The notes under the pieces were generated by a model. That model was not told the DNA's origin, did not search any database, and was given only the letters and a program-made list of their open reading frames with translations. A program made the position numbers and the translations under genes. Positions 1 through 64,000 of a stretch of 64,000 nt of DNA are shown piece by piece. Position 1 is the first letter of the stretch. Each line of letters begins with the position of its first letter. The DNA lies in assembly GCF_004116495.1 (NCBI RefSeq), contig NZ_PDKC01000001.1, forward strand, positions 124,001-188,000, read 5' to 3'. The stretch is from Arcobacter sp. CECT 8985 (GTDB taxonomy: Bacteria; Campylobacterota; Campylobacteria; Campylobacterales; Arcobacteraceae).

Positions 1-362
1 TTATTTTTATATTTAAAATTAACTTTTGAATTGTTAAGTTTTAGACTGTAACTGTTTTTATTATATTTCATCCAAGAGTTATTTGAAGAAATTATTGCAT
101 TTTTTAATACATTAGAAAAAAGTTTCTCACCAGCTTTATTTATAGTAGCTTTATCTAATTGGGTTAAAAATTTAGTATTTGATAAAACTCTTTTTGAATT
201 TACATTTTTAATACCACTTTTTATTTGATTTATTTGAATTTTATATTTTTTTGAATCAACGGTATTAAAAATATTAGAAAAATTTCTATTTATAAGAGTT
301 ATAATAATTGCTAATAAACAAATTGAAAAAATAACTTCAATTAGACTAAAAGCTCTTTTCAT
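1..362 (-). CDS. Prepilin-like protein, 3' end outside window
   Basis: The reading frame starts with ATG at 362 and stays open to the left edge, so the C-terminus is missing. The N-terminus is MKRAFSLIEV followed by a hydrophobic stretch (IFSICLLAIIITLI). This is the class III signal of type IV prepilins and pseudopilins: a short basic leader, cleavage before Phe, a Glu at mature position 5, and one membrane helix. The residue before the cleavage point is Ala rather than the usual Gly, which is tolerated in some pseudopilins. The ATG directly follows the TAA of the upstream small gene, so translation is probably coupled. The family suggests a minor pilin or a type II secretion/competence pseudopilin; which one cannot be decided from this fragment. 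Confidence 0.75.
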   Translation of the reverse strand, partial: MKRAFSLIEVIFSICLLAIIITLINRNFSNIFNTVDSKKYKIQINQIKSGIKNVNSKRVLSNTKFLTQLDKATINKAGEKLFSNVLKNAIISSNNSWMKYNKNSYSLKLNNSKVNFKYKN

Positions 363-572
363 TTATAATGAAGGTATTTTATTTGATATTTGTTCTATTT
401 CTTGCTTGAACTTAGAATGTTCTTGTGAAAGTCTTATATAAGCAGCTAGTAACTCTCTTGTATCCAAATTTTTATCAGTTTCTAAATACCTTGTTATCTC
501 ATTTTTTAATGATTCGTCTACACTTATCGTATAAGCCATATTATTAATATGAAAAGTCAATTTCTGAGTCAC
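363..572 (-). CDS. Small protein, possibly ZapA-like
   Basis: This encodes 69 residues. I take the GTG at 572 as the start because AAGG lies about eight bases upstream; the internal ATG at 539 has no ribosome binding site. The gene overlaps the end of its upstream neighbour by 29 bases and is followed without a gap by the prepilin-like gene, so the three form an operon. A short beta-type segment (LTFHINNMAYTISVDE) is followed by helices with a C-terminal coiled-coil-like stretch (LSQEHSKFKQEIEQI). This layout and size resemble the FtsZ-associated protein ZapA, but the match is only visual. No catalytic motif is seen. Confidence 0.5.
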   Translation of the reverse strand: MTQKLTFHINNMAYTISVDESLKNEITRYLETDKNLDTRELLAAYIRLSQEHSKFKQEIEQISNKIPSL

Positions 573-774
573 TCTTGTTACCTTTTTTTAATGTAATTGC
601 GCTATCAATCCGTAAAAGCATATCTTGATTATTTCTTGTTAATTCATCATTCAAATTTTTCAATTCATTTAATTCTTGTATTAAAGAGTCATTCTCAATC
701 TTTACTCTTTCATAATCACGAATTAATTTTTCAATTTTTGAATCAAGTGCTTCTGTAATTTCCATGCTTTGCAT
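544..774 (-). CDS. Small coiled-coil protein, possibly ZapB-like
   Basis: A 76-residue, highly charged protein. Leu, Ile and Val recur at heptad spacing from about residue 10 to 60 (for example LIRDYERVKIENDSLIQELNEL), predicting one long coiled coil. GGAAG sits about 11 bases before the first ATG, which supports that start over the second ATG four codons later. It is the first gene of the operon with the ZapA-like protein and the prepilin-like protein. Short coiled-coil proteins next to a ZapA-like gene suggest a cell-division role such as ZapB, but that is inference. No enzyme motif is present. Confidence 0.55.
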   Translation of the reverse strand: MQSMEITEALDSKIEKLIRDYERVKIENDSLIQELNELKNLNDELTRNNQDMLLRIDSAITLKKGNKSDSEIDFSY

Positions 775-992
775 TTTAACACAAACTTCCTACTAATTAA
801 ATTATTTATTATTAAGTACTTATCTTAAAACCCATCTTGTTATTTTCATATTTTGTATTTTACACTTTAAATAATGAAAAATCTATTATTATAATATATA
901 TATTACTATTATTTTTTAAAATATAATATTAAGTCAAATAATAATATTATATTGCCTAATTTTTAACACAAGAATTTAATAAGGAGTGATTA

Positions 993-1709
993 TTGGTTTA
1001 TTTAGTAGGTGCTGGACCAGGAGATATTGAACTTTTTACATTAAAAGCTGTAAATATTTTAAAAGAAGCTGATGTGATTTTATATGATGCTTTAGTAAAT
1101 GAAGATTTTATTCAATTTTGTAAAAAAGATTCAATAAAAATCAACGTAGGTAAAAGAAAAGGTCACCATATTAAAAATCAAGATGAGATAAATGAACTAC
1201 TTATAAAATATGCCAAAGAAAAACATATAGTTGTTAGATTAAAAGGTGGTACTCCATTCGTATTTGGAAGAGGATATGAAGAAGTAAAAGCTTTAAAACA
1301 AATTGGCATAACACCTATTATTATTTCAGGTGTATCTTCAACTACAAGTGTTCCAGAAAGCTTTATGATTCCATCTATTGATAGAAGTTTTTCTGATTCA
1401 TATAGAACAATTACAGGTCATGACTTACAAATATTTAATGAAATAGTAACTTCTTATCATAAAAGAGAAAATTTGATTATTATGATGGGTGCATATAAAG
1501 CAAAATTAATTGTTGAATCTTTATTACAAAAAGGTTTTCCACCTTCAACACCAATTGCTTATTTAAGTAAGGGCACAACAAAAGATGAAAAATGTCTAAT
1601 TTTTACATTAGAAGAAGTATCTAGAAAAGATGATAGTTTTTTTGAAGAGTTAAAAAGTTTAACTCCAGTTATTACTTATGTGGGAGAGACAATAAAGGCC
1701 TCTTATTGA
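993..1709 (+). CDS. cobA: Uroporphyrinogen-III C-methyltransferase (SUMT)
   Basis: The product uses two SAM to methylate uroporphyrinogen III at C2 and C7, giving precorrin-2 for siroheme, heme d1 or cobalamin. The N-terminus VYLVGAGPGDIELFTLKA is the tetrapyrrole methylase signature, and VVRLKGGTPFVFGRG is the second SAM-binding motif (about residues 81-96). Length is 238 residues, close to single-domain SUMT, without the CysG precorrin dehydrogenase part. Translation starts at TTG 993, with AAGGAG six bases upstream. No other siroheme gene lies nearby. The gene converges with the TerB-like gene, and a shared hairpin covers both stop codons. Confidence 0.9.
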   Translation: MVYLVGAGPGDIELFTLKAVNILKEADVILYDALVNEDFIQFCKKDSIKINVGKRKGHHIKNQDEINELLIKYAKEKHIVVRLKGGTPFVFGRGYEEVKALKQIGITPIIISGVSSTTSVPESFMIPSIDRSFSDSYRTITGHDLQIFNEIVTSYHKRENLIIMMGAYKAKLIVESLLQKGFPPSTPIAYLSKGTTKDEKCLIFTLEEVSRKDDSFFEELKSLTPVITYVGETIKASY

Positions 1710-1734
1710 AAAGGAATTATTCCTCTTCAATAAG
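1702..1734. terminator. Bidirectional hairpin between cobA and TerB-like gene
   Basis: An inverted repeat (CTTATTGAAAAGGAAT against ATTCCTCTTCAATAAG, one mismatch) spans the stop codons of both convergent genes. The stem is about 15 bp with almost no loop. T-tracts on either side are poor, so termination efficiency is uncertain. Confidence 0.55.
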
Positions 1735-2121
1735 TAATTGACCTTGTTCATATAAAGATGCAACTGCTTTTCCCCATTGAGAAAAGTAATCCATATTTCT
1801 TTTAGAAAATCCAAATGTTTTATTTATATCTTGTATTAACTCTTTTTCTTTAAAATCAAAAGAGTCATCTGCATGAATTAATATCATTAATTCAAGCATT
1901 ACTATTTTTTTACTTTTTTTTGTTTTAAAGTTTTTTAAAGTATCTTCTAAATCAAAAGTATCTACATCGAAAATGTCATCATTTTCTATACCCATTTCAA
2001 CACAATATTCTTCAATAATTTCGTGTTCTTTTTCACCATAATCACTATCTACTCTTGCAAGATAATGAGCAAGCCTTAAAAAACTAAATTTCTCTTTTGT
2101 TTGTAATTTCATTAATAGCAT
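1717..2121 (-). CDS. TerB-like family protein
   Basis: A soluble, acidic, all-helical protein of 134 residues. Two related helical halves each carry an acidic loop (LARVDSDYGEKEHEIIEEY near residue 22 and LIHADDSFDFKEKELIQDI near residue 81). This is the pattern of the TerB/DnaJ-associated domain, where Asp and Glu residues bind metal. The start at ATG 2121 is supported by AGGAA eight bases upstream. It stands alone between cobA and marC, with no other tellurite-resistance gene, so a role in tellurite resistance should not be assumed. The family is found widely as a stand-alone domain of unknown function. Confidence 0.6.
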   Translation of the reverse strand: MLLMKLQTKEKFSFLRLAHYLARVDSDYGEKEHEIIEEYCVEMGIENDDIFDVDTFDLEDTLKNFKTKKSKKIVMLELMILIHADDSFDFKEKELIQDINKTFGFSKRNMDYFSQWGKAVASLYEQGQLLIEEE

Positions 2122-2194
2122 ATATCAAATTCCTATTTATTTTATAAGTATGAAATTATATAATTTTTTTGTTAATAAATAATAAATAACTCTT

Positions 2195-2833
2195 CTATTT
2201 TGTTAAGAAAGGAAAAACTAAAATTAATCCAGAAATTATAAACTGAACAGAAATAGAAGCAAGAAATAAACCCATAACTCTTGAAACAACGTTAATTCCA
2301 GTAATTCCTAGTTTTTTATTTATATATGTAGACATTCTAAGTGTTCCCCAAATATAAAAAGCCAAAGTAGTAATAATTAAACTCATAATAACAAGATGCA
2401 TTAAACTATGACTTTTTTGAGAAAAAATAATAATTGTAGAAATTGCACCAGGACCTGCAATTAAAGGAATTGCTAAAGGTACTATTGCTATTTCTTTTGA
2501 TGTGTTTTTTGCTTCTTCTAATTCATTTTTTGTATGTTTTGCTTTTGGTATTTCTGCATTTAACATATTAATAGACATCAAAAGTAATAAAATACCTCCT
2601 GCAATTTTAAATGCTGCTATTGAAATTCCAAAAAATAGTAATATGTATTCACCAATCCACACAGAAACTATACCTGCAACTCCTGCAGCAATTGCTACAG
2701 TTTTTGCAGTTTGATTTCTATCTTCTTTTGAAGAAGTAGCAGTAAGTGATATAAAAATTGGTATTGCAGATAATGGACTAAAAATTGCCATAATACCAAT
2801 AAATACTTGAATATACTCATTAAGTGTTAACAC
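2195..2833 (-). CDS. MarC family integral membrane protein
   Basis: A 212-residue protein made almost entirely of hydrophobic helices, about six in all, of the MarC/UPF0056 family. Typical segments are FSPLSAIPIFISLT near the N-terminus and PLAIPLIAGPGAIST in the middle. The function of the family is not firmly known; the original link to multiple antibiotic resistance was withdrawn. The start is GTG 2833, directly after the TAG stop of livF, with AGGGG just upstream. It is therefore translationally coupled as the last gene of the liv operon, although nothing in its sequence ties it to amino acid transport. Confidence 0.85.
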   Translation of the reverse strand: MLTLNEYIQVFIGIMAIFSPLSAIPIFISLTATSSKEDRNQTAKTVAIAAGVAGIVSVWIGEYILLFFGISIAAFKIAGGILLLLMSINMLNAEIPKAKHTKNELEEAKNTSKEIAIVPLAIPLIAGPGAISTIIIFSQKSHSLMHLVIMSLIITTLAFYIWGTLRMSTYINKKLGITGINVVSRVMGLFLASISVQFIISGLILVFPFLTK

Positions 2834-3529
2834 CTATGCCCCTAAATATTTTTTTCTAATTTCATCTGAGTTCATTAACTCTTTTGCACTATTTTCTAGT
2901 GCAATTTCACCATTTTCTAATACATATGCATAATCAGAAATATTTAATGCTGCATAAGCATTTTGCTCTACTAAAAGAATAGTAATACCATCTTCTTTAA
3001 GTTTTGAAATAATATCAAATACTTCACCAATTATTTTAGGTGCCAAACCTAAACTTGGTTCATCTAACATTAACAATTTTGGAGAACTCATTAAAGCCCT
3101 TGCAATTGCAAGCATTTGTTGTTCACCACCACTCATTGTTCCTGCTAATTGTTTTCTTTTTTCTTTTAATCTTGGGAATAAATCATACATTGATTCTTGT
3201 AGTGAATCAAACTGTTCATCATTATTAAATGCTCCCATTCTTAAATTTTCATCAACACTTAAATTGATAAAAACTCTTCTTCCTTCTGGAACTAAAGATA
3301 TTCCACTTTGAATAACTTTAGGAGTTGAAAGTTTTGATATATTATGACCTTCAAAATATATTCTTCCTTTTCTTTTTACATCATTTACAATTGATTTTAG
3401 TGTTGATGTTTTCCCTGCTCCATTAGAACCTATTAAAGATACTATTTGACCTTTTTCAACTTTAAAATCAATTTTTTTAACAGCTCTAATCAAACCATAA
3501 TATACTTCTAAATCTCTTACTTTAAGCAT
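2834..3529 (-). CDS. livF: Branched-chain amino acid ABC transporter ATP-binding protein LivF
   Basis: One of two cytoplasmic ATPases powering high-affinity import of leucine, isoleucine, valine or related amino acids. Walker A is GSNGAGKTS (about residues 34-42), the signature is MSGGEQQM, Walker B is LLMLDEPSLGL, and the switch His is replaced by Gln in LLVEQNA, as is usual for LivF. The start at ATG 3529 (MLKVRDLEVYYG) has GGAG nine bases upstream; an in-frame TTG further upstream lacks this. It overlaps the 3' end of livG by eight bases. Length of 231 residues fits the family. Confidence 0.92.
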   Translation of the reverse strand: MLKVRDLEVYYGLIRAVKKIDFKVEKGQIVSLIGSNGAGKTSTLKSIVNDVKRKGRIYFEGHNISKLSTPKVIQSGISLVPEGRRVFINLSVDENLRMGAFNNDEQFDSLQESMYDLFPRLKEKRKQLAGTMSGGEQQMLAIARALMSSPKLLMLDEPSLGLAPKIIGEVFDIISKLKEDGITILLVEQNAYAALNISDYAYVLENGEIALENSAKELMNSDEIRKKYLGA

Positions 3530-4289
3530 GTTTAAAATCTCCAAGGTACGCTTTTATAACTTCTTCATCTTTGATAGCATCTGAAATATGACCTTCGAAA
3601 ATTGTTTTTCCATAATCAAGAACCATAACTCTATCACACAAATGGTTTACAAACTTCATATCATGTTCAATAAGTAAAATTGTAATATCAAATTTATCTC
3701 TAATATCAAATAGCAATTGTGCTAATTCTTTTGTTTCATTTGGATTCATTCCTGCTGCTGGTTCATCTAATAAAAGTAATTTAGGTGCAGCAGCTAATGC
3801 TCTTGCAATTTCAACTTTTCTTTGACTACCATATGACAATGAAGTTGCTTGTTCATGTGCATATTGTGCAATGCCTAAAACTTCCATAATTTCAAATGCT
3901 TTTTGTTTAATTCTTTTCTCTTCTTTAAAAAATCTTGGCAATCTAATAATCGTTTCTAAATAAGAGTATTTTGCTTGATAATCAAAAGCAATTAAAATAT
4001 TATCTAAAACTGTCATTGATTGAAAAAGTCTAATATTTTGGAATGTTCTTGCTATTCCTTTATGAACAATTTTATGTGGTTTTGTACCATCAATTCTTTG
4101 TCCATTAAATTTAACTGTTCCTTCACTTGGAGAATAATTTCCTGTAATGATATTAAACATTGTAGTTTTTCCTGCTCCATTTGGACCAATTAAACCATAT
4201 ATCTCTTTTGACTTAACAGAAAAAGAAGTATCTTTTATGGCAGTAACACCACCAAAATTTTTTGTAATATTACTAACTTCTAAAATCAT
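3522..4289 (-). CDS. livG: Branched-chain amino acid ABC transporter ATP-binding protein LivG
   Basis: The second ATPase of the Liv importer, 255 residues. Walker A is GPNGAGKTT (about residues 34-42), the ABC signature is LSYGSQRKVEIARAL, Walker B is LLLLDEPAAGMNP, and the switch histidine is in LLIEHDM. The tail VIKAYLGDF is typical of LivG. It overlaps livM by the four bases ATGA and livF by eight bases, so the ATPase pair is tightly coupled. The AGMNPNET segment after Walker B separates LivG from LivF. Confidence 0.93.
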   Translation of the reverse strand: MILEVSNITKNFGGVTAIKDTSFSVKSKEIYGLIGPNGAGKTTMFNIITGNYSPSEGTVKFNGQRIDGTKPHKIVHKGIARTFQNIRLFQSMTVLDNILIAFDYQAKYSYLETIIRLPRFFKEEKRIKQKAFEIMEVLGIAQYAHEQATSLSYGSQRKVEIARALAAAPKLLLLDEPAAGMNPNETKELAQLLFDIRDKFDITILLIEHDMKFVNHLCDRVMVLDYGKTIFEGHISDAIKDEEVIKAYLGDFKHA

Positions 4290-5326
4290 TTGTTAGCCTT
4301 TTTCTTTTTGAATAAATCTTTTAACTCTTTTTTACCCATAAGCCCTTCTCTTGCAAATAACATCACAACAATTAATAATAAAGAGAATACAACCATTCTC
4401 ATTCCTGGCATTGCATCTGTTTGATAACCAAAAATTTTCATTGGTTCATCTAAAAATCTCATCCATTCAAGTCCTGCCATAACAAATACAGTTCCTATAA
4501 TTGCACCTGTTGTACTTCCTAAACCACCTAAAACTATAATAATTAGTAGTTGGAATGTCAATAAGAATGAGAATAAATCAGGTGAAATTGAAGTTAATAA
4601 TGCAGCTAATAAACCTCCACCTATTCCTTCAAAAAATGCTGATGTAGTAAATGCTAAAGTTTTAATTTTAAATGTATTTACACCCATTGCAATTGCAGCA
4701 TCTTCATCATCTCGAACTGCTTTCATTGCTCTACCATATTTAGAATAGATTATATTTAAAATTGCTAAAACTGCAAATATTGCAAAGCCTCCAGTCCAAT
4801 ATAAATTAGAAGATTGTGGAATATCATTAATTCCTAAAGAACCATTAGTTATTTCAGGTGAATTAATAGCTAAAATCCTAATAATAAAACCAAAACCTAA
4901 TGTTACAATTGCAAGATAATCTCCTCTTACTCTAAAAACAGGGAAAGATAAAGATAATGCCAATAAAGAAGAGATAATTCCTGAAAAAATCAATGCCCAA
5001 AAAAAGTTAGCTTGTAGTGCTAAAATCCAAGGGTAAGGATCTTCAATATCATATTGATAAAGCATACCATCTGCATCAACTGTTAAAATCGCCGTAACAT
5101 AAGCACCAACTGCAATAAAGCCATTTGGCTCTAAGGAGAACTGCCCTGTTACACCATTTATCAAGTTATATGAAACTGCTAAAATAATAAAAATAGCTAC
5201 ATTATTAATAATTCTTACAGTGTATTCTTCAAAATGATTTTGAGCAAACCATGTAAACCAAATTGCTACTAAGATTATTGATAAGTTTATTAATCTTTGT
5301 TTTGTAAATATCGAATCTTCAATCAT
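4286..5326 (-). CDS. livM: Branched-chain amino acid ABC transporter permease LivM
   Basis: A 346-residue inner-membrane permease with about eight to ten hydrophobic helices. It has the LivM family core: NGVTGQFSLEPNGFIAVGAYVTA near residue 58 and RDDEDAAIAMGVNTFKIK (the ATPase coupling loop) near residue 205. It pairs with LivH to form the channel. The start lies one base after the livH stop. An insertion of polar residues around 85-97 (LTVDADGMLYQYDIEDPYPW) probably forms a periplasmic loop. The charged C-terminal tail KDLFKKKKANK is cytoplasmic. Confidence 0.92.
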   Translation of the reverse strand: MIEDSIFTKQRLINLSIILVAIWFTWFAQNHFEEYTVRIINNVAIFIILAVSYNLINGVTGQFSLEPNGFIAVGAYVTAILTVDADGMLYQYDIEDPYPWILALQANFFWALIFSGIISSLLALSLSFPVFRVRGDYLAIVTLGFGFIIRILAINSPEITNGSLGINDIPQSSNLYWTGGFAIFAVLAILNIIYSKYGRAMKAVRDDEDAAIAMGVNTFKIKTLAFTTSAFFEGIGGGLLAALLTSISPDLFSFLLTFQLLIIIVLGGLGSTTGAIIGTVFVMAGLEWMRFLDEPMKIFGYQTDAMPGMRMVVFSLLLIVVMLFAREGLMGKKELKDLFKKKKANK

Positions 5327-5327
5327 A

Positions 5328-6224
5328 TTAAAACCTACTCTTTTCTAAATCTTTTCCCATAATTCCTGTAGGTTTAAATAAAAGTACAAAAATTAAAAAT
5401 ACAAAGGCAAAAGCATCTTTATAACCAGCTAAATCTGGGAAAAATGCAACTACTACAACTTCTGTAAATCCTATAATAAACCCACCTAATACTGCACCTG
5501 TAACAGAACCAATACCTCCAACAACAGCAGCAGCAAAAGCTTTTAATCCAACTAAAACACCCATCATTGGTTCAACAGAAGGATAATTTATAACCCAAAA
5601 CACTCCACCAACAGCAGCAAGTGCAGAACCTAAAGCAAATACAATAGCAATAATTTTATTTGCATCAATACCCATTAGATTAACTGTTTTTATATCAAAA
5701 GATAAAGCTCTAATTGCCATTCCATATTTTGTTTTATATAAAACAAATAAAATACCTAATAATAAAATTAGAGTAACAAGTGGAACTAATATAGATGATG
5801 TAGAAAAAATTATTCCTGAAACATTAAAAATATTTTGCATATATTCTGGTACAGGAAAAGGTCTTGGAACTCCACCTGCAAATACTGTAAATGCATTTTC
5901 CAAAAAGAAAGAGATACCAATTGCAGTAATAAGCAATGAAATTCTTGGTGCTTCTCTTAAAGGTTTATATGCAATTTTATCTGTCAAAATACCCACTAAT
6001 GCAGATATAACTACTGACAATAAAACAGCCACAGGAAAAGGCAAATGAAATATAGAGATAAATGCATAAGCCAAAAATGCTCCAACCATCATAATGTCAC
6101 CATGTGCAAAGTTAATAAGTCTAAGCACTCCATATACCATAGTATAACCAATTGCAATCAGTGCGTACATTGAGCCTAAAGAAAACCCATTTACCATCTG
6201 TTGCATAAATGTAAATAAATCCAT
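5328..6224 (-). CDS. livH: Branched-chain amino acid ABC transporter permease LivH
   Basis: A 298-residue permease subunit. The N-terminus contains NGFSLGSMYALIAIGYTMVYGVLRLINFAHGD (about 12-43), the hallmark of LivH; the coupling loop is near FDIKTVNLMGIDANK. About eight membrane helices are visible. The start ATG 6224 has AGGGAGAATTA before it. It is separated from livK by 137 bases carrying a terminator and a second hairpin, so livHMGF expression probably depends on readthrough from livK or on a weak internal promoter. Confidence 0.92.
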   Translation of the reverse strand: MDLFTFMQQMVNGFSLGSMYALIAIGYTMVYGVLRLINFAHGDIMMVGAFLAYAFISIFHLPFPVAVLLSVVISALVGILTDKIAYKPLREAPRISLLITAIGISFFLENAFTVFAGGVPRPFPVPEYMQNIFNVSGIIFSTSSILVPLVTLILLLGILFVLYKTKYGMAIRALSFDIKTVNLMGIDANKIIAIVFALGSALAAVGGVFWVINYPSVEPMMGVLVGLKAFAAAVVGGIGSVTGAVLGGFIIGFTEVVVVAFFPDLAGYKDAFAFVFLIFVLLFKPTGIMGKDLEKSRF

Positions 6225-6251
6225 TAATTCTCCCTGAAAGTTATAAGAAAC

Positions 6252-6296
6252 TTTTACAATAATAAAAGGAACACTATTACTTTTATTATTGTAAAA
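6252..6296. repeat. 17-bp perfect inverted repeat between livK and livH
   Basis: Left arm 6252-6268 (TTTTACAATAATAAAAG) and right arm 6280-6296 are perfect reverse complements, around an 11-base loop. In livK-to-livH transcripts this forms a long AU-rich hairpin just downstream of the livK terminator. Its first four bases coincide with the terminator's U-tract (6293-6296), so the two structures cannot both be complete. It may stabilise the 3' end of livK mRNA or modulate readthrough. Confidence 0.75.
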
Positions 6297-6319
6297 AGCC
6301 TAGCAAAATGCTAGACTTT
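6293..6319 (-). terminator. Intrinsic terminator after livK
   Basis: On the minus strand the hairpin is AAAGTCTAGC, loop ATTTT, GCTAGGCTTT, followed by more T. Its stem contains five strong pairs (CTAGC/GCTAG) plus flanking pairs. It lies about 45 bases after the livK stop. The arrangement allows more LivK than membrane components, a usual design for binding-protein transporters. Confidence 0.8.
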
Positions 6320-6361
6320 GTATATTTAAAATATTATATAATTTAAATTAGTTTAAATTAA

Positions 6362-7477
6362 TTATGGATTTACAGTAGCTTTATATTGTGGTTTACCATT
6401 TACAATCTCTTTAATAATTGCAGATTTAATAGCATTACCATGTTTATCTATAGAAATAACTCCAGAAACTGCTTGAAAATCTTTAGTTTTTTTAATTTCT
6501 TTATTAATACACTCTGAATTTGATGGATCTTTACATTTATTCATTGCATTTATAAGTACATAATATGTATCAGCACCTAAAGCAGAAAATGAATTTAATG
6601 CATTTGAACCAGTTTGTTTTTCATAAGCTTTAATAAAATCAGTAGATTTTTTTGTTGGAGGATTTGTATAATCAAATGCATCTGTATATAAGTAACCATT
6701 TACAGCATCTCCACCTAAATCAATAAATGTTTGATTTGACACACCATCACCACTAATCATAGTTGTTTTAAGACCTAACTCTTTTGCTTGTCTTGCAAAC
6801 ATAGATGCTTCTGGATGATAAACAGGAAGGAAGATAATATCTGGATTTAATCTTTTTATTTGTGAAATAATAGCTTTATAATCTTTATCACCTGATGTAA
6901 TTCTAATTTTTTTAATAATTTTTCCACCAGCTTTTGTATAAGTTTTTTTGAAAGCTTTTGCCAATCCTAAAGAGTATACTGTAGCTTGATCAACAACTAA
7001 AACCGCTTTTTTCTTATTTTGGCTAATTGCATAATTTGCAACTACACTACCTTGAAATGAATCTGTAAAACAAACTCTATTTGCATATTTTTTTCTCATA
7101 GTTAGTTTGTCATTTGTAGCAGCTGGTGCAACAACAGGAATATGTTTTTTTTCTGCAATTGAGATAACTTGTGCAGTATTAGTAGAAATCATAGCTCCAA
7201 TAATTGCAACAGCTTTATCAGAAGAGATTAATCTAGTTGCTGCATTCGCAGTTTCAACTTTATCACCCTTATTATCTACTAATACAAGTTTAATTGTATC
7301 ACCATTATCTAATTTTGGTTGTAATTTATGTGCTAATTTAACACCAACCTCAGCATTTTGTCCATATGCAGCAACTGCACCTGACATTGGTAAGATTAAA
7401 CCTACTTTAATCTCTTTTGCAAAGGCCATAGTGCAAGTCAATGCAGTAGCAATTGATAAACCTATAATTTTTCTCAT
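6362..7477 (-). CDS. livK: Branched-chain amino acid ABC transporter substrate-binding protein LivK
   Basis: A periplasmic binding protein of 371 residues. A Sec signal peptide is clear: basic start MRKIIG, hydrophobic core, and AFA before KEIKVG, with cleavage expected after about residue 20. The mature part starts KVGLILPMSGAVAAYGQNAEVG, the type I periplasmic fold of Leu/Ile/Val-binding proteins. It is the promoter-proximal gene of livKHMGF-marC, and a terminator follows it. The ligand cannot be fixed; leucine-type amino acids are the default, but family members also bind amides or urea. Confidence 0.92.
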   Translation of the reverse strand: MRKIIGLSIATALTCTMAFAKEIKVGLILPMSGAVAAYGQNAEVGVKLAHKLQPKLDNGDTIKLVLVDNKGDKVETANAATRLISSDKAVAIIGAMISTNTAQVISIAEKKHIPVVAPAATNDKLTMRKKYANRVCFTDSFQGSVVANYAISQNKKKAVLVVDQATVYSLGLAKAFKKTYTKAGGKIIKKIRITSGDKDYKAIISQIKRLNPDIIFLPVYHPEASMFARQAKELGLKTTMISGDGVSNQTFIDLGGDAVNGYLYTDAFDYTNPPTKKSTDFIKAYEKQTGSNALNSFSALGADTYYVLINAMNKCKDPSNSECINKEIKKTKDFQAVSGVISIDKHGNAIKSAIIKEIVNGKPQYKATVNP

Positions 7478-7651
7478 TTTTTCTCCTTGTTAAAACGATA
7501 TAAGATTTTATGTAATTATTGAGAAAAAGTAAATAAAAATCATGCTATTTATTGAACATTTTTTGCAATTTTTTAATATTAATAAAATATAGAGGTTATA
7601 AATATCTTTATATTACAATTTAGTAATTAATTTATATTTAAACTATATTAA

Positions 7652-7993
7652 TCACTCTAATTCTAAACTCATTAAAAACATATCTTCCCCATCAACTACA
7701 TTTAAATTATTGCTATTACAAGATGGACATAAGAATTCATGCTTTTGTAAAGTAGAAGTTTTATTACAATCTAAACACTCGACGACGACTTTTTGATGAT
7801 TTATAATAAACTGTGCATTATCACATACTGTCTTTTCTTTAAATGTATCAAAAGCTGTTTGTAGTAAATCAGGCTCAACTCCACTTAATACTCCAATTTT
7901 TACAATTAATTTTGTTACTTTTGAAGCATTATTGTCTTTAACATATTGTTCGCACTGTTCAAGTAATGATTGAACGATACTATATTCGTGCAT
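7652..7993 (-). CDS. hypA: Hydrogenase nickel incorporation protein HypA
   Basis: HypA delivers Ni2+ with HypB to the large subunit of [NiFe]-hydrogenase; in Helicobacter it also serves urease. The start is the ATG at 7993, giving MHEYSIVQSL with the nickel ligand His2, and AGGAG lies five bases before it. A longer in-frame ORF starting at 8047 would bury His2. The structural zinc site is C73-x2-C76 and C89-x2-C92. Length is 113 residues, the normal size. It is the last gene of the hypB-C-D-gat-E-A operon and starts 28 bases after the hypE stop. Confidence 0.95.
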   Translation of the reverse strand: MHEYSIVQSLLEQCEQYVKDNNASKVTKLIVKIGVLSGVEPDLLQTAFDTFKEKTVCDNAQFIINHQKVVVECLDCNKTSTLQKHEFLCPSCNSNNLNVVDGEDMFLMSLELE

Positions 7994-8021
7994 TATTTCT
8001 CCTATAAAATTTTCATATTTA

Positions 8022-9017
8022 TTAACAAATTCTTGGTAATAGTTCACCTGTTGGTAAATCTATAAATCGTTGAGTTCCCCACGCTGTATTTAATACAACT
8101 TTTCCTTGATGTTTTAAAGTTACATTACCAATAACGCTTGCTTCACTTGAAGTCTCAATTTGTTTTAAAATTTCAATTGCTTTTGAAGCTTGATCTTTAG
8201 ATACTGCCATAACAAAAGTACCTTCATTTGCTAAACTCAAAGGGTCAAATCCAAGTAGTTCACAAACTCCTTTTACCTCATCACAAACAGGGATTTTTTC
8301 TTCTTCAATCTCCACACAAATATTTGATTGTTTTGCCCATTCATTTAAAACAGCACTAACCCCACCTCTTGTTGCATCTCTTAGTGCTCGAATTTGAATA
8401 CCTTCATCTATTAATTTTTTTATAACTGGCCATAATGAAGCACAATCAGATTTTAAATTTGTTGAAAAATCAATATCTTCTCTTGCTGCAAAAATAGTAG
8501 CACCATGTTTACCAACTGAATTTGATACTATTACTACATCTTCATCTTGAATATTATTTGAAGATATTCCTTTTTGTTCTATTTGTCCTATTCCAGTAGT
8601 ATTAATAAATATTTTATCAACACTACCTTTTGGTACTACTTTTGTATCTCCACTTACAACCATTGCACCATTTTTTTCAAGTTCTACTTTCATACTATCA
8701 ACAATTCTATTTAAAGTTGATACTTCAAAGCCTTCTTCAATAATTACTGAACAAGTAAGATATTTTGGTTTTGCCCCCATCATTGCTAAGTCATTGCAAG
8801 TTCCACAAACTGCTAATTTTCCTATATTTGCACCGGGAAATTCTATTGGGCTTACAGTAAAAGAGTCTGTACTAAAAGCTAAATTACCATTTTCAATAAC
8901 AGCAGCATCTTCACTTTTAGATAAAATCTCATTTTTAAAAGCTTTATAAAATATTTTTGTAATTAATTCATTATTTTCTTGCCCACCATTTCCATGAGCT
9001 AGTGTTATATTAGTCAT
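8022..9017 (-). CDS. hypE: Hydrogenase expression/formation protein HypE
   Basis: HypE dehydrates a carbamoyl group on its C-terminal cysteine to a thiocyanate, the source of the CN ligands of the active-site iron. The protein is 331 residues and ends exactly with PRIC, the required C-terminal Cys331. The N-terminus LAHGNGGQENNELI and the AIR-synthase-like fold segments (SGDTKVVPKGSVD, RDATRGGVSAVLNEW) are typical. It overlaps the upstream amidotransferase gene by eight bases, suggesting coupled translation. Confidence 0.96.
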   Translation of the reverse strand: MTNITLAHGNGGQENNELITKIFYKAFKNEILSKSEDAAVIENGNLAFSTDSFTVSPIEFPGANIGKLAVCGTCNDLAMMGAKPKYLTCSVIIEEGFEVSTLNRIVDSMKVELEKNGAMVVSGDTKVVPKGSVDKIFINTTGIGQIEQKGISSNNIQDEDVVIVSNSVGKHGATIFAAREDIDFSTNLKSDCASLWPVIKKLIDEGIQIRALRDATRGGVSAVLNEWAKQSNICVEIEEEKIPVCDEVKGVCELLGFDPLSLANEGTFVMAVSKDQASKAIEILKQIETSSEASVIGNVTLKHQGKVVLNTAWGTQRFIDLPTGELLPRIC

Positions 9018-9729
9018 TGTTAACCTCTTTTTGTACTATTTGTGCAAATTTTTTTAAAATAAAATTTGATTCACTTGTCTGTTTTATATTATTTATCAAC
9101 TTTTTTGTTGATAACTTTTTCGTTTTTGAAACTTCATTTATATATGATCTCATTATATTATTATCATATTCTGGATGAAACTGTACACTCCATGCTTTTT
9201 TACCTACTCTAAAACTATGATTTTTATCGTGATTATTAAAAGCTAATCTTACTGCATTTGAGGGAAGTTTTTTAACAGTTTGTGAGTGAATAGTATGAAC
9301 ATTAAAGTTATTTGGTAAATCTTTAAATAACTCATCATCTTTTGCTTCATCAGTAAGTGAAATTTCAACTGTTCCAATTTCCATACCATTTTCATGATAT
9401 GAACTTATTCCATCAAGACTTTTTGCCAAAAGTTGATGTCCATAACATATTGCTAATATTGGAATTTCATTTTTTATTAAAAGTGGTATCCATTTTTCTA
9501 TTGCAACACTCCATGGTTCTTCATCTGTAACCATAGAGTGAGAACCAGTTATAATAACACCTGCACACTCATTTATAAAAGGAAGATTAAATTGTTGGTG
9601 CATATCTATTACAACCGTTTGCAAAGAATCATTGTCTAATTTATCAATTACCCACTTATCAAAATCACCATAGTGCATTTTTGTATCATCAAAAGTTATT
9701 CCTGTTTTTATTATAAAAAGTTTTTTCAT
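9010..9729 (-). CDS. Class I glutamine amidotransferase in hyp operon
   Basis: A 239-residue GMP-synthase-like glutamine amidotransferase domain without a fused synthase part. The nucleophile elbow is AICYGHQLLA (Cys95), and the other triad members are His185 and Glu187 in QFHPEYD. Members of this family release ammonia from glutamine or act on gamma-glutamyl amides. It sits between hypD and hypE and overlaps hypE, so it is expressed with the cyanide-ligand pathway. HypF uses carbamoyl phosphate, whose synthesis consumes glutamine amide, so a supporting role is conceivable, but this is inference. The last 45 residues (KTKKLSTKKLINN onward) are charged and lie outside the catalytic domain. Confidence 0.85.
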   Translation of the reverse strand: MKKLFIIKTGITFDDTKMHYGDFDKWVIDKLDNDSLQTVVIDMHQQFNLPFINECAGVIITGSHSMVTDEEPWSVAIEKWIPLLIKNEIPILAICYGHQLLAKSLDGISSYHENGMEIGTVEISLTDEAKDDELFKDLPNNFNVHTIHSQTVKKLPSNAVRLAFNNHDKNHSFRVGKKAWSVQFHPEYDNNIMRSYINEVSKTKKLSTKKLINNIKQTSESNFILKKFAQIVQKEVNND

Positions 9730-9802
9730 CTTTTTTTCTCCAAGCTTAAACTTTTAATACCATACAATAAAATTATGAATAATTTAATATATATTTTATA
9801 TA

Positions 9803-10930
9803 TTATTTAATCAAATTTCCATATTTATAATATGCACTACAAGCGCCTTCACTAGATACCATACATGAACCTAAAGGGCTATTTGGTTTACATGCTTTTC
9901 CGAAAACTTTACAATCATTTGGTTTTGCCACACCTCTCATAATATCTCCACAAATACATAATTTATGATCATCAATTTTTTCAGTTGGCAAAATATCTTT
10001 ATAGATTTTTTCAGCATCTATATTTGAATATTCATCTTTTAATTTCAATGCAGAATCAGCTATATCTCCTAAACCTCTCCATCTAAAATGTGTTGCTTTT
10101 GTAAAAAATTTATTTATTAACTTTTGTGCAGCTAAATTTCCATCATTTGATACAGCTCTTGAATACTCTATTTCAAGTTCACATCTGTTTTCATTAAATT
10201 GTTTTACTATTGCAAGAATTGATTGCATAACATCAACTGGTTCAAATCCTGCTACAACAACTGTTTTTTTATACTTAGATACAAACTCTTCATATATTTT
10301 TGAACCTGTAATTACACTTACATGGGAAGGTCCAATAAAAGCATCAATTTTACAATCACTACTTTCAAGTAATACTTTCATTGGTTGGGGAACTGTAATA
10401 TGGTTTATATGAAAAAGAATATTATCAATCTTATTTTTTATTACATGCTCTAGTAAAGCAGCAGTCATTGGTGTTGTTGTTTCAAAGCCAATTGCAAAGA
10501 ATATTATTTTTTTATTAGGGTTTTCTTTTGCTATTCTTATAGTATCAAGAGGTGAATATACAAATCTAACATCTGCACCTTTACTTCGTGCATCTTGTAA
10601 ACTTCCTTTACTTCCAGGAACTTTAATCATGTCTCCTAAAGTAACTAATATCACATCTTCTTGTAAACTTAAGATATACGCGTGGTCAATTCTTTCTTTT
10701 GGCATAACACAAACTGGACAACCAGGACCATGAATAAACTCAACATTATCAGGCATTAATTGATTTAATCCATACTTCATTATTGTATGTGTATGTCCAC
10801 CACAAACTTCCATAACATTTATTTTATGTGGAAGTTTTGAAGCTTCTTCATCTATTAATTTTTTTAATGCTCTTATAGCTTTAGGATCTCTAAATCCATC
10901 ATATAAATCTTTTAATTTTAGTTCATTCAT
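9803..10930 (-). CDS. hypD: Hydrogenase maturation protein HypD
   Basis: HypD is the iron-sulfur scaffold on which, with HypC, the Fe(CN)2CO unit is built. The key cysteines are present: C43 in EVCGGHTHT, C71 and C74 in GPGCPVC, and C-terminal cysteines (CICGDIMRG, CKVFGKACKP) for the [4Fe-4S] cluster. Length is 375 residues, like other HypD. It starts at ATG 10930 with only a weak purine-rich ribosome site (AGAGAAAG). It is 36 bases downstream of hypC and 73 bases upstream of the amidotransferase gene. Confidence 0.96.
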   Translation of the reverse strand: MNELKLKDLYDGFRDPKAIRALKKLIDEEASKLPHKINVMEVCGGHTHTIMKYGLNQLMPDNVEFIHGPGCPVCVMPKERIDHAYILSLQEDVILVTLGDMIKVPGSKGSLQDARSKGADVRFVYSPLDTIRIAKENPNKKIIFFAIGFETTTPMTAALLEHVIKNKIDNILFHINHITVPQPMKVLLESSDCKIDAFIGPSHVSVITGSKIYEEFVSKYKKTVVVAGFEPVDVMQSILAIVKQFNENRCELEIEYSRAVSNDGNLAAQKLINKFFTKATHFRWRGLGDIADSALKLKDEYSNIDAEKIYKDILPTEKIDDHKLCICGDIMRGVAKPNDCKVFGKACKPNSPLGSCMVSSEGACSAYYKYGNLIK

Positions 10931-10977
10931 TGCTTTCTCTTTATCTAATTACTTTTTCTTTATCTATTTGGACAGTT

Positions 10978-11241
10978 TTATGATTCTTCAACTAATCTTT
11001 GAGCTTCTTCTTCTTCCATGTTCTTAACAATCTGTTCATAAAGCTTTAAAGATTCCATTGCATCTTCTTCATCTATTTTATTCATTGCAAATCCAATATG
11101 AAGTAATACATAGTCTCCCACTTTTACTTCTTGATCAATTAAATCTAAACTTGCACTTCTTTCTACACCCATTGTATCAACTGTACAACTATTACTCTCT
11201 TTATCTATTGATTTTATTTTTGAGGGAATTGATAAACACAT
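10978..11241 (-). CDS. hypC: Hydrogenase assembly chaperone HypC
   Basis: HypC carries the Fe(CN)2CO group from HypD to the large-subunit precursor through its N-terminal cysteine. The correct start is ATG 11241 (MCLSIPSKI, Cys2 exposed after Met removal), with AAGGA upstream; the longer frame up to 11292 would destroy this. The OB-fold pattern continues with VDTMGVERSASLDLI and GDYVLLHIGFAM. Length is 87 residues. The C-terminus has an acidic helix, as in many HypC. It starts ten bases after hypB ends. Confidence 0.95.
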   Translation of the reverse strand: MCLSIPSKIKSIDKESNSCTVDTMGVERSASLDLIDQEVKVGDYVLLHIGFAMNKIDEEDAMESLKLYEQIVKNMEEEEAQRLVEES

Positions 11242-11251
11242 TTTTCTTTCC

Positions 11252-12031
11252 TTATCTATGTTTTCTTTTAAAGTTAATCCAATCAATAACATTTTGTAAT
11301 GAGTCTTTATCTTTAATATTTACTTCCAAAATATCAACATTAGGTTTTAACTTTCTTGCAACTTCTTTTTCTTTTTCTAGATCATACTCAAAATAAGGAA
11401 GTAAATCAGTTTTTGTAAATAAAATCAAATCAGCTGCTCTAAACATTACTGGATATTTTGCAATTTTATCTTCACCTTCAGGAACTGAAACAAGTACAAT
11501 ATTCAAATGTGTTCCAACATCATATGAAGCTGGACAAACTAAGTTACCAACATTTTCTACAAAACATACATCAATATCATCAAGAGGCATATCATGCAAT
11601 CCTTTATGCACCATAAATGCATCTAAGTGACAAGCACTTCCTGTTTGAATTTGTACTGCTTTTATATCTTTTGCTTTTAATCTATCTGCATCTTTATTTG
11701 TTTCTAAATCACCTTCAACTACACCAAAATTGAAATCAACCATATCAGCAATATTTTCTAAAAGTGTAGTTTTACCACTTCCTGGACTACTCATAAGATT
11801 TATACCCAATACTTTATGTTCATTAAAGTGTGCTCTATTATGCGCTGCTTCGTGATCATTTTTATCTAATATTTTCTTTATTACTGAAACTGTTTTACTA
11901 TCATTTAATTGTGGGTTATGATGTAATGTTTCATGTGCTGCTTGATGGCTAGCACTACCATGTTCATGTGAGTGTTCATGATCGTGATGATGATCATGAT
12001 CTGTTATACTACATCCGCAATCTTTACACAT
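11252..12031 (-). CDS. hypB: Hydrogenase nickel incorporation GTPase HypB
   Basis: HypB is a GTPase that, with HypA, inserts nickel into the hydrogenase large subunit. The N-terminus has the high-affinity nickel motif MCKDCGC, followed by a histidine-rich tail (about 12 His between residues 12 and 39) that can store nickel. The P-loop is SSPGSGKTT (81-89), and the second metal site involves GSACHLDAFMVH and NLVCPASYD. Length is 259 residues. AAGGAG precedes ATG 12031. It is the first gene of the maturation operon, and a palindromic operator-like site lies 12 bases upstream of the start. Confidence 0.96.
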   Translation of the reverse strand: MCKDCGCSITDHDHHHDHEHSHEHGSASHQAAHETLHHNPQLNDSKTVSVIKKILDKNDHEAAHNRAHFNEHKVLGINLMSSPGSGKTTLLENIADMVDFNFGVVEGDLETNKDADRLKAKDIKAVQIQTGSACHLDAFMVHKGLHDMPLDDIDVCFVENVGNLVCPASYDVGTHLNIVLVSVPEGEDKIAKYPVMFRAADLILFTKTDLLPYFEYDLEKEKEVARKLKPNVDILEVNIKDKDSLQNVIDWINFKRKHR

Positions 12032-12042
12032 ATTATCTCCTT

Positions 12043-12056
12043 TGAATAACTATTCA
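12043..12056 (-). promoter_or_regulatory. TGAAT-N4-ATTCA palindrome upstream of hypB
   Basis: The sequence TGAATAACTATTCA is a palindrome with five-base arms and a four-base centre. On the minus strand it follows directly after a TAAAAT (-10-like, 12056-12061), so it should cover the transcription start, and it ends just before the hypB ribosome binding site. Closely similar sites lie before hydA1 and hydA2. Position over the start point suggests a repressor operator; TetR proteins bind palindromes of this kind. Confidence 0.55.
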
Positions 12057-12134
12057 TTTTATTAGTTTACTATTATTTTCTTAAATGATTTAGCGATTTT
12101 TTTTGAACTTATGTATTTTTTGAACTAAATAGTG

Positions 12135-12140
12135 TATAAT
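12135..12140 (+). promoter_or_regulatory. -10 box (TATAAT) of the zinc-ribbon/HTH gene
   Basis: A perfect TATAAT ends only five bases before the ATG of the next gene, so transcription would start at or within one or two bases of that ATG. Upstream, the 11-mer TTTTTTGAACT occurs twice in direct orientation (12099-12109 and 12116-12126, spaced 17 bp), in the place where a -35 element or activator site would be. Confidence 0.55.
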
Positions 12141-12145
12141 ATCTT

Positions 12146-12799
12146 ATGAATTTAAATATTTGTCCATATTGTAATAGTAAAAAACTGTATATATTAAAAG
12201 ATAATTATAGAAAATGCAAAGATTGTAAAAAGAAATTTTCATTAAGAAAAATTGAAATTGACCTTAAAATAATTGATGGTTTTTGTAACAATGAATCTGC
12301 ATTAAATTTATCAAAAAGCTTAGGTGTAAATTATAGGACTGTACTTAATAGATATGAGGTTTTTAGAAAATTAATTGCTAATTATTTAGAGGAGTTATAT
12401 CATAACTCAATACAAGACAATACTTCATATGAAGAGTTCTATTATTTTAATAAAAAGCAATTAAAAAAGAAAAAAAAGAGTCTTTATGAAGCTATAAATT
12501 TAATAGGCTTTTATAATAATGATAGAGTATATACTCTTCTAATGCCTTCACTTCCTACTGCACCAATGCAAGATAGAGACATAGAGTTTGAAAGATATTT
12601 AAAGTGGCATAAACTTCAATCTCAAAACTCATATGAAACACCATTAAAAGATTTTTGGGATTTTTTAAGTAATGAGTTAGATAAATATAAGGGAATAAAT
12701 AATAATAACTTCTTTTTTTATTTAAAAGAGTGCGAATTCAAATATAACTTTAATAAGCCAATTTGTAAAGCACTCTTAAAAAATATTTATTTTACTTAA
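12146..12799 (+). CDS. Zinc-ribbon/HTH protein derived from an IS1/IS1595-type transposase, putative regulator
   Basis: A 217-residue protein with an N-terminal zinc ribbon (CPYC at 6-9, CKDC about 14 residues later), followed by a helix-turn-helix-like segment (SALNLSKSLGVNYRTVLNRYEVFRKLI, about 50-78). These two modules are the DNA-binding start of IS1/IS1595-type transposases, but no DDE catalytic domain or terminal inverted repeats are visible. The C-terminal half contains LMPSLPTAPMQDRDIEFERYLKWHK and is not recognised. It is divergent from hypB across 114 bases and has no ribosome binding site, which suggests a leaderless mRNA. The context suggests a domesticated transcription factor for hydrogenase genes; that role is inferred. 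Confidence 0.7.
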   Translation: MNLNICPYCNSKKLYILKDNYRKCKDCKKKFSLRKIEIDLKIIDGFCNNESALNLSKSLGVNYRTVLNRYEVFRKLIANYLEELYHNSIQDNTSYEEFYYFNKKQLKKKKKSLYEAINLIGFYNNDRVYTLLMPSLPTAPMQDRDIEFERYLKWHKLQSQNSYETPLKDFWDFLSNELDKYKGINNNNFFFYLKECEFKYNFNKPICKALLKNIYFT

Positions 12800-15183
12800 T
12801 TTAAATCTATTGCTTTCACCTCATTTTTTCCTAAGAACTCTTTATCATTTGCATTATCTACAATTTTTTGAGAAATTTCTGCAGTTTGAACAGATACATC
12901 TTTTGTTTTCATAGCAACACTTGCATTTTGTTGTGTTTGTTGGTCAAGTTCATTAATAGCATCATTTATTTGTTCAATTCCTACTTGTTGCTCTTTACTT
13001 GCTACGGCAACATCTTCTATTAAAGTAATTGTCTTATTAATATTTTCATTTAATGAGTGATAACCTTTTATCATCTCATCTGCAATATCTTTTCCTTCAT
13101 TTGCTTTTGAAGTTGCTGTTTCTACTAACTGTTTTATTTCGCTTGCAGCTTGCGCACTTCTGTTTGCAAGATTTCTTACTTCTTGGGCAACAACTGCAAA
13201 TCCTTTTCCTGCTTCTCCTGCTGTTGCTGCTTCTACTGCTGCATTTAAAGATAAAATATTTGTTTGGAATGCTATTTGATCTATTACTGTTATTGCTTCA
13301 TTTATGGCATTTACTTGATTATCAATTTCATCCATTGATGCAGATGTTTTTGTTGCTAATTCATTTCCTTGTTTTGAAGAGTTATTAAGTTCATTTGCAT
13401 AAGAACTCATTGTTCTTATATGTTCAACATTTTCTCTAATATTTCCAGTAATCTCTTCAAGTGCAGCTGCTGTTTCTTCTAGACTTGAAGCTGATTCTTG
13501 AGAAGAAGTATTTAATGTATCTACATTATTTGATAATATTTTTGCAGATTCATTTAATGTCAATCCATTTCTTTTATTTGTAACTAACATATCACTTATA
13601 GTGTGACCTAAATCATTAATTCCATTCATTAAATCACATATTTCACCAGTACATCGCATAGTTGTTTCAACTCTAAAATCATTACTTTGGTATTTTTTAA
13701 GAACTCCTAATGAGTGATTAACAATCTCTTGAAGATGCTCCATCATACTATTAAATACTTCAATTAGCTGTTTAATAGATGGGTTTGAACTATTACACTC
13801 TATTCTTCCTGATAATTCACCTGAACTAATATGATTTACCAAAGCTGAAACTTCTGATATTACTTTTCTATCTTCTTCGAGTATTTTTTTAGTATTTTCA
13901 ATATTTTGATTAATCATTGCAGACATTTCACCAATTTCATCATTATAAAATACTTTTAAAGATTTAACATCATTTGACTCATGATTTAAAAATTTGAAAA
14001 AATGAACCAATCCATCTTCTAAATCATTTATAGGATCTACTAAAATTTTCTTTGATAGATATGTAATAATTAATAAAATTAATACAACTGATATTACAGA
14101 AATAACTATAATTTGAGTAATAACATTATTTATCTCACTTTTAGAGTGATCTGCCATTACTTGAATATTTTTTTCAATATCTTCAATATAAGTACCAGTA
14201 CCAATTATCCAATCCCAAGGTTCAAAATACATAACATAAGAGAATTTTTCTTTTGAAATTTTTTCTCCAGGTTTATTTTTATAATATTTTACTAAACCTT
14301 CTCCTTTTGATTTTGAAACATTTACAAATTCTTGAAAATATTTTTTACCATTTGAGTCTTCACTATTTTTTAAATTTTGGCCAACATTATCTTTATTATT
14401 AGGATTCATAATAAGTTTATAATTTGTATCATTTACCCAAAAATATCCATTATTTCCAAATCTCATATTTGATAAAGTAGATAATGCTTTTTCTCTCATT
14501 TGTTTATCTAAGCTATCTAGATATTTTCCACTTATTATTACCCAATTAAAAGGTTTAAATAATCTACCATAAGATATCTTTTTTTTAAGGTCTTTACTAT
14601 TAGGTTTTTGCCATACATAACTTACAAAACCTTCAGAATTACCAGATTTAATAGTTTTAGTAATTTTATTAACAAAATCTACACCATTTTTATCTTTTAG
14701 TTTTGTAAGATTTCTTCCAACTAAACTTTTATCAATTGGATGAACAACTATCGTATTACTTAAATCTGAAACAAAGAAATAACCATTATTATCAAATCTT
14801 GCATTTAAAATTATTTGTTTTATTCTATTTTTTAGTTCATTTTGAGTTAATTTATCTTTATTATTTTCATACTCTTTTTGTACTATTGAAAATAAAAAAT
14901 CTGTATTTGATTTTAAATCTTTTTCAACTAAAGATTTAACCTTTTGGGGTGAAGTCATATTATAAAAACTTTTAACGGTTTTTATTGCCATTGATACATA
15001 ACTTTTTAGTTCATTCTCTTTTTGGATATAAGCTTTTTGTTTATACCCCTCTATATTCTTTTTTGTCAGTTGATTAATTGAATATATTGATTTTAAAGCA
15101 ATAATAATTGAAATTAGTATTACAGTAGTAATAACAATTGCAAGAATTTTTGCTTTTATATTCATACTTTTAAAAAACTGCAT
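12796..15183 (-). CDS. Methyl-accepting chemotaxis protein with tandem Cache sensor
   Basis: A 795-residue transducer. A membrane helix at about 11-31 is followed by a periplasmic sensor with two related Cache modules; the repeated cores are DNNGYFFVSD (about 131-140) and GNNGYFWVND (about 243-252). A second membrane helix (about 352-376) leads to a long cytoplasmic part. The receptor tip IDQIAFQTNILSLNAAVEA and the following VVAQEVRNLANRSA show that it signals through CheA/CheW. Ligands of Cache_2 receptors are usually small organic acids; the ligand here is unknown. Its 3' end overlaps the convergent zinc-ribbon gene by four bases. Confidence 0.93.
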   Translation of the reverse strand: MQFFKSMNIKAKILAIVITTVILISIIIALKSIYSINQLTKKNIEGYKQKAYIQKENELKSYVSMAIKTVKSFYNMTSPQKVKSLVEKDLKSNTDFLFSIVQKEYENNKDKLTQNELKNRIKQIILNARFDNNGYFFVSDLSNTIVVHPIDKSLVGRNLTKLKDKNGVDFVNKITKTIKSGNSEGFVSYVWQKPNSKDLKKKISYGRLFKPFNWVIISGKYLDSLDKQMREKALSTLSNMRFGNNGYFWVNDTNYKLIMNPNNKDNVGQNLKNSEDSNGKKYFQEFVNVSKSKGEGLVKYYKNKPGEKISKEKFSYVMYFEPWDWIIGTGTYIEDIEKNIQVMADHSKSEINNVITQIIVISVISVVLILLIITYLSKKILVDPINDLEDGLVHFFKFLNHESNDVKSLKVFYNDEIGEMSAMINQNIENTKKILEEDRKVISEVSALVNHISSGELSGRIECNSSNPSIKQLIEVFNSMMEHLQEIVNHSLGVLKKYQSNDFRVETTMRCTGEICDLMNGINDLGHTISDMLVTNKRNGLTLNESAKILSNNVDTLNTSSQESASSLEETAAALEEITGNIRENVEHIRTMSSYANELNNSSKQGNELATKTSASMDEIDNQVNAINEAITVIDQIAFQTNILSLNAAVEAATAGEAGKGFAVVAQEVRNLANRSAQAASEIKQLVETATSKANEGKDIADEMIKGYHSLNENINKTITLIEDVAVASKEQQVGIEQINDAINELDQQTQQNASVAMKTKDVSVQTAEISQKIVDNANDKEFLGKNEVKAIDLN

Positions 15184-15459
15184 TTACGCTCCTTGTACGA
15201 TTTTGTTTTTATTATAACTTATCTTAGACTATATAATGACTTAGTATAAATACATAAAATATACATTATAATTTTATTTTGTAATTAATATTAAAATAAA
15301 ATTAAATAAAATAATTAAATAAAAGTTTTATTCTATCAATAGTTCATAGCATTAAAATAGCAAATTCTATTTTATTTTTTTGACTAAAAAGAAATTATTA
15401 TTTCAACTTATATATATAAAATAGAATATTATAAACCAAAATTATAATAAAGGAAAAAA

Positions 15460-15747
15460 ATGTTAAATGGTTTTAGATTTATTTCTGCAGTTGAGGGTTT
15501 TTCTTATTTAATACTTATTTTTATTGCTATGCCAATAAAGTATATTTTAGGAAATCCATACATTGTAAAAGTTGTAGGAATGTCACATGGAGTTTTATTT
15601 ATTTTATTTTCTATTTCACTATTTTTAACTTTAAAAAGATTAAATTGGGATAAGGGATTTGCTTTTCAACTTTTTGTTTTATCTTTAATTCCTTTTGGGG
15701 CAATTTTAATAGAAAAAAAAGTTAAAATAGAAAATAATAAATTCTAA
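15460..15747 (+). CDS. DUF3817 family membrane protein
   Basis: A 95-residue protein with three hydrophobic helices. The pattern FRFISAVEGFSYLILIFIAMPIKY and GMSHGVLFILFSISLF fits the DUF3817 family of small integral membrane proteins of unknown function. AAAGGA lies seven bases before the ATG. It is transcribed alone, ends in a hairpin shared with the NSS transporter gene, and diverges from the MCP gene across a 276-base AT-rich region. Confidence 0.75.
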   Translation: MLNGFRFISAVEGFSYLILIFIAMPIKYILGNPYIVKVVGMSHGVLFILFSISLFLTLKRLNWDKGFAFQLFVLSLIPFGAILIEKKVKIENNKF

Positions 15748-15767
15748 GAGAAAATCTCTTAGAATTT
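15739..15767. terminator. Bidirectional terminator between DUF3817 and NSS genes
   Basis: A perfect 13-bp stem (AAATTCTAAGAGA / TCTCTTAGAATTT) with a three-base AAA loop lies at 15739-15751 and 15755-15767. Both stop codons are inside the stem, so it can serve transcription from either side. Confidence 0.8.
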
Positions 15768-17105
15768 AAATAAACCTGTTTCATTTAAAATTACTGCAAT
15801 TAATGCAAATGGAATTACATATCTAATCATAAAAAACCAAATTGATAAAAATGTTTTACCCATTAAAGGAGTAAGTTCTTTTCTGATTTTTTGTTTATCC
15901 ATAAAATACCCAACAAAAATAACAACTAAAATACCTCCAAAAGGAACTAATATTGTTGAACATACAAAATCAACCCAATCAAAGAAAGTTTTACTTCCTA
16001 CTTTTAATGCTGGAGCAAAGTCTGTAATATTTGAGAATAAAGTAATTATACCTAGAACATAAAAGAAAATACTACAAATAATAGCAGCTTTCTTTCTTGT
16101 CATATTAAATCTTTGAATTAGATATAATACAGCTGGTTCCATCATTGAAATAGCAGATGTAATTCCAGCAAATGCAATTGCAACAAAGAATAATATTGAT
16201 AAAAATTCTCCTGCTTTACCAAACTCATAAAATACTGATGGTAAAGAGATAAATACTAATCCTGGACCTTTTGTTGACTCAGCACCTTTATCAAATAATA
16301 AAGTAAATATAATAAGTCCAGCAACAAGAGCAACAATTGTATCAATTATAGAAATAATCAAAGATGATCTAACAATATTTGATTGTTTTGGTAATGAAGC
16401 AGCATATGTAATAATAATACCCATACCCAAAGATAGAGTATAAAATGCCTGTCCAATTGCTACAATAACTGCTGTTGAAGTAAGTTTAGAAAAATCTGGA
16501 TTAAACATAAAAGTTACTGCATCAGAAAAAGCATCAACATTAATTGAATAAATAAATAGAATTCCTAACATAATTCCTAACAATGGCATTAAAATTTTAT
16601 TTATTTTTTCAATTCCATTTTTTACACCTTTTAAAATAATTGCTGTTACTAAAACAAATACAATTGTATGATAAAAAAGTTGCGTTTGATAATCTGTTTG
16701 AAGAAGAGCCATAAACGTAGCTTTTGACTCGTGTACAGTTGAAGGTAACTTTTCAAAAGAAATTGTAATATAGTGTAAAATCCAACCAATAATTACTGAA
16801 TAATATGAAAGAATAAGCAAAGGGACAATTACTACAAATCCTGCAAATTTCCATATTTTTTTATATTTTGTTGCAAGATTTTCAAACATTGATACTGCAT
16901 CACTTTGACCTAATTTACCAATTAATAACTCTGAAATAAGAACAAAAACACCAATAAATAATGCTGTTATTAAATAAATAAGAACAAAGGCTCCACCACC
17001 ATATTCACCTGTAACATAAGGAAATTTCCATATGTTTCCTAAACCTACTGCAGAACCTACTGCAGCTAATATAAAACCTAGTCTACTAAACTTTGCTGTC
17101 TTCAT
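15759..17105 (-). CDS. Sodium-dependent transporter, NSS (SNF) family
   Basis: A 448-residue, about 11-12-helix transporter of the neurotransmitter:sodium symporter family (LeuT fold). The diagnostic first helix is GFILAAVGSAVGLGNIWKFPYVTGEYGGGAFVLIYL, with the unwound GNIWKFPY region that binds Na+ and substrate. Such bacterial proteins import amino acids such as tryptophan, tyrosine or alanine. The start ATG 17105 has AAGG six bases upstream; the in-frame TTG at 17111 is less likely. It interrupts the hydrogenase island without an obvious functional link. Confidence 0.9.
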   Translation of the reverse strand: MKTAKFSRLGFILAAVGSAVGLGNIWKFPYVTGEYGGGAFVLIYLITALFIGVFVLISELLIGKLGQSDAVSMFENLATKYKKIWKFAGFVVIVPLLILSYYSVIIGWILHYITISFEKLPSTVHESKATFMALLQTDYQTQLFYHTIVFVLVTAIILKGVKNGIEKINKILMPLLGIMLGILFIYSINVDAFSDAVTFMFNPDFSKLTSTAVIVAIGQAFYTLSLGMGIIITYAASLPKQSNIVRSSLIISIIDTIVALVAGLIIFTLLFDKGAESTKGPGLVFISLPSVFYEFGKAGEFLSILFFVAIAFAGITSAISMMEPAVLYLIQRFNMTRKKAAIICSIFFYVLGIITLFSNITDFAPALKVGSKTFFDWVDFVCSTILVPFGGILVVIFVGYFMDKQKIRKELTPLMGKTFLSIWFFMIRYVIPFALIAVILNETGLFKF

Positions 17106-17208
17106 AGCCAACCTTGTAAAAAATTAAGGTTCAATTTTATCTAATAGTAAGTTAAAAACAATTTTAATGTTATTTAAGCACACTTTATATGTAATTATTT
17201 AACAATAA

Positions 17209-19446
17209 TTATTCAGTTTGAGAGTATATTTGTCCTACTGATATTCCTCCATCATTTACTGGAATTATTCTTGAATAGTATACTTTTTTATTTTTATATT
17301 GTAAATTATTTATTACTTTTTCTAATAATGTTTTATTTTGAAAAACTCCACCTGATAAAATTATATCTAAGTCATCATATTCATCTGAAATATCTATTAT
17401 TATTTTTGCCATTGTATTTAAAAATTTTGAACAAATTGTTTTTTTGTCATATTCATCTTCTACAATTGCTTTTATCATTGGTCTTATATCTATAATATCA
17501 TTATAGATTTCATAATCAAATGTTTGTGTTATTTTTTCATTATAGTATTGTTCAATTAAAAGACCAGTTTCACCTTCATATGTTTGAATATGAAGAATAT
17601 TACATAAAGAGGCAATTGCATCAAAAATTCTTCCAACAGAGCTTGTTTGTGGTGCATTTAAACCTTTTTGCCACATTGTATTTAACATTCTTATTTCTTC
17701 TAAAGAAAAAGCATTTAATACTCCTAGATGCTTTTTTTCTAACTCTTCTAAACTATATGTATCAAAAAGCAGTGATAAAGCTATGCGTTTAGGTTCTTTA
17801 ACTGCTTTTTCTCCTCCTAATAATCTAAAATATTTAAAATGTTTTACTCTTCTATACTCTTTTTTAGAAGCTACAAAAAATTCTCCACCCCAAATATTTC
17901 CATCATCGCCATATCCGGTTCCATCAAATGCTATACCTAATATATTGTTTTCTAATTTATACTCTGCCATAGTACTTAAAATATGAGCATAATGATGTTG
18001 TATCTTTACTACTTTTGTATTTACTAATTTATCAGCCCATTTTGTACTTTCATATAAAGGATGTTTATCACAAACAATTACATCTGGCTCAAAATCATAA
18101 AATCTTTTAAAAGTTTTTACTGTTCTCATAAAATACTCAATTGAATCAATTGAGTTTAAATCTCCAATATGAGGTGAGACTATAATATTATCTTCAAAAG
18201 CTATACTAATAGTTGATTTTTGATTAGCACCTAAAGCTAATATTTTATTAGTTTGTTTATTTTTTAATTTTATTACACTAGGTGCATAACCTCTTGCATT
18301 TCTAAATTTAAAAATATCATCATTTACAACCTGAACAACACTATCATCAATTGCATTTATAATCTCTCTATTAAAATCTAAAACAAAATCAGCAACATTA
18401 CCAAGTTTAAAAATAAGCTCATCTTTATGTCTAATAATTGGTTCATCTTTTAAATTTGCACTAGTTGCTATTATTGGATTATTCAATTTTTTAAAAAGAA
18501 GAATATGCAATGGAGTATAAGGTAAAAAGCAACCTAACCTATGTGTATTTGGTGCTACTAAAGAGCTAAGTTTATTATGTTCATTTTTCTTTACTAATGT
18601 AATTGGCTTCTCTTTTGAAGTGATTATTTCTTCTTCTTTTTTTGTTATTGTTGCAACTTCTTTAACTTGGTTTATATCTTTAAACATAACTGCATATGGC
18701 TTTGTAGGTCTATTTTTTCTTTTTCTTAAAATATTTACAGTATCATCAATTGTTGCATCACAAACTAAATGAAATCCACCAATTCCTTTAATTGCTACAA
18801 TTTCACCATTATTAATTAAAGAAGCGAGTTTATCTATTGCTGCAATTCCTTCACAAAGTTTTTTATTAAAATTATTATATAACTCAATTTTAGGTCCACA
18901 CTTCTCACAACAAACAGGTTGGGCATGGTATCTTCTATTTCTTGGATCAATATACTCTTCATGACAATCATCACAAAGTTCAAATTCTGACATAGAAGTA
19001 TTTATTCTGTCATAAGGAACAGTTTTTATAATTGAATATCTAGGACCACAATTTGTGCAATTAGTTAGAGCATAATTATAACGAAAATTATTTTCATCAT
19101 TTATATCATTAATACAATCATCACAAATTGCTATATCAGGGGAGATTATCGTAGTTTTATTTAAGTGATTCTCACTTTTTATAATCTTAAAATCATTAAA
19201 AGATTCAATTTGTTTATCTAAAATATCAATTGAATCTATTTTTGATAAAACTGGTGGGTTATTTCTTAATTGATGTAAAAATTCACTTATTGTAAACTCT
19301 TCACCTTCTAAGGCAATATTTACACCTTCATCATCATTATTAACCCAACCATTTAAATTATACTTATCACAAAGATTAAAAACAAAAGGTCTAAACCCTA
19401 CTCCTTGGACTATTCCTTTTACTTTTATTAATTTACCAATTACCAT
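17209..19446 (-). CDS. hypF: Carbamoyltransferase HypF
   Basis: HypF makes a carbamoyl-adenylate from carbamoyl phosphate and ATP and passes the carbamoyl group to HypE for CN synthesis. All domains are present in 745 residues: acylphosphatase (GIVQGVGFRPFVFN, Arg19), two zinc fingers (C108-C111/C130-C133 and C158-C161/C180-C183), YrdC-like (about 195-385) and Kae1-like (about 395-745, with HHYAHILSTMAE, AFDGTGYGDDGNIWGGEF and LSGGVFQNK). It is the last gene of the hydA1 operon, nine bases after hydE1, well away from the other hyp genes. Confidence 0.96.
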   Translation of the reverse strand: MVIGKLIKVKGIVQGVGFRPFVFNLCDKYNLNGWVNNDDEGVNIALEGEEFTISEFLHQLRNNPPVLSKIDSIDILDKQIESFNDFKIIKSENHLNKTTIISPDIAICDDCINDINDENNFRYNYALTNCTNCGPRYSIIKTVPYDRINTSMSEFELCDDCHEEYIDPRNRRYHAQPVCCEKCGPKIELYNNFNKKLCEGIAAIDKLASLINNGEIVAIKGIGGFHLVCDATIDDTVNILRKRKNRPTKPYAVMFKDINQVKEVATITKKEEEIITSKEKPITLVKKNEHNKLSSLVAPNTHRLGCFLPYTPLHILLFKKLNNPIIATSANLKDEPIIRHKDELIFKLGNVADFVLDFNREIINAIDDSVVQVVNDDIFKFRNARGYAPSVIKLKNKQTNKILALGANQKSTISIAFEDNIIVSPHIGDLNSIDSIEYFMRTVKTFKRFYDFEPDVIVCDKHPLYESTKWADKLVNTKVVKIQHHYAHILSTMAEYKLENNILGIAFDGTGYGDDGNIWGGEFFVASKKEYRRVKHFKYFRLLGGEKAVKEPKRIALSLLFDTYSLEELEKKHLGVLNAFSLEEIRMLNTMWQKGLNAPQTSSVGRIFDAIASLCNILHIQTYEGETGLLIEQYYNEKITQTFDYEIYNDIIDIRPMIKAIVEDEYDKKTICSKFLNTMAKIIIDISDEYDDLDIILSGGVFQNKTLLEKVINNLQYKNKKVYYSRIIPVNDGGISVGQIYSQTE

Positions 19447-19455
19447 TAAAACTTC

Positions 19456-21108
19456 TTATTTTTGTATTACGAAGTCCTTATTATAGTATATTTTGAAATT
19501 TTTTGTAATACTTTTATGAACTAATTTTAAAATTAAATCATTTGAAAAAATATCTCCAGTTAAACTAACACCATCTAAAGATACTTCTGTATGTACATCA
19601 TCAACTAATTTGGCAATATAGTCTGCAAAACTTTCAATATATCCTAAACATATAGTATTATCATCAAGCCCAGCAAGTTTAAAACTCATTCCTGATTGAA
19701 ATAATTTATGTAATAAAAACTCTTTATTAAAAATTTTTTCTGAATCTTTTAATTTATAATCAATTCGTGGTCCTTTTTCCAAAACAGAATCTATTGCTTT
19801 ATTAAAAACAATATTTTCATCTTCAATTTTAGAACTAAAACCTAATACTACTGCAACAATTTTCCATAAAGAATAAATATTATTATCTTTTAACATAGAA
19901 ATATCACAATTAATTGCATTTTCATAGATTTGTGGAAATTTTTCTTTATAATTATTTAAAAGTCTATTTGATGTTTCATCTTTTTTCAATATTTCAAATA
20001 TTTCATTTATTGATTTTGGCAATTTATAACTAACAATATCTAAAAAGCCTTCTATATCTTTTGAGTATAAACAGATATTATCATCATATTTAGTTGATGA
20101 ATAAAAGTTTAATATACTACTTTTATAAAAATCATATTCTTGTAAAAGTACCATAAAGTGAGCTTTTGCTTTTTCATCAAATTTAGAATAAATAACATCA
20201 AGAGATTTATCATATGATTTTGAAGATAAAATAATCGTTTTATCTTCAACAATTTTAATTTTCATAATATCAATATCTTTTATTTTTCCATCGTATGTTA
20301 ATTCATAATCAAAACTATCATTTTGATTATAAATTAAAAAATCAATATCATATTTTTCTAACTCTTTTGCTAAAAGATATAAAATCAAATCATTTACATA
20401 TCTAACATTTACATACTCTTGATTTAATGTATTTGTAAGTCTAAATACTTCGTTTACTCTTAAATCAATTGAAGGTTTTTCTATACTTGCTAATGCAACT
20501 ATCTCTTTTTTATTAGCTACTACTACTTTTGAAATATTTGCTAAATTTATAGATAATAATTTTACACTATTTTCAGTTTTATCTAATTTTCTAAAAATAA
20601 ATTCACCTGAGGTTGTTTTTATTTTTATACTATTATTTTCATTAATTAACTTTGCTATTGTTTCAAAAAGTTCTTTATTAGAAGTATAATTTTGTTCTTG
20701 ATTATTTTTTAAAAATTTTAATCTTTTTACATCACAAGTTGTACCACAAATAGAGCAAGAGACAAATGGATTATAAAAATCTTTACTATTACTATTTTCT
20801 ATTTGTTTTAAACATGAAGAACAAAAAGCAAAATCTAACTTCTCATTAGTTTTTATAACTTCGTATTCTTGTGGAATTTCTGGGACAACTTCTACTGTAC
20901 TATTTTTAAAAAATATTGACATTGGAAGTGTTTGACCTAATTCATCTGAAAATGAACCTAATTCTTCTTCACTTCCTTTTACATATAAAATGATATCTTT
21001 TTGTTTTGTAATTTTATATTCCAATTGCGATTTTTCTACAATATTTTGTAAAAAAAATAAAAATGTGTTATTATTTGAACTATACTCAAAACTAAATTTT
21101 AGGATCAT
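19456..21108 (-). CDS. hydE: Hydrogenase accessory protein HydE (copy 1), HypF-like
   Basis: HydE is encoded at the end of hydABCDE operons in Helicobacter and Wolinella and is needed for hydrogenase activity in Helicobacter; its mechanism is unclear. Here it has 550 residues. I see a HypF-like order: an N-terminal part resembling an acylphosphatase, a single zinc finger C96-x2-C99 and C118-x2-CG121 matching the first HypF finger, a YrdC-like stretch (VALASIEKPSIDLRV), and a C-terminal Kae1-like end (GVSLTGDIFSNDLILKLVHKSI against GGVFQNKTLLEKVINNL in HypF). The HypF histidine motif HHYAH is not obvious, so it is probably a degenerate paralogue. It overlaps hydD1 by 17 bases. Confidence 0.85.
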   Translation of the reverse strand: MILKFSFEYSSNNNTFLFFLQNIVEKSQLEYKITKQKDIILYVKGSEEELGSFSDELGQTLPMSIFFKNSTVEVVPEIPQEYEVIKTNEKLDFAFCSSCLKQIENSNSKDFYNPFVSCSICGTTCDVKRLKFLKNNQEQNYTSNKELFETIAKLINENNSIKIKTTSGEFIFRKLDKTENSVKLLSINLANISKVVVANKKEIVALASIEKPSIDLRVNEVFRLTNTLNQEYVNVRYVNDLILYLLAKELEKYDIDFLIYNQNDSFDYELTYDGKIKDIDIMKIKIVEDKTIILSSKSYDKSLDVIYSKFDEKAKAHFMVLLQEYDFYKSSILNFYSSTKYDDNICLYSKDIEGFLDIVSYKLPKSINEIFEILKKDETSNRLLNNYKEKFPQIYENAINCDISMLKDNNIYSLWKIVAVVLGFSSKIEDENIVFNKAIDSVLEKGPRIDYKLKDSEKIFNKEFLLHKLFQSGMSFKLAGLDDNTICLGYIESFADYIAKLVDDVHTEVSLDGVSLTGDIFSNDLILKLVHKSITKNFKIYYNKDFVIQK

Positions 21109-21655
21109 TTTTTATCTCTCTTTTATATGAAACCTGTGCTATTTGTGTAATTGTAATATCTTTATTTACTATTTCAACTTCAACACCTAATTCTTTTAGA
21201 TAATTCACTATTGTATGTTCCATTGTAGGAATTGCATTTATTATCTCTTCACTTAATTCAAAAGTAGTATCATCATCTATTCTTTTTGGAATAATTCCTA
21301 ATACTTGAGTTTGAGGTAAGTCTCCATTTAATTGAATCATATTTAAAGTTTGCAACATTTCAATTTCATGTGCACTTCCTTGCCAATCTATACTATTTGG
21401 CATATTTTCAAAATCAAAGAAATAAACATCACCTGGCTTTGAATTATTTGCATCAATGCAATCAACAACAATAACTTTATCAAACTTAACGATAAGTGGA
21501 ATTAGCCGTTGGGCTAATGTTCCACCATCTACTATGCTCACACTATTTTTATCACTTTTAAATTCATATTTTTCATCTAAATAATGTATAAAATGTGCGC
21601 CCATACCCTCATCTTGAAAAAGGATATTTCCTATGCCTAGTATTAATATATTCAT
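21092..21655 (-). CDS. hydD: Hydrogenase maturation endopeptidase HydD (copy 1)
   Basis: A nickel-dependent M52 protease of 187 residues that removes the C-terminal peptide of the large-subunit precursor after nickel insertion. The family core is visible: ILILGIGNILFQDEGMGAHF (the Glu15 metal-ligand region), VDGGTLAQRLIPLI, and VIVVDCIDA with the Asp ligand, then the His in GSAHEIEML. Its natural substrate is HydB1 from the same operon. It starts one base after hydC1 and overlaps hydE1. Confidence 0.93.
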   Translation of the reverse strand: MNILILGIGNILFQDEGMGAHFIHYLDEKYEFKSDKNSVSIVDGGTLAQRLIPLIVKFDKVIVVDCIDANNSKPGDVYFFDFENMPNSIDWQGSAHEIEMLQTLNMIQLNGDLPQTQVLGIIPKRIDDDTTFELSEEIINAIPTMEHTIVNYLKELGVEVEIVNKDITITQIAQVSYKREIKNDPKI

Positions 21656-22330
21656 CTATTTTTTATCTTTCTCTTTTATCCATCTATAACCACTAAATAT
21701 AGAATCCATTGCACCAGCTTTTCCATAAACTGAATTGAAGATTGCTAAGTAAATATGAATTGGTAAGAAAATAATAAATATCCACATTGCAATGTGATGT
21801 AATTCTCTAACCCAAGCTAATCCACCAAGCATAGCCTCAACTGGACTTAAAATTCCATATAAAGCTCCACCTAATCCATTATGATATACATGTATATAAA
21901 GGATTAATCCTGTTAATGAAATCAATAAAATTGATGCATAAACTCCAATATACGCCATGAATTGTAAAGGGTTATAAACCCCTTTACCATGTGGGTGTTT
22001 ACCTACTAGTAAATAATATTTAATTTGTTTAATCCATACTGTTGGACTAATAAAATCCCAAAATGATTTTCTTTCTACACCACTTTGTCTATCAAAAAAG
22101 AATAAGTAAAATTTACCAATTGTAATTGAAATTAATAAAAAACCAAATATAACATGCCATGATCTCATAAGTGCATTTAAAAAATTTACAGGCTCTCCAC
22201 CATTTTGTGAAGGCGCTATAAAAGGATATGCAATATAAAAACCACTAGCTGTTAAAATAATAATTGCAATTACTCTAATCCAGTGCGTAACTCTAAGCCA
22301 AAATGAAAATTCATAATGTTTTTTAATCAT
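21656..22330 (-). CDS. hydC: Hydrogenase cytochrome b subunit HydC (copy 1)
   Basis: A 224-residue diheme cytochrome b that anchors the hydrogenase in the membrane and passes electrons to menaquinone. Four hydrophobic helices are visible. Likely heme ligands are His in VTHWIRVI, RSWHVIFGF and HHIAMWIFIIFLPIHIYLAIF. The N-terminus (FWLRVTHWIRV) is typical of the Ni/Fe-hydrogenase cytochrome b family. It lies between hydB1 (nine bases) and hydD1 (adjacent). Confidence 0.93.
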   Translation of the reverse strand: MIKKHYEFSFWLRVTHWIRVIAIIILTASGFYIAYPFIAPSQNGGEPVNFLNALMRSWHVIFGFLLISITIGKFYLFFFDRQSGVERKSFWDFISPTVWIKQIKYYLLVGKHPHGKGVYNPLQFMAYIGVYASILLISLTGLILYIHVYHNGLGGALYGILSPVEAMLGGLAWVRELHHIAMWIFIIFLPIHIYLAIFNSVYGKAGAMDSIFSGYRWIKEKDKK

Positions 22331-22339
22331 AATGCGCTC

Positions 22340-24070
22340 CTAGCAACTTGCCCCATAAATTGGGTCTACTTTATGAACACCTAAATCATTACCTTTAGTG
22401 TCCATTACATGTACTGCACAAGCAATACAAGGGTCGAAACTGTGAATAACTCTAATGATTTCTAATGGTTGAGTAATATCTTCAACTTTCATTCCTATTA
22501 GATTTGATTCATAAGGGCCAATAAGACCATTTGCATCTTTTGGACCTGCATTCCATGTTGAAGGAACAACAGCTTGATAATTTTCAATAACACCATTTTT
22601 AATTCTAACCCAGTGAGATAACATACCTCTTGGTACATCACCAATAAATCTACCTTTATACTCTTTATCTTTATCAATTTTATAAGAAGTATAAGTTTCT
22701 TTATCCACTTTTAGATTTTCAATTAAAGTATTAAATGTTTCTAATCCATTGTCAACAATTAATTTAGTTTGTAACATTCTAGCTGCTGTTCTACCTAAAG
22801 TTGTAAATAGTGCACCAACAGGTAATCCAGCTTCTTTTAAGAATTGATTAACAACTTTTTGAACTTTTTCATTTCCATTTGCATATGAAACTAACATACA
22901 AGCTAATGGTCCAACTTCCATTGGTTTACCATCATATCTTGGTGATTTAATCCATGAATATTTTTTGTTTTCATCAATTGATTTAGAGTGAATCATTTTC
23001 CCATCTGGTCCAACAGTTTCTCTATCTACAAAACCAGTATAATTTGGATTTGTTTTTCCATCATATGGATGTAATGGTTGATTATCTTTATACCAAGAGT
23101 GAGTTGCTTCTTCAGTAATTAAATCTTCATTAATTGGATATACTTTAGAAATATCACCATTCATAATAATACCACTATCAAATAAAAATTCTGTTCTATT
23201 TAATCTAATTGTATTATGAGCAATAAAGTTCATAACACCTCTTTGATCAGTAACTGAAGGATCATTTTTATAAGCTTGTGCAGCCATTAAAATATCTGCA
23301 TAATATGCATTATTTACAAAATCTTGACCTTTTTTAAATAATGTTAAAAATTCACCCATTCTTGATGGATCTAATAAATCCATGATACAAGTAACACCAC
23401 CAACAGTTAAACTTTGTGGATGTGGTTGTTTACCACCAAAAATAGCTGTCATTTTAGCCATATCTCTTTGAATTTCAAGTGCTTTTAAATAGTGAGATAA
23501 TGCAATTAAATTTTGTTCTGGAGTTAATTTAAATGATTTATTTCCCCAATAAGCATTTGCAAAAGGGCCAAGTTGTCCTTTTTCAACAAAAATTTTTACT
23601 TTATCTTGAACTTTTTTAAGTTCTCCTTCACCTGCTGCAACTGGATATTTAGTATATTTAAATGCCTCTTTTGCAGCTAATGCTGGATTTGCTTTTAAAG
23701 CAGAAACAACATCTACCCAATCTAATCCATGTAAATGATAGAAGTGAACTGGGTGATCATGCATAAATAATGCTTGATTCATAAGTGATCTTGTTAATTT
23801 TGCATTTAAAGGTGGTTCAATTTTTAAAGCATCTTCAACAGCTTCAATACCAGCTCTATAGTGAGAATAAGTACAAACACCACAAATTCTTTGCATTAAA
23901 AACCCTGCATCTCTTGGATCTCTATTTTTAACAATAGTTTCTAATCCTCTCCATAAAGTAGAAGTAGAAAATGCATTTTGAATTACATTATTTTCATCAA
24001 CTTCAACCTCAATTCTAAGATGTCCTTCAATTCTTGTAATTGGGTCTACAATAACTCTTTTTGTTGCCAT
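22340..24070 (-). CDS. hydB: [NiFe]-hydrogenase large subunit HydB (copy 1)
   Basis: The catalytic subunit of a periplasm-facing uptake hydrogenase, 576 residues. The four nickel-site cysteines are in RICGVC (C63, C66) and DPCIAC (C548, C551); RIEGH is near residue 13. After His554 comes a 22-residue C-terminal extension that HydD would remove. It has no signal peptide, as it is exported together with HydA. It begins three bases after hydA1. The strong match to HydB2 (for example VVPSTWNAGPKD against VVPSTWNAAPRD) shows that the two operons arose by duplication or related transfer. Confidence 0.96.
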   Translation of the reverse strand: MATKRVIVDPITRIEGHLRIEVEVDENNVIQNAFSTSTLWRGLETIVKNRDPRDAGFLMQRICGVCTYSHYRAGIEAVEDALKIEPPLNAKLTRSLMNQALFMHDHPVHFYHLHGLDWVDVVSALKANPALAAKEAFKYTKYPVAAGEGELKKVQDKVKIFVEKGQLGPFANAYWGNKSFKLTPEQNLIALSHYLKALEIQRDMAKMTAIFGGKQPHPQSLTVGGVTCIMDLLDPSRMGEFLTLFKKGQDFVNNAYYADILMAAQAYKNDPSVTDQRGVMNFIAHNTIRLNRTEFLFDSGIIMNGDISKVYPINEDLITEEATHSWYKDNQPLHPYDGKTNPNYTGFVDRETVGPDGKMIHSKSIDENKKYSWIKSPRYDGKPMEVGPLACMLVSYANGNEKVQKVVNQFLKEAGLPVGALFTTLGRTAARMLQTKLIVDNGLETFNTLIENLKVDKETYTSYKIDKDKEYKGRFIGDVPRGMLSHWVRIKNGVIENYQAVVPSTWNAGPKDANGLIGPYESNLIGMKVEDITQPLEIIRVIHSFDPCIACAVHVMDTKGNDLGVHKVDPIYGASC

Positions 24071-24073
24071 TTT

Positions 24074-25234
24074 CTACTCCTCTTCACCATCTTTTGGGTT
24101 TTTAAATTTTGAAATTGCTGCATGTGCTGCAATCCCTACACCTGTTGCTGCTAATAGTCCAATACCTATTTTATCAGCAGTTGCATCAGCACCTAATCCA
24201 CCAAATACAGTGTTATATAGTCTATCTGCTACAGGTTCTTCAAATGGTCCCATTGTATCCCAAAAATCAGGTTCACTACATCCAATACATCCATGTCCTG
24301 CTTGAATAGGCCAAGAAGTATGAGAATTAAATCTATTTTTACCACAGTTATTAAAAGTATAAGGTCCTTTACAACCTACTTTATATAAACAGAAACCTTG
24401 TTTTGCACCATCATCACCAAATTCTTCTACAAATTCACCTGCATCAAAGTGCCCTCTTCTTTCACATAAATCATGAATTCTTAATCCATATGCCCATTTT
24501 GGTCTATTATATGCATCTAAAGAAGGTAATGTTCCATAAAGTAAATAGTGTAGTAAAGTTCCCACAATATTTTTTTCACTTGGAGGACAACCAGGTACAT
24601 TAATAACAGTTTTATTTGTTACTTTTGATAGTGCAACTGCACCAGTTGGGTTTGGCATTGCAGCTTGTACACCACCAAATGCAGAACATGTACCAATTGC
24701 AAAAATAGCAGCTGCATGTTCACTTGCAAGTTTTGCATTTTCTTCACCAGTTTTACCATGTCCACCGATTGTTAAGTAGAATGAATTTTCACCTGCAGGT
24801 ATACCGCCTTCTACCATTAAAATATATTTACCTTTGTATTTTTCAATAGCATGTTCTAAATTATGTTCTGCTTGCCAACCAGCTGCAGCCATTAATGTTT
24901 CATGATATTCCAATGAAATATAATCAAAAATCAAAGAATCAATTGTTGGAGCATCTGTTCTTAATAAAGATTCAGAACATCCTGTACACTCTGCCATATG
25001 TAACCAAACAATTGGTAATCTATCACTAAGTTCTGCAGCTTTTGCCACTAGTGGAGTGAAATTTGCAGGTAAAGCTAACATTGCAGTCATAGCACCAGCC
25101 CATTTCATAAAATCTCTTCTAGAAAAACCTTTTTCTTCTAAAATTGATGGGATTGTTTTTTTATCATCAAGTTTTGGAAGTTTTTCTAAACTTGATAGTC
25201 TTTTTGATAACTTATTAAATAAATCAGTTTTCAA
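24074..25234 (-). CDS. hydA: [NiFe]-hydrogenase small subunit HydA (copy 1)
   Basis: The iron-sulfur subunit. A twin-arginine signal SRRDFMKW lies at about 38-45, followed by a hydrophobic stretch. The proximal-cluster motif is ECTGCSES (C83, C86), and further cysteines occur in PGCPPSE, VGCKGP and GCIGCSEPDF. A C-terminal hydrophobic helix (GIGLLAATGVGIAAHAAI) anchors it. I choose TTG 25234 as the start, with AAGGAAG six bases upstream. An ATG at 25273 would add MIHLFFLLLKG, an unlikely extra hydrophobic segment before a Tat signal, but it has a possible ribosome site and cannot be excluded. Confidence 0.92.
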   Translation of the reverse strand: MKTDLFNKLSKRLSSLEKLPKLDDKKTIPSILEEKGFSRRDFMKWAGAMTAMLALPANFTPLVAKAAELSDRLPIVWLHMAECTGCSESLLRTDAPTIDSLIFDYISLEYHETLMAAAGWQAEHNLEHAIEKYKGKYILMVEGGIPAGENSFYLTIGGHGKTGEENAKLASEHAAAIFAIGTCSAFGGVQAAMPNPTGAVALSKVTNKTVINVPGCPPSEKNIVGTLLHYLLYGTLPSLDAYNRPKWAYGLRIHDLCERRGHFDAGEFVEEFGDDGAKQGFCLYKVGCKGPYTFNNCGKNRFNSHTSWPIQAGHGCIGCSEPDFWDTMGPFEEPVADRLYNTVFGGLGADATADKIGIGLLAATGVGIAAHAAISKFKNPKDGEEE

Positions 25235-25326
25235 AATTCTTCCTTTTAATAAAAGAAAAAATAAATGAATCATCACTTTCTTCTAAAGCACTTCTTCCCT
25301 CATGCTCAAAAACCATAAAAGTTAAA

Positions 25327-25340
25327 TGAATAATCATTCA
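25327..25340 (-). promoter_or_regulatory. TGAAT-N4-ATTCA palindrome upstream of hydA1
   Basis: The sequence TGAATAATCATTCA has exact five-base arms and a four-base centre, matching the site before hypB. It lies between the terminator of the hydA2 operon and the hydA1 start, the only place where a hydA1 promoter can be. The precise -10/-35 pair is not clear; TTGAAA at the terminator edge and TATGGT downstream are candidates. Confidence 0.55.
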
Positions 25341-25352
25341 CTTATTATTTTC

Positions 25353-25377
25353 AAAAAAAGCCAAAGCTAAGTTTGGC
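25353..25377 (-). terminator. Intrinsic terminator of the hydA2-E2 operon
   Basis: On the minus strand the stem GCCAAA / TTTGGC with a six-base loop is followed by seven consecutive T (25353-25359). It lies about 130 bases after the hydE2 stop and separates the two hyd operons, so hydA1 needs its own promoter. Confidence 0.8.
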
Positions 25378-25507
25378 ACCACGTATTCACTAACCCTAAT
25401 AATTCATAGAGTTATCATACATCAGCAAAACTTAATGGTAATTTAAACTTTACTATTTAAGCTAAAACTAAGTATAATTCTAATTTTTATACACTTGCTT
25501 ACTATTT

Positions 25508-27034
25508 CTAGTAATCTAGTGTATATTTTTTAGACAATAAAGGTTTGAAGTTTACTGAAAGCTCTTTATAGGCTTTCTCAAGGAGTATTGAGTTAGAAAA
25601 CATATTCCCACAAAAAATTATATTTTTCACTTTTAAGTCACTATTAATCTCTTCTGCAGCAACTTTTATGAACTCACTAAGACTTTCATAGAAAGAATAT
25701 GCTAATAAAGAATTTTCAACATTTGCTATTTTGTAACTAAAAATTGAGTGTGCAATCTTTCTATAATCTAAATAATTCTTTCCATTAAGCTTTTGAATCT
25801 TCATATCTACTTGTATTCCACTTTTTATATTTGTAGATAATGCATAAGATTCAAACTCTTTATAATCTTTCATTCCAAGCATTACTGCAATAAAATTTAG
25901 AATTGAAACAAAACCATTTGTATTTAAAGGAAGTTCTGTTTTAAAGTTTTCAGGAAATTTTTTTCTATAATTCTCAACTAATCTTGCAGTATTTTCATCC
26001 ATTGAAGCAATCTCTTTCATACAAGAACTAATATTATTTTCAATATTTGGAATAAAAATAATATCTTTTATTCCTTTTGTCGGTACATTTAAACTTATTT
26101 TACTTTCATTGCTATTATATGAAAAATAAATCCCTAAACAATTTTCTGTTCTTTTATTTAATTTTTTAACATGTGTTTTAAATACTCCACCATTTTCATC
26201 AAATAACTCTTTTGATGAGTTATATATTTTTTTATCCTGAATATCATATGTAGGGAATATTGCCTTATCCCCACTTATTACATAATTTTCATCTTTAAAA
26301 TAACTAACTTCAATGTCTTTTTGTTTTACATCAATATCACTATAAATTAAAAAATCAATCTGTTTATTTTTTAAAGCTAGTGCAAACTTATATGTTTTAT
26401 CATCATCAGGTAATTTACAATTTACAAAAGAAATAGCTGAATATTGTTGTTCTTTATTTTGTAAAAAATTAAATTTTAATTTAACTAATGGTCTTTCAAT
26501 ACTACAAAGATTTTGCATATCTTTTGTTGATACTTCAAATAAAGAAGTTAATTTATTTGTATTTGAAACAAAAACATTAACTTTTGTTCTTTGTTCCAAT
26601 TTTTCTCTATTAATTTTATTTGGTAATGAAAATTTTTTTAAACCATTTGATGTATTTAATTCAATAATTTCACCACTTTCTAATCTATTTATTAAATTAG
26701 CATACTCATTTAAATCTGTATTTAGCAAATCTAATATTTTATTATTTGATAAAGAAACATTTTGTTTTATACCATCAAAATCAATAGGTTCATAATCTTC
26801 TTTAATATTTTCTATAAACTCTGCACCTTTTAAAAATATTGATAAAGGTAAATTTTTTTCTAAGTTTTGGAAAAATTGAGTAATTTTTTCTTCTTCATCA
26901 TTTATATTTAATATAAAAAATTTATTATATTTTTTTATTTCAATATTTATATTATCTTGTTCTATTTGCTCTTTTATAATATTTATATAATATTCATTTG
27001 TTGAAGCAAAATTAATTTTATAATACATTTGCAT
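25508..27034 (-). CDS. hydE: Hydrogenase accessory protein HydE (copy 2), without zinc finger
   Basis: A 508-residue paralogue of HydE1. The parts align by eye: KINFASTNEYYINIIKEQI at the start, LPLSIFLKGAEFIENI (HydE1: LPMSIFFKNSTVEVV), CSIERPLVKLKF (HydE1: ASIEKPSIDLRV) and IIFCGNMFSNSILLEKAYKEL near the end. The region that in HydE1 holds the zinc-finger cysteines has none here (residues about 85-130). I take ATG 27034, with GAGG nine bases upstream; the upstream ATG 27052 lies within hydD2. It ends the second hyd operon. Confidence 0.83.
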   Translation of the reverse strand: MQMYYKINFASTNEYYINIIKEQIEQDNINIEIKKYNKFFILNINDEEEKITQFFQNLEKNLPLSIFLKGAEFIENIKEDYEPIDFDGIKQNVSLSNNKILDLLNTDLNEYANLINRLESGEIIELNTSNGLKKFSLPNKINREKLEQRTKVNVFVSNTNKLTSLFEVSTKDMQNLCSIERPLVKLKFNFLQNKEQQYSAISFVNCKLPDDDKTYKFALALKNKQIDFLIYSDIDVKQKDIEVSYFKDENYVISGDKAIFPTYDIQDKKIYNSSKELFDENGGVFKTHVKKLNKRTENCLGIYFSYNSNESKISLNVPTKGIKDIIFIPNIENNISSCMKEIASMDENTARLVENYRKKFPENFKTELPLNTNGFVSILNFIAVMLGMKDYKEFESYALSTNIKSGIQVDMKIQKLNGKNYLDYRKIAHSIFSYKIANVENSLLAYSFYESLSEFIKVAAEEINSDLKVKNIIFCGNMFSNSILLEKAYKELSVNFKPLLSKKYTLDY

Positions 27035-27602
27035 GTCTAATATCCTCTTCATTTGGTATTCTATTTAAATGCTCACCGTTATAACTTCCTATTAACCCAT
27101 GTGCAATATCTTTTATTGATTTGTTATCTTTTTTAGAAATTTTTATACCAACTGATTCTACTTCTTTTAATGCTGTATTTATATAATCTTCAAATTTATC
27201 TTCTATTTTTTTTGTTAATCCTATTTCAACAGATACAATATCTTCTGGGATTATTCCCAAAATAGTAACTTGGGCATGTTTATCCAAAACTGAACAAATT
27301 TCTAACATCTCAACTATTTCAACTTCATGTGCTGTTTTTCTATAGTTTCCTAAACCCAATAATACATGTGATGGTAATCTAAAAATACTTCCTGTTTCAT
27401 CTTCTATTGAAACAGTATCTAAAATAATTACATTATCATACTCTTGGAAATAACTCATTAGTTTAAAGCCTAAAGTACCTCCATCAATTATCTCTAAGCT
27501 ATCATCAAAATCATAATTTTCTTCTAAATATTTAGCAGCATAAATACCTACTCCTTCATCTTTAAAAAGTAAATTTCCAACCCCTATAATAATATTTTTC
27601 AT
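27018..27602 (-). CDS. hydD: Hydrogenase maturation endopeptidase HydD (copy 2)
   Basis: An M52-family protease of 194 residues that should process HydB2. The motifs are NIIIGVGNLLFKDEGVGIYAA (Glu near 15), IDGGTLGFKLMSYF, VIILDTVSI and the His in RKTAHEVEIVEMLE. The C-terminus is longer than in HydD1 (HGLIGSYNGEHLNRIPNEED). It is 89 bases downstream of hydC2, with a hairpin in between, and overlaps hydE2 by 17 bases. Confidence 0.92.
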   Translation of the reverse strand: MKNIIIGVGNLLFKDEGVGIYAAKYLEENYDFDDSLEIIDGGTLGFKLMSYFQEYDNVIILDTVSIEDETGSIFRLPSHVLLGLGNYRKTAHEVEIVEMLEICSVLDKHAQVTILGIIPEDIVSVEIGLTKKIEDKFEDYINTALKEVESVGIKISKKDNKSIKDIAHGLIGSYNGEHLNRIPNEEDIRHANVL

Positions 27603-27658
27603 CTATTCTCACTTTCTAATTTAAGTTTTACAAAACCTTTTAGTAAAAGTTTTATAAA

Positions 27659-27681
27659 ACTTAAAGGCATGGCCTTTAAGT
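27659..27681 (-). terminator. Hairpin between hydC2 and hydD2
   Basis: A perfect 10-bp stem (ACTTAAAGGC / GCCTTTAAGT) with a three-base loop is followed on the minus strand by TTTTATAAAA. It lies just after the hydC2 stop. It may be a partial terminator or an mRNA-processing/stability element that lowers expression of the maturation genes hydD2-hydE2 relative to the structural genes. Confidence 0.6.
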
Positions 27682-27691
27682 CTTGTAATTT

Positions 27692-28399
27692 TTATTTATT
27701 TTTCTTTTTATCTTTAGCAAATTTATATCCACTAAATACAATAGCAATATCACCTTCTTGCCAAAAGATTGTTCTCCAAATTTGGTAATAAATATGTGAC
27801 ATCACCCACATAATTAATAAATACATTGTTGTATGATGAGCAATTCTTACTCCCATGTTACCTCCAAATACACTTAATGTCCAATCTGTACTAAAGTGTA
27901 ATATCCAAGGCCACCAATCCCCAATTGAACTATGTCCTGATGCTAATCCATGAACATAAAGTTGTAATCCAGTTAATAACATAAACACTAATAAAATATG
28001 AAATAGTGTAAAGAACATTATGTTATAACTATCACTATGAGAAGAATCAAATTTTTTTCTTCTATTAAATGTAATTAAATTAAAAAATACTTCACAAAAC
28101 TCTACAAAATTTTTCTTTGTTGGAAGTATCTTTTTATAAGGTTTTTCAAAATTTGAAAACAAATAAAGATATCCAATTAAAATTGCAGTTACATCAAAAA
28201 TAATTGCAACAATAAAATGTGCCCATCTATTCCAAGCCATTACATATTTATTAACAGCTGGATCTGCAATTAATGTTTGATAATAAGGGTACCCTATATA
28301 TAAACCGGTTGCAACTGCTACAACCATACAAATCGCATTCAGCCAATGAATCGTTCGCATGATTGGAGTCATTCTCTCAACCCTTTTAAAATTAGGCAC
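27692..28399 (-). CDS. hydC: Hydrogenase cytochrome b subunit HydC (copy 2)
   Basis: A 235-residue membrane cytochrome b for electron transfer from the second hydrogenase to the quinone pool. Four hydrophobic helices and His candidates in RTIHWLNAICM, RWAHFIVAII and RIAHHTTMYLLIMWVMSHIYYQ are visible. The start is GTG 28399, inside the last codons of hydB2, with a perfect AGGAGG five bases upstream; the overlap with hydB2 is eight bases. It differs clearly from HydC1, mainly in the loop with FNRRKKFDSSHSDSYN. Confidence 0.92.
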   Translation of the reverse strand: MPNFKRVERMTPIMRTIHWLNAICMVVAVATGLYIGYPYYQTLIADPAVNKYVMAWNRWAHFIVAIIFDVTAILIGYLYLFSNFEKPYKKILPTKKNFVEFCEVFFNLITFNRRKKFDSSHSDSYNIMFFTLFHILLVFMLLTGLQLYVHGLASGHSSIGDWWPWILHFSTDWTLSVFGGNMGVRIAHHTTMYLLIMWVMSHIYYQIWRTIFWQEGDIAIVFSGYKFAKDKKKNK

Positions 28400-30131
28400 G
28401 GCATCCTCCTGTTGGATCTATTTTATAAACACCTAACTCTTTACCTTTTGCGTCAATTATATGCACTGCACATGCAATACAAGGATCAAAACTGTGTACT
28501 GTTCTTAAAATTTCTAATGGTTGATCAGCATTTGCTACTTTTGTTCCTATTAGTGAAGATTCATATGCTCCTAATCTTCCTTTATAATCTCTTGGTGCTG
28601 CATTCCATGTTGAAGGAACAACTGCTTGATAATTTACAACTTTTCCATCTTTGATTTTTACCCAGTGACCTAAACTTCCCCTTGGAGCTTCTGCCATTCC
28701 ATAACCTTGAGTATCAACAGATACTTTATCAAAATCAAATTCTGTCCAAGTTGATAAATCACCATGAGCAACATTTGAAGCTAATTCATCACACCATTCC
28801 ATCATAATATCTGCCATTAATTCACTCTCAATTGCACGTGCTGCTGTTCTACCAACTGTAGAGAATAAAACTTTTGTTGGCAAATTGCCATTTTTTAAAA
28901 AAGTAGTTACATATTTTGTAATTCTTTCATCACCTTTTGCAACACCAACAATCATTCTAGCTAATGGCCCTACTTCCATTCTTTCGTCATTGTATAAAGG
29001 AGATTTAATCCATGAATATTTATTTTTTGTATCTAAATATGCAATATTATTCTCTTTTTTTCCAAAACCTGTATAGTTTGGTTTAGTCTCACCATCGAAT
29101 GGGTGAAGATTTGTAGTTCCTTCATACCATGCATGAGTAACATCTTCAGTAATTTTAGCTTGGTCTAGTTCATATACTTTTGATAAATCTTTATTTTTTA
29201 CAATACCTGAAGGGAATAACTTTTTAGATTCATAAAATGGTAAATCATCTAAATTATAATCGCCATAACACATATAGTTACCAACTCCTGCACCAATTCC
29301 TTCTAATGCTTCATCAGCGTACATTGTTCCAGCCATATATACATCTGGCAAATATGCTTCTTTACAAAATTTTCTACCAAGTTTTAGAATTTGTTTAAAT
29401 TTTGCTATTCTTGAAGGATTTTTAATATCTTGAACACAAGTTACTCCTCCAACAACTAATGATTGAGGATGTGGATTTTTACCACCAAAGATTGCCATCA
29501 TTTTACCAATTTCTCTTTGGATTTCTAAAGCATCAAGATAGTGAGAAAGTCCAATTAAATTCTGCTCAGGAGTTAATTTAAAACCTTTTGATCCCCAATA
29601 TGCATTACCAAATATCCCAAGTCTTCCTTGTTTTACATATTTAGTAACTCTATCTTGAACTTGTTTATATGTAGATTCACTTGCATTATAAGCATAATGT
29701 CCAGAAAGATTTGCCCATTTTGTAGCTTCTGCAACTGCTTTTTTAGGGTCTGCTTTCAATGCTTGCGTAATATCAACCCAATCAAGTGCATGTAGATGAT
29801 AAAAATGTACAATATGATCATGAACATAAAGTGCACCTTGCATTAAGTTTCTTACTAATCTAGCATTTTTAGGAATAGTTACACCAAATGCATGTTCAAC
29901 TGCTTCAATACTTCTTTGGTAGTGAGTACCTGTACAAACACCACAAATTCTCATTGCTAATAATCCACAATCTCTTGGATCTCTTCCTTTTAATATCTCT
30001 TCAATTCCTCTAAACATAGTAGAAGAAGCATAAGCATCAGTAACAACATTATTTTCATCAATTATTGCTTCAATTCTAAGATGTCCTTCGATTCTTGTTA
30101 TTGGATCAATTACTAAATGTTTTTTTGCCAT
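28392..30131 (-). CDS. hydB: [NiFe]-hydrogenase large subunit HydB (copy 2)
   Basis: A catalytic subunit of 579 residues. The cysteine motifs are RICGVC (about residues 62-67) and DPCIAC (C551, C554), and RIEGH is near residue 13. His557 is followed by a 22-residue extension to be cut by HydD2. Compared with HydB1 it carries different insertions (for example GAGVGNYMCYGDYNLDDLPFY). It is two bases downstream of hydA2. It should face the periplasm through the Tat signal of HydA2. Confidence 0.96.
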   Translation of the reverse strand: MAKKHLVIDPITRIEGHLRIEAIIDENNVVTDAYASSTMFRGIEEILKGRDPRDCGLLAMRICGVCTGTHYQRSIEAVEHAFGVTIPKNARLVRNLMQGALYVHDHIVHFYHLHALDWVDITQALKADPKKAVAEATKWANLSGHYAYNASESTYKQVQDRVTKYVKQGRLGIFGNAYWGSKGFKLTPEQNLIGLSHYLDALEIQREIGKMMAIFGGKNPHPQSLVVGGVTCVQDIKNPSRIAKFKQILKLGRKFCKEAYLPDVYMAGTMYADEALEGIGAGVGNYMCYGDYNLDDLPFYESKKLFPSGIVKNKDLSKVYELDQAKITEDVTHAWYEGTTNLHPFDGETKPNYTGFGKKENNIAYLDTKNKYSWIKSPLYNDERMEVGPLARMIVGVAKGDERITKYVTTFLKNGNLPTKVLFSTVGRTAARAIESELMADIMMEWCDELASNVAHGDLSTWTEFDFDKVSVDTQGYGMAEAPRGSLGHWVKIKDGKVVNYQAVVPSTWNAAPRDYKGRLGAYESSLIGTKVANADQPLEILRTVHSFDPCIACAVHIIDAKGKELGVYKIDPTGGCRA

Positions 30132-30133
30132 AT

Positions 30134-31369
30134 CTATTCTTCCTCGTTATGTTCTGATTTTTTTCCTGCAATTGCACTTGCAACCGCATGTGCTCCAATT
30201 CCTACTGCTGTTGCTGTTAATAATCCTAAACCGAACTCATCAACAGTTTTTTCAACACCACCTGTTGGCGCTTTTATATGTGCTCCTGCCATTGGTCTTT
30301 GATAAGCGTATTTATCCCAAAAATCAGGCTCACTACATCCTATACAACCACGACCAACACCAACTGGCCAGTTAGTACCTTCATTATATTTAATAATAGA
30401 ACAGTTATTAAATGTCATTGGTCCTTTACAACCAACTTTATATAAACACCAATTATTTTTTGCGCCATCATCCCCAAACTCTTCAACATATTCACCAGCA
30501 TCAAAGTGTGCTCTTCTTTCACAATTATCATGGATTCTATAACCAAAAGCAAATTTTGGTCTTAATAAAGAGTCTAACTCTGGAACTTGACCAGTTAAAA
30601 TATAATGTAAAATTACACCTACAATATTTGCAGGATTTGCAGGACATGCAGGAATATTAATTAAAGGTTTACCTTTTACCAAATCCATAACACCCACTGC
30701 ACCAGTTGGATTAGGAGAAGCTGCTGGAATACCTCCAAAAGTAGCACATGTACCAACTGCAACAACAGCAGCCGAATCTTTTGACATTCTCATTAAATGT
30801 TCATGAAAAGTTTCACCACTTGCACCAATAGTTCCATACATACCATTATTTGCCATAGGAATTGCACCTTCTACAAATAATAAATACTTTCCTTTAAAAT
30901 GCTCAACTGCATCATCTAATTGTCTATCAGCATCATGTCCTGCAGCAGCTTGTAATGTTTCATGAAACTCTAAACTAATTACATCAAATAATAGATCATC
31001 AACTGTAGGAGATGCACTTCTTAATAATGCCTCTGAGTTACCAGCACAGTCTTGAAGTTCTATCCAAACAACAGGTACTCTATTCATAAGTTCAGTTGCT
31101 TGGGCAACTAAAGGTTCAAACATTGAAGGAAGCATAAGTGTAGCAGTAGTAGCACTAACCCACTTCATAAAATCTCTTCTATTTATACCTTCTGTTTCTA
31201 TTACATCTATCATATCTATATCTTTTAGAGGTTCTTGTTTTTGTAATATAGATAATCTCTCTTTTGCTTTTTCAAAAAGGTTCTTGTAGTATTTATCACC
31301 TTTATTTGTATCAATTCTAGCAGACTTTTGGGTAAAGAATTTTTTTACCATATCTTGAGAATCAACCAT
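30134..31369 (-). CDS. hydA: [NiFe]-hydrogenase small subunit HydA (copy 2), Asn in proximal cluster motif
   Basis: An iron-sulfur subunit of 411 residues with a long N-terminal region and a Tat signal INRRDFMKW (62-70). The proximal-cluster motif reads DCAGNSEALL: C108 is present but the second cysteine is Asn111, whereas HydA1 has ECTGC. An Asn at this place is also seen in cyanobacterial HupS. Other cluster cysteines (PACPANP, VGCKGP, GCIGCSEPDF) are kept, as is a C-terminal membrane helix. AAGGAG precedes ATG 31369. It opens the second hyd operon. Confidence 0.95.
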   Translation of the reverse strand: MVDSQDMVKKFFTQKSARIDTNKGDKYYKNLFEKAKERLSILQKQEPLKDIDMIDVIETEGINRRDFMKWVSATTATLMLPSMFEPLVAQATELMNRVPVVWIELQDCAGNSEALLRSASPTVDDLLFDVISLEFHETLQAAAGHDADRQLDDAVEHFKGKYLLFVEGAIPMANNGMYGTIGASGETFHEHLMRMSKDSAAVVAVGTCATFGGIPAASPNPTGAVGVMDLVKGKPLINIPACPANPANIVGVILHYILTGQVPELDSLLRPKFAFGYRIHDNCERRAHFDAGEYVEEFGDDGAKNNWCLYKVGCKGPMTFNNCSIIKYNEGTNWPVGVGRGCIGCSEPDFWDKYAYQRPMAGAHIKAPTGGVEKTVDEFGLGLLTATAVGIGAHAVASAIAGKKSEHNEEE

Positions 31370-31385
31370 TATATCTCCTTCAATT

Positions 31386-31391
31386 ATTATA
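31386..31391 (-). promoter_or_regulatory. -10 box of hydA2 promoter
   Basis: On the minus strand a perfect TATAAT lies 17 bases before the hydA2 ATG and directly after the TGAA-type palindrome. A TTTACA sits about 20 bases upstream as a loose -35. The leader would be about ten bases, just enough for the ribosome binding site. Confidence 0.5.
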
Positions 31392-31392
31392 C

Positions 31393-31409
31393 AAATGAAT
31401 GTTCATTTA
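31393..31409 (-). promoter_or_regulatory. TGAA-type palindrome in hydA2 promoter
   Basis: The sequence AAATGAATGTTCATTT is a palindrome (arms AAATGAA/TTCATTT, centre TG) and also fits TGAAT-N4-ATTTA, one mismatch from the sites before hypB and hydA1. It lies immediately upstream of the TATAAT box, where bound protein would block RNA polymerase. Confidence 0.55.
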
Positions 31410-31501
31410 TCTGTAAAAAAATAGCTATATACATCTTATTTAAAACTTAATATTTTAAGATAGATTTAATAAAAAGTGATATCAAAGTAGTTTTTTGAAG
31501 A

Positions 31502-31547
31502 AAAATATTATATTTTGTCACAATAATGCCCCAAAATATAATATTTT
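31502..31547. repeat. 16-bp perfect inverted repeat between hupL and hydA2
   Basis: The arms AAAATATTATATTTTG (31502-31517) and its exact complement (31532-31547) enclose a 14-base loop containing the only GC-rich bases. It lies about 85 bases downstream of the hupL stop and 130 bases upstream of hydA2. It could end hup transcription or bind a regulator of hydA2; T-rich runs follow but are not adjacent. Confidence 0.6.
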
Positions 31548-31630
31548 GTAAAGTTTCATTTACTTTTTTTAGAAAAAAAATAATATTTTTATAAATTTTA
31601 GTAATGTTACATTTTTGCACATTTTCTTAT

Positions 31631-32986
31631 TTATTGTGTTGTACATACAGAGCATACATCAAAACTTCGTAAGATTATATGAGCTTTTTCTATACTATTT
31701 GCACCAATGATGGCATTTTGGGCAACGCCTAAATTATTATTGATTCCTGGTCCTAAATTCCAAACAGAAGGAGTAATTACATCATATTTTTTTATAATAC
31801 CATTATCAATTGTTATATTATGCAATAAAGAACCTCTTGCTGCTTCAACTACAGATTTTGCTGAAACATTACCTAGTTCATCTAAAGAGATATTAGGTTT
31901 AATATAAGACTCTTCACTTATATCTATCTGTTTTATTAGTTTTTTTGTTGTATAAACTAAATGAACTAATTCATCCATTCTTGCAAAAACTCTTGTAAAA
32001 ACAGAATCATTAAATTTCTTATGAATGTTTTTTATAAGTTTTCTATTTTTTAACAAAGCTCTTGATAAAGGTCCTGTTTCGTATGCTTTATTATTATAAA
32101 GTGCTGTTTTAGCCCAAGTATACTCATTTGCTTTTCTTTTTTCATTAACTTTGAAACTATTTAAATCTTTTTCTTCAATTAATGATAAATCAATGGCTTG
32201 TCTATTTTTTAATTCAATTCTTCCTGCTTTAAATAAATTATTTGAAGATAAAACAATATGTCTATTATAACTCTTACCAATATTTTCCAAATCATTTTTA
32301 AAACATAAATCTTTAAAATCTTTTAATGCACTATTTTGATTATATAAAAATGAAAAATCAGACATATTAAGATAATCATCAATATCAATGCCTACTAGCT
32401 CTTTTTCTAAGAAATTTATAGTTTGATCAAGATAATTTTCCATACTAATTAAATCAAAAAGAGTTGGATCACTCATAACTCCACCAGGAATCATATATGA
32501 ACTATGTGGCCATTGACCAGCAAAAACTGCTAATGCTTTTATACTTTCACTTGCAGCAAATGTTCCTTTTCTCCATGATTCACCTTTTATTGCTTGATAT
32601 TTCGAATATTTATTATCCTTTGATAACTTTGCAATATCTGGCATTATAAAAATATAAAACCATTTAAGATGAGAATCAATAATTTCTATGTTTAGCCCTA
32701 TTTCTCTTAATAATTTAGCTTTATTAGTAATCTCTAAAGGTTCATTTGATACTTTATAAATATTTTCTAAAGCCTCAGCTGTAGCTTTTAAATGAGCTTG
32801 TCCACAAATGCCACAAATTCTTGGTGTATAAATTAAGGCATCAAGTGCTGGTTTATTTTCTAAAATATATTCAAAACCTCTAAAATTCAAAAATTGAATT
32901 TGTGCATTTTCTATTTTTTCATTTTCCCAATTACAGACTAACTTTGCTTCACCTTCTATTCTTTCAACTATATTTAATGTTTTCAT
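31631..32986 (-). CDS. hupL: Soluble group-2 [NiFe]-hydrogenase large subunit, sensor-like
   Basis: A 451-residue large subunit, much shorter than HydB. The first nickel motif RICGIC (C58, C61) is intact. The second reads DVCSVCTTQ and ends the protein at residue 451: both cysteines are kept, but Pro is Val, the usual final His is Gln, and there is no C-terminal extension. Lack of a cleavable extension is a known trait of H2-sensing (HoxC/HupV-type) hydrogenases. RIEGE replaces RIEGH near residue 9. No protease gene is adjacent. It overlaps hupS by four bases. It may be a sensor or an unusual cytoplasmic uptake enzyme. Confidence 0.88.
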   Translation of the reverse strand: MKTLNIVERIEGEAKLVCNWENEKIENAQIQFLNFRGFEYILENKPALDALIYTPRICGICGQAHLKATAEALENIYKVSNEPLEITNKAKLLREIGLNIEIIDSHLKWFYIFIMPDIAKLSKDNKYSKYQAIKGESWRKGTFAASESIKALAVFAGQWPHSSYMIPGGVMSDPTLFDLISMENYLDQTINFLEKELVGIDIDDYLNMSDFSFLYNQNSALKDFKDLCFKNDLENIGKSYNRHIVLSSNNLFKAGRIELKNRQAIDLSLIEEKDLNSFKVNEKRKANEYTWAKTALYNNKAYETGPLSRALLKNRKLIKNIHKKFNDSVFTRVFARMDELVHLVYTTKKLIKQIDISEESYIKPNISLDELGNVSAKSVVEAARGSLLHNITIDNGIIKKYDVITPSVWNLGPGINNNLGVAQNAIIGANSIEKAHIILRSFDVCSVCTTQ

Positions 32987-33876
32987 TCTTCTATTAACTT
33001 TTTATGTAATCTATCAATTTTAAATGTTTTTGCAACACCAGTAAGAGTCAAATATGCTCTTTTATTTATACCCAAAGGAACTTCAGAGGGAATACCAATA
33101 TTTTTCTTTGTTTGTAACATATTTGTTCTTGGGAAATCAAATTCAGTACAACCAATACAAGGCATTCCTGCTCTTGTTTTTGTATTTACATCATTCCATA
33201 AGATTCTATTACAATTACTATGAGTCATAGGACCTCTACAACCCTCTTCATAAAATAAACAACCCTCTTTATGTCCAAATGATTTTGCTTCTACTTTCCA
33301 TTCAAAATATTCATTTCTTGTACATCCATGATGAGCAAGTCCAAAATATATATTTTTAGGTCGTGAGTACTCATCTAAAGAAATAGTTTCATACTCTTTT
33401 AGTGTAAAAAGGGTTTGAAGGATCCACTCTGGATGAACAGGACACCCTGTAAGATTTATAATTGGTTGTTTTAATTTTTTCAACTCTTCAAGATTTAAAA
33501 TATCTTTTAAGCCTTTTATATCACTATTTTGTTCAAATTTGGCATGTATTCCACCATATGATGCACAAGAGCCAACACTAATAATATATTTTGCTTTTTT
33601 TGAAACCTTTTTTAATAACTTCACAATATTATTATCAGATATTTTATAAAAGTCTTCATTTGATGTAACAGCACCTTCTAAAAGTAAAAAATCTATCTCT
33701 TTTAGCTCTAATACATTATCAATTGTAGTTTCAGTCGTAATTGAAGGATGATAAAAAAAATCAAAACTATTTAAAAGTAGTTCAAATCTAGAGGGATTTG
33801 AACTTAATAAAGAATGGGTATTTCCATTGCAAGTAATTGCTTGAAGCCAAACAATTTTTGGTTTATATTGCTTCAT
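32983..33876 (-). CDS. hupS: Soluble group-2 [NiFe]-hydrogenase small subunit, HupS/HupU-like
   Basis: A 297-residue small subunit without a Tat signal or membrane anchor, so it is cytoplasmic. It resembles cyanobacterial HupS closely: CRGPMTHSNCNRILWND, TRAGMPCIGCTEFDFP and PSEVPLGINKRAYLTLTGVAK. The proximal motif is TCNGNTHSLL, with C16 and Asn19 instead of a second Cys, as known for HupS. The gene overlaps tetR by 14 bases and hupL by four bases, so the three are one translational unit. Group-2 small subunits without a Tat signal include both uptake enzymes and H2 sensors. Confidence 0.9.
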   Translation of the reverse strand: MKQYKPKIVWLQAITCNGNTHSLLSSNPSRFELLLNSFDFFYHPSITTETTIDNVLELKEIDFLLLEGAVTSNEDFYKISDNNIVKLLKKVSKKAKYIISVGSCASYGGIHAKFEQNSDIKGLKDILNLEELKKLKQPIINLTGCPVHPEWILQTLFTLKEYETISLDEYSRPKNIYFGLAHHGCTRNEYFEWKVEAKSFGHKEGCLFYEEGCRGPMTHSNCNRILWNDVNTKTRAGMPCIGCTEFDFPRTNMLQTKKNIGIPSEVPLGINKRAYLTLTGVAKTFKIDRLHKKLIEE

Positions 33877-34459
33877 CGCTTTTCAAAGCTCTAAATATAT
33901 TTTCAGCAATACCATCAGAATATTGTAATAAATCTTTATCTAGAACTTTTTCTCCACTTAAAAAAGCAAAACCACCTAAACATCCCATAATCATTGCAAA
34001 TGCTGTAAAGAAGTCTTGTTCTCTAAATTCACCACTATTAGCACCTTCATCAAGAAATATCATTACTTCTGTTACAAATTCACTTACACATAAAAAACCT
34101 TCACAACCTTTTGCAAAAACTTCTCTATTTGATAAGTAAACTCTTAAAAAATACTCAATTATTTCTGGTGAATTTTTTACATTTTCTAAATATTGTTTTG
34201 TAAATAAGAAAATCTTCTCTTTTGAAGAAATTTCCATTTGATTTATTTTTCTAAGTTCAATTGCTAGTATATTAGTTGAATATCTAATAGCATATTTTGC
34301 TAATTCCTCTTTAGAAGAGAAATAATTATACATATTTCCAACACTCATTTTCATAGCTTTTGCAATATCAGGAATTGTAGTATTATAAAATCCCTTTGTA
34401 GAAAAAAGTTTTAATGCATTTTCAATAATATTATTTTTTTTTAACTCTTTTGTTGACAA
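33863..34459 (-). CDS. TetR/AcrR family transcriptional regulator, putative hydrogenase repressor
   Basis: A 198-residue one-component repressor. The N-terminal HTH reads IIENALKLFSTKGFYNTTIPDIAKAMKMSVGNMYNYFSSKEELAKYA (about 11-56), the standard TetR signature. The C-terminal domain, about 130 residues, is not recognised; it has three cysteines (119, 124, 160). I choose TTG 34459 (STKELKKNN), with AAAGG about eight bases upstream; an ATG at 34495 has none. It is the first gene of tetR-hupS-hupL. Palindromes typical of TetR operators lie before hypB, hydA1 and hydA2, so these are its likely targets. A half-site (TGAATGAAAAT) lies upstream of its own gene. Confidence 0.85.
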   Translation of the reverse strand: MSTKELKKNNIIENALKLFSTKGFYNTTIPDIAKAMKMSVGNMYNYFSSKEELAKYAIRYSTNILAIELRKINQMEISSKEKIFLFTKQYLENVKNSPEIIEYFLRVYLSNREVFAKGCEGFLCVSEFVTEVMIFLDEGANSGEFREQDFFTAFAMIMGCLGGFAFLSGEKVLDKDLLQYSDGIAENIFRALKSDEAI

Positions 34460-34568
34460 ATAGTTTACCTTTAAATAATTTACAATAATAAGCATATGAT
34501 AGTATAATTTATGTTAATAGTGAATGAAAATATATATAATTTATAATTATGAGTTTGTATTAATAAAG

Positions 34569-34598
34569 TAAAATAAAGAGGTAAACCTCTTTATTTTA
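34569..34598 (-). terminator. Terminator of acnB
   Basis: A 14-bp stem (TAAAATAAAGAGGT / ACCTCTTTATTTTA) lies just after the acnB stop. On the minus strand it is followed by CTTTATTA. It also separates acnB from the tetR-hup promoter region. Confidence 0.75.
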
Positions 34599-34604
34599 TA
34601 GTTC

Positions 34605-37178
34605 TTATGAGTGAACTAAGTTAGTTAATTGTTCTTCTGAAACTTTGTGGAAGTTTAAGTATTTATAAACTCCATCTTTATTTTCAGCAGTAATTTTTTG
34701 TGGAACAATTTTCATATACTCTTCAACAGTTGGAAGTCTACCAAGTAATGCTGCAACTGCTGCAACTTCTGCTGAACCTAAGTAAACTTGAGCACCTTTA
34801 CCAAGTCTATTATCAAAGTTTCTTGTAGAAGTAGAGAATACAACTGCATTTTCATTTACTCTTGCTTGGTTACCCATACATAATGAACAACCTGGAATTT
34901 CAATTCTTGCACCTGCACCAGCAAAGATTGAATAGTAACCTTCTTCAGTTAATTGAGCTTCATCCATTTTTGTTGGAGGAGCAACCCATAATTTAGCTGG
35001 AGCAACACCTTCACCTTTAAGAACTTCACCTAAAGCTCTAAATAATCCGATATTAGTCATACAAGAACCAACAAATACTTCATCTATATTATTTGGTCTT
35101 TTTTCATCAGCTAAGATTTCTGATAAAGTTGCTACATCATCTGGATCATTAGGACAAGCTAAAATTGGCTCTTTAATTTCATTTAAATCAATTTCAATAG
35201 TTGCAGAATATTGGGCATCTGCATCTGGCTCTAATAATTCAGGATTAGCAATCCACTCTTTCATTTTATCAGCTCTTCTTTGAAGAGTTCTAGAATCTTC
35301 ATAACCCTCTTCAATCATTTTTTCAATTAAAGCGATATTTGAAGATAAGTATTCAATAATTGGTTCTTTGTCTAATTGAACAGAACAAGCTGCTGCACTT
35401 CTTTCAGCTGATGCATCAGATAATTCAAATGCTTGCTCAACTTTAAGATCAGGTAAACCTTGAATTTCAACAATTTTACCAGCAAAAATATTTTTCTTAC
35501 CTTTTTTCTCAACAGTTAATAAACCATCTTTGATTGCTTGGTAAGGAATAGCATTTACTAAATCTCTTAGTGTAATACCTGGTTGCATTTCACCTTTGAA
35601 TTTAACTAATACAGATTCTGGCATAGTTAATGGCATCATACCAGTAACACCAGCAAATGCAACAAGACCAGAACCAGCAGGGAATGAGATACCAATTGGG
35701 AATCTAGTATGTGAATCTCCACCAGTACCAACAGTATCTGGTAAACATAATCTATTTAACCATGAGTGAATAACACCATCACCTGGCTTAAGTGTAACAC
35801 CACCTCTTGAATTAATGAAGTTTGGTAATGTATGTCTTAATGTAATATCTGATGGTTTTGGATATGCTGCTGTATGACAGAATGATTGCATAAGCATATC
35901 TGCACCAAATGATAATGCAGCAAGTTCTTTAATCTCATCTCTTGTCATTGGTCCAGTTGTATCTTGAGAACCTACAGTAGTTGCGATTGGTTCTACATAC
36001 ATTCCAGGTTTGATACCTTCAACACCACAAGCTTTACCTACCATTTTTTGTGCTTGAGTAAAACCTTTACCATTGTCTTTTGGTTGTACAGGAGCTAAGA
36101 ACATATCAGTTGGATCTAATCCAAGAACTTCTCTTGCTTTTGCAGTTAATCCTTTACCAACAATTAATGGAATTCTTCCTCCAGCTCTCATTTCATCTGT
36201 TAATGTATTTGGAGTAAGAGTAAATTCTGAAACTACTTTTCCATCTTTTTCAATCACACCATCATATGGTTTTACAACAATTTCATCGCCAGTTTCTAAT
36301 TCATCAACTGGAGCTTCAATTGGTAAACATCCCGAATCTTCTGCAGTATTAAAGAAAATTGGAGCAATAATTGAACCAATTACAACACCACCAGTTCTTT
36401 TATTTGGAACACCTGGAATATCTCTACCCATATGCCATTGAACTGAGTTAATACCAGATTTTCTTGAACTTCCAGTACCAACAACATCACCTACGTATGC
36501 TAATGGATTACCTTTTTGTTTTAACTCTTCCATTGTTTCAAGAGGATTTTCCATTCTAGATTGTAACATTGCAGTTGCGTGTAATGGAATATCTGATCTT
36601 GTAAATGCAACAGTTGCAGGAGATAAATCATCTGTATTTGTTTCACCAGGAATTTTATAAACAGTTAATTTGATTTCTTTTTGTAATTCAGGTTTATTTG
36701 TAAACCATTCAGCATTTGCCCAAGATTCAATAACTTCTTTTGCTTTTGAATTTCCAGCATCCATTAAATCTTTAACATCATTAAATGCATCATAAACTAA
36801 AATAGTATTTTTTAATTGATTAGCAGCTTCATCTGCAACCTCATCAATTTTTAATGCTTCAATAAGTGGAGAAACATTAAATCCACCCATCATTTTTCCT
36901 AAAATATCAATAGCTTTAAGCTTTGATATTACAGTACATGATACGTTACCTTGTACTATATCATTTAAAAAAGCAGCTTTTACATATGCAGCATCATCAA
37001 CACCAGGGTTGATTCTATTTTGAAATAATTCTAATAAATAATCAGCTTCTTCAACGGGATTTGCTTTTAATAATTCTACTAATTGAGCAGTTTGTTCAGC
37101 AGTTAGAGGTAATGGAGGAAGATTTCCCTCTTTAAGTCTTTCTTCTGTGTGTGCTTTGTATTCAGCAATTAAACTCAT
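34605..37178 (-). CDS. acnB: Aconitate hydratase B
   Basis: A TCA-cycle enzyme interconverting citrate and isocitrate, 857 residues, normal for AcnB. The swivel domain precedes the catalytic part, as in AcnB but not AcnA. The cluster cysteines are in [12 protein letters not shown] and [14 protein letters not shown], and substrate-site segments include [19 protein letters not shown]. The start ATG 37178 is preceded by AGGAGATATTA. It is monocistronic, followed by a strong terminator. GTACAA-type palindromes lie in its upstream region, shared with the fad operon. Confidence 0.96.
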
Positions 37179-37234
37179 TAATATCTCCTAATTGATTTGT
37201 ACTTTTAGTATAACATAATGTTACCTATACGCAA

Positions 37235-37271
37235 TGTACAATTTTTGTAATTTTATGTACAAGTTTGTACT
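37235..37271. promoter_or_regulatory. GTACAA/TTGTAC sites near acnB
   Basis: Two close sites. The first, TGTACAATTTTTGTAA, is imperfect. The second, GTACAAGTTTGTAC (37257-37270), has perfect six-base arms and a two-base centre. They lie 55-95 bases upstream of the acnB start, a usual position for a regulator of that promoter. Confidence 0.45.
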
Positions 37272-37420
37272 TGTGTAAACAAAAGTTACAAAAAAAGTAC
37301 ATAAGTTAACTATTTTTTATCATAAATCGTATTTTTAGTGTATTTAAAAGGTTTATTAGATGTTTTTTTTTAACTAAAACTAAGTTTTTAAATTAATTAA
37401 TTATTAATAGAAATCATTAA

Positions 37421-37437
37421 TGTACAATTATTGTACA
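37421..37437. promoter_or_regulatory. Perfect GTACAA/TTGTAC palindrome before fad operon
   Basis: TGTACAATTATTGTACA is a perfect 17-base palindrome (eight-base arms, one central base). It shares GTACAA/TTGTAC arms with the sites near acnB. Its place between the two operons suggests that one regulator acts on both, for example in response to fatty acids or acyl-CoA; no such regulator is encoded nearby. Confidence 0.5.
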
Positions 37438-37603
37438 TTGTTAAAATTTTCTTATAAAAAAAATATAGATTAAAAAAAATAGTTTTATTCTATGTTAATA
37501 ATTATTTTTTGATTAAAGTATAAAATTAAATTATTTTTTTGTAATTTTTTTCAAATTAAATGTTACAATTATTTCACGTTATATTGAAAACAAGGAGTCA
37601 AAA

Positions 37604-39322
37604 ATGATTTCTTATAACTTTAAAACATATAATGAACTATTTTTCCATATAGTAAATAATTATGAAAATAGTAAATTTTTAAATTATCTGCAAGATGGGA
37701 AATATGTCAATATTTCAATTCAAGAGTTTGAACTTAGAGTAAAATATTTAGCTCTTGCTTTAAATGATATTGGAATAAAAAAAAGTGATAATGTAGCAAT
37801 TTTTGCAAAATCTTCACCTTTTTGGCTTATATTTGATTTTGCCATTCATTTATTAGATGCCATTAGTGTACCTATATTTGATAATATCTCTACTAAAAAT
37901 TTAGAATTTGAGATTGAAGATTCAAATATAAATTATATTTTTACTGATTGTTCAAAAAGAATAAAAGAGATAAATAAAGAAGTAACATACATTACTTATG
38001 GATTTTATATAAATAGAAAAAATACATATAGTTTAGATTCTTTATTTATTTTAGGGGAAAGACTTTATAATCAAAATGAAAATAAAGACTTTTTTGATTG
38101 CATAAGTGCAGATGAACAATCTTTATTTTCTGTAATATATACTAGCGGCAATACAGGAACACCTAAAGGTGTTGAACTAACAAATGAAAATGTGATTTCA
38201 CAATTACAAGATATTAATGAAATCTTTTATCTTGATGAAAAACAAAGTGCCCTTTCAATACTTCCATTAGCTCATATATTTGAAAGAACAGTAATGAGTT
38301 ATTATTTAAGTAAAGGTATGAGTATATATTTTGTAGATGATATACAAAATATAAGCAACCTTTTAAAAATAGTTAAACCTACAACTATGACAGTAGTTCC
38401 ACGACTTTTAGAAAAAATTTATAGTAAAATCCAAGAAAATATTTCTGCAAAGCCTATACTTTCTAAAACTTTAGGAATTTTAGCTTTTAGATATGCTACT
38501 TATTTTGAATCAAAAGGTCTAATTTACAAAATTTTTGACAAATTAGTTTATAGTAAATTTAGAGAGATTTTTGGATCAAGAATAGAACAACTAGTTTGTG
38601 GAGGTGCTGCATTAGACAAAGATATTTATAGATTTTTTATAAATATAAAAATACCTTTATACCAAGGTTATGGTCTAACTGAATTTTCACCAGTTATTTG
38701 TACAAATACACCAAATTTTAGTAAGATAGGAAGTTGTGGAAAAGCTTTACCAAGTGTTGAAGTAAAAATATCAGAAGAAAATGAGATTTTAGTAAGAGGA
38801 AAAGCCTTAATGAAAGGTTATAGAAATCAAGAAGATTTAACAAATAAAACTATAATCAATGGATGGCTTCACACAGGAGATATTGGCAAAATAGATGAAG
38901 AAGGTTATATTTTTGTAGAGAGTAGATTAAAAGATGTAGTAAAAACTTCAACAGGAGAATATGTGCCAACTTTGAAAATAGAACAAGCTCTTACTAAAAA
39001 TAGATATATTGAATTTGCAACAGTAATTGCAAATAATAGAAAATTTGTTAGTTGTTTGATTTTTGTAAATAAAGATTTTTATAATCAGTCAAAAACTAAA
39101 CTCACTATTGAAGAGTTTTATAATCAAAGTTATATCACCAAATCAATAGATAAAACAGTGCAAAAGGTAAATAAAAAACTTGATAAAGCACAAAAAGTAA
39201 AAGAGTATAGAATAATAACAAACGAGATTTCAATTCAAACAGGAGAATTAACTCCTTCAATGAAAATAAGTAAGGTAAATATAGAAAAAAAATATGAACA
39301 AATAATAAATCAAATGTATTAG
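37604..39322 (+). CDS. fadD: Long-chain fatty acid-CoA ligase (AMP-forming)
   Basis: Activates fatty acids to acyl-CoA with ATP, the first step of beta-oxidation. The 572 residues show the ANL-superfamily P-loop YTSGNTGTPKGV (about 186-197), the motif YQGYGLTEFSPV, and the hinge region GWLHTGDIGKIDEEGYIFVESRLKDVVKTSTGEYV. It opens an operon with fadA, fadB, fadE, an acyltransferase fusion and a thioesterase-like gene. The ATG has AAGGAG eight bases upstream. Chain-length preference cannot be read from the sequence. Confidence 0.9.
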   Translation: MISYNFKTYNELFFHIVNNYENSKFLNYLQDGKYVNISIQEFELRVKYLALALNDIGIKKSDNVAIFAKSSPFWLIFDFAIHLLDAISVPIFDNISTKNLEFEIEDSNINYIFTDCSKRIKEINKEVTYITYGFYINRKNTYSLDSLFILGERLYNQNENKDFFDCISADEQSLFSVIYTSGNTGTPKGVELTNENVISQLQDINEIFYLDEKQSALSILPLAHIFERTVMSYYLSKGMSIYFVDDIQNISNLLKIVKPTTMTVVPRLLEKIYSKIQENISAKPILSKTLGILAFRYATYFESKGLIYKIFDKLVYSKFREIFGSRIEQLVCGGAALDKDIYRFFINIKIPLYQGYGLTEFSPVICTNTPNFSKIGSCGKALPSVEVKISEENEILVRGKALMKGYRNQEDLTNKTIINGWLHTGDIGKIDEEGYIFVESRLKDVVKTSTGEYVPTLKIEQALTKNRYIEFATVIANNRKFVSCLIFVNKDFYNQSKTKLTIEEFYNQSYITKSIDKTVQKVNKKLDKAQKVKEYRIITNEISIQTGELTPSMKISKVNIEKKYEQIINQMY

Positions 39323-39331
39323 GAGTCTGCT

Positions 39332-40603
39332 ATGAAAAATAATATTGTAATAGTTGATGGACTTAGAAGTCCTATTGCAAAAGCATATGGTAAATTAAAT
39401 GGTGTACAAGCTGATGAATTGGGAAGTATTATTGCAAGAGAATTAGTTTTAAGAAGTGGCATTGACTATGATAGATTTGATGAAGTTATAATAGGAAATG
39501 TTGCTCAACCAAATCATGCTGCAAATATAGCAAGAGTTATTGCTCTTAAAGCAGGTTTTGGTGTTTCTACTCCTGCTTATACTGTTCATAGAAATTGTGC
39601 TTCTGGTATGCAATCAATATCAAGTGCAATAGAAAAAATTAATTCTAATCAAGGTGATTTATATTTAGTAGGAGGAGTAGAATCTATGAGTAATATTCCC
39701 CTACTTCATACAAATGAGTTTAAAAATTTGATGACTCAAATATCAAATACTAAAAATATATTAACAAAAGTAAAAATACTCTCAAAACTTAAAATAAAAG
39801 ATTTAAAACCCATTATTGGTTTAATATCAGGATTAACTGATCCAATATCTGGTCAAATAATGGGTAAAACTGCAGAAAATCTTGCCAATGAATTTAAAAT
39901 TTCAAGACAAATGCAAGATGAATATGCACTTAATTCTCATAAAAAAGTACAAATGGCACTTGAAAATAAAATATTTGAAGATGAAATACATCCAATAATT
40001 TCAAAAAATGCACAAATTTTTAAAGATGATGGAGTAAGAATAAATCAAACGATTGAAGCTTTAAGTAAATTAAAACCTATATTTGATTCTCATGGAACTG
40101 TAACAGCAGGAAATTCTTCACAAGTTTCTGATGGTGCAGCAATGCTAATTATTTGTACAGAAACAAAGGCAAAAGAACTAGGTTTAGAACCATTAGGAAT
40201 TATAAAAGATTATGCTTATATAGGTTTAGAGCCAAACAAAATGGGTTTAGGTCCTGTATATGCTACACAAAAGCTATTATCAAAGAGTAAAATCTCTTTT
40301 AACCAGATTGATTTAGTTGAGTTAAATGAAGCATTTGCCTCACAAGTTATTGCAAATATTGAAGCATTTAAATCTTCGAGTTTTGCAAAAAAACATTTTA
40401 ATGGAAATGTATTAGGAGAAATAAATCCTGATATTTTAAATGTAAATGGAGGAGCAATAGCTCTTGGGCATCCAGTAGGTATGAGTGGAACAAGAATTGT
40501 TCTGCACTTAATAAAAGAGTTAAAAAGAAGAGGTCTTAAAAAAGGTCTAGCTACACTTTGTGTAGGTGGAGGACAAGGAGCTTCTTTTTTACTGGAGGTG
40601 TAA
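39332..40603 (+). CDS. fadA: Acetyl-CoA acyltransferase (3-ketoacyl-CoA thiolase)
   Basis: The thiolytic step of beta-oxidation, releasing acetyl-CoA. The nucleophile is the Cys in HRNCASGMQSI (about residue 90). The other signatures are NVNGGAIALGHPVGMSG and the catalytic Cys in LCVGGGQGA near the C-terminus. Length of 423 residues is slightly longer than FadA and close to FadI. An insertion with LTKVKILSKLKIKDLKPI (about 140-175) is lysine-rich. AGGAG precedes the ATG. It directly follows fadD and ends one base before the fadB start. Confidence 0.92.
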   Translation: MKNNIVIVDGLRSPIAKAYGKLNGVQADELGSIIARELVLRSGIDYDRFDEVIIGNVAQPNHAANIARVIALKAGFGVSTPAYTVHRNCASGMQSISSAIEKINSNQGDLYLVGGVESMSNIPLLHTNEFKNLMTQISNTKNILTKVKILSKLKIKDLKPIIGLISGLTDPISGQIMGKTAENLANEFKISRQMQDEYALNSHKKVQMALENKIFEDEIHPIISKNAQIFKDDGVRINQTIEALSKLKPIFDSHGTVTAGNSSQVSDGAAMLIICTETKAKELGLEPLGIIKDYAYIGLEPNKMGLGPVYATQKLLSKSKISFNQIDLVELNEAFASQVIANIEAFKSSSFAKKHFNGNVLGEINPDILNVNGGAIALGHPVGMSGTRIVLHLIKELKRRGLKKGLATLCVGGGQGASFLLEV

Positions 40604-40604
40604 T

Positions 40605-42707
40605 ATGAATTTAAATCTAGAAATTAAAAACAACATTGCAACTTTATATTTTGATTTAGAAAATGAAAAAGTAAATAAGCTTTCATTTAAAGTATTAAAA
40701 GAGTTTGATTTACTACTTGATGAAATAATCAAAAATAGAGATATTGATGCTTTAATTATAAAAAGTTTAAAAGAAAATATTTTTATTGCAGGTGCAGATA
40801 TACATGAAATAAAACAGTTTACAAATGAAGATGATGCTTATAATGAACTTATAAAAGCTGATAATATATTAAATAAGCTTGAAAACCTCAAAATTCCAAC
40901 AATTGCTTATATAAATGGTGCTTGTATGGGTGGAGGTTTAGAACTAGCTTTAGCTTGCAAATATAGAGTTGCTACTACAAATAGTAGTACAAAATTTGCA
41001 TTTCCTGAAATAAAACTTGGTTTTTTCCCAGGAATTGGAGGGACACAAAGAGCTCCAAAGTTAATTGGACTTATTAATGCAATGGACTTAATTCTTACTG
41101 GAAAAACTATTGATTCAAAAAAAGCTTTTAAACTTGGATTAATTGATGATTATTTTGATAAAGGACAAGAGGATTCAAAATTAAATGAGTTTATAAATTT
41201 AGTAATAAATCAAAAGATAAAAAGAGCTAATAAAAAGTCATTTTTTGAAAAATTTACTTTTACTAGAGATATTATTTTTAAAAAAGCTACAAAAAATATA
41301 GAAAGTAAAGTAAATAAAAACTTTGCTGCACCATATAAAGCATTAGAAGTTTTAAAACAAACATATAATAAAGATATTAATGAAGGGTTAAAGATTGAAG
41401 CTTCTACCTTTTCTAAATTAGCAGTAACAAAAGAATCAAAATACTTAATTGAACTATTTTTCTTAAGTGAAAAGATCAAAAAAGATTATGAAAAAAGTGA
41501 TGATAAGATTTCAACTGCATTAGTTGTTGGAAATGGAGTTATGGGTAAAGGTATAATCTGGCTTTTTTCAAAATATTTAAAACAAACAAGAATAAAATTA
41601 AGAAGTTTAGAAAAAGCTCATGAAATGATAAATGATATTAGCAAACTGTATGATTATTTTATCAAAAGTAAAAAAATGAGCCAATCACAAGTAGATTTGA
41701 AATTAAGCACTTTAAGTTATACTCAAAACTTTGATGGATTACAAGATATTGATTTAGTAATTGAAGCAATTATCGAAAATGAAAAAGAGAAAAAAGATCT
41801 GTTTTTAAATCTTGAAAAAAACTTGAAAGATACTGCAATCATTGCATCTAATACTTCATCAATTTCTATAGAACAATTAAGTAAAAACTTAAAAAATAAA
41901 GAAAATTTCATGGGGATTCATTTTTTTAATCCTGTAAATAAAATGCCATTAGTTGAAATTATCCCAAATAGTAAAACATCAACTAAAAATATAAATAAAG
42001 TTAAACAATCATTAATTAGCATGGGTAAAATGCCAATAGTTGTAAATGATTGTGCTGGTTTTTTAGTTAATAGAATTCTTCTTCCTTATTTAAATGAAGC
42101 TGCATTTATATTAGAAGAAGGAAGCAATATTACAACAATAGATAATGTTTTAAAAGAATTCGGAATGCCAATGGGACCTTTTACTCTTGCTGATAATGTA
42201 GGTATAGATATTGGATTTCATGTATCAAAAATATTAAATGAATCTTATGGTGAAAGAATGCCTATTTCTAATCTTATTACAAAAATATATAATGAAAAAC
42301 TTTTTGGTAAAAAAACAAAAAAAGGATTTTATGACTATTCAAATAAAAATATAATTGAAAATAATCATATTTACAACTATACAAATGATATTAGAGTGAT
42401 TACAGACGAAGAGATAAGAAATAGAACTATTTTTATAATGATAAATGAAGCAAGTAGATGCTTAGAAGAAAATATTGTTAGTGATGCAGATATTATTGAT
42501 TTTGCAATGATAGCAGGAACAGGGTTCCCTCCTTTTAGAGGAGGATTACTAAAATATGCTAATTATATAGGTATAAAAACAGTAGTAAAAGAACTAAAAA
42601 GATTTGAATATTTATATAACAAAAGATTTGAAGTTAGTAATTTACTTTTACAATTAGAACAAAAACAATTAGATTTTAAAACAGGAGAAACATTATGGAA
42701 ACACTAA
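40605..42707 (+). CDS. fadB: Bifunctional enoyl-CoA hydratase / 3-hydroxyacyl-CoA dehydrogenase
   Basis: The 700 residues combine an N-terminal crotonase domain (ANIDEAL-like IAGADIHEI near 61, ACMGGGLELALACKYRVA near 105, PEIKLGFFPGIGGTQR) and a C-terminal NAD-dependent dehydrogenase (VVGNGVMGKGI, about 307-317, then HFFNPVNKMPLVEI). This is the FadB/FadJ alpha subunit that works with FadA. ATG 40605, preceded by GGAGG, is the real start; the longer open frame lies inside fadA. It overlaps fadE by 13 bases. Confidence 0.93.
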   Translation: MNLNLEIKNNIATLYFDLENEKVNKLSFKVLKEFDLLLDEIIKNRDIDALIIKSLKENIFIAGADIHEIKQFTNEDDAYNELIKADNILNKLENLKIPTIAYINGACMGGGLELALACKYRVATTNSSTKFAFPEIKLGFFPGIGGTQRAPKLIGLINAMDLILTGKTIDSKKAFKLGLIDDYFDKGQEDSKLNEFINLVINQKIKRANKKSFFEKFTFTRDIIFKKATKNIESKVNKNFAAPYKALEVLKQTYNKDINEGLKIEASTFSKLAVTKESKYLIELFFLSEKIKKDYEKSDDKISTALVVGNGVMGKGIIWLFSKYLKQTRIKLRSLEKAHEMINDISKLYDYFIKSKKMSQSQVDLKLSTLSYTQNFDGLQDIDLVIEAIIENEKEKKDLFLNLEKNLKDTAIIASNTSSISIEQLSKNLKNKENFMGIHFFNPVNKMPLVEIIPNSKTSTKNINKVKQSLISMGKMPIVVNDCAGFLVNRILLPYLNEAAFILEEGSNITTIDNVLKEFGMPMGPFTLADNVGIDIGFHVSKILNESYGERMPISNLITKIYNEKLFGKKTKKGFYDYSNKNIIENNHIYNYTNDIRVITDEEIRNRTIFIMINEASRCLEENIVSDADIIDFAMIAGTGFPPFRGGLLKYANYIGIKTVVKELKRFEYLYNKRFEVSNLLLQLEQKQLDFKTGETLWKH

Positions 42708-45055
42708 TTTTTATATTAATTCTTTTAATATTTGGTTTTTACTCATATCCTACAGTTTTATGGTTTATATTTATAGGAATATACTCTTTAATATTTTTTG
42801 ATATGAGTACAGCTTTTTGGGTTGGGTTTGCTGTAGTTGCAATTGTTGTTTTAAACTCTGAAGTAAGAAAACACTTCTTTGTAAAAAATCTACTTAATTT
42901 TATTAAAAATAAAAATTTAATTCCTAAAATTTCTAAAACAGAACAAGAAGCATTAGAAGCTGGAACAAATTTTATTGAAGCAGACTTTTTTAAAGGAGAA
43001 ATCGATTTTGAAAAAGTAAAAAATCAAAAAATAATGGAGCTTACAAAAGATGAACAGGATTTTTTAAATAATGAAGTTGAAGAACTTTGTAAAATAGAAA
43101 GTGACTGGGAAATATTTCAAAATAGAGATTTAAGTAAAAAATCTTGGGAATATATCAAATCTAAAAAATTCTTTGGAATGATTATTCCAAAAGAGTATGG
43201 AGGATTAGGTTTTAGTGCCACTGCACATTCAAAGGTAATTGAAAAACTAGTATCTCGTTCTCAAGTTTTAGCTATTACAGTTATGGTTCCTAACTCTTTA
43301 GGACCTGCTGAATTAATATTAAAACATGGTACACAAGAACAAAAAAATTATTACTTACCAAGGCTTGCTAATGCACAAGAAATACCTTGTTTTGCACTTA
43401 CTGAACCAAATGCAGGAAGTGATGCAACTTCTATTTCCTCAAATGGTGAAATATTTAAAGATAGTGATGGGAAAATAAAAATAAAGCTTAATTTTGAAAA
43501 AAGATATATAACACTTGGAAATATCGCAACTTTAATAGGTCTTGCATTTGTTTTAAAAGATCCAAATAATTTATTATTTGATAAAAAAGATTTAGGTATT
43601 ACTTTTGCTTTAATTGATTCAAAAACAAAAGGTGTTGATAATTCAAATAGACATGATCCTCTTGGCATTCCTTTTGTAAATTCACCTATATTTGGAACTG
43701 ATGTTATCATTGAACTTGATAGTATTATTGGAGGGAAAGAAGGAATTGGCAAAGGTTGGCAAATGCTTGTTGAATCATTATCAATAGGAAGAGGAATATC
43801 ATTACCAAGTGTTAGTTTAGGAGGAAGTAAACTTGCCTTAAAAGTTGTTAACTCTTATACTCAATTAAGAGAACAATTTGGATTAAGTATTAATAAATTT
43901 GAAGGAGTTGAAGAAAAGATTGCAAAAATTGCAGCTTTTACATATTTATTAAATGCTTCTAGAAATTATACTTTAGATGCAATAGATGCAGGAGTAAAGC
44001 CAGCAGTAATTAACTCAGTTATGAAGTACCATGCAACAGAAAAATTTAGAGAAATCATAAATGATAGTATGGATATTTTGGGTGGTGCAGGAATAATCAG
44101 AGGAGAAAAAAATCTATTAGCACATGCATATTTTGCAATACCAATTTCAATCACAGTTGAAGGAGCTAATATCCTTACTAGAAATCTAATGCAATTTGGA
44201 CAAGGTTTGATTAAATCTCATCCTTATTTATATAAACAAGTAATTGCAATAAATAATAATGATATAGACTCTTTAGATGAACATTTATCACAGCATATAA
44301 AATTAGCACTTACATTAAGTGTTAAATCATTTATTTATTATCTTTCAAGAGCAGTTACTATTAGTACAAAAGGTGAGTTTAAAGAGTATAAAAGAAAATT
44401 AATTTGGGCTAGTACATCTTTTGCTTCATTGACTAATATATGTATTGCACTTTTAGGTGGAGATATTAAGAAAAAAGAGAATATCAGCGCAAGACTTGGT
44501 GATATTTTATCTTGGTTATATTTAATAACTTCAACAATAAGAGAGTATGAAAACAATCCAAATAAACAAAATAAAGTTCTTGTTGAGTATATTTGTGAAT
44601 ATGGTTTTTATAAAATTCAAGAAGCAAAAGAAGATATTACTTTAAATATCACGCTTATTAAATTTTTACTTCCATTTATTAGATTAAATCCAATAGGTTC
44701 AAAACCAAAGGATAACTTAAATAAAAAGATTATTGAGTTATTAGATGATGAAAAGAATATAAATAGCTTATGTGATAATCTTTTTATACCAAATAATGAA
44801 AAAGAAGCAATATTTAAACTTCAAGAGGCTCTTGTTTTACAAAAAAACAATGTTGATCTATTTGATAGAATTAAATATGCAATAAAACATAATACCATTA
44901 AAAAATCAAGTTTTTTAAATATGATAGAAGAGTCACACAACAAAGGTGTTGTAACAAATGATGAATATGAAACATTAAAAGAGATTTATGAAAAAAGAAT
45001 GGGAGTAATTAATGTTGATTATTTTAATGATAAGGTCTATAAAAAACAAAGATAG
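42695..45055 (+). CDS. fadE: Acyl-CoA dehydrogenase, FadE type
   Basis: Oxidises acyl-CoA to trans-2-enoyl-CoA with FAD. It is 786 residues long and has two N-terminal hydrophobic segments (about 1-50), as in the large membrane-bound FadE (814 in E. coli), unlike soluble 380-residue dehydrogenases. Core motifs are CFALTEPNAGSDATSI and GIGKGWQMLVESLSIGRGI, with the glutamate-base region ILGGAGIIRGEKNLL. A unique C-terminal half continues as in FadE. It starts inside the end of fadB, so translation is coupled. Confidence 0.93.
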   Translation: METLIFILILLIFGFYSYPTVLWFIFIGIYSLIFFDMSTAFWVGFAVVAIVVLNSEVRKHFFVKNLLNFIKNKNLIPKISKTEQEALEAGTNFIEADFFKGEIDFEKVKNQKIMELTKDEQDFLNNEVEELCKIESDWEIFQNRDLSKKSWEYIKSKKFFGMIIPKEYGGLGFSATAHSKVIEKLVSRSQVLAITVMVPNSLGPAELILKHGTQEQKNYYLPRLANAQEIPCFALTEPNAGSDATSISSNGEIFKDSDGKIKIKLNFEKRYITLGNIATLIGLAFVLKDPNNLLFDKKDLGITFALIDSKTKGVDNSNRHDPLGIPFVNSPIFGTDVIIELDSIIGGKEGIGKGWQMLVESLSIGRGISLPSVSLGGSKLALKVVNSYTQLREQFGLSINKFEGVEEKIAKIAAFTYLLNASRNYTLDAIDAGVKPAVINSVMKYHATEKFREIINDSMDILGGAGIIRGEKNLLAHAYFAIPISITVEGANILTRNLMQFGQGLIKSHPYLYKQVIAINNNDIDSLDEHLSQHIKLALTLSVKSFIYYLSRAVTISTKGEFKEYKRKLIWASTSFASLTNICIALLGGDIKKKENISARLGDILSWLYLITSTIREYENNPNKQNKVLVEYICEYGFYKIQEAKEDITLNITLIKFLLPFIRLNPIGSKPKDNLNKKIIELLDDEKNINSLCDNLFIPNNEKEAIFKLQEALVLQKNNVDLFDRIKYAIKHNTIKKSSFLNMIEESHNKGVVTNDEYETLKEIYEKRMGVINVDYFNDKVYKKQR

Positions 45056-45066
45056 AAGGTTTTATC

Positions 45067-47181
45067 ATGTTAAAAAAAGATTTATTAATTGATTCTAGTG
45101 GATATGTATTAAATCTACTAGAAAAAATATTATCAACAAATATAAAGATTTATGGTCAAGAGAATATTCCAAAAGATAATCCTAAAATATTTGTTGCAAA
45201 TCATTTTACAAGAATAGAGGCACTACTTGTGCCTTATTGTTTATATGATATTACAAATAAAAAAGTAGGAGTTATCGCAGATGATGGATTAATGAAATCA
45301 TATTTTGGAAACTATTTACAAAATATAGGCGCATTAGCAAAATCCCATCCAAATAGAAATAATATTATTTTATCTGATTTATTAACTGCAAGAAAAGATT
45401 GGCTTATTTTTCCAGAAGGAAGAATGGTAAAAGCAAAAGATATTACTAAAGAAGATAACCATTATACAGTAAAAATAAACGATAATAAAACTAGAATATT
45501 TACTGGTTCTGCTTTTTTTGCATTATATTCTGAAATTTTAAGACAAGATTATTTAAATAAAAAAATAAAAAATAAAAATAAATTTCAAAGAAAATACCTT
45601 ATAAATCAAAATGATAAAATTGAAGATAAAGAGACTATGATTATACCTATAAATATAACATATTCTCCAATAAGAACAGAAGAAAATTTTCTAGAAAAAA
45701 TGGTAAAAAGATTATATGATGATATAAGTGATAAGTTTTTAGAAGAGATTAAAATTGAAAGTAACATAGTGTTAAATTCCCAAATAATCATCAGGATTTT
45801 AAAACCAATATCTTTACATAAAATGCTAAAAAATTCTTATGGAATTGAACTTAATCATAATACAATTGTAGAAAAATTAAGATATGAATTGACTCACAAA
45901 TTTATGAAAAGAATATACGAAAATCTAACAGTTAGATTTGAACATATATTTGTATTAATTTTATATTACTTAAAGCAACCAAGAATTTCTAAATTATATT
46001 TTAAAAGACTTATATATTTAGTTGCGAAAAGGGTAAAAGAAGATTGTACACTTTTTGAAGATGATATAAGAAAAGATATTATAAATCTTATTTCATATGA
46101 GAACTATGATACTTTTGATGAAATAATAAAAATTGCAATAAATGATAAGATAATAACACAAACAAAAGATGAGTATATAATACATAAAGATATATTATTA
46201 AATATGCATACTCACAATACAATAAGAATAAAAAATATTTTAAGAGTGGTTTTAAATGAGGTATTAATAATTGATAAAATGAATGAAATTGTAAAACAAA
46301 AAGTATCATTGAATAATGATGAAATTGATACTGAACTTTTACATATTTTACAAGAAGAGGAAATTGATGAATTTGAAACTGATTATATAAAATTTTCTCA
46401 AAAACATGATATAAAACCAAAAGATATAGGAAAGCCTTTTTTATTAAAATATAATAATTCAAAAAAATGTATTCTAATAATTCATGGGTTTTCATCTGCA
46501 CCTAAAGAAGTAGAAGAGTTAGCAGTATTTTTGAATAATCAAGGTTTTAATGTTTATGCAGTAAGACTAAAAGGGCATGGAACAGTACCTGAAGATTTAA
46601 AAGATACATCATATAAAGATTGGTATAATAGTGTTTCAAGAAGTGTAACTATTGCAAGTTTAAAATATGACAAAATTGATATTGTTGGTTTTTCAACAGG
46701 CGGACTACTTGCATTATTAAGTTCTAGAAAATATTTACCAAAATTAAAATCAATAGTTTGTATAAATGCAGCTTTAAATTTAAATGATATAAGAATAAAA
46801 ACTGTTTTACCTGCAATTGATTTTTGGAATGACATTGTAAGTTCATTCAATGCTAATAGTTTAAAAAAAGAATTTATAGAAAATAAAGCAAGATATCCTA
46901 AAATAAATTATGATAAATTTTATGTAAAAGCTATACTTCAATTAAAAGAACTAATGAATATAACTAAACTAAACCTTGAAAAGATAAATAAAAAAATATT
47001 AATAATTCAAGCAAAAAATGATCCAGTTGTAAATATAAGTTCTGCATATGAAATACATGATAAAATAAAATCACAAAATAAACAATTGGCTATTTTTGAA
47101 CTAAATGAACATGTAATTATAAAAGGGAAAAATACAAAAAAAGTTTTTGATAAAATAGAACAATTTTTAGTAAATGAATAA
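45067..47181 (+). CDS. Fusion of PlsC-like acyltransferase and alpha/beta hydrolase
   Basis: A 704-residue two-domain protein. The N-terminal part (about 25-275) resembles 1-acylglycerol-3-phosphate acyltransferases: NHFTRIE (H46, E51), a variant of the HX4D motif with Glu for Asp, and FPEGRMVK about 70 residues later. A middle region of about 170 residues is helical and unrecognised. The C-terminal part (about 465-704) is an alpha/beta hydrolase: IIHGFSSAPKEVEEL, nucleophile elbow GFSTGG (near 540), an Asp in AKNDPVV and a His in NEHVII. Its place in the fad operon suggests handling of acyl chains from phospholipids or lysophospholipids. Confidence 0.85.
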   Translation: MLKKDLLIDSSGYVLNLLEKILSTNIKIYGQENIPKDNPKIFVANHFTRIEALLVPYCLYDITNKKVGVIADDGLMKSYFGNYLQNIGALAKSHPNRNNIILSDLLTARKDWLIFPEGRMVKAKDITKEDNHYTVKINDNKTRIFTGSAFFALYSEILRQDYLNKKIKNKNKFQRKYLINQNDKIEDKETMIIPINITYSPIRTEENFLEKMVKRLYDDISDKFLEEIKIESNIVLNSQIIIRILKPISLHKMLKNSYGIELNHNTIVEKLRYELTHKFMKRIYENLTVRFEHIFVLILYYLKQPRISKLYFKRLIYLVAKRVKEDCTLFEDDIRKDIINLISYENYDTFDEIIKIAINDKIITQTKDEYIIHKDILLNMHTHNTIRIKNILRVVLNEVLIIDKMNEIVKQKVSLNNDEIDTELLHILQEEEIDEFETDYIKFSQKHDIKPKDIGKPFLLKYNNSKKCILIIHGFSSAPKEVEELAVFLNNQGFNVYAVRLKGHGTVPEDLKDTSYKDWYNSVSRSVTIASLKYDKIDIVGFSTGGLLALLSSRKYLPKLKSIVCINAALNLNDIRIKTVLPAIDFWNDIVSSFNANSLKKEFIENKARYPKINYDKFYVKAILQLKELMNITKLNLEKINKKILIIQAKNDPVVNISSAYEIHDKIKSQNKQLAIFELNEHVIIKGKNTKKVFDKIEQFLVNE

Positions 47182-47188
47182 AGGGTTA

Positions 47189-47635
47189 ATGTTGGATTTA
47201 AAAAAATTACAAGAAAAACTATATAAAGAAATTCCTCTTACAAAATTTATGGAAATAAAACTTAATAAAATACAAAATAATAGTTTAATAACATCAGCAA
47301 ACTTTGAAAAAAATAAAAATGACAAAAATACTGGTTTTGCAGGTAGTTTAAGTACTTTAGTTACAATTTCTGGTTGGTGTGCTTGTTATTTAAATACAAT
47401 CAAATTAGGCTATGGAAAAAGTATGATTGCTATTATCAAAAGCGACACTTCATATAAAGCTGCAGTTACAAAAGATTTTTATTGTGAAACAATCTTACCT
47501 TCAAAAGAAGAAATTGATTTATTTAAAAAGAAATTAGAAAATAAAAAGAGTTCATCATTAAGAATAAAATCTCAAATAATAGAAGATAAAAAAGTATGTG
47601 TTAAGTTTGAAGGTATATATATAATAAAAGTTTAA
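47189..47635 (+). CDS. Putative thioesterase, YiiD C-terminal domain-like
   Basis: A 148-residue single-domain protein resembling the YiiD_C hot-dog thioesterase-like family: NKNDKNTGFAGSLSTLVTISGWCACYL (about 47-73) and IIKSDTSYKAAVTKDFYCET are the typical core. The start is uncertain. ATG 47189 has AAAGGG close upstream (spacing only three), while an ATG at 47174 overlaps the previous stop without a ribosome site. As the last gene of the fad operon it may hydrolyse or bind acyl-CoA. Confidence 0.7.
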   Translation: MLDLKKLQEKLYKEIPLTKFMEIKLNKIQNNSLITSANFEKNKNDKNTGFAGSLSTLVTISGWCACYLNTIKLGYGKSMIAIIKSDTSYKAAVTKDFYCETILPSKEEIDLFKKKLENKKSSSLRIKSQIIEDKKVCVKFEGIYIIKV

Positions 47636-47661
47636 AAGAAAAGCTAAAAGCTCTTCTTTTA
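47633..47661. terminator. Bidirectional terminator after fad operon
   Basis: The stem TAAAAGAAAAGC / GCTCTTCTTTTA (one mismatch) with a five-base loop lies between the convergent thioesterase-like and small secreted protein genes. The AT-rich flanks supply short T runs in both directions. Confidence 0.65.
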
Positions 47662-48006
47662 CCAGTTACAAGTATCTTTTCTAGAAGAATCTAAAATTAA
47701 ACTGTTTTTTGTTCCCCAACTTTTTGTAAATGCATCTGCAGGGAATAACTGTTTTTCATCTTTTGAAACTCTAAATTTAAAAATACCATTAGAATTTAAA
47801 ATAATATATTTTTCGTTATTTTTTGTTTCAACTTTATATGTTCTATGTCCAGCTCCAGGAAAAGCTTTACCATTTTCACAAAAAACTATCTCTTTAAAAG
47901 CACCACTTTTATCTTGATTAATATATGTACCTTTAATCCATTCAGAAGAAAAACCACTACTTACAAAAATAGATAACAAAACAAACGAAAATAAAATTTT
48001 TTTCAT
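47659..48006 (-). CDS. Small secreted protein of unknown function
   Basis: A 115-residue protein with a clear Sec signal peptide (MKKILFSFVLLSIFVSSGFS, likely cleavage near 20-21), followed by a compact beta-rich mature part (WIKGTYINQDKSGAF, YKVETKNNEKYIILNSNGIFKFRVSKD). Two cysteines in the mature chain (VFCENG and DTCNW at the C-terminus) could form a disulfide. I do not recognise the family. It stands alone between the fad operon and the M48 protease, with which it is divergent. Confidence 0.7.
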   Translation of the reverse strand: MKKILFSFVLLSIFVSSGFSSEWIKGTYINQDKSGAFKEIVFCENGKAFPGAGHRTYKVETKNNEKYIILNSNGIFKFRVSKDEKQLFPADAFTKSWGTKNSLILDSSRKDTCNW

Positions 48007-48135
48007 TTTTTCCCTTTTTAATTAATTATTTTTAAGATTCAAATATTATTAAAAAATAACTAACAATAATCTTAAATCAATATTAAAAAATTAAATACCT
48101 TTTGGTATAATAATTCAATCAAAAAAACAAGGTAA

Positions 48136-48957
48136 ATGATGAGTAGTAAAAGTAAAAGTTTTTTAATATCAATATTTTTGATCTTCTTTTTTATTGGATG
48201 TACAAACAAAGTCCCATATACAAATAGAAGTCAAATGATTTTGATTTCAAAAGATCAAGAGTTAGCATTGGGTGAAGAATCATATGAAAAGACATTAAAA
48301 AATTCTAAAGTAATAAAAAATACTAAAGATGCATTAAGAGTAAGAAAAATAGGAAGAGCAATAGCAAATGTAGTAAACAAAGATTATAAATGGGAATTTA
48401 ATCTTGTTGAAAATAAAGCGGCAAATGCTTTTTGTTTACCTGGAGGAAAAGTTGTTGTTTATACAGGAATTTTAAAGTTTGCAAAAAATGATGATCAATT
48501 AGCAACTGTAATTTCTCATGAAATTGCCCATGCATTAGCTAGACATGGAGCAGAAAGAATAAGCACAAATTTACTTGCACAAGGAGTTCAAGTTGCGGGA
48601 AATATCGCAATTGGTTCCCAAGCACCTCAATATACACAAGCATTTAATATTGCATTTGGGTTAGGTAGTCAATATGGTGTTTTATTACCTTATGGAAGAA
48701 TGCAAGAAAGTGAAGCAGATGAAATTGGTATTCATTTGATGTATAAAGCAGGTTTTAATATCCATGAAGCTCTTAAATTTTGGCAGAATATGAGTAAAGA
48801 TAAAAATGAAGGATATGAATTTTTCTCAACACACCCAAATTCAAAAACAAGAATTAAAAATATAAAAAGAGTTATAAAAGAGATTGAAAAAAATAAAAAA
48901 GATGATTTTAATAATTTAGTTAAAAATATAAAACTAGGAGAAAAGATAAATAGATAA
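48136..48957 (+). CDS. M48 family zinc metalloprotease, lipoprotein
   Basis: A 273-residue periplasmic protease. The signal ends in a lipobox (FFIGC near residue 22), so it is probably lipid-anchored. The zinc site is HEIAHALARHG (HExxH) with a third ligand in ESEADEIGIHLM. The shape matches the LoiP/YcaL branch of M48 proteases, which act on outer-membrane or periplasmic proteins; the TPR region of BepA is absent. It is monocistronic, and a hairpin follows. Confidence 0.9.
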   Translation: MMSSKSKSFLISIFLIFFFIGCTNKVPYTNRSQMILISKDQELALGEESYEKTLKNSKVIKNTKDALRVRKIGRAIANVVNKDYKWEFNLVENKAANAFCLPGGKVVVYTGILKFAKNDDQLATVISHEIAHALARHGAERISTNLLAQGVQVAGNIAIGSQAPQYTQAFNIAFGLGSQYGVLLPYGRMQESEADEIGIHLMYKAGFNIHEALKFWQNMSKDKNEGYEFFSTHPNSKTRIKNIKRVIKEIEKNKKDDFNNLVKNIKLGEKINR

Positions 48958-48978
48958 AAGGAGAAGTTCTCCTTTTAT
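48954..48978. terminator. Bidirectional terminator between M48 protease and yebC
   Basis: The stem ATAAAAGGAG / CTCCTTTTAT (10 bp) with a five-base loop lies immediately after the protease stop and next to the convergent yebC stop. T runs are present on the plus side. Confidence 0.75.
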
Positions 48979-49689
48979 TTAAGCCATATTAGTAAATACT
49001 GCTTGAACATCATCATCATCTTCAAGCTTTTCTAATAATTTTCCAATTTCATCATGCTCTTCTTCTGTAAATTCATGAGGATTATTTGGTATTCTTTTTA
49101 ATTCTGCTTTTTTAAGTTCAATTCCAAGTTCTTCAAATTTTGCATTCATATTACCAAAATCTGTATAATCAGCAATTGCAATACATAATCCATCTTCTTC
49201 TTCTAACTCTTCTAAACCTGAATCAATAAGCTCTAATTCTAACTCTTCTAAATCCATATCTTCTGTTTTTTCAAACTCAAAAATTGCTCTTCTATCAAAC
49301 ATGAACTCTAAAGAACCAGTAGGTACAACTTGTCCACCATTTTTATTAAAATACATTTTAATATTTGCAACTGTTCTTGTATTATTATCTGTTGCACACT
49401 CAACAAAAATTAAAACACCGTGAGGACCTTTTCCTTCAAAATTAACATCAGTATAGTTTTTTGCATCTTTCCCAGTTGCTCTTTTAATAGCTGCTTCAAT
49501 ATTTGTTTTTGGTAAGTTTTGTGCTTTTGCATTTAAAATAGCTGTTCTTAAAGCTGGATTCATATCAGGATCACCACCACCAGCTTTTGCTGCAATTTCA
49601 ATTGCTTTTGCTAGTTTTGGGAAAACTCTAGACATATTCCCCCATCTTTTCATTTTCGCCGCTTTTCTATATTCAAAGGCTCTACCCAT
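48979..49689 (-). CDS. yebC: YebC/PmpR family DNA-binding regulator
   Basis: A 236-residue member of the YebC family, implicated in transcription regulation and, in recent work, in translation of proline-rich stretches. It has the invariant start [30 protein letters not shown] and the later [23 protein letters not shown]. The ATG at 49689 has GGAG six bases upstream; an in-frame TTG at 49701 is rejected. Length is normal. It is monocistronic and ends against the M48 protease terminator. Confidence 0.93.
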
Positions 49690-49848
49690 AAAGTACTCCA
49701 ATCAATTTTTTTTGCGGATTATACCAAGTTTGTAATAAATATGTAATTATTACAAACTAAATTTATAGCCAATGCTAAAATTTAATTATCATAAAAAAAT
49801 CTTTTTGGTATAATTTATATACATATATTAAGACAAAAGAGTACACAA

Positions 49849-50712
49849 ATGATAAAAAAATCCATATTATTAACTTTAGTTATATTTATAAATTTATTTG
49901 CAAATCAAACAAAATTATACTTTAATAAAAATAGTATATCAAATGCACAAACTGCAGTTTTATATCTTGAAGCAAAAGATATAACTAATCCTAAATTAAC
50001 AATATTAGAAAATAAAATAAACATTAATTTTCATAAATTAAATGGTAAAAAAAATATATACTATGCATTGGTTCCTAGCTCATATTATGACATAAACAAA
50101 AAACTTAAAATCATAGTTTCTTATACAAAAAATAATAAAAAATTATTTGATTCAATATACTTAAATGTAAAAGAAGGTACTTATAAAAGTGAAATAATTA
50201 AAGTAAAAAGTTCAAAAGTTACATTAAATAAAAGAACAAAAAAAAGAACAAAAACAGAATATTCAAATGCAATGAAAATCTATCATACTTTTACACCAAA
50301 AAAACTTTGGAAAGATAAATTTATACTACCTTTAAATAGTCCTATTACAAGTGCTTTTGGAACGAAAAGAGTTTATAATAATACTTTAAAAGGTTATCAT
50401 AGTGGGACTGATTTTAAAGCTAAAGTTGGTACAAAAATAATCGCAGCGAATGATGGGATAGTTGTACTTACAAAAAACAGATTCTATGCTGGAAATTCAA
50501 TAATAATAGATCATGGACAAGGTATTTATACTTGCTATTATCATTTGAGTAAATTCTTAGTTACTAAAAATCAAAGAGTAAAACGTGGTCAAGTTATCGC
50601 ATTAAGTGGGAAAACTGGTAGAGTAACAGGTCCACATTTACACTTTAGTGCAAGAGTAAATTCTGTACAAGTAGATCCTCTACAATTAATTGAGATATTA
50701 AATAATTTATAA
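49849..50712 (+). CDS. M23 family peptidoglycan endopeptidase
   Basis: A secreted LytM-type zinc peptidase of 287 residues. The signal peptide is MIKKSILLTLVIFINLFA. An N-terminal beta domain (about 20-150) precedes the M23 domain, with HSGTDF (first His/Asp zinc ligands) and the final GPHLHF motif. Such enzymes cut peptide crosslinks of the cell wall; in Campylobacter and Helicobacter relatives (Csd/Pgp-type) they set helical cell shape. Which orthologue this is cannot be decided here. Confidence 0.9.
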   Translation: MIKKSILLTLVIFINLFANQTKLYFNKNSISNAQTAVLYLEAKDITNPKLTILENKININFHKLNGKKNIYYALVPSSYYDINKKLKIIVSYTKNNKKLFDSIYLNVKEGTYKSEIIKVKSSKVTLNKRTKKRTKTEYSNAMKIYHTFTPKKLWKDKFILPLNSPITSAFGTKRVYNNTLKGYHSGTDFKAKVGTKIIAANDGIVVLTKNRFYAGNSIIIDHGQGIYTCYYHLSKFLVTKNQRVKRGQVIALSGKTGRVTGPHLHFSARVNSVQVDPLQLIEILNNL

Positions 50713-50797
50713 AAATAATAATAATTTTTTAGTTTAACTATTTCTTTTAGAAAATTACTATATAATAAATACACACTAAAAACACAAGGAAAAGAAA

Positions 50798-51565
50798 TTG
50801 AAGAGAATTATAATTTTATTTTCGTTTTTTTCAATTTTTTATGCATGTAATGCACAAAAAATAGAAAATAGCACTAATAATAATGTTGCTATTAACCAGT
50901 TTGATGATATATCAAATGAATTTCAAGATAGTTACAGTGATGATTTTGATCCCTTAAGTGGATATAACAGAGTTATGACACAATTTAATGATAAATTTTA
51001 TGTTTATCTTACTAGACCAGTTGTTAAAACATATAAAGAAGTAGTTCCCAACACAGCGAGAAAAGGGGTATCTAATTTTTTTACAAACTTAGGTTTTCCA
51101 ATAAGATTTATAAATAATTTATTGCAATTAAAATTTAAAAATTCATGGGATGAATTACAATTATTTGTATTAAATACTACTTTTGGAGTTGCTGGATTAA
51201 TAAATGTAGCAGAAGAGAATAATTTTAATTTAAAATATCATAATGAAGACTTTGGTCAAACATTGGGATATTGGGGTGTTGGAGATGGTTTTCACATAGT
51301 TTTACCAATATTAGGACCATCAAATTTAAGAGATACATTTTCACTATTCATAGATGAATATGCAAATCCATTGAAACCAGAAGATACATCTTTTTACTTA
51401 ACAGATTCAACAGAAAAATCTATTGGATTAAAAGCATTTAAAAAGATTAATAATACATCTTACTCATATCCTGTATATGATAAATTGAGAAAAGATGCAA
51501 TTGATTTATATCCATACTTAAAAGATTATTATAATAAATTAAGAGAAAAACAAATAAAGGAATAA
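50798..51565 (+). CDS. mlaA: MlaA (VacJ) family lipoprotein
   Basis: An outer-membrane lipoprotein of 255 residues that removes misplaced phospholipids from the outer leaflet. The signal ends in IFYAC (lipobox, Cys17). The family core is FDPLSGYNRVMTQFNDKFYVYLTRPV, followed by FFTNLGFPIRFINNLLQ and GYWGVGDGFHIVLPILGPSNLRD. The start is TTG 50798, with AAGGA seven bases upstream. It leads an operon with mlaC and an RND-type transporter. Confidence 0.92.
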   Translation: MKRIIILFSFFSIFYACNAQKIENSTNNNVAINQFDDISNEFQDSYSDDFDPLSGYNRVMTQFNDKFYVYLTRPVVKTYKEVVPNTARKGVSNFFTNLGFPIRFINNLLQLKFKNSWDELQLFVLNTTFGVAGLINVAEENNFNLKYHNEDFGQTLGYWGVGDGFHIVLPILGPSNLRDTFSLFIDEYANPLKPEDTSFYLTDSTEKSIGLKAFKKINNTSYSYPVYDKLRKDAIDLYPYLKDYYNKLREKQIKE

Positions 51566-51568
51566 TAT

Positions 51569-52147
51569 ATGATAAAAAAAATATTTTTAATAACTTGTTT
51601 AGTAACATCACTTTTTGCTTTTGAAAAAAATAATATTCAAGAACAAATGACTCAAAAAATACATAAAGTACTTTCTATATTAAAAGATAGCTCTCTTAAG
51701 AAAAAACAGAGAAATGAAAAAATAATAAATATTATGGATAATTCATTTGATTATAATATAATGTCTATGTTATCACTTGGAAGAACATGGAAAACAATAT
51801 CAAATGATCAAAGAAAAAGTTTTAGTAAAGCATTTATTGAAAGATTAAAAGAGTCTTATATAGACAAATTAGAATTATACAATGACCAAAAAATAGAAAT
51901 AAATAAACTAAAACAAAATAAATCTAGATTAATATTAAATACAATTTTAATAGGCAAAAAAGAAAATTATCCTATTGATTATAAATTTTATGAAAATAAA
52001 AAAGCCAACCAATGGTATATTTACGATGTGAATATTTTAGGTGTAAGTATTATTCAAACTTACAGAAAACAATTTGACGAATATTTAAAAGAGAAATCTA
52101 TTGATGATTTGATTCAATATTTAAAAGAAAAAAATAGTAAAGCATGA
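51569..52147 (+). CDS. mlaC: MlaC/Ttg2D family phospholipid-binding protein
   Basis: A periplasmic lipid shuttle of 192 residues, with a signal peptide (MIKKIFLITCLVTSLFA) and the MlaC pattern FDYNIMSMLSLGRTWKTISNDQRKSFSKAFIERLKESYIDKL. It starts three bases after mlaA and overlaps the RND transporter gene by four bases. In E. coli MlaC carries lipids between MlaA and the MlaFEDB ABC transporter; no mlaFEDB genes are nearby, so the partner here may be the RND protein. Confidence 0.88.
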   Translation: MIKKIFLITCLVTSLFAFEKNNIQEQMTQKIHKVLSILKDSSLKKKQRNEKIINIMDNSFDYNIMSMLSLGRTWKTISNDQRKSFSKAFIERLKESYIDKLELYNDQKIEINKLKQNKSRLILNTILIGKKENYPIDYKFYENKKANQWYIYDVNILGVSIIQTYRKQFDEYLKEKSIDDLIQYLKEKNSKA

Positions 52148-54627
52148 TAAAAAGATTTTATTCAAATTTTATATTTAAAAACCCTAAAAAGATAATTTTA
52201 TTAGTTTTAGTATTAATATCTATTTTAGGGTACTATGCAACAAAATTAGAAATTGATGCATCTTCAGAAACGTTATTATTAGAGAATGACAAAGATTTGG
52301 CTTTTTCAAGAGAAATTGCTCAAAATTACAAAACTCAAGATATGCTAATAGTGACATTTAGTCCTAAAAAAGATTTACTTTCAAAAGATAGTTTAAGTAC
52401 AATAAAAAAACTTAGTGATGATTTACTTAAATTAAACAAAACTCAAAGTATTACATCTGTTTTAAATGTACCATTACTTCAATCACCAGTTAGACCAATA
52501 TCTGAGTTAGTTGATAATGTAAAAACCATAGAAAATAGTAAGAGTTTTGATAAAAAACTTGTTAGACATGAATTTTTAACTTCACCTTTATATAAAAATA
52601 GTCTTGTAAGTCACGATTTTAAAACTACTGCAATAGTAATTAATCTAAAAAGGCAAAAAGAATTTTTTACTTTAGTTGAGAAAAGAAATGCTTTATTAAA
52701 GAAAAAAAACAATGGAACTGCTACACAAAAACAGTTAAAAGAGTATGAAAAAATTACTAAAGAGTTTAAAAATTATAGAGATACACAAAGAGAATTAACA
52801 GCTAAATATATTCAAAATATTAGAAATATTATAAAAAAATATCAAGATAAAGGAACTCTATTTTTAGGTGGAGTTAATATGATTGCTACAGATATCATCT
52901 CTTTTGTAAAAGATGATTTAGCCATCTATGGTTCTACATTGATATTATTACTTATTGCTATTTTATGGATTATATTTAGAGAAATAAAATGGGTTTTAAT
53001 ATCTGTATTAATTTGTACACTTTCTGTAATTGCTACAAGTGGTATGTTAGGATTTTTTAATTGGGAAGTAACAGTAATATCTTCTAATTTTATATCCTTA
53101 CAGTTAATCATCACTATTTCAATAGTTCTACACCTAATTGTAAGGTATAGAGAACTTAGTTTAAATTATAAAAATGCATCACAAAGTAAATTAGTTTTAA
53201 ATACAATGTTATCAAAATTAAATCCATCTTTTTTTGCAATTATTACAACAATTGCAGGTTTTGGTTCACTTTTATTATCAAATATTCAACCTGTAATAAA
53301 TCTTGGTTGGATGATGAGTGTTGGTATTGCAATATCATTATTAATCGCATTTTTAATTTTTCCAGCAATATTAATTCTTTTAAAAAAATCAAAACCAAAT
53401 AAAAGCTTTGAAAAAAATCTTCACTTTATTGAAACATCTATTAATTTAGTAAAAAATAGAGGTAATTGGATTTTAATTGGTAGTATTATTTTAATAGTAT
53501 TCTCTTTAACAGGGGCATCTAAACTTTTAGTTGAAAATAGCTTTATTTCATACTTTAAAAAAGATACTGAAATATATAAAAGTATGAAAATAATCGATCA
53601 AAAACTAGGTGGAACGACCCCTTTAGATGTTATTATCAATTTTGATGTAAAAAAACAAAAAGAAAATAATAATCAAGAATCACAAAGTAATGATATGCTT
53701 TCTTCATTTGAAGATGAGTTTAACAATTCTAGCAATGATGCTGAGTATTGGTTTACTAGCTATAAAATGAATATCATAAAAAAAGTTCATAATTATTTAG
53801 AAAGTATTGATTCAATAGGAAAAGTTCAATCATTAGCAACTATGCTAAAAATTGGTAAGATTTTGAATAAGGGAAAAGATTTAGACTCATTTAAACTTGC
53901 CCTACTTTATAAAAAACTTCCCCAAGAGTATAAAAAGATTATATTAAATCCATATATTGATATTGATAAGAATCAAGCAAGAATTACTATGAGAATAATA
54001 GATTCTGATAAAAATCTAAGAAGAGACGAATTATTAAAAAAAATAAAAAGAGATCTAAAAAAAATAGTAAATGACGATAATGTTCAAATAAGATTATCAA
54101 ATTTAATGGTTTTATATAATAATATGCTTCAATCACTATTTGATTCACAAGTAAAAACTCTTGGATTTGTTATTTTATCTTTATTTATAATGTTTCTTAT
54201 TCTATTTAGATCATTTATTTTAGCAACAATTGCAATTTTAGCAAATATGGTACCTATTTCTATAGTATTTGGTATTATGGGATGGGCTGGAATTCCTTTA
54301 GATATTATGACAATAACAATTGCAGCAATTTCAATAGGAATTGGAGTTGATGATACAATTCACTATATTCATAGATTCAAAGAAGAGTTCAAAAAAGACC
54401 ACAACTATGAAAATGCAATGATGAGATCTCATAGAACAATTGGTTTTGCAATGGTTTATACATCTGTTGCAGTTATGGTAGGATTTTCAATTTTGGTACT
54501 TTCAAATCTAATTCCTACTATATATTTTGGATTATTAACAGTAATTGTTATGGCTACTATTTTACTTTCTGCAATTTTATTATTACCAAGATTACTTATA
54601 CTATTTAGACCTTTTTCTAAGGTTTAA
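52144..54627 (+). CDS. RND-superfamily (MMPL/HpnN-like) lipid transporter
   Basis: An 827-residue inner-membrane protein with two halves, each with one helix, a large periplasmic loop and a five-helix bundle (about 255-400 and 675-820). Key segments are FGIMGWAGIPLDIMTITIAAISIGIGVDDTIHYIHRF, with the conserved Asp pair of RND carriers, and the related VISSNFISLQLIITISIVLHLIVRYREL in the first half. It belongs to the MMPL/HpnN group that moves lipids or hydrophobic molecules. The four-base overlap with mlaC and the link to mlaA suggest proton-driven lipid transport across the envelope. Confidence 0.87.
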   Translation: MIKRFYSNFIFKNPKKIILLVLVLISILGYYATKLEIDASSETLLLENDKDLAFSREIAQNYKTQDMLIVTFSPKKDLLSKDSLSTIKKLSDDLLKLNKTQSITSVLNVPLLQSPVRPISELVDNVKTIENSKSFDKKLVRHEFLTSPLYKNSLVSHDFKTTAIVINLKRQKEFFTLVEKRNALLKKKNNGTATQKQLKEYEKITKEFKNYRDTQRELTAKYIQNIRNIIKKYQDKGTLFLGGVNMIATDIISFVKDDLAIYGSTLILLLIAILWIIFREIKWVLISVLICTLSVIATSGMLGFFNWEVTVISSNFISLQLIITISIVLHLIVRYRELSLNYKNASQSKLVLNTMLSKLNPSFFAIITTIAGFGSLLLSNIQPVINLGWMMSVGIAISLLIAFLIFPAILILLKKSKPNKSFEKNLHFIETSINLVKNRGNWILIGSIILIVFSLTGASKLLVENSFISYFKKDTEIYKSMKIIDQKLGGTTPLDVIINFDVKKQKENNNQESQSNDMLSSFEDEFNNSSNDAEYWFTSYKMNIIKKVHNYLESIDSIGKVQSLATMLKIGKILNKGKDLDSFKLALLYKKLPQEYKKIILNPYIDIDKNQARITMRIIDSDKNLRRDELLKKIKRDLKKIVNDDNVQIRLSNLMVLYNNMLQSLFDSQVKTLGFVILSLFIMFLILFRSFILATIAILANMVPISIVFGIMGWAGIPLDIMTITIAAISIGIGVDDTIHYIHRFKEEFKKDHNYENAMMRSHRTIGFAMVYTSVAVMVGFSILVLSNLIPTIYFGLLTVIVMATILLSAILLLPRLLILFRPFSKV

Positions 54628-54649
54628 ATAGTAATAAAAAGGAGTCATT

Positions 54650-55210
54650 TTGAATATTGCTATTTATTGTGGTTCAAGGCTTGGTAAAAACTTAAAATAT
54701 CAAGATGAAGCAGTAAAATTAATAAATACATTAGACAAATATAATTTTTCTATAGTTTATGGAGGAAGTATATCTGGACTAATGGGAACTATCTCAAATC
54801 AAGCTTTAAAAAATCATATGAACATAACAGGAGTTATTACATATGATTTAATAAACAAAGAGCTTGCTAACACTAATTTATCAAAACTATATAAAGTTGA
54901 AACTATCAGAGAAAGAAAAGCTTTAATGGAAAAGTTAAGTAATGCTTTTATTGCTATGCCAGGTGGTTATGGAACCTTTGAAGAGATATTTGAAGTTATT
55001 TCAAATGCACAAATTGGATATCACAATAAACCTTGTGTATTTTATAATGTAAATGGATATTATGATAATTTAATAAAATTCTTACAAAATTGCACCAATG
55101 AAGATTTTATTAATAAAAGATTTATTGATATGCTAATTATATCTGATAACCCAAATGAAATATGCCAAAAAATCTTAAATTACACTCCAGTAAAATCAAA
55201 ATGGGAATAA
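54650..55210 (+). CDS. LOG family protein (TIGR00730)
   Basis: A 186-residue Rossmann-fold protein of the LOG (cytokinin riboside 5'-monophosphate phosphoribohydrolase) family, also called nucleotide monophosphate nucleosidase. The signature is MPGGYGTFEEIFE (about 103-115), with the partner Arg in ETIRERKALM. In bacteria these enzymes split nucleotide monophosphates into base and ribose phosphate. The start is TTG 54650, with AAGGAG five bases upstream. It lies 22 bases after the RND gene, probably in the same transcript. Confidence 0.87.
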   Translation: MNIAIYCGSRLGKNLKYQDEAVKLINTLDKYNFSIVYGGSISGLMGTISNQALKNHMNITGVITYDLINKELANTNLSKLYKVETIRERKALMEKLSNAFIAMPGGYGTFEEIFEVISNAQIGYHNKPCVFYNVNGYYDNLIKFLQNCTNEDFINKRFIDMLIISDNPNEICQKILNYTPVKSKWE

Positions 55211-55329
55211 AATTTATATTAATAAAATATTAATGTCTTGTTATAACTCTATTAACTATTAAAATATATAATTATTTTTAAATATGCTATAGATATAGTA
55301 TATTACTCTCCTTGTTAAAAAATGTCTTT

Positions 55330-55356
55330 AGGAGAAGATTTTATCTTCTCCTTTTA
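55330..55356 (+). terminator. Intrinsic terminator downstream of LOG gene
   Basis: The stem AGGAGAAGAT / ATCTTCTCCT with a three-base TTT loop is followed by TTTTAATTTT. It lies about 120 bases after the LOG gene, farther than usual, with a promoter-like AT-rich stretch in between. Confidence 0.75.
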
Positions 55357-55500
55357 ATTTTAAAATTAATTTTAAAATTTATAAAATGTTAAGAAAAGTA
55401 AACATTTGAATATTTTTTTGAAAAAAATAATTAAAATTTAATACAAATAATAGAAAATAATATATAATTATGAATAGATATTCATAGTATTGAGGTAAAA

Positions 55501-55845
55501 ATGAAAAAATTAGATAATGTACAAACTGAATTATTAATGACAAACTTAGATGAAGATGGAAAACTATCTTGTTTAAAAGCATTTAAGGTTGCTCAACTTA
55601 TAGGACTAAATAAAAAAGATATGCAAGAAGTAATAAAACAGATGAATATAACTATTACTAATTGTGAAATTGATGTATCACATAAACTTAGTTTTTTAGA
55701 TATAAATGATGAAATATATAATGCACTTATAAAAAACAACGAAAAGATTGATGCAAATCTGGATTTAGAACAAGCACTAGAAAAAAGTGTACCAGTGAGT
55801 GAAATTGATTTAAGTTCAATTGTTTATAAAACTGACTGCTTATAA
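55501..55845 (+). CDS. Conserved hypothetical protein, possible winged-helix type
   Basis: A 114-residue soluble protein. Its core, DGKLSCLKAFKVAQLIGLNKKDMQEVIKQMNITITNCEID (about 19-58), looks like a helix-turn-helix-type domain. It resembles the small 'LxCxxAFKIA...GIKIxNCQLG' domain found alone or fused to redox and molybdenum proteins, but the final Cys/Gly motif is altered. GAGG precedes ATG 55501. It is transcribed alone and is followed by an inverted repeat. No function can be given. Confidence 0.65.
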   Translation: MKKLDNVQTELLMTNLDEDGKLSCLKAFKVAQLIGLNKKDMQEVIKQMNITITNCEIDVSHKLSFLDINDEIYNALIKNNEKIDANLDLEQALEKSVPVSEIDLSSIVYKTDCL

Positions 55846-55869
55846 ATAGAACTTTAATTTTACAACACC

Positions 55870-55898
55870 ATTTCATAACTTACTAAAAGTTATGAAAT
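55870..55898. terminator. Hairpin after the hypothetical gene
   Basis: A perfect 12-bp stem (ATTTCATAACTT / AAGTTATGAAAT) with a five-base loop lies 25 bases after the stop codon. No clear T-tract follows, so it may be a terminator or an mRNA-stabilising element. Confidence 0.5.
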
Positions 55899-56013
55899 AA
55901 ATAATGCCAATTAATTCATATTAGATTTAATTCTTACTTCTATTATACTGCTTAAATAATTTATAAAGTTAATACTTGATATAAGATATTGTCAAAATAA
56001 AAATAAAGAGAAA

Positions 56014-56649
56014 ATGATGGAAAAAAAATATATACTTTTTGATAATGATGGTGTTTTAGTAGAAACAGAAATGTGGTATTACCAAGCAAATAAAGATATA
56101 TTGCAATCTGTTGGAATAACTTTAGATTTTGATACTTACCAAAAGATTATGGTTCGTGGAGGTACAGCATGGGAACTTGCACAAGATAGAGGATATTCAG
56201 CTACTAAAATTGACAAATTAAGAGAAAAAAGAGATGAACTTTATCAGCACTTTATACAAACAAAAAATATAGAAATTGAAGGTGTCAAAGATACTTTAGA
56301 ACAACTAAAAAAAAGATACAAAATGGCAATAATAACAACAGCTAGAAGAGTTGATTTTGAACTTATTCATAAAAATAGAGGAATTGCTGATTTTATGGAT
56401 TTTGTTTTGTGTGTTGAAGATTATAAAAGAGCAAAACCATTTCCAGATCCATACTTGGCTGGATTAGAAAAATTTCATGCAAAAAAAGAAGAGACTATTG
56501 TTGTAGAAGATAGTCAAAGAGGTTTAGACTCTGCTTATAAAGCAGGAATTGATTGTATAATTGTAAAAAATGAGTTTACAAAATCACACAATTTTGAAAA
56601 AGCAAAATATTTTATTAATAAGTTTGAGGATTTAAAAAAACTTTTGTAG
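56014..56649 (+). CDS. HAD-superfamily hydrolase (beta-phosphoglucomutase-like)
   Basis: A 211-residue phosphatase-type protein. Motif I is LFDNDGVLVET (an Asn replaces the more usual Met or Leu between the two Asp), motif II is the Thr of IITTARR, and motifs III/IV are RAKPFPDPY and VVEDSQRGLDSAYKAG. A helical cap follows motif I, as in subfamily IA (PGMB, Gph, YniC-like). The substrate is probably a small sugar phosphate. Two ATG codons follow each other at 56014 and 56017; either could be used. Confidence 0.87.
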   Translation: MMEKKYILFDNDGVLVETEMWYYQANKDILQSVGITLDFDTYQKIMVRGGTAWELAQDRGYSATKIDKLREKRDELYQHFIQTKNIEIEGVKDTLEQLKKRYKMAIITTARRVDFELIHKNRGIADFMDFVLCVEDYKRAKPFPDPYLAGLEKFHAKKEETIVVEDSQRGLDSAYKAGIDCIIVKNEFTKSHNFEKAKYFINKFEDLKKLL

Positions 56650-56691
56650 TTTTATGATAAAATTTTAGTACATCAATAAAAAGAGTGCATT

Positions 56692-57954
56692 ATGATTAAT
56701 AAAGATTTTTTGAAAAAATTGACAATTTTATATGTAGAAGATGAAGAGTTAGCAAGAGAGAAACTAGCTAAAACTTTAAAAAGACTTTTTAAAACAGTCT
56801 ATCTAGCGCCAAATGGAATGGAAGGATACTTACAATTTCAAAAATTGCACCTTGCTAAAACACCTGTTGATTTAGTTCTTAGCGATATTAATATGCCTAA
56901 AATGAGTGGAATTGAAATGCTTGAACAAATAAGAGAATTAGACAGTGAAGTACCTTTTATTTTTACTACAGCAAGATCAGAATCAGAAAATTTATTAAAA
57001 GCAATTGAACTAAAAGCAAACCACTATATTTTAAAACCAATTGACACAGAAGATGTAATACTAAAATCTCAAGAGGTATGTCTAAAAAAATATTATGAAA
57101 GAATGCTAACACTAAAAAATGAAGAGTTAGAAAAATATTTAAATGCAATAGATAATATCGCAGTAGTTTTAAAATTTGATGAAAATGGTGATATAAAATT
57201 TGCAAACTCAGCAATGATTGAATCTTTAGAAAAAAAAGAAGAAGAAATTACAAATACAAATATAAGAGAATTAATTCACAAAGATATTTCAAAAGATATG
57301 ATAGATGATATTTTTACTACTTTATTAGAAAAAAGACAGTTTAAAGGTGAGTTAAAATTTCAAAATATAAAAGAAGAACCTTTTTATACAAACAATAATA
57401 TTTTTGAAATAGAAGAAAATGAAAAGTCTTTATTTATTAGCATTGGTTTTTTATCTACAGAAGAAAATTTAGAAAAAAGAGAATTTAAAAGAAAAGTTAT
57501 TAAAAATATTCAAGAGCATAAAGAACTTTTAGCTAAAGTAAAAAAAGAAAAAGAAGAGATACAAATAAAACTTAGAAAATATGAAAATATTTTACCAATG
57601 CTTAAAAATGAACTTGAATTAGAGAAGAAAAAAAGTCAAGCAAAACTTCAACAAATAAAACATTATGAAAATGAAAAACTAAATAGTAACGAAAAACAAG
57701 ATGGAATTTTAAAAATAAAAAATAGTCAAATAGATGATTATAAAGAAGCAATGGCAAGAACAAAAAAAGAAAAAGATTTGCTTCTTGAAAAAATTCATCA
57801 TTTAGAAGAAGATATACTTGCTAAAAAAGTTGATATTGAGAAAAAAGAAGAGACTATTGAAGTAAAAAATAAAAGAATTTTAGACTTACAAGATGTAATA
57901 AAACATAGAGAATCTCAGCTAAGAGAGCTAGATCCAAAAGCTCTACTTAGTTAA
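56692..57954 (+). CDS. Response regulator with PAS-like and coiled-coil output
   Basis: A 420-residue protein. The N-terminal receiver (about 10-130) has the acidic pair in YVEDEE, phosphorylation site Asp65 in LVLSDINMP, the Thr of FTTARS and the Lys in YILKPID. A PAS-like domain follows (about 140-260: AIDNIAVVLKFDENGDIKFANSAMIESLE), then a long lysine/glutamate-rich coiled coil to the end. No HTH or enzyme domain is present, so output is probably by protein contact. Its 3' end overlaps that of the convergent receiver-kinase gene by four bases. Confidence 0.88.
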   Translation: MINKDFLKKLTILYVEDEELAREKLAKTLKRLFKTVYLAPNGMEGYLQFQKLHLAKTPVDLVLSDINMPKMSGIEMLEQIRELDSEVPFIFTTARSESENLLKAIELKANHYILKPIDTEDVILKSQEVCLKKYYERMLTLKNEELEKYLNAIDNIAVVLKFDENGDIKFANSAMIESLEKKEEEITNTNIRELIHKDISKDMIDDIFTTLLEKRQFKGELKFQNIKEEPFYTNNNIFEIEENEKSLFISIGFLSTEENLEKREFKRKVIKNIQEHKELLAKVKKEKEEIQIKLRKYENILPMLKNELELEKKKSQAKLQQIKHYENEKLNSNEKQDGILKIKNSQIDDYKEAMARTKKEKDLLLEKIHHLEEDILAKKVDIEKKEETIEVKNKRILDLQDVIKHRESQLRELDPKALLS

Positions 57955-59063
57955 TTTGAATTTGGTAAAATTAATATAAATTTTGCACCAATATTACTAT
58001 TTTCAAGTTTCAATTCACCACCAAAACTAGTTCTTACAACTAGTTTTACCATATACAAACCTGTCCCTGTTCCTGTCTCTTTTGTAGTAAAATATGGATC
58101 AAAAATTTTGTCTAAATTATCTTCTTTTATTCCACCTGCACTATCTTCAACAACTAAAATAGTATAATTTTTATGTGCTCCTGAATTTATATTTATTTTT
58201 CTATCTTCAATGCCTCTTTCAATAAATGCATCTTGGGCATTTGTAATTAGATTTAAAACAACTTGCTCTAATTCAGAATCAACACCATAAACCTCTTCAT
58301 CATTAACATCAACTGTTAACTCAACTTTATTTGATTCTAATTGTTTATGAAGTAACGATATTGAGTTATCTATAACTTTTTTTAATAAAAATTTCTTTTT
58401 TGTTTTTTTAGGATTGAAAAAATCTCTAAATCCATCAATTGTTTTACTCATAAATTCAATATTTTCTTTTGTGTTTTTTGAAAAATCATCAATAAATGCA
58501 TCATCTATTTCATCTAATTTATAAGTATCTTTTACATCATTGCAGTATAAAGATAAAACATTAAGAGGTTGTTTTAATTGATGTGCAATTACACCTATCA
58601 TCTCACCCATAGTTGCCATTTTTGCTTGGTGAATCAAAATCTCATTTTTTTGTTCTATTTCATCTTGTCTTTTTTTACTTCGTTCAAATATATCAATGTA
58701 AACTTTTAATTTTGCATCTAATAAAAGATCATCAATTGGTTTAGTAATATACTCAATTGCACCAATATCATACCCTTTTCTTTTGTACTCATCTTTATCA
58801 TAAATACCTGTAATAAATATCAAAGGAATATCTTTTGTTTTTTCTATTCCTTTTAAATATTCTGCGAACTCAAATCCATCAATTTCAGGCATCTGAACAT
58901 CTGTAAGAATAAGATTTATCTCATTTTTCATCAAAATTTCCATACCCTCTTGGGCACTTAAAGCACTGAAAATCTCAACATCAAAACTATCTTCTATCAT
59001 CATTTTTAATGAATGTATATTTTCTGCTACATCATCTACTAATAAAATACTAAACTTTTCCAT
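57951..59063 (-). CDS. Hybrid protein: receiver domain plus histidine kinase
   Basis: A 370-residue soluble protein with the unusual order receiver then kinase. The receiver has LLVDD (10-11), Asp55 in LILTDVQMP and the Lys of YITKPID. The dimerisation/phosphoacceptor helix carries His161 in IAHQLKQPLNVL, and the ATPase domain ends with GTGTGLYMVKLVV. ATG 59063 has AAAGGA six bases upstream; an upstream TTG is rejected. It is the last gene of the FIST-kinase-kinase series, and its own receiver could accept phosphate from those kinases. Confidence 0.9.
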   Translation of the reverse strand: MEKFSILLVDDVAENIHSLKMMIEDSFDVEIFSALSAQEGMEILMKNEINLILTDVQMPEIDGFEFAEYLKGIEKTKDIPLIFITGIYDKDEYKRKGYDIGAIEYITKPIDDLLLDAKLKVYIDIFERSKKRQDEIEQKNEILIHQAKMATMGEMIGVIAHQLKQPLNVLSLYCNDVKDTYKLDEIDDAFIDDFSKNTKENIEFMSKTIDGFRDFFNPKKTKKKFLLKKVIDNSISLLHKQLESNKVELTVDVNDEEVYGVDSELEQVVLNLITNAQDAFIERGIEDRKININSGAHKNYTILVVEDSAGGIKEDNLDKIFDPYFTTKETGTGTGLYMVKLVVRTSFGGELKLENSNIGAKFILILPNSN

Positions 59064-59147
59064 TTTCAATCCTTTTAGAAGATATATTATATATTTAACT
59101 TTAACTCTTATTTTAACTATTTAAAATATTAAAATTAATAAATTTTT

Positions 59148-61013
59148 TTATGAATTATCTTTTATATATTTCAATAAATTTTCACAATCAATTGGTTTAC
59201 TAATTAAATTGTTATAAATTTTACTATCACTTTGGCCTATTCCAACTATCTTAATATCAAATTGCTCTTTTATATTTTTTAATATTTCCTCATCTTTTGT
59301 TACCTCTATTATTAAAATTGTTTTTTCTAAATTATACTTTTTAATATATTCAAAAGCTTTAAGTACACTATCAAATTGATTTAAATTTATATTAATTTGT
59401 TTGTTTAAAAAAACTCCTACTTCAAAGAATAATAATGGATTATTATTAATAATAATAATCTCTTTTTTATCTTCTTGTTTATTCTTTAAAATATTCTCTA
59501 CTTGTATATGTTCTTCTATTTTATCTAGTTTTTCACTTTTTACAGATATATCTTTTTTATCTTTTTTATTAAATACAAAAGAAAAACAACTACCTTCATT
59601 TTCAATACTTTTTACAAGAATATCTCCATCATGTAATTTTGCCAATTTTTTTGAAATATATAAACCTAAACCTGTACCACCATATTTTCTAGTTAGTGAA
59701 GCATCAAGTTGTTTAAAACTATAAAATATTTTTTCTAAATTTTTTTCACTTATTCCAATTCCTGTATCTATAACATTTAACTCTATTTGTGTCTTAGTTT
59801 CATTGACCTCAATTTTTATTGAACCTTTATGCGTGAATTTTATTGCATTGCTTATTAGGTTTTTACAAATTTGATTAAACCTTAATATATCTATTATTTG
59901 TATTTCATTTTCAAGTGATATATTTACTTCAAAATCTAACTCTTTTGTTGCTGCTATTAATTTAAAATTATTTAGTAATTTTTCAATAATTTCTTTAAGA
60001 TTTACCTCTTGATAGTTTATTTTTACATCTTTGGCTTCAATTTTAGTTAAATCCAAAATATCATCTATCAATATTTTTAATTCAGTTGCTGATTTATTTA
60101 TTACTTTTAACTCATTAATAGTTTTTTCACTTAGATCACTATTTTTATTTTTTATCAATACAGAAGATATTAGTGTTATTGGATTTAAAGGTGTTTTTAA
60201 TTCATGACTTATATTCGCTAAAAAGAAGTTTTTATATTCATTTGCTTCTATTAGATCCTCTTTTTGTTTTTTTAGTTTCAAGTTTAACTTTTTAACTTTT
60301 TCAAACTCCTCTACTACTCTTTTTGACATATAATTAAAACTATCAGCTAATTCATTTAATTCTGTATATTTTTTTGTATTATCCAAATCTATAAAAGTTC
60401 TGTTGACTCCATCAAGATTTCTTGTAGCTTCAATTATCTTTTTTAATGGAGCAGTAATAATGTGATAAATAAAATAAATAAAAAGAAGAAAAAGAGTAAT
60501 AAGTTTTACAAATGTAAAAATTAATATATATATAATATCATTTTTTATTATTTTAAATATTTCATCTTTATGATAATATATATTTACTTTTGCTATTTGT
60601 TTATTATTTGAGTTTAAAAAGTATGTAAATCTTTCCATATTTTCTTTATATTTTACACTCTTTTTAAAATCAAATTGATATGTATTAAAATCTTTTTCAT
60701 TATTTGATAAAGTACCTTTTTCATAAACTATTACATTATCTATAAGCTTTATGCTTATACCTAAAATATGTTTACTTTTTAAAAATTCTTCTACTATATT
60801 TTGTACTCTTTTTTTATCATTATTATGAATGGCCTTTGTTAACTCTTTTTTTGAAGTATTTTCAATCAAAGAAAATCCTCTTATTAAACTATCTTTTGTA
60901 AAATAGTATTTTGAGCGTATTTCCATTCCAGTATATATAACTATAAATATAAAATAAATGTAAAATATTTTTTTAAATATTTCTAAGCCTAAAAAACTTG
61001 TAAATGAGTTCAT
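59148..61013 (-). CDS. Membrane histidine kinase with degenerate receiver
   Basis: A 621-residue sensor kinase. Membrane helices at about 13-30 and 160-186 enclose a periplasmic domain of about 130 residues. A HAMP-like linker (about 188-240), HisKA with His270 in NISHELKTPLNPI, and HATPase (FNQICKNLISNAIKF, KYGGTGLGLYISKKL) follow. The C-terminal 110 residues look like a receiver, but the acceptor position reads IIEVTKDE, with Glu for Asp, so it is probably a pseudo-receiver. GAGG lies five bases before the ATG. It starts 17 bases after the GAF-type kinase gene. Confidence 0.9.
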   Translation of the reverse strand: MNSFTSFLGLEIFKKIFYIYFIFIVIYTGMEIRSKYYFTKDSLIRGFSLIENTSKKELTKAIHNNDKKRVQNIVEEFLKSKHILGISIKLIDNVIVYEKGTLSNNEKDFNTYQFDFKKSVKYKENMERFTYFLNSNNKQIAKVNIYYHKDEIFKIIKNDIIYILIFTFVKLITLFLLFIYFIYHIITAPLKKIIEATRNLDGVNRTFIDLDNTKKYTELNELADSFNYMSKRVVEEFEKVKKLNLKLKKQKEDLIEANEYKNFFLANISHELKTPLNPITLISSVLIKNKNSDLSEKTINELKVINKSATELKILIDDILDLTKIEAKDVKINYQEVNLKEIIEKLLNNFKLIAATKELDFEVNISLENEIQIIDILRFNQICKNLISNAIKFTHKGSIKIEVNETKTQIELNVIDTGIGISEKNLEKIFYSFKQLDASLTRKYGGTGLGLYISKKLAKLHDGDILVKSIENEGSCFSFVFNKKDKKDISVKSEKLDKIEEHIQVENILKNKQEDKKEIIIINNNPLLFFEVGVFLNKQININLNQFDSVLKAFEYIKKYNLEKTILIIEVTKDEEILKNIKEQFDIKIVGIGQSDSKIYNNLISKPIDCENLLKYIKDNS

Positions 61014-61030
61014 TTTAACCTCATCATAGA

Positions 61031-62677
61031 TTATTTAATTTTCTTTTTTTGTTTTACTAAATCCATCATCTTATTAACCAATGAAAAATCAACATCTTGT
61101 CTTGATAAACATATATCAACATTTTCTACATTTTTATCTGCAATTGAAATTATTGCAATATTATTTTCATTTGCAGTCTTTACAAAAGTATCTATATCAG
61201 CATCTTTACAATTTATTTCATCAAAAATCACTGCTTCAAAAGTTTTGTTTTGTAATATTTTTTGTGCACTTTCTATTGAATCACTATGTTTTACTACTAC
61301 CCCTTCTTTTTTCAAAGCTACTAATAATGGGAAAAGTGTAGAATGATCCCCTTTTACAATAAGTAAATTTTCAAAACTGTTAATCTCATCTTCAGTCATT
61401 TTATCTTTATCTTCAAGATTAAAAAATACTATATCATCTGTTTTTACAGAAGTATCTACTCCACTTGATATATCAACTTTATCATCAGATACATTTTTTA
61501 TTACTACTTTTTTTGGTAATGTAACTTTAAAATTACTTCCTACTCCAACTTTACTTTCTACAGTGATATCTCCACCTAATAAATGAGCTAACTCTTTTGA
61601 AATTGCAAGTCCTAGACCAGTACCACCATATTTTCTTGTAGTACTACCATCTGCTTGTTTAAATCTATCAAATATATTTTTTAATTTATCATTACTTATT
61701 CCAATACCTTCATCAATTACTGAAATAAATATATTTTCATTGCTCTCTTCTACTTTTATCTCTACTGTTCCATTTTCTGTAAATTTAAATGCATTACTAA
61801 GTAAATTTTTAATTATTTGTTTAATTCTTGATTCATCACTTAATATCTCAAAATTTTTGATATTGAATTTTTTAATAAAATTAATATTTTTATCATCTGC
61901 TAAAGGTTTCATAGAATCATATAAAATATCAATAATCTCTTCAACATTTAATCTTTTTAAATTTAAAGACAATTCCCCTGCTTCAATTTTAGAAATATCT
62001 AAAATATCATTTATTAGTACAAGTAAATCATTTCCACAGTTATTAACAATTCCCATATTTTTTACTTGTTCTTCGTCTAATTTTCCTTTTTTGTTTTTCT
62101 TCATTACTGATGAAATTACAATTATTGAGTTTAAAGGTGTTTTTAACTCATGACTCATATTTGCTAAAAAGTCATTTTTATATTTATTTGCTTCAACTAA
62201 CTCTTTTCTTTGTCTTTCTAGTTCAATTGCAAGTGCTTTTAATTTTTCATTTCTTTTTTTCATAATTTTAACATTTAAACAAGAGTCAATACTTATATTT
62301 AGTTTATGTGCTAATCCTTGAAACATTGAACCTAAAAAACTCATATTCATGTTTTTTTTACTATAAATAAAAAACATCAATCCTCTATCTAATGGAAGAA
62401 TCAAGACTCTTTGAGTTCTATCACTTCTATTATCTAAAATATTAAAACTATCATAAACATCACTATAACTTTCAATATCAAAATCTCTTATTTTTCCTAT
62501 GCTAATAACTTTATTTAACCTTTCTTTAGCTTCATCAAACAGATAAAAGCTTCCATACAAAGCAAATGTTTCATTTAAAAAAGTTTTTAAAACTTCTTTT
62601 AACATCTCCTTTAAATCAAGGCTATTTCCTATTGCACTATGGCATTTATACGTCAAGGCTAACTGTTCTACTAACAT
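61031..62677 (-). CDS. Cytoplasmic GAF-type histidine kinase with receiver-like C-terminus
   Basis: A 548-residue soluble kinase. The N-terminal 140 residues resemble a GAF-type sensor (SFYLFDEAKERLNKVISIG, VLILPLDRGLMFFIYSKKN). HisKA carries His176 in NMSHELKTPLNSI, and HATPase has IKQIIKNLLSNAFKF and KYGGTGLGLAISKEL. The C-terminal 110 residues are receiver-like, with Asp in AVIFDEINCKD. ATG 62677 overlaps the FIST gene stop by seven bases and has a GTAGG upstream, so I prefer it to the TTG at 62695. It probably takes its input from the FIST protein. Confidence 0.88.
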   Translation of the reverse strand: MLVEQLALTYKCHSAIGNSLDLKEMLKEVLKTFLNETFALYGSFYLFDEAKERLNKVISIGKIRDFDIESYSDVYDSFNILDNRSDRTQRVLILPLDRGLMFFIYSKKNMNMSFLGSMFQGLAHKLNISIDSCLNVKIMKKRNEKLKALAIELERQRKELVEANKYKNDFLANMSHELKTPLNSIIVISSVMKKNKKGKLDEEQVKNMGIVNNCGNDLLVLINDILDISKIEAGELSLNLKRLNVEEIIDILYDSMKPLADDKNINFIKKFNIKNFEILSDESRIKQIIKNLLSNAFKFTENGTVEIKVEESNENIFISVIDEGIGISNDKLKNIFDRFKQADGSTTRKYGGTGLGLAISKELAHLLGGDITVESKVGVGSNFKVTLPKKVVIKNVSDDKVDISSGVDTSVKTDDIVFFNLEDKDKMTEDEINSFENLLIVKGDHSTLFPLLVALKKEGVVVKHSDSIESAQKILQNKTFEAVIFDEINCKDADIDTFVKTANENNIAIISIADKNVENVDICLSRQDVDFSLVNKMMDLVKQKKKIK

Positions 62678-63729
62678 ACTGCACCTACTATACAAGTGTT
62701 ATTGTAGTAATTTATATTTATATTATCTTCACTTAATATTTCACCAAGTGTAGCTGCTCCAATTAATGCTCTGTTTTCTATTATTTGTTTTACTTTTTCT
62801 ATTTCTTCTTCATATTTATCTGATAATAATAATCTTCTATTTATACATTCAAATAAAAAAACTAAATTTTGTTTGTGATTACACCCTTCAACTGCATTTT
62901 TTGTTGCAAGATAAGCTGCATTAAGTAAATTTTGTTTTTTACCTTTTAAAATACAAATAACAGAATTTTGTGTTATAGGTAAAGATAAATTAAATCCATC
63001 ACTATTGCTTTCAATTATATCTCTTATATATATTTGTTTATCAAAGTTAACTAAGCCTATAGGATAAGTTAATAAATAAGGATCTAGACTAGTTATTTTT
63101 TTATCTAAATCTTCTTCTAATATACTTTTATAAAGTATAGAAACATCAGTATAATCAATTTGTTTTAATACATTTTTATCACTCATTGTTGCTATAAGTT
63201 CATTTTTTAAAACTTCCCAACCATGTTCATTTGATACTTTTAAAGTATCTGTTTTTGTTAATAAAATAGCTGCATCTATAAACATTCCTTCATTTGAGAA
63301 TATCACTTCTTTTCTATTAAAAGGAATTTCACCTGCTCCACCACCCATAACAGTTGTATTTGCACCAATAATTTCAAATAAGGAGTCTAAATAAGTTTGT
63401 TTATTTGCACTTAATGCATCTACAAAAGTAATAATTGATTTTGTATTTTCAAAATCTTGTTCAGTTAAAGTAAGATTAAGCATATCTTTTTGTAAAAAAA
63501 TATTTTCATTTTCTTGTAATTCATATGCTATTAATCCATCATTATAATTTTTACCATCAAAAATAATTTCAGGGAAGATAGCTCCATATGCTTCTATTTT
63601 AGAGTTTCTTAATAATGATATATAAAATTTACATCTTTGAGATACAAGTAACAAATACTTTTTTTCAGTCTCTTTACAATCTTTTACAAATGAGTCCAAA
63701 TTTAAATAATATTTAATATTAGTAGTCAT
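62671..63729 (-). CDS. FIST domain sensory protein
   Basis: A 352-residue cytoplasmic protein with the FIST N and FIST C domains, predicted to bind small ligands such as amino acids. Recognisable parts are FEIIGANTTVMGGGAGEIPFNRKEVIFSNEGMFIDAAILL (FIST N end) and FLFECINRRLLLSDKYEEEIEKVKQII with IGAATLGEI (FIST C). The last residues GAVC overlap the next gene's start. AAAGGAG precedes ATG 63729. It is the first gene of a four-gene signalling operon. Confidence 0.88.
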   Translation of the reverse strand: MTTNIKYYLNLDSFVKDCKETEKKYLLLVSQRCKFYISLLRNSKIEAYGAIFPEIIFDGKNYNDGLIAYELQENENIFLQKDMLNLTLTEQDFENTKSIITFVDALSANKQTYLDSLFEIIGANTTVMGGGAGEIPFNRKEVIFSNEGMFIDAAILLTKTDTLKVSNEHGWEVLKNELIATMSDKNVLKQIDYTDVSILYKSILEEDLDKKITSLDPYLLTYPIGLVNFDKQIYIRDIIESNSDGFNLSLPITQNSVICILKGKKQNLLNAAYLATKNAVEGCNHKQNLVFLFECINRRLLLSDKYEEEIEKVKQIIENRALIGAATLGEILSEDNININYYNNTCIVGAVC

Positions 63730-63941
63730 AATAAACTCCTTTTATATATTAATAAAAATTTATAAATATATAATTACATTTTATTTAATAATAGTATTAT
63801 AATAGTATCAAAACAATATTTTATTTTCCTAGTTTAATAATAATTTTGTTTTATTTTTTAAAAAAAGTGTTACTTTATACAATAAGCTTAATAACTATTT
63901 TCTTTTGATAATATTACATTTAATAAAACAAGAGGAATAAC

Positions 63942-64000
63942 ATGCAATATTTTGGTACTTTTGAAACTAAATATGAAGAGGTATTTTTAACTGAAAGTTA
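63942..64000 (+). CDS. Start of an unidentified gene, cut by the window edge
   Basis: ATG 63942 is preceded by AGAGGAATAAC, a good ribosome binding site. The frame stays open for the remaining 59 bases (MQYFGTFETKYEEVFLTES). This is too short to identify. It is divergent from the FIST operon across a 212-base AT-rich promoter region. Confidence 0.55.
   Translation, partial: MQYFGTFETKYEEVFLTES

Follow-up and report, generated by a model that had tools for sequence, protein, structure and literature searches.

The window, by which we mean the whole 64 000-nucleotide stretch of DNA analysed here, carries a tetR–hupS–hupL module that recurs across Campylobacteria and in Aquificota, and a palindromic predicted operator is found upstream of the uptake hydrogenase and maturation genes in genomes that carry the module. 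We propose that TetR and HupSL probably act together as an H2 sensor and switch that relieves repression of these genes.

Gene organization of the tetR–hupSL locus

The three genes lie on the minus strand and overlap by 14 bases (tetR/hupS) and 4 bases (hupS/hupL), in agreement with the preliminary description of this DNA (Table 1). That description also sited them beside two uptake hydrogenase operons, and both were found: hupL is followed on its 3' side by hydA1, hydB1, hydC and a protease gene and then by a second set, hydA2B2C. Both sets are Tat-exported, and the maturation genes hypB, hypC, hypD and hypE are located farther along the window. The true start of tetR is likely the TTG at 34459, since orthologues start there and the first residues of the predicted model have low pLDDT.

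HydA1 differs from HydA2 in its proximal cluster, where Asn replaces the usual Cys (CAGN versus the normal CTGC). Each hyd set is followed by a gene for a large protein (19456-21108, 550 residues; 25508-27052, 514 residues), the 514-residue one displaying a weak match to the C-terminus of HypF.

Table 1. Coordinates of the module, the predicted operators and their proposed target genes in the window
Feature	Position	Strand	Description
tetR	33863..34495	-	TetR-family regulator, Pfam TetR_N 6e-15; orthologues in 115/397 class genomes; AF2 pLDDT 90.5
hupS (huaS)	32983..33876	-	Cytosolic hydrogenase small subunit, Tat signal absent
hupL (huaL)	31631..32986	-	Probable group 2d [NiFe] large subunit, CGIC...DVCSVCTT, without C-terminal extension
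Predicted operator TAAATGAACATTCATTTG 5' of hydA1	31392..31409	-	PWM score 22.6; kept in nearly all of 94 carriers
hydA1	30134..31369	-	Tat-exported uptake hydrogenase small subunit, TIGR00391; proposed target operon 1
hydB1	28392..30131	-	Group-1 uptake hydrogenase large subunit; PF00374 and tree
Predicted operator TGAATGATTATTCATTTA 5' of hydA2	25323..25340	-	PWM score 25.5; exact pattern match
hydA2	24074..25276	-	Second uptake hydrogenase small subunit, proposed target operon 2
hydB2	22340-24070		Next gene after hydA2
Predicted operator TGAATAACTATTCATTTT	12043..12060	+	11 bp 5' of hypB start; PWM score 20.3
hypB	11252..12031	-	First gene of hyp maturation operon, proposed target operon 3

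Classification of HupSL

The N-terminus of HupS (MKQYKPKIVWLQ) has no Tat leader, and HupL (RSFDVCSVCTTQ at its C-terminus) ends at the second nickel motif, DVCSVCTTQ, with no cleavable extension, and carries RIEGE. All of these features had been described previously and were confirmed; RIEGE, however, proved to be an instance of a general group 2 trait, an acidic residue at the last position, which is D in groups 2a and 2b, E in the HupL clade of Campylobacterota and Aquificota, and H in group 1. In lacking the maturation extension HupL resembles group 2b, unlike group 2a and group 1. A 41-row tree placed the HupL sequences of Campylobacterota and Aquificota in one clade (support 100/100), set apart from HoxC/HupV (2b), Huc-like (2a) and group 1 sequences, with the 2b references forming a clade of their own (100/99). 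HupSL, with no Tat leader and no clustering with group 1, is therefore distinct from the ordinary uptake enzymes, whilst its likening to the HoxBC/HupUV-type sensors of group 2b was not upheld, as HupL did not cluster with HoxC/HupV. The Campylobacterota–Aquificota clade has been labelled group 2d, or huaSL, in A. butzleri, Sulfurospirillum and Venenivibrio (PMC12286921, PMC10762115), with which HupSL shares gene context and organisms, and judged by this shared clade and context HupL probably belongs to group 2d.

HupS retains the ligand motifs for three Fe-S clusters, except for Asn19 in place of the usual second proximal Cys, an Asn also seen in group 2a references and HydA1. At the two gas-channel positions, which are Ile and Phe in RH-type enzymes, Ile60 is fixed and position 113 is variable (F, V, S, T or Y). 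The best PDB sequence match of HupL was Huc, and the closest among the named genomes reached was that of Malaciobacter halophilus (67 % identity). Huc, a mycobacterial group 2a enzyme, shares with HupS the Asn at the proximal cluster position, but Huc-type large subunits have a C-terminal extension and an adjacent protease gene, unlike HupL, and belong to a separate clade.

The HoxBC–HoxJ–HoxA and HupUV–HupT–HupR systems likewise contain a cytosolic two-subunit [NiFe] hydrogenase with no Tat signal, encoded beside the uptake hydrogenase genes that it is presumed to control, and with a large subunit (HoxC/HupV) that stops right after the CxxC motif with no maturation extension. HupSL differs from these in clade, in the proximal cluster Asn where they have Cys, and in its partner, which is a one-component regulator of the TetR family and a probable repressor, in contrast to the histidine kinase and NtrC-type activator (HoxA/HupR) of the 2b systems. 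The noted absence of HoxJ from the setting extended to the whole genome, in which a HoxJ query returned only generic kinase domain matches (best E 1.7e-14 over residues 275-442) and no orthologue.

Linkage and distribution of the module

Among 397 Campylobacteria genomes, HupL was present in 113 and TetR in 115, mostly the same genomes, and the module, with hupS between tetR and hupL, spanned 37-38 of 68 genera. The tetR-hupS-hupL order was intact in 101/101 loci (100 loci of the class, each up to 20 kb, plus the window), an arrangement far beyond chance, and in the class loci hydAB usually came after hupL within ~450 bp. Within Arcobacteraceae, TetR adjoined HupL in nearly every genome with HupL. 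TetR retained at least 50 % identity where HupL dropped to ~40 %, and by this sequence measure it is the more conserved partner. Group-1 HydB was present in every HupL genome checked; its overall count was 364 genomes, ~250 of them without the module, indicating that most genomes with HydB manage without tetR-hupSL.

A profile scan of named genomes revealed the same trio in Aquificota, namely Persephonella, Hydrogenothermus and Hydrogenothermaceae MAGs. A TetR orthologue (52–63 %) was identified in 10/10 Aquificota HupL genomes searched, most of which had no visible tetR at the hupL locus, and in one of the ten (G466) tetR shared a contig with hupSL but lay a long way from it. The linkage, suggested earlier as a check within Arcobacteraceae, is thus conserved well outside that family.

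Departures from this pattern were also observed. Two genomes, G418 (L208:4001-4843) and G239 (L207:3974-6150), carried tetR and an operator-hydA arrangement with no hupSL, and in G239 a flavoprotein gene occupied the place expected for hupSL. A truncated TetR remnant was found in G298 (L209:3983-4282), a genome without HydB and HupS, as if these had been lost jointly. In Sulfurimonas paralvinellae, hupL of the module was located on a 49.8 kb plasmid (NZ_CP041407.1:30895-32184), suggesting that the module is probably mobile between cells.

A predicted operator and its regulon

An unsupervised count of palindromes in the gaps between hupL and hydA identified AATGA-n4-TCATT in 67/94 and TGAAT-n4-ATTCA in 59/94, against no more than 6 for any palindrome in shuffled gaps. 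The refined motif, T(G/A)AATGAnyATTCATTT, contained 22.6 bits. In 2.01 Mb of locus sequence it matched 141 sites 5' of hydA genes but just 6 sites 5' of tetR, with another 32 at other positions. For cross-validation, a motif built from a single family was used to search the remaining families, and the two sets were then exchanged. At a threshold of 12, sites were recovered in 52/54 hydA gaps and, in the reverse direction, 38/40 (shuffles 6/1080 and 4/800), whilst at a threshold of 14 they were present upstream of hydA in 44/54 and 38/40 cases and upstream of tetR in 0/60 and 6/41.

The site was found at none of nine hydA promoters in same-genus genomes that have hydAB and no tetR-hupSL. Class-wide, the strict pattern was present in 88/115 genomes with TetR versus 13/282 without (P=5e-49; genomes sorted by hand from two tables), compared to 16/115 and 16/282 for a reversed-pattern control. 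The site was also present in G414, where hydA is distant from tetR. In Aquificota, whose sites were kept out of motif training, it was located ~28-30 bp upstream of hydA (L257, L261, L265 and L267) or at the start (L271), and in L277 it preceded hypC instead. A consensus -10 box just 3' of the operator was not enriched (33/90 versus 38 % expected). Autoregulation of tetR via the same operator was considered and rejected, the site being weak or absent 5' of tetR in most genomes.

A PWM scan of the window returned three sites, 5' of hydA1, hydA2 and hypB, in keeping with the earlier prediction that TetR controls hyd and hyp genes, and a putative TetR regulon of uptake and maturation genes is strongly supported by these data. 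We found no report in the open-access literature of this operator or of a link between TetR and uptake hydrogenase genes, nor any DNA-binding, mutant or H2-response test of TetR. The operator and predicted regulon of a group 2d-linked TetR are new, and the papers found give no regulator for huaSL.

A fourth exact site was identified outside the window, on contig C33 of the same genome (L218:5999-6016). Directly behind it is a 31-residue ORF with a single membrane span (MFITEILLFIVSGLLAFAGFSWIVGLFVKEK; L218:5881-5976, minus strand). This ORF, of 30-31 residues, is conserved in sister genomes and likewise stands behind a perfect operator in G080, G081, G056, G059 and G068. It may encode an H2-regulated small membrane subunit. 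In G057 (L226:5999-6016), the operator was located 5' of a formate-dehydrogenase-like accessory pair (a 4Fe-4S protein and a TorD-like protein), suggesting spread of the regulon to formate-dehydrogenase-like genes.

Features of the TetR protein

TetR contains a TetR_N DNA-binding domain and an all-helical fold, as in members of the TetR/AcrR family. The AF2 model was confident, and its closest fold as determined with Foldseek was FadR (3whb, E 6e-7). The three cysteines reported for the ligand domain are all present in the C-terminal domain (C131, C136 and C172), with differing conservation: the C131/C136 pair, forming C-x-G-x-x-C, was invariant in 165/165 TetRs (101/101 plus 64/64, Aquificota included), whereas C172 was not conserved. 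The pair maps to the alpha6-alpha7 loop, between predicted helix H110-122 and the start of H135-153. The redox regulators NemR and QsrR likewise have the TetR fold, and their conserved cysteines also lie outside the domain that binds DNA; TetR differs from them in its CxGxxC in the alpha6-alpha7 loop and its link to a hydrogenase.

A proposed H2 switch and its alternatives

In the proposed switch, TetR (which we term 'HuaR') would bind the palindromic operator at the promoters of uptake hydrogenase and hyp operons and repress them. We infer both the binding and its sign from sequence and consider them very likely. HupSL (HuaSL, probable group 2d), which is encoded in the same operon as TetR and is mostly outside the reach of that operator, would serve as the H2-sensing input, an assignment that we regard as probable. 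In the presence of H2, HupSL would oxidize it and TetR would release the operator. In the likeliest route, HupS would donate electrons to the C-x-G-x-x-C pair that is invariant in TetR, through thiol/disulfide chemistry or a bound metal, the alternative being direct contact between HupSL and TetR with no electron transfer. Redox chemistry at the Cys pair is a tentative conjecture. So, to a similar degree, is the fuller picture of an H2 sensor that works without phosphorylation in Campylobacterota and Aquificota, with hydrogenase and one-component repressor coupled to each other, in which HupSL may pass electrons from H2 directly to the Cys-x-Gly-x-x-Cys of TetR and so switch its DNA binding.

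Published expression data bear on the switch in both directions. In A. butzleri grown on H2, both hynAB sets were up 2.3-6.2-fold and huaSL was down (PMC12286921). The rise of hynAB fits derepression of hyd genes by H2, whilst there is no operator to account for the drop in huaSL. The main published counter-evidence comes from S. multivorans, in which adding H2 left the hydB transcript unchanged and there was almost no expression of hupL (PMC5357620), even though the genus has both module and operator; masking by self-made H2 could explain the missing response. The same study noted the TetR gene 5' of hupSL and read it in passing as a local repressor (PMC5357620). Many TetR regulators do act on their own operon, yet the operator is mostly absent 5' of tetR and present 5' of hydA, which speaks against that reading. 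Since the operator also tracks hydA where hydA is unlinked from tetR and occurs 5' of hyp genes, we consider it very unlikely that TetR represses hupSL only.

HupSL, with motifs for a full Fe-S chain, could also be an ordinary enzyme. It would then be a working cytosolic uptake hydrogenase that feeds low-potential electrons to ferredoxin or the rTCA cycle, a role put forward for hydrogenase III of Aquifex, with TetR controlling all H2 genes via another ligand. Low-potential electron supply is indeed the role proposed for the cytosolic enzyme of Nautilia and S. denitrificans, the Nautilia authors having labelled their group 2 enzyme H2-sensing from phylogeny and nonetheless proposed ferredoxin roles. 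The full set of Fe-S ligand motifs in HupS and the fold of TetR, nearest to acyl-CoA-binding FadR, point the same way. So do G239 and G418, where TetR with its cysteines and the operator are retained in the absence of HupSL, suggesting that TetR may have another input; these two genomes would be accounted for either by a second input or by recent loss of HupSL. However, in S. denitrificans the cytoplasmic hydrogenase was transcribed and soluble uptake activity was not detected (PMC4149538), and huaSL decreases with H2 in A. butzleri. In both phyla, moreover, HupSL is seldom found in genomes without this TetR, and the TetR cysteines are invariant, such that we consider a purely enzymatic role rather unlikely. 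The cysteines would also suit a general repressor responding to O2, redox or sulfur stress, with HupSL only re-reducing TetR and H2 acting indirectly; NemR and QsrR are examples of TetR proteins that sense redox state. The predicted targets are mostly hydrogenase and maturation genes and not stress genes, making this improbable.

If the H2 switch is correct, group 2d [NiFe]-hydrogenases, so far without an assigned role, would gain a function, and H2 sensing with a one-component repressor would have evolved in hydrogen oxidizers of vents and sediments. H2 control of uptake hydrogenases would also become predictable from sequence in relatives of Arcobacter, Sulfurimonas, Nautilia and Persephonella. 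The role of group 2d enzymes and the stated lack of an H2 sensor in S. multivorans would then have a single testable answer in the module, with a named operator, targets and two cysteines.

Related TetR genes

Runella TetR genes adjoining a group 2 hydrogenase were examined by eye and set aside as non-orthologous, with CxGxxC absent. Three TetR paralogues were found in other contexts. One (L217:8071-8652) was beside a hydrogenase/complex-I-like operon with a similar operator at L217:8735-8752, another (L216:8143-8724) was beside molybdate transport genes with a similar operator at L216:8788-8805, and the last (L215:8693-9349) was beside selD-type genes.
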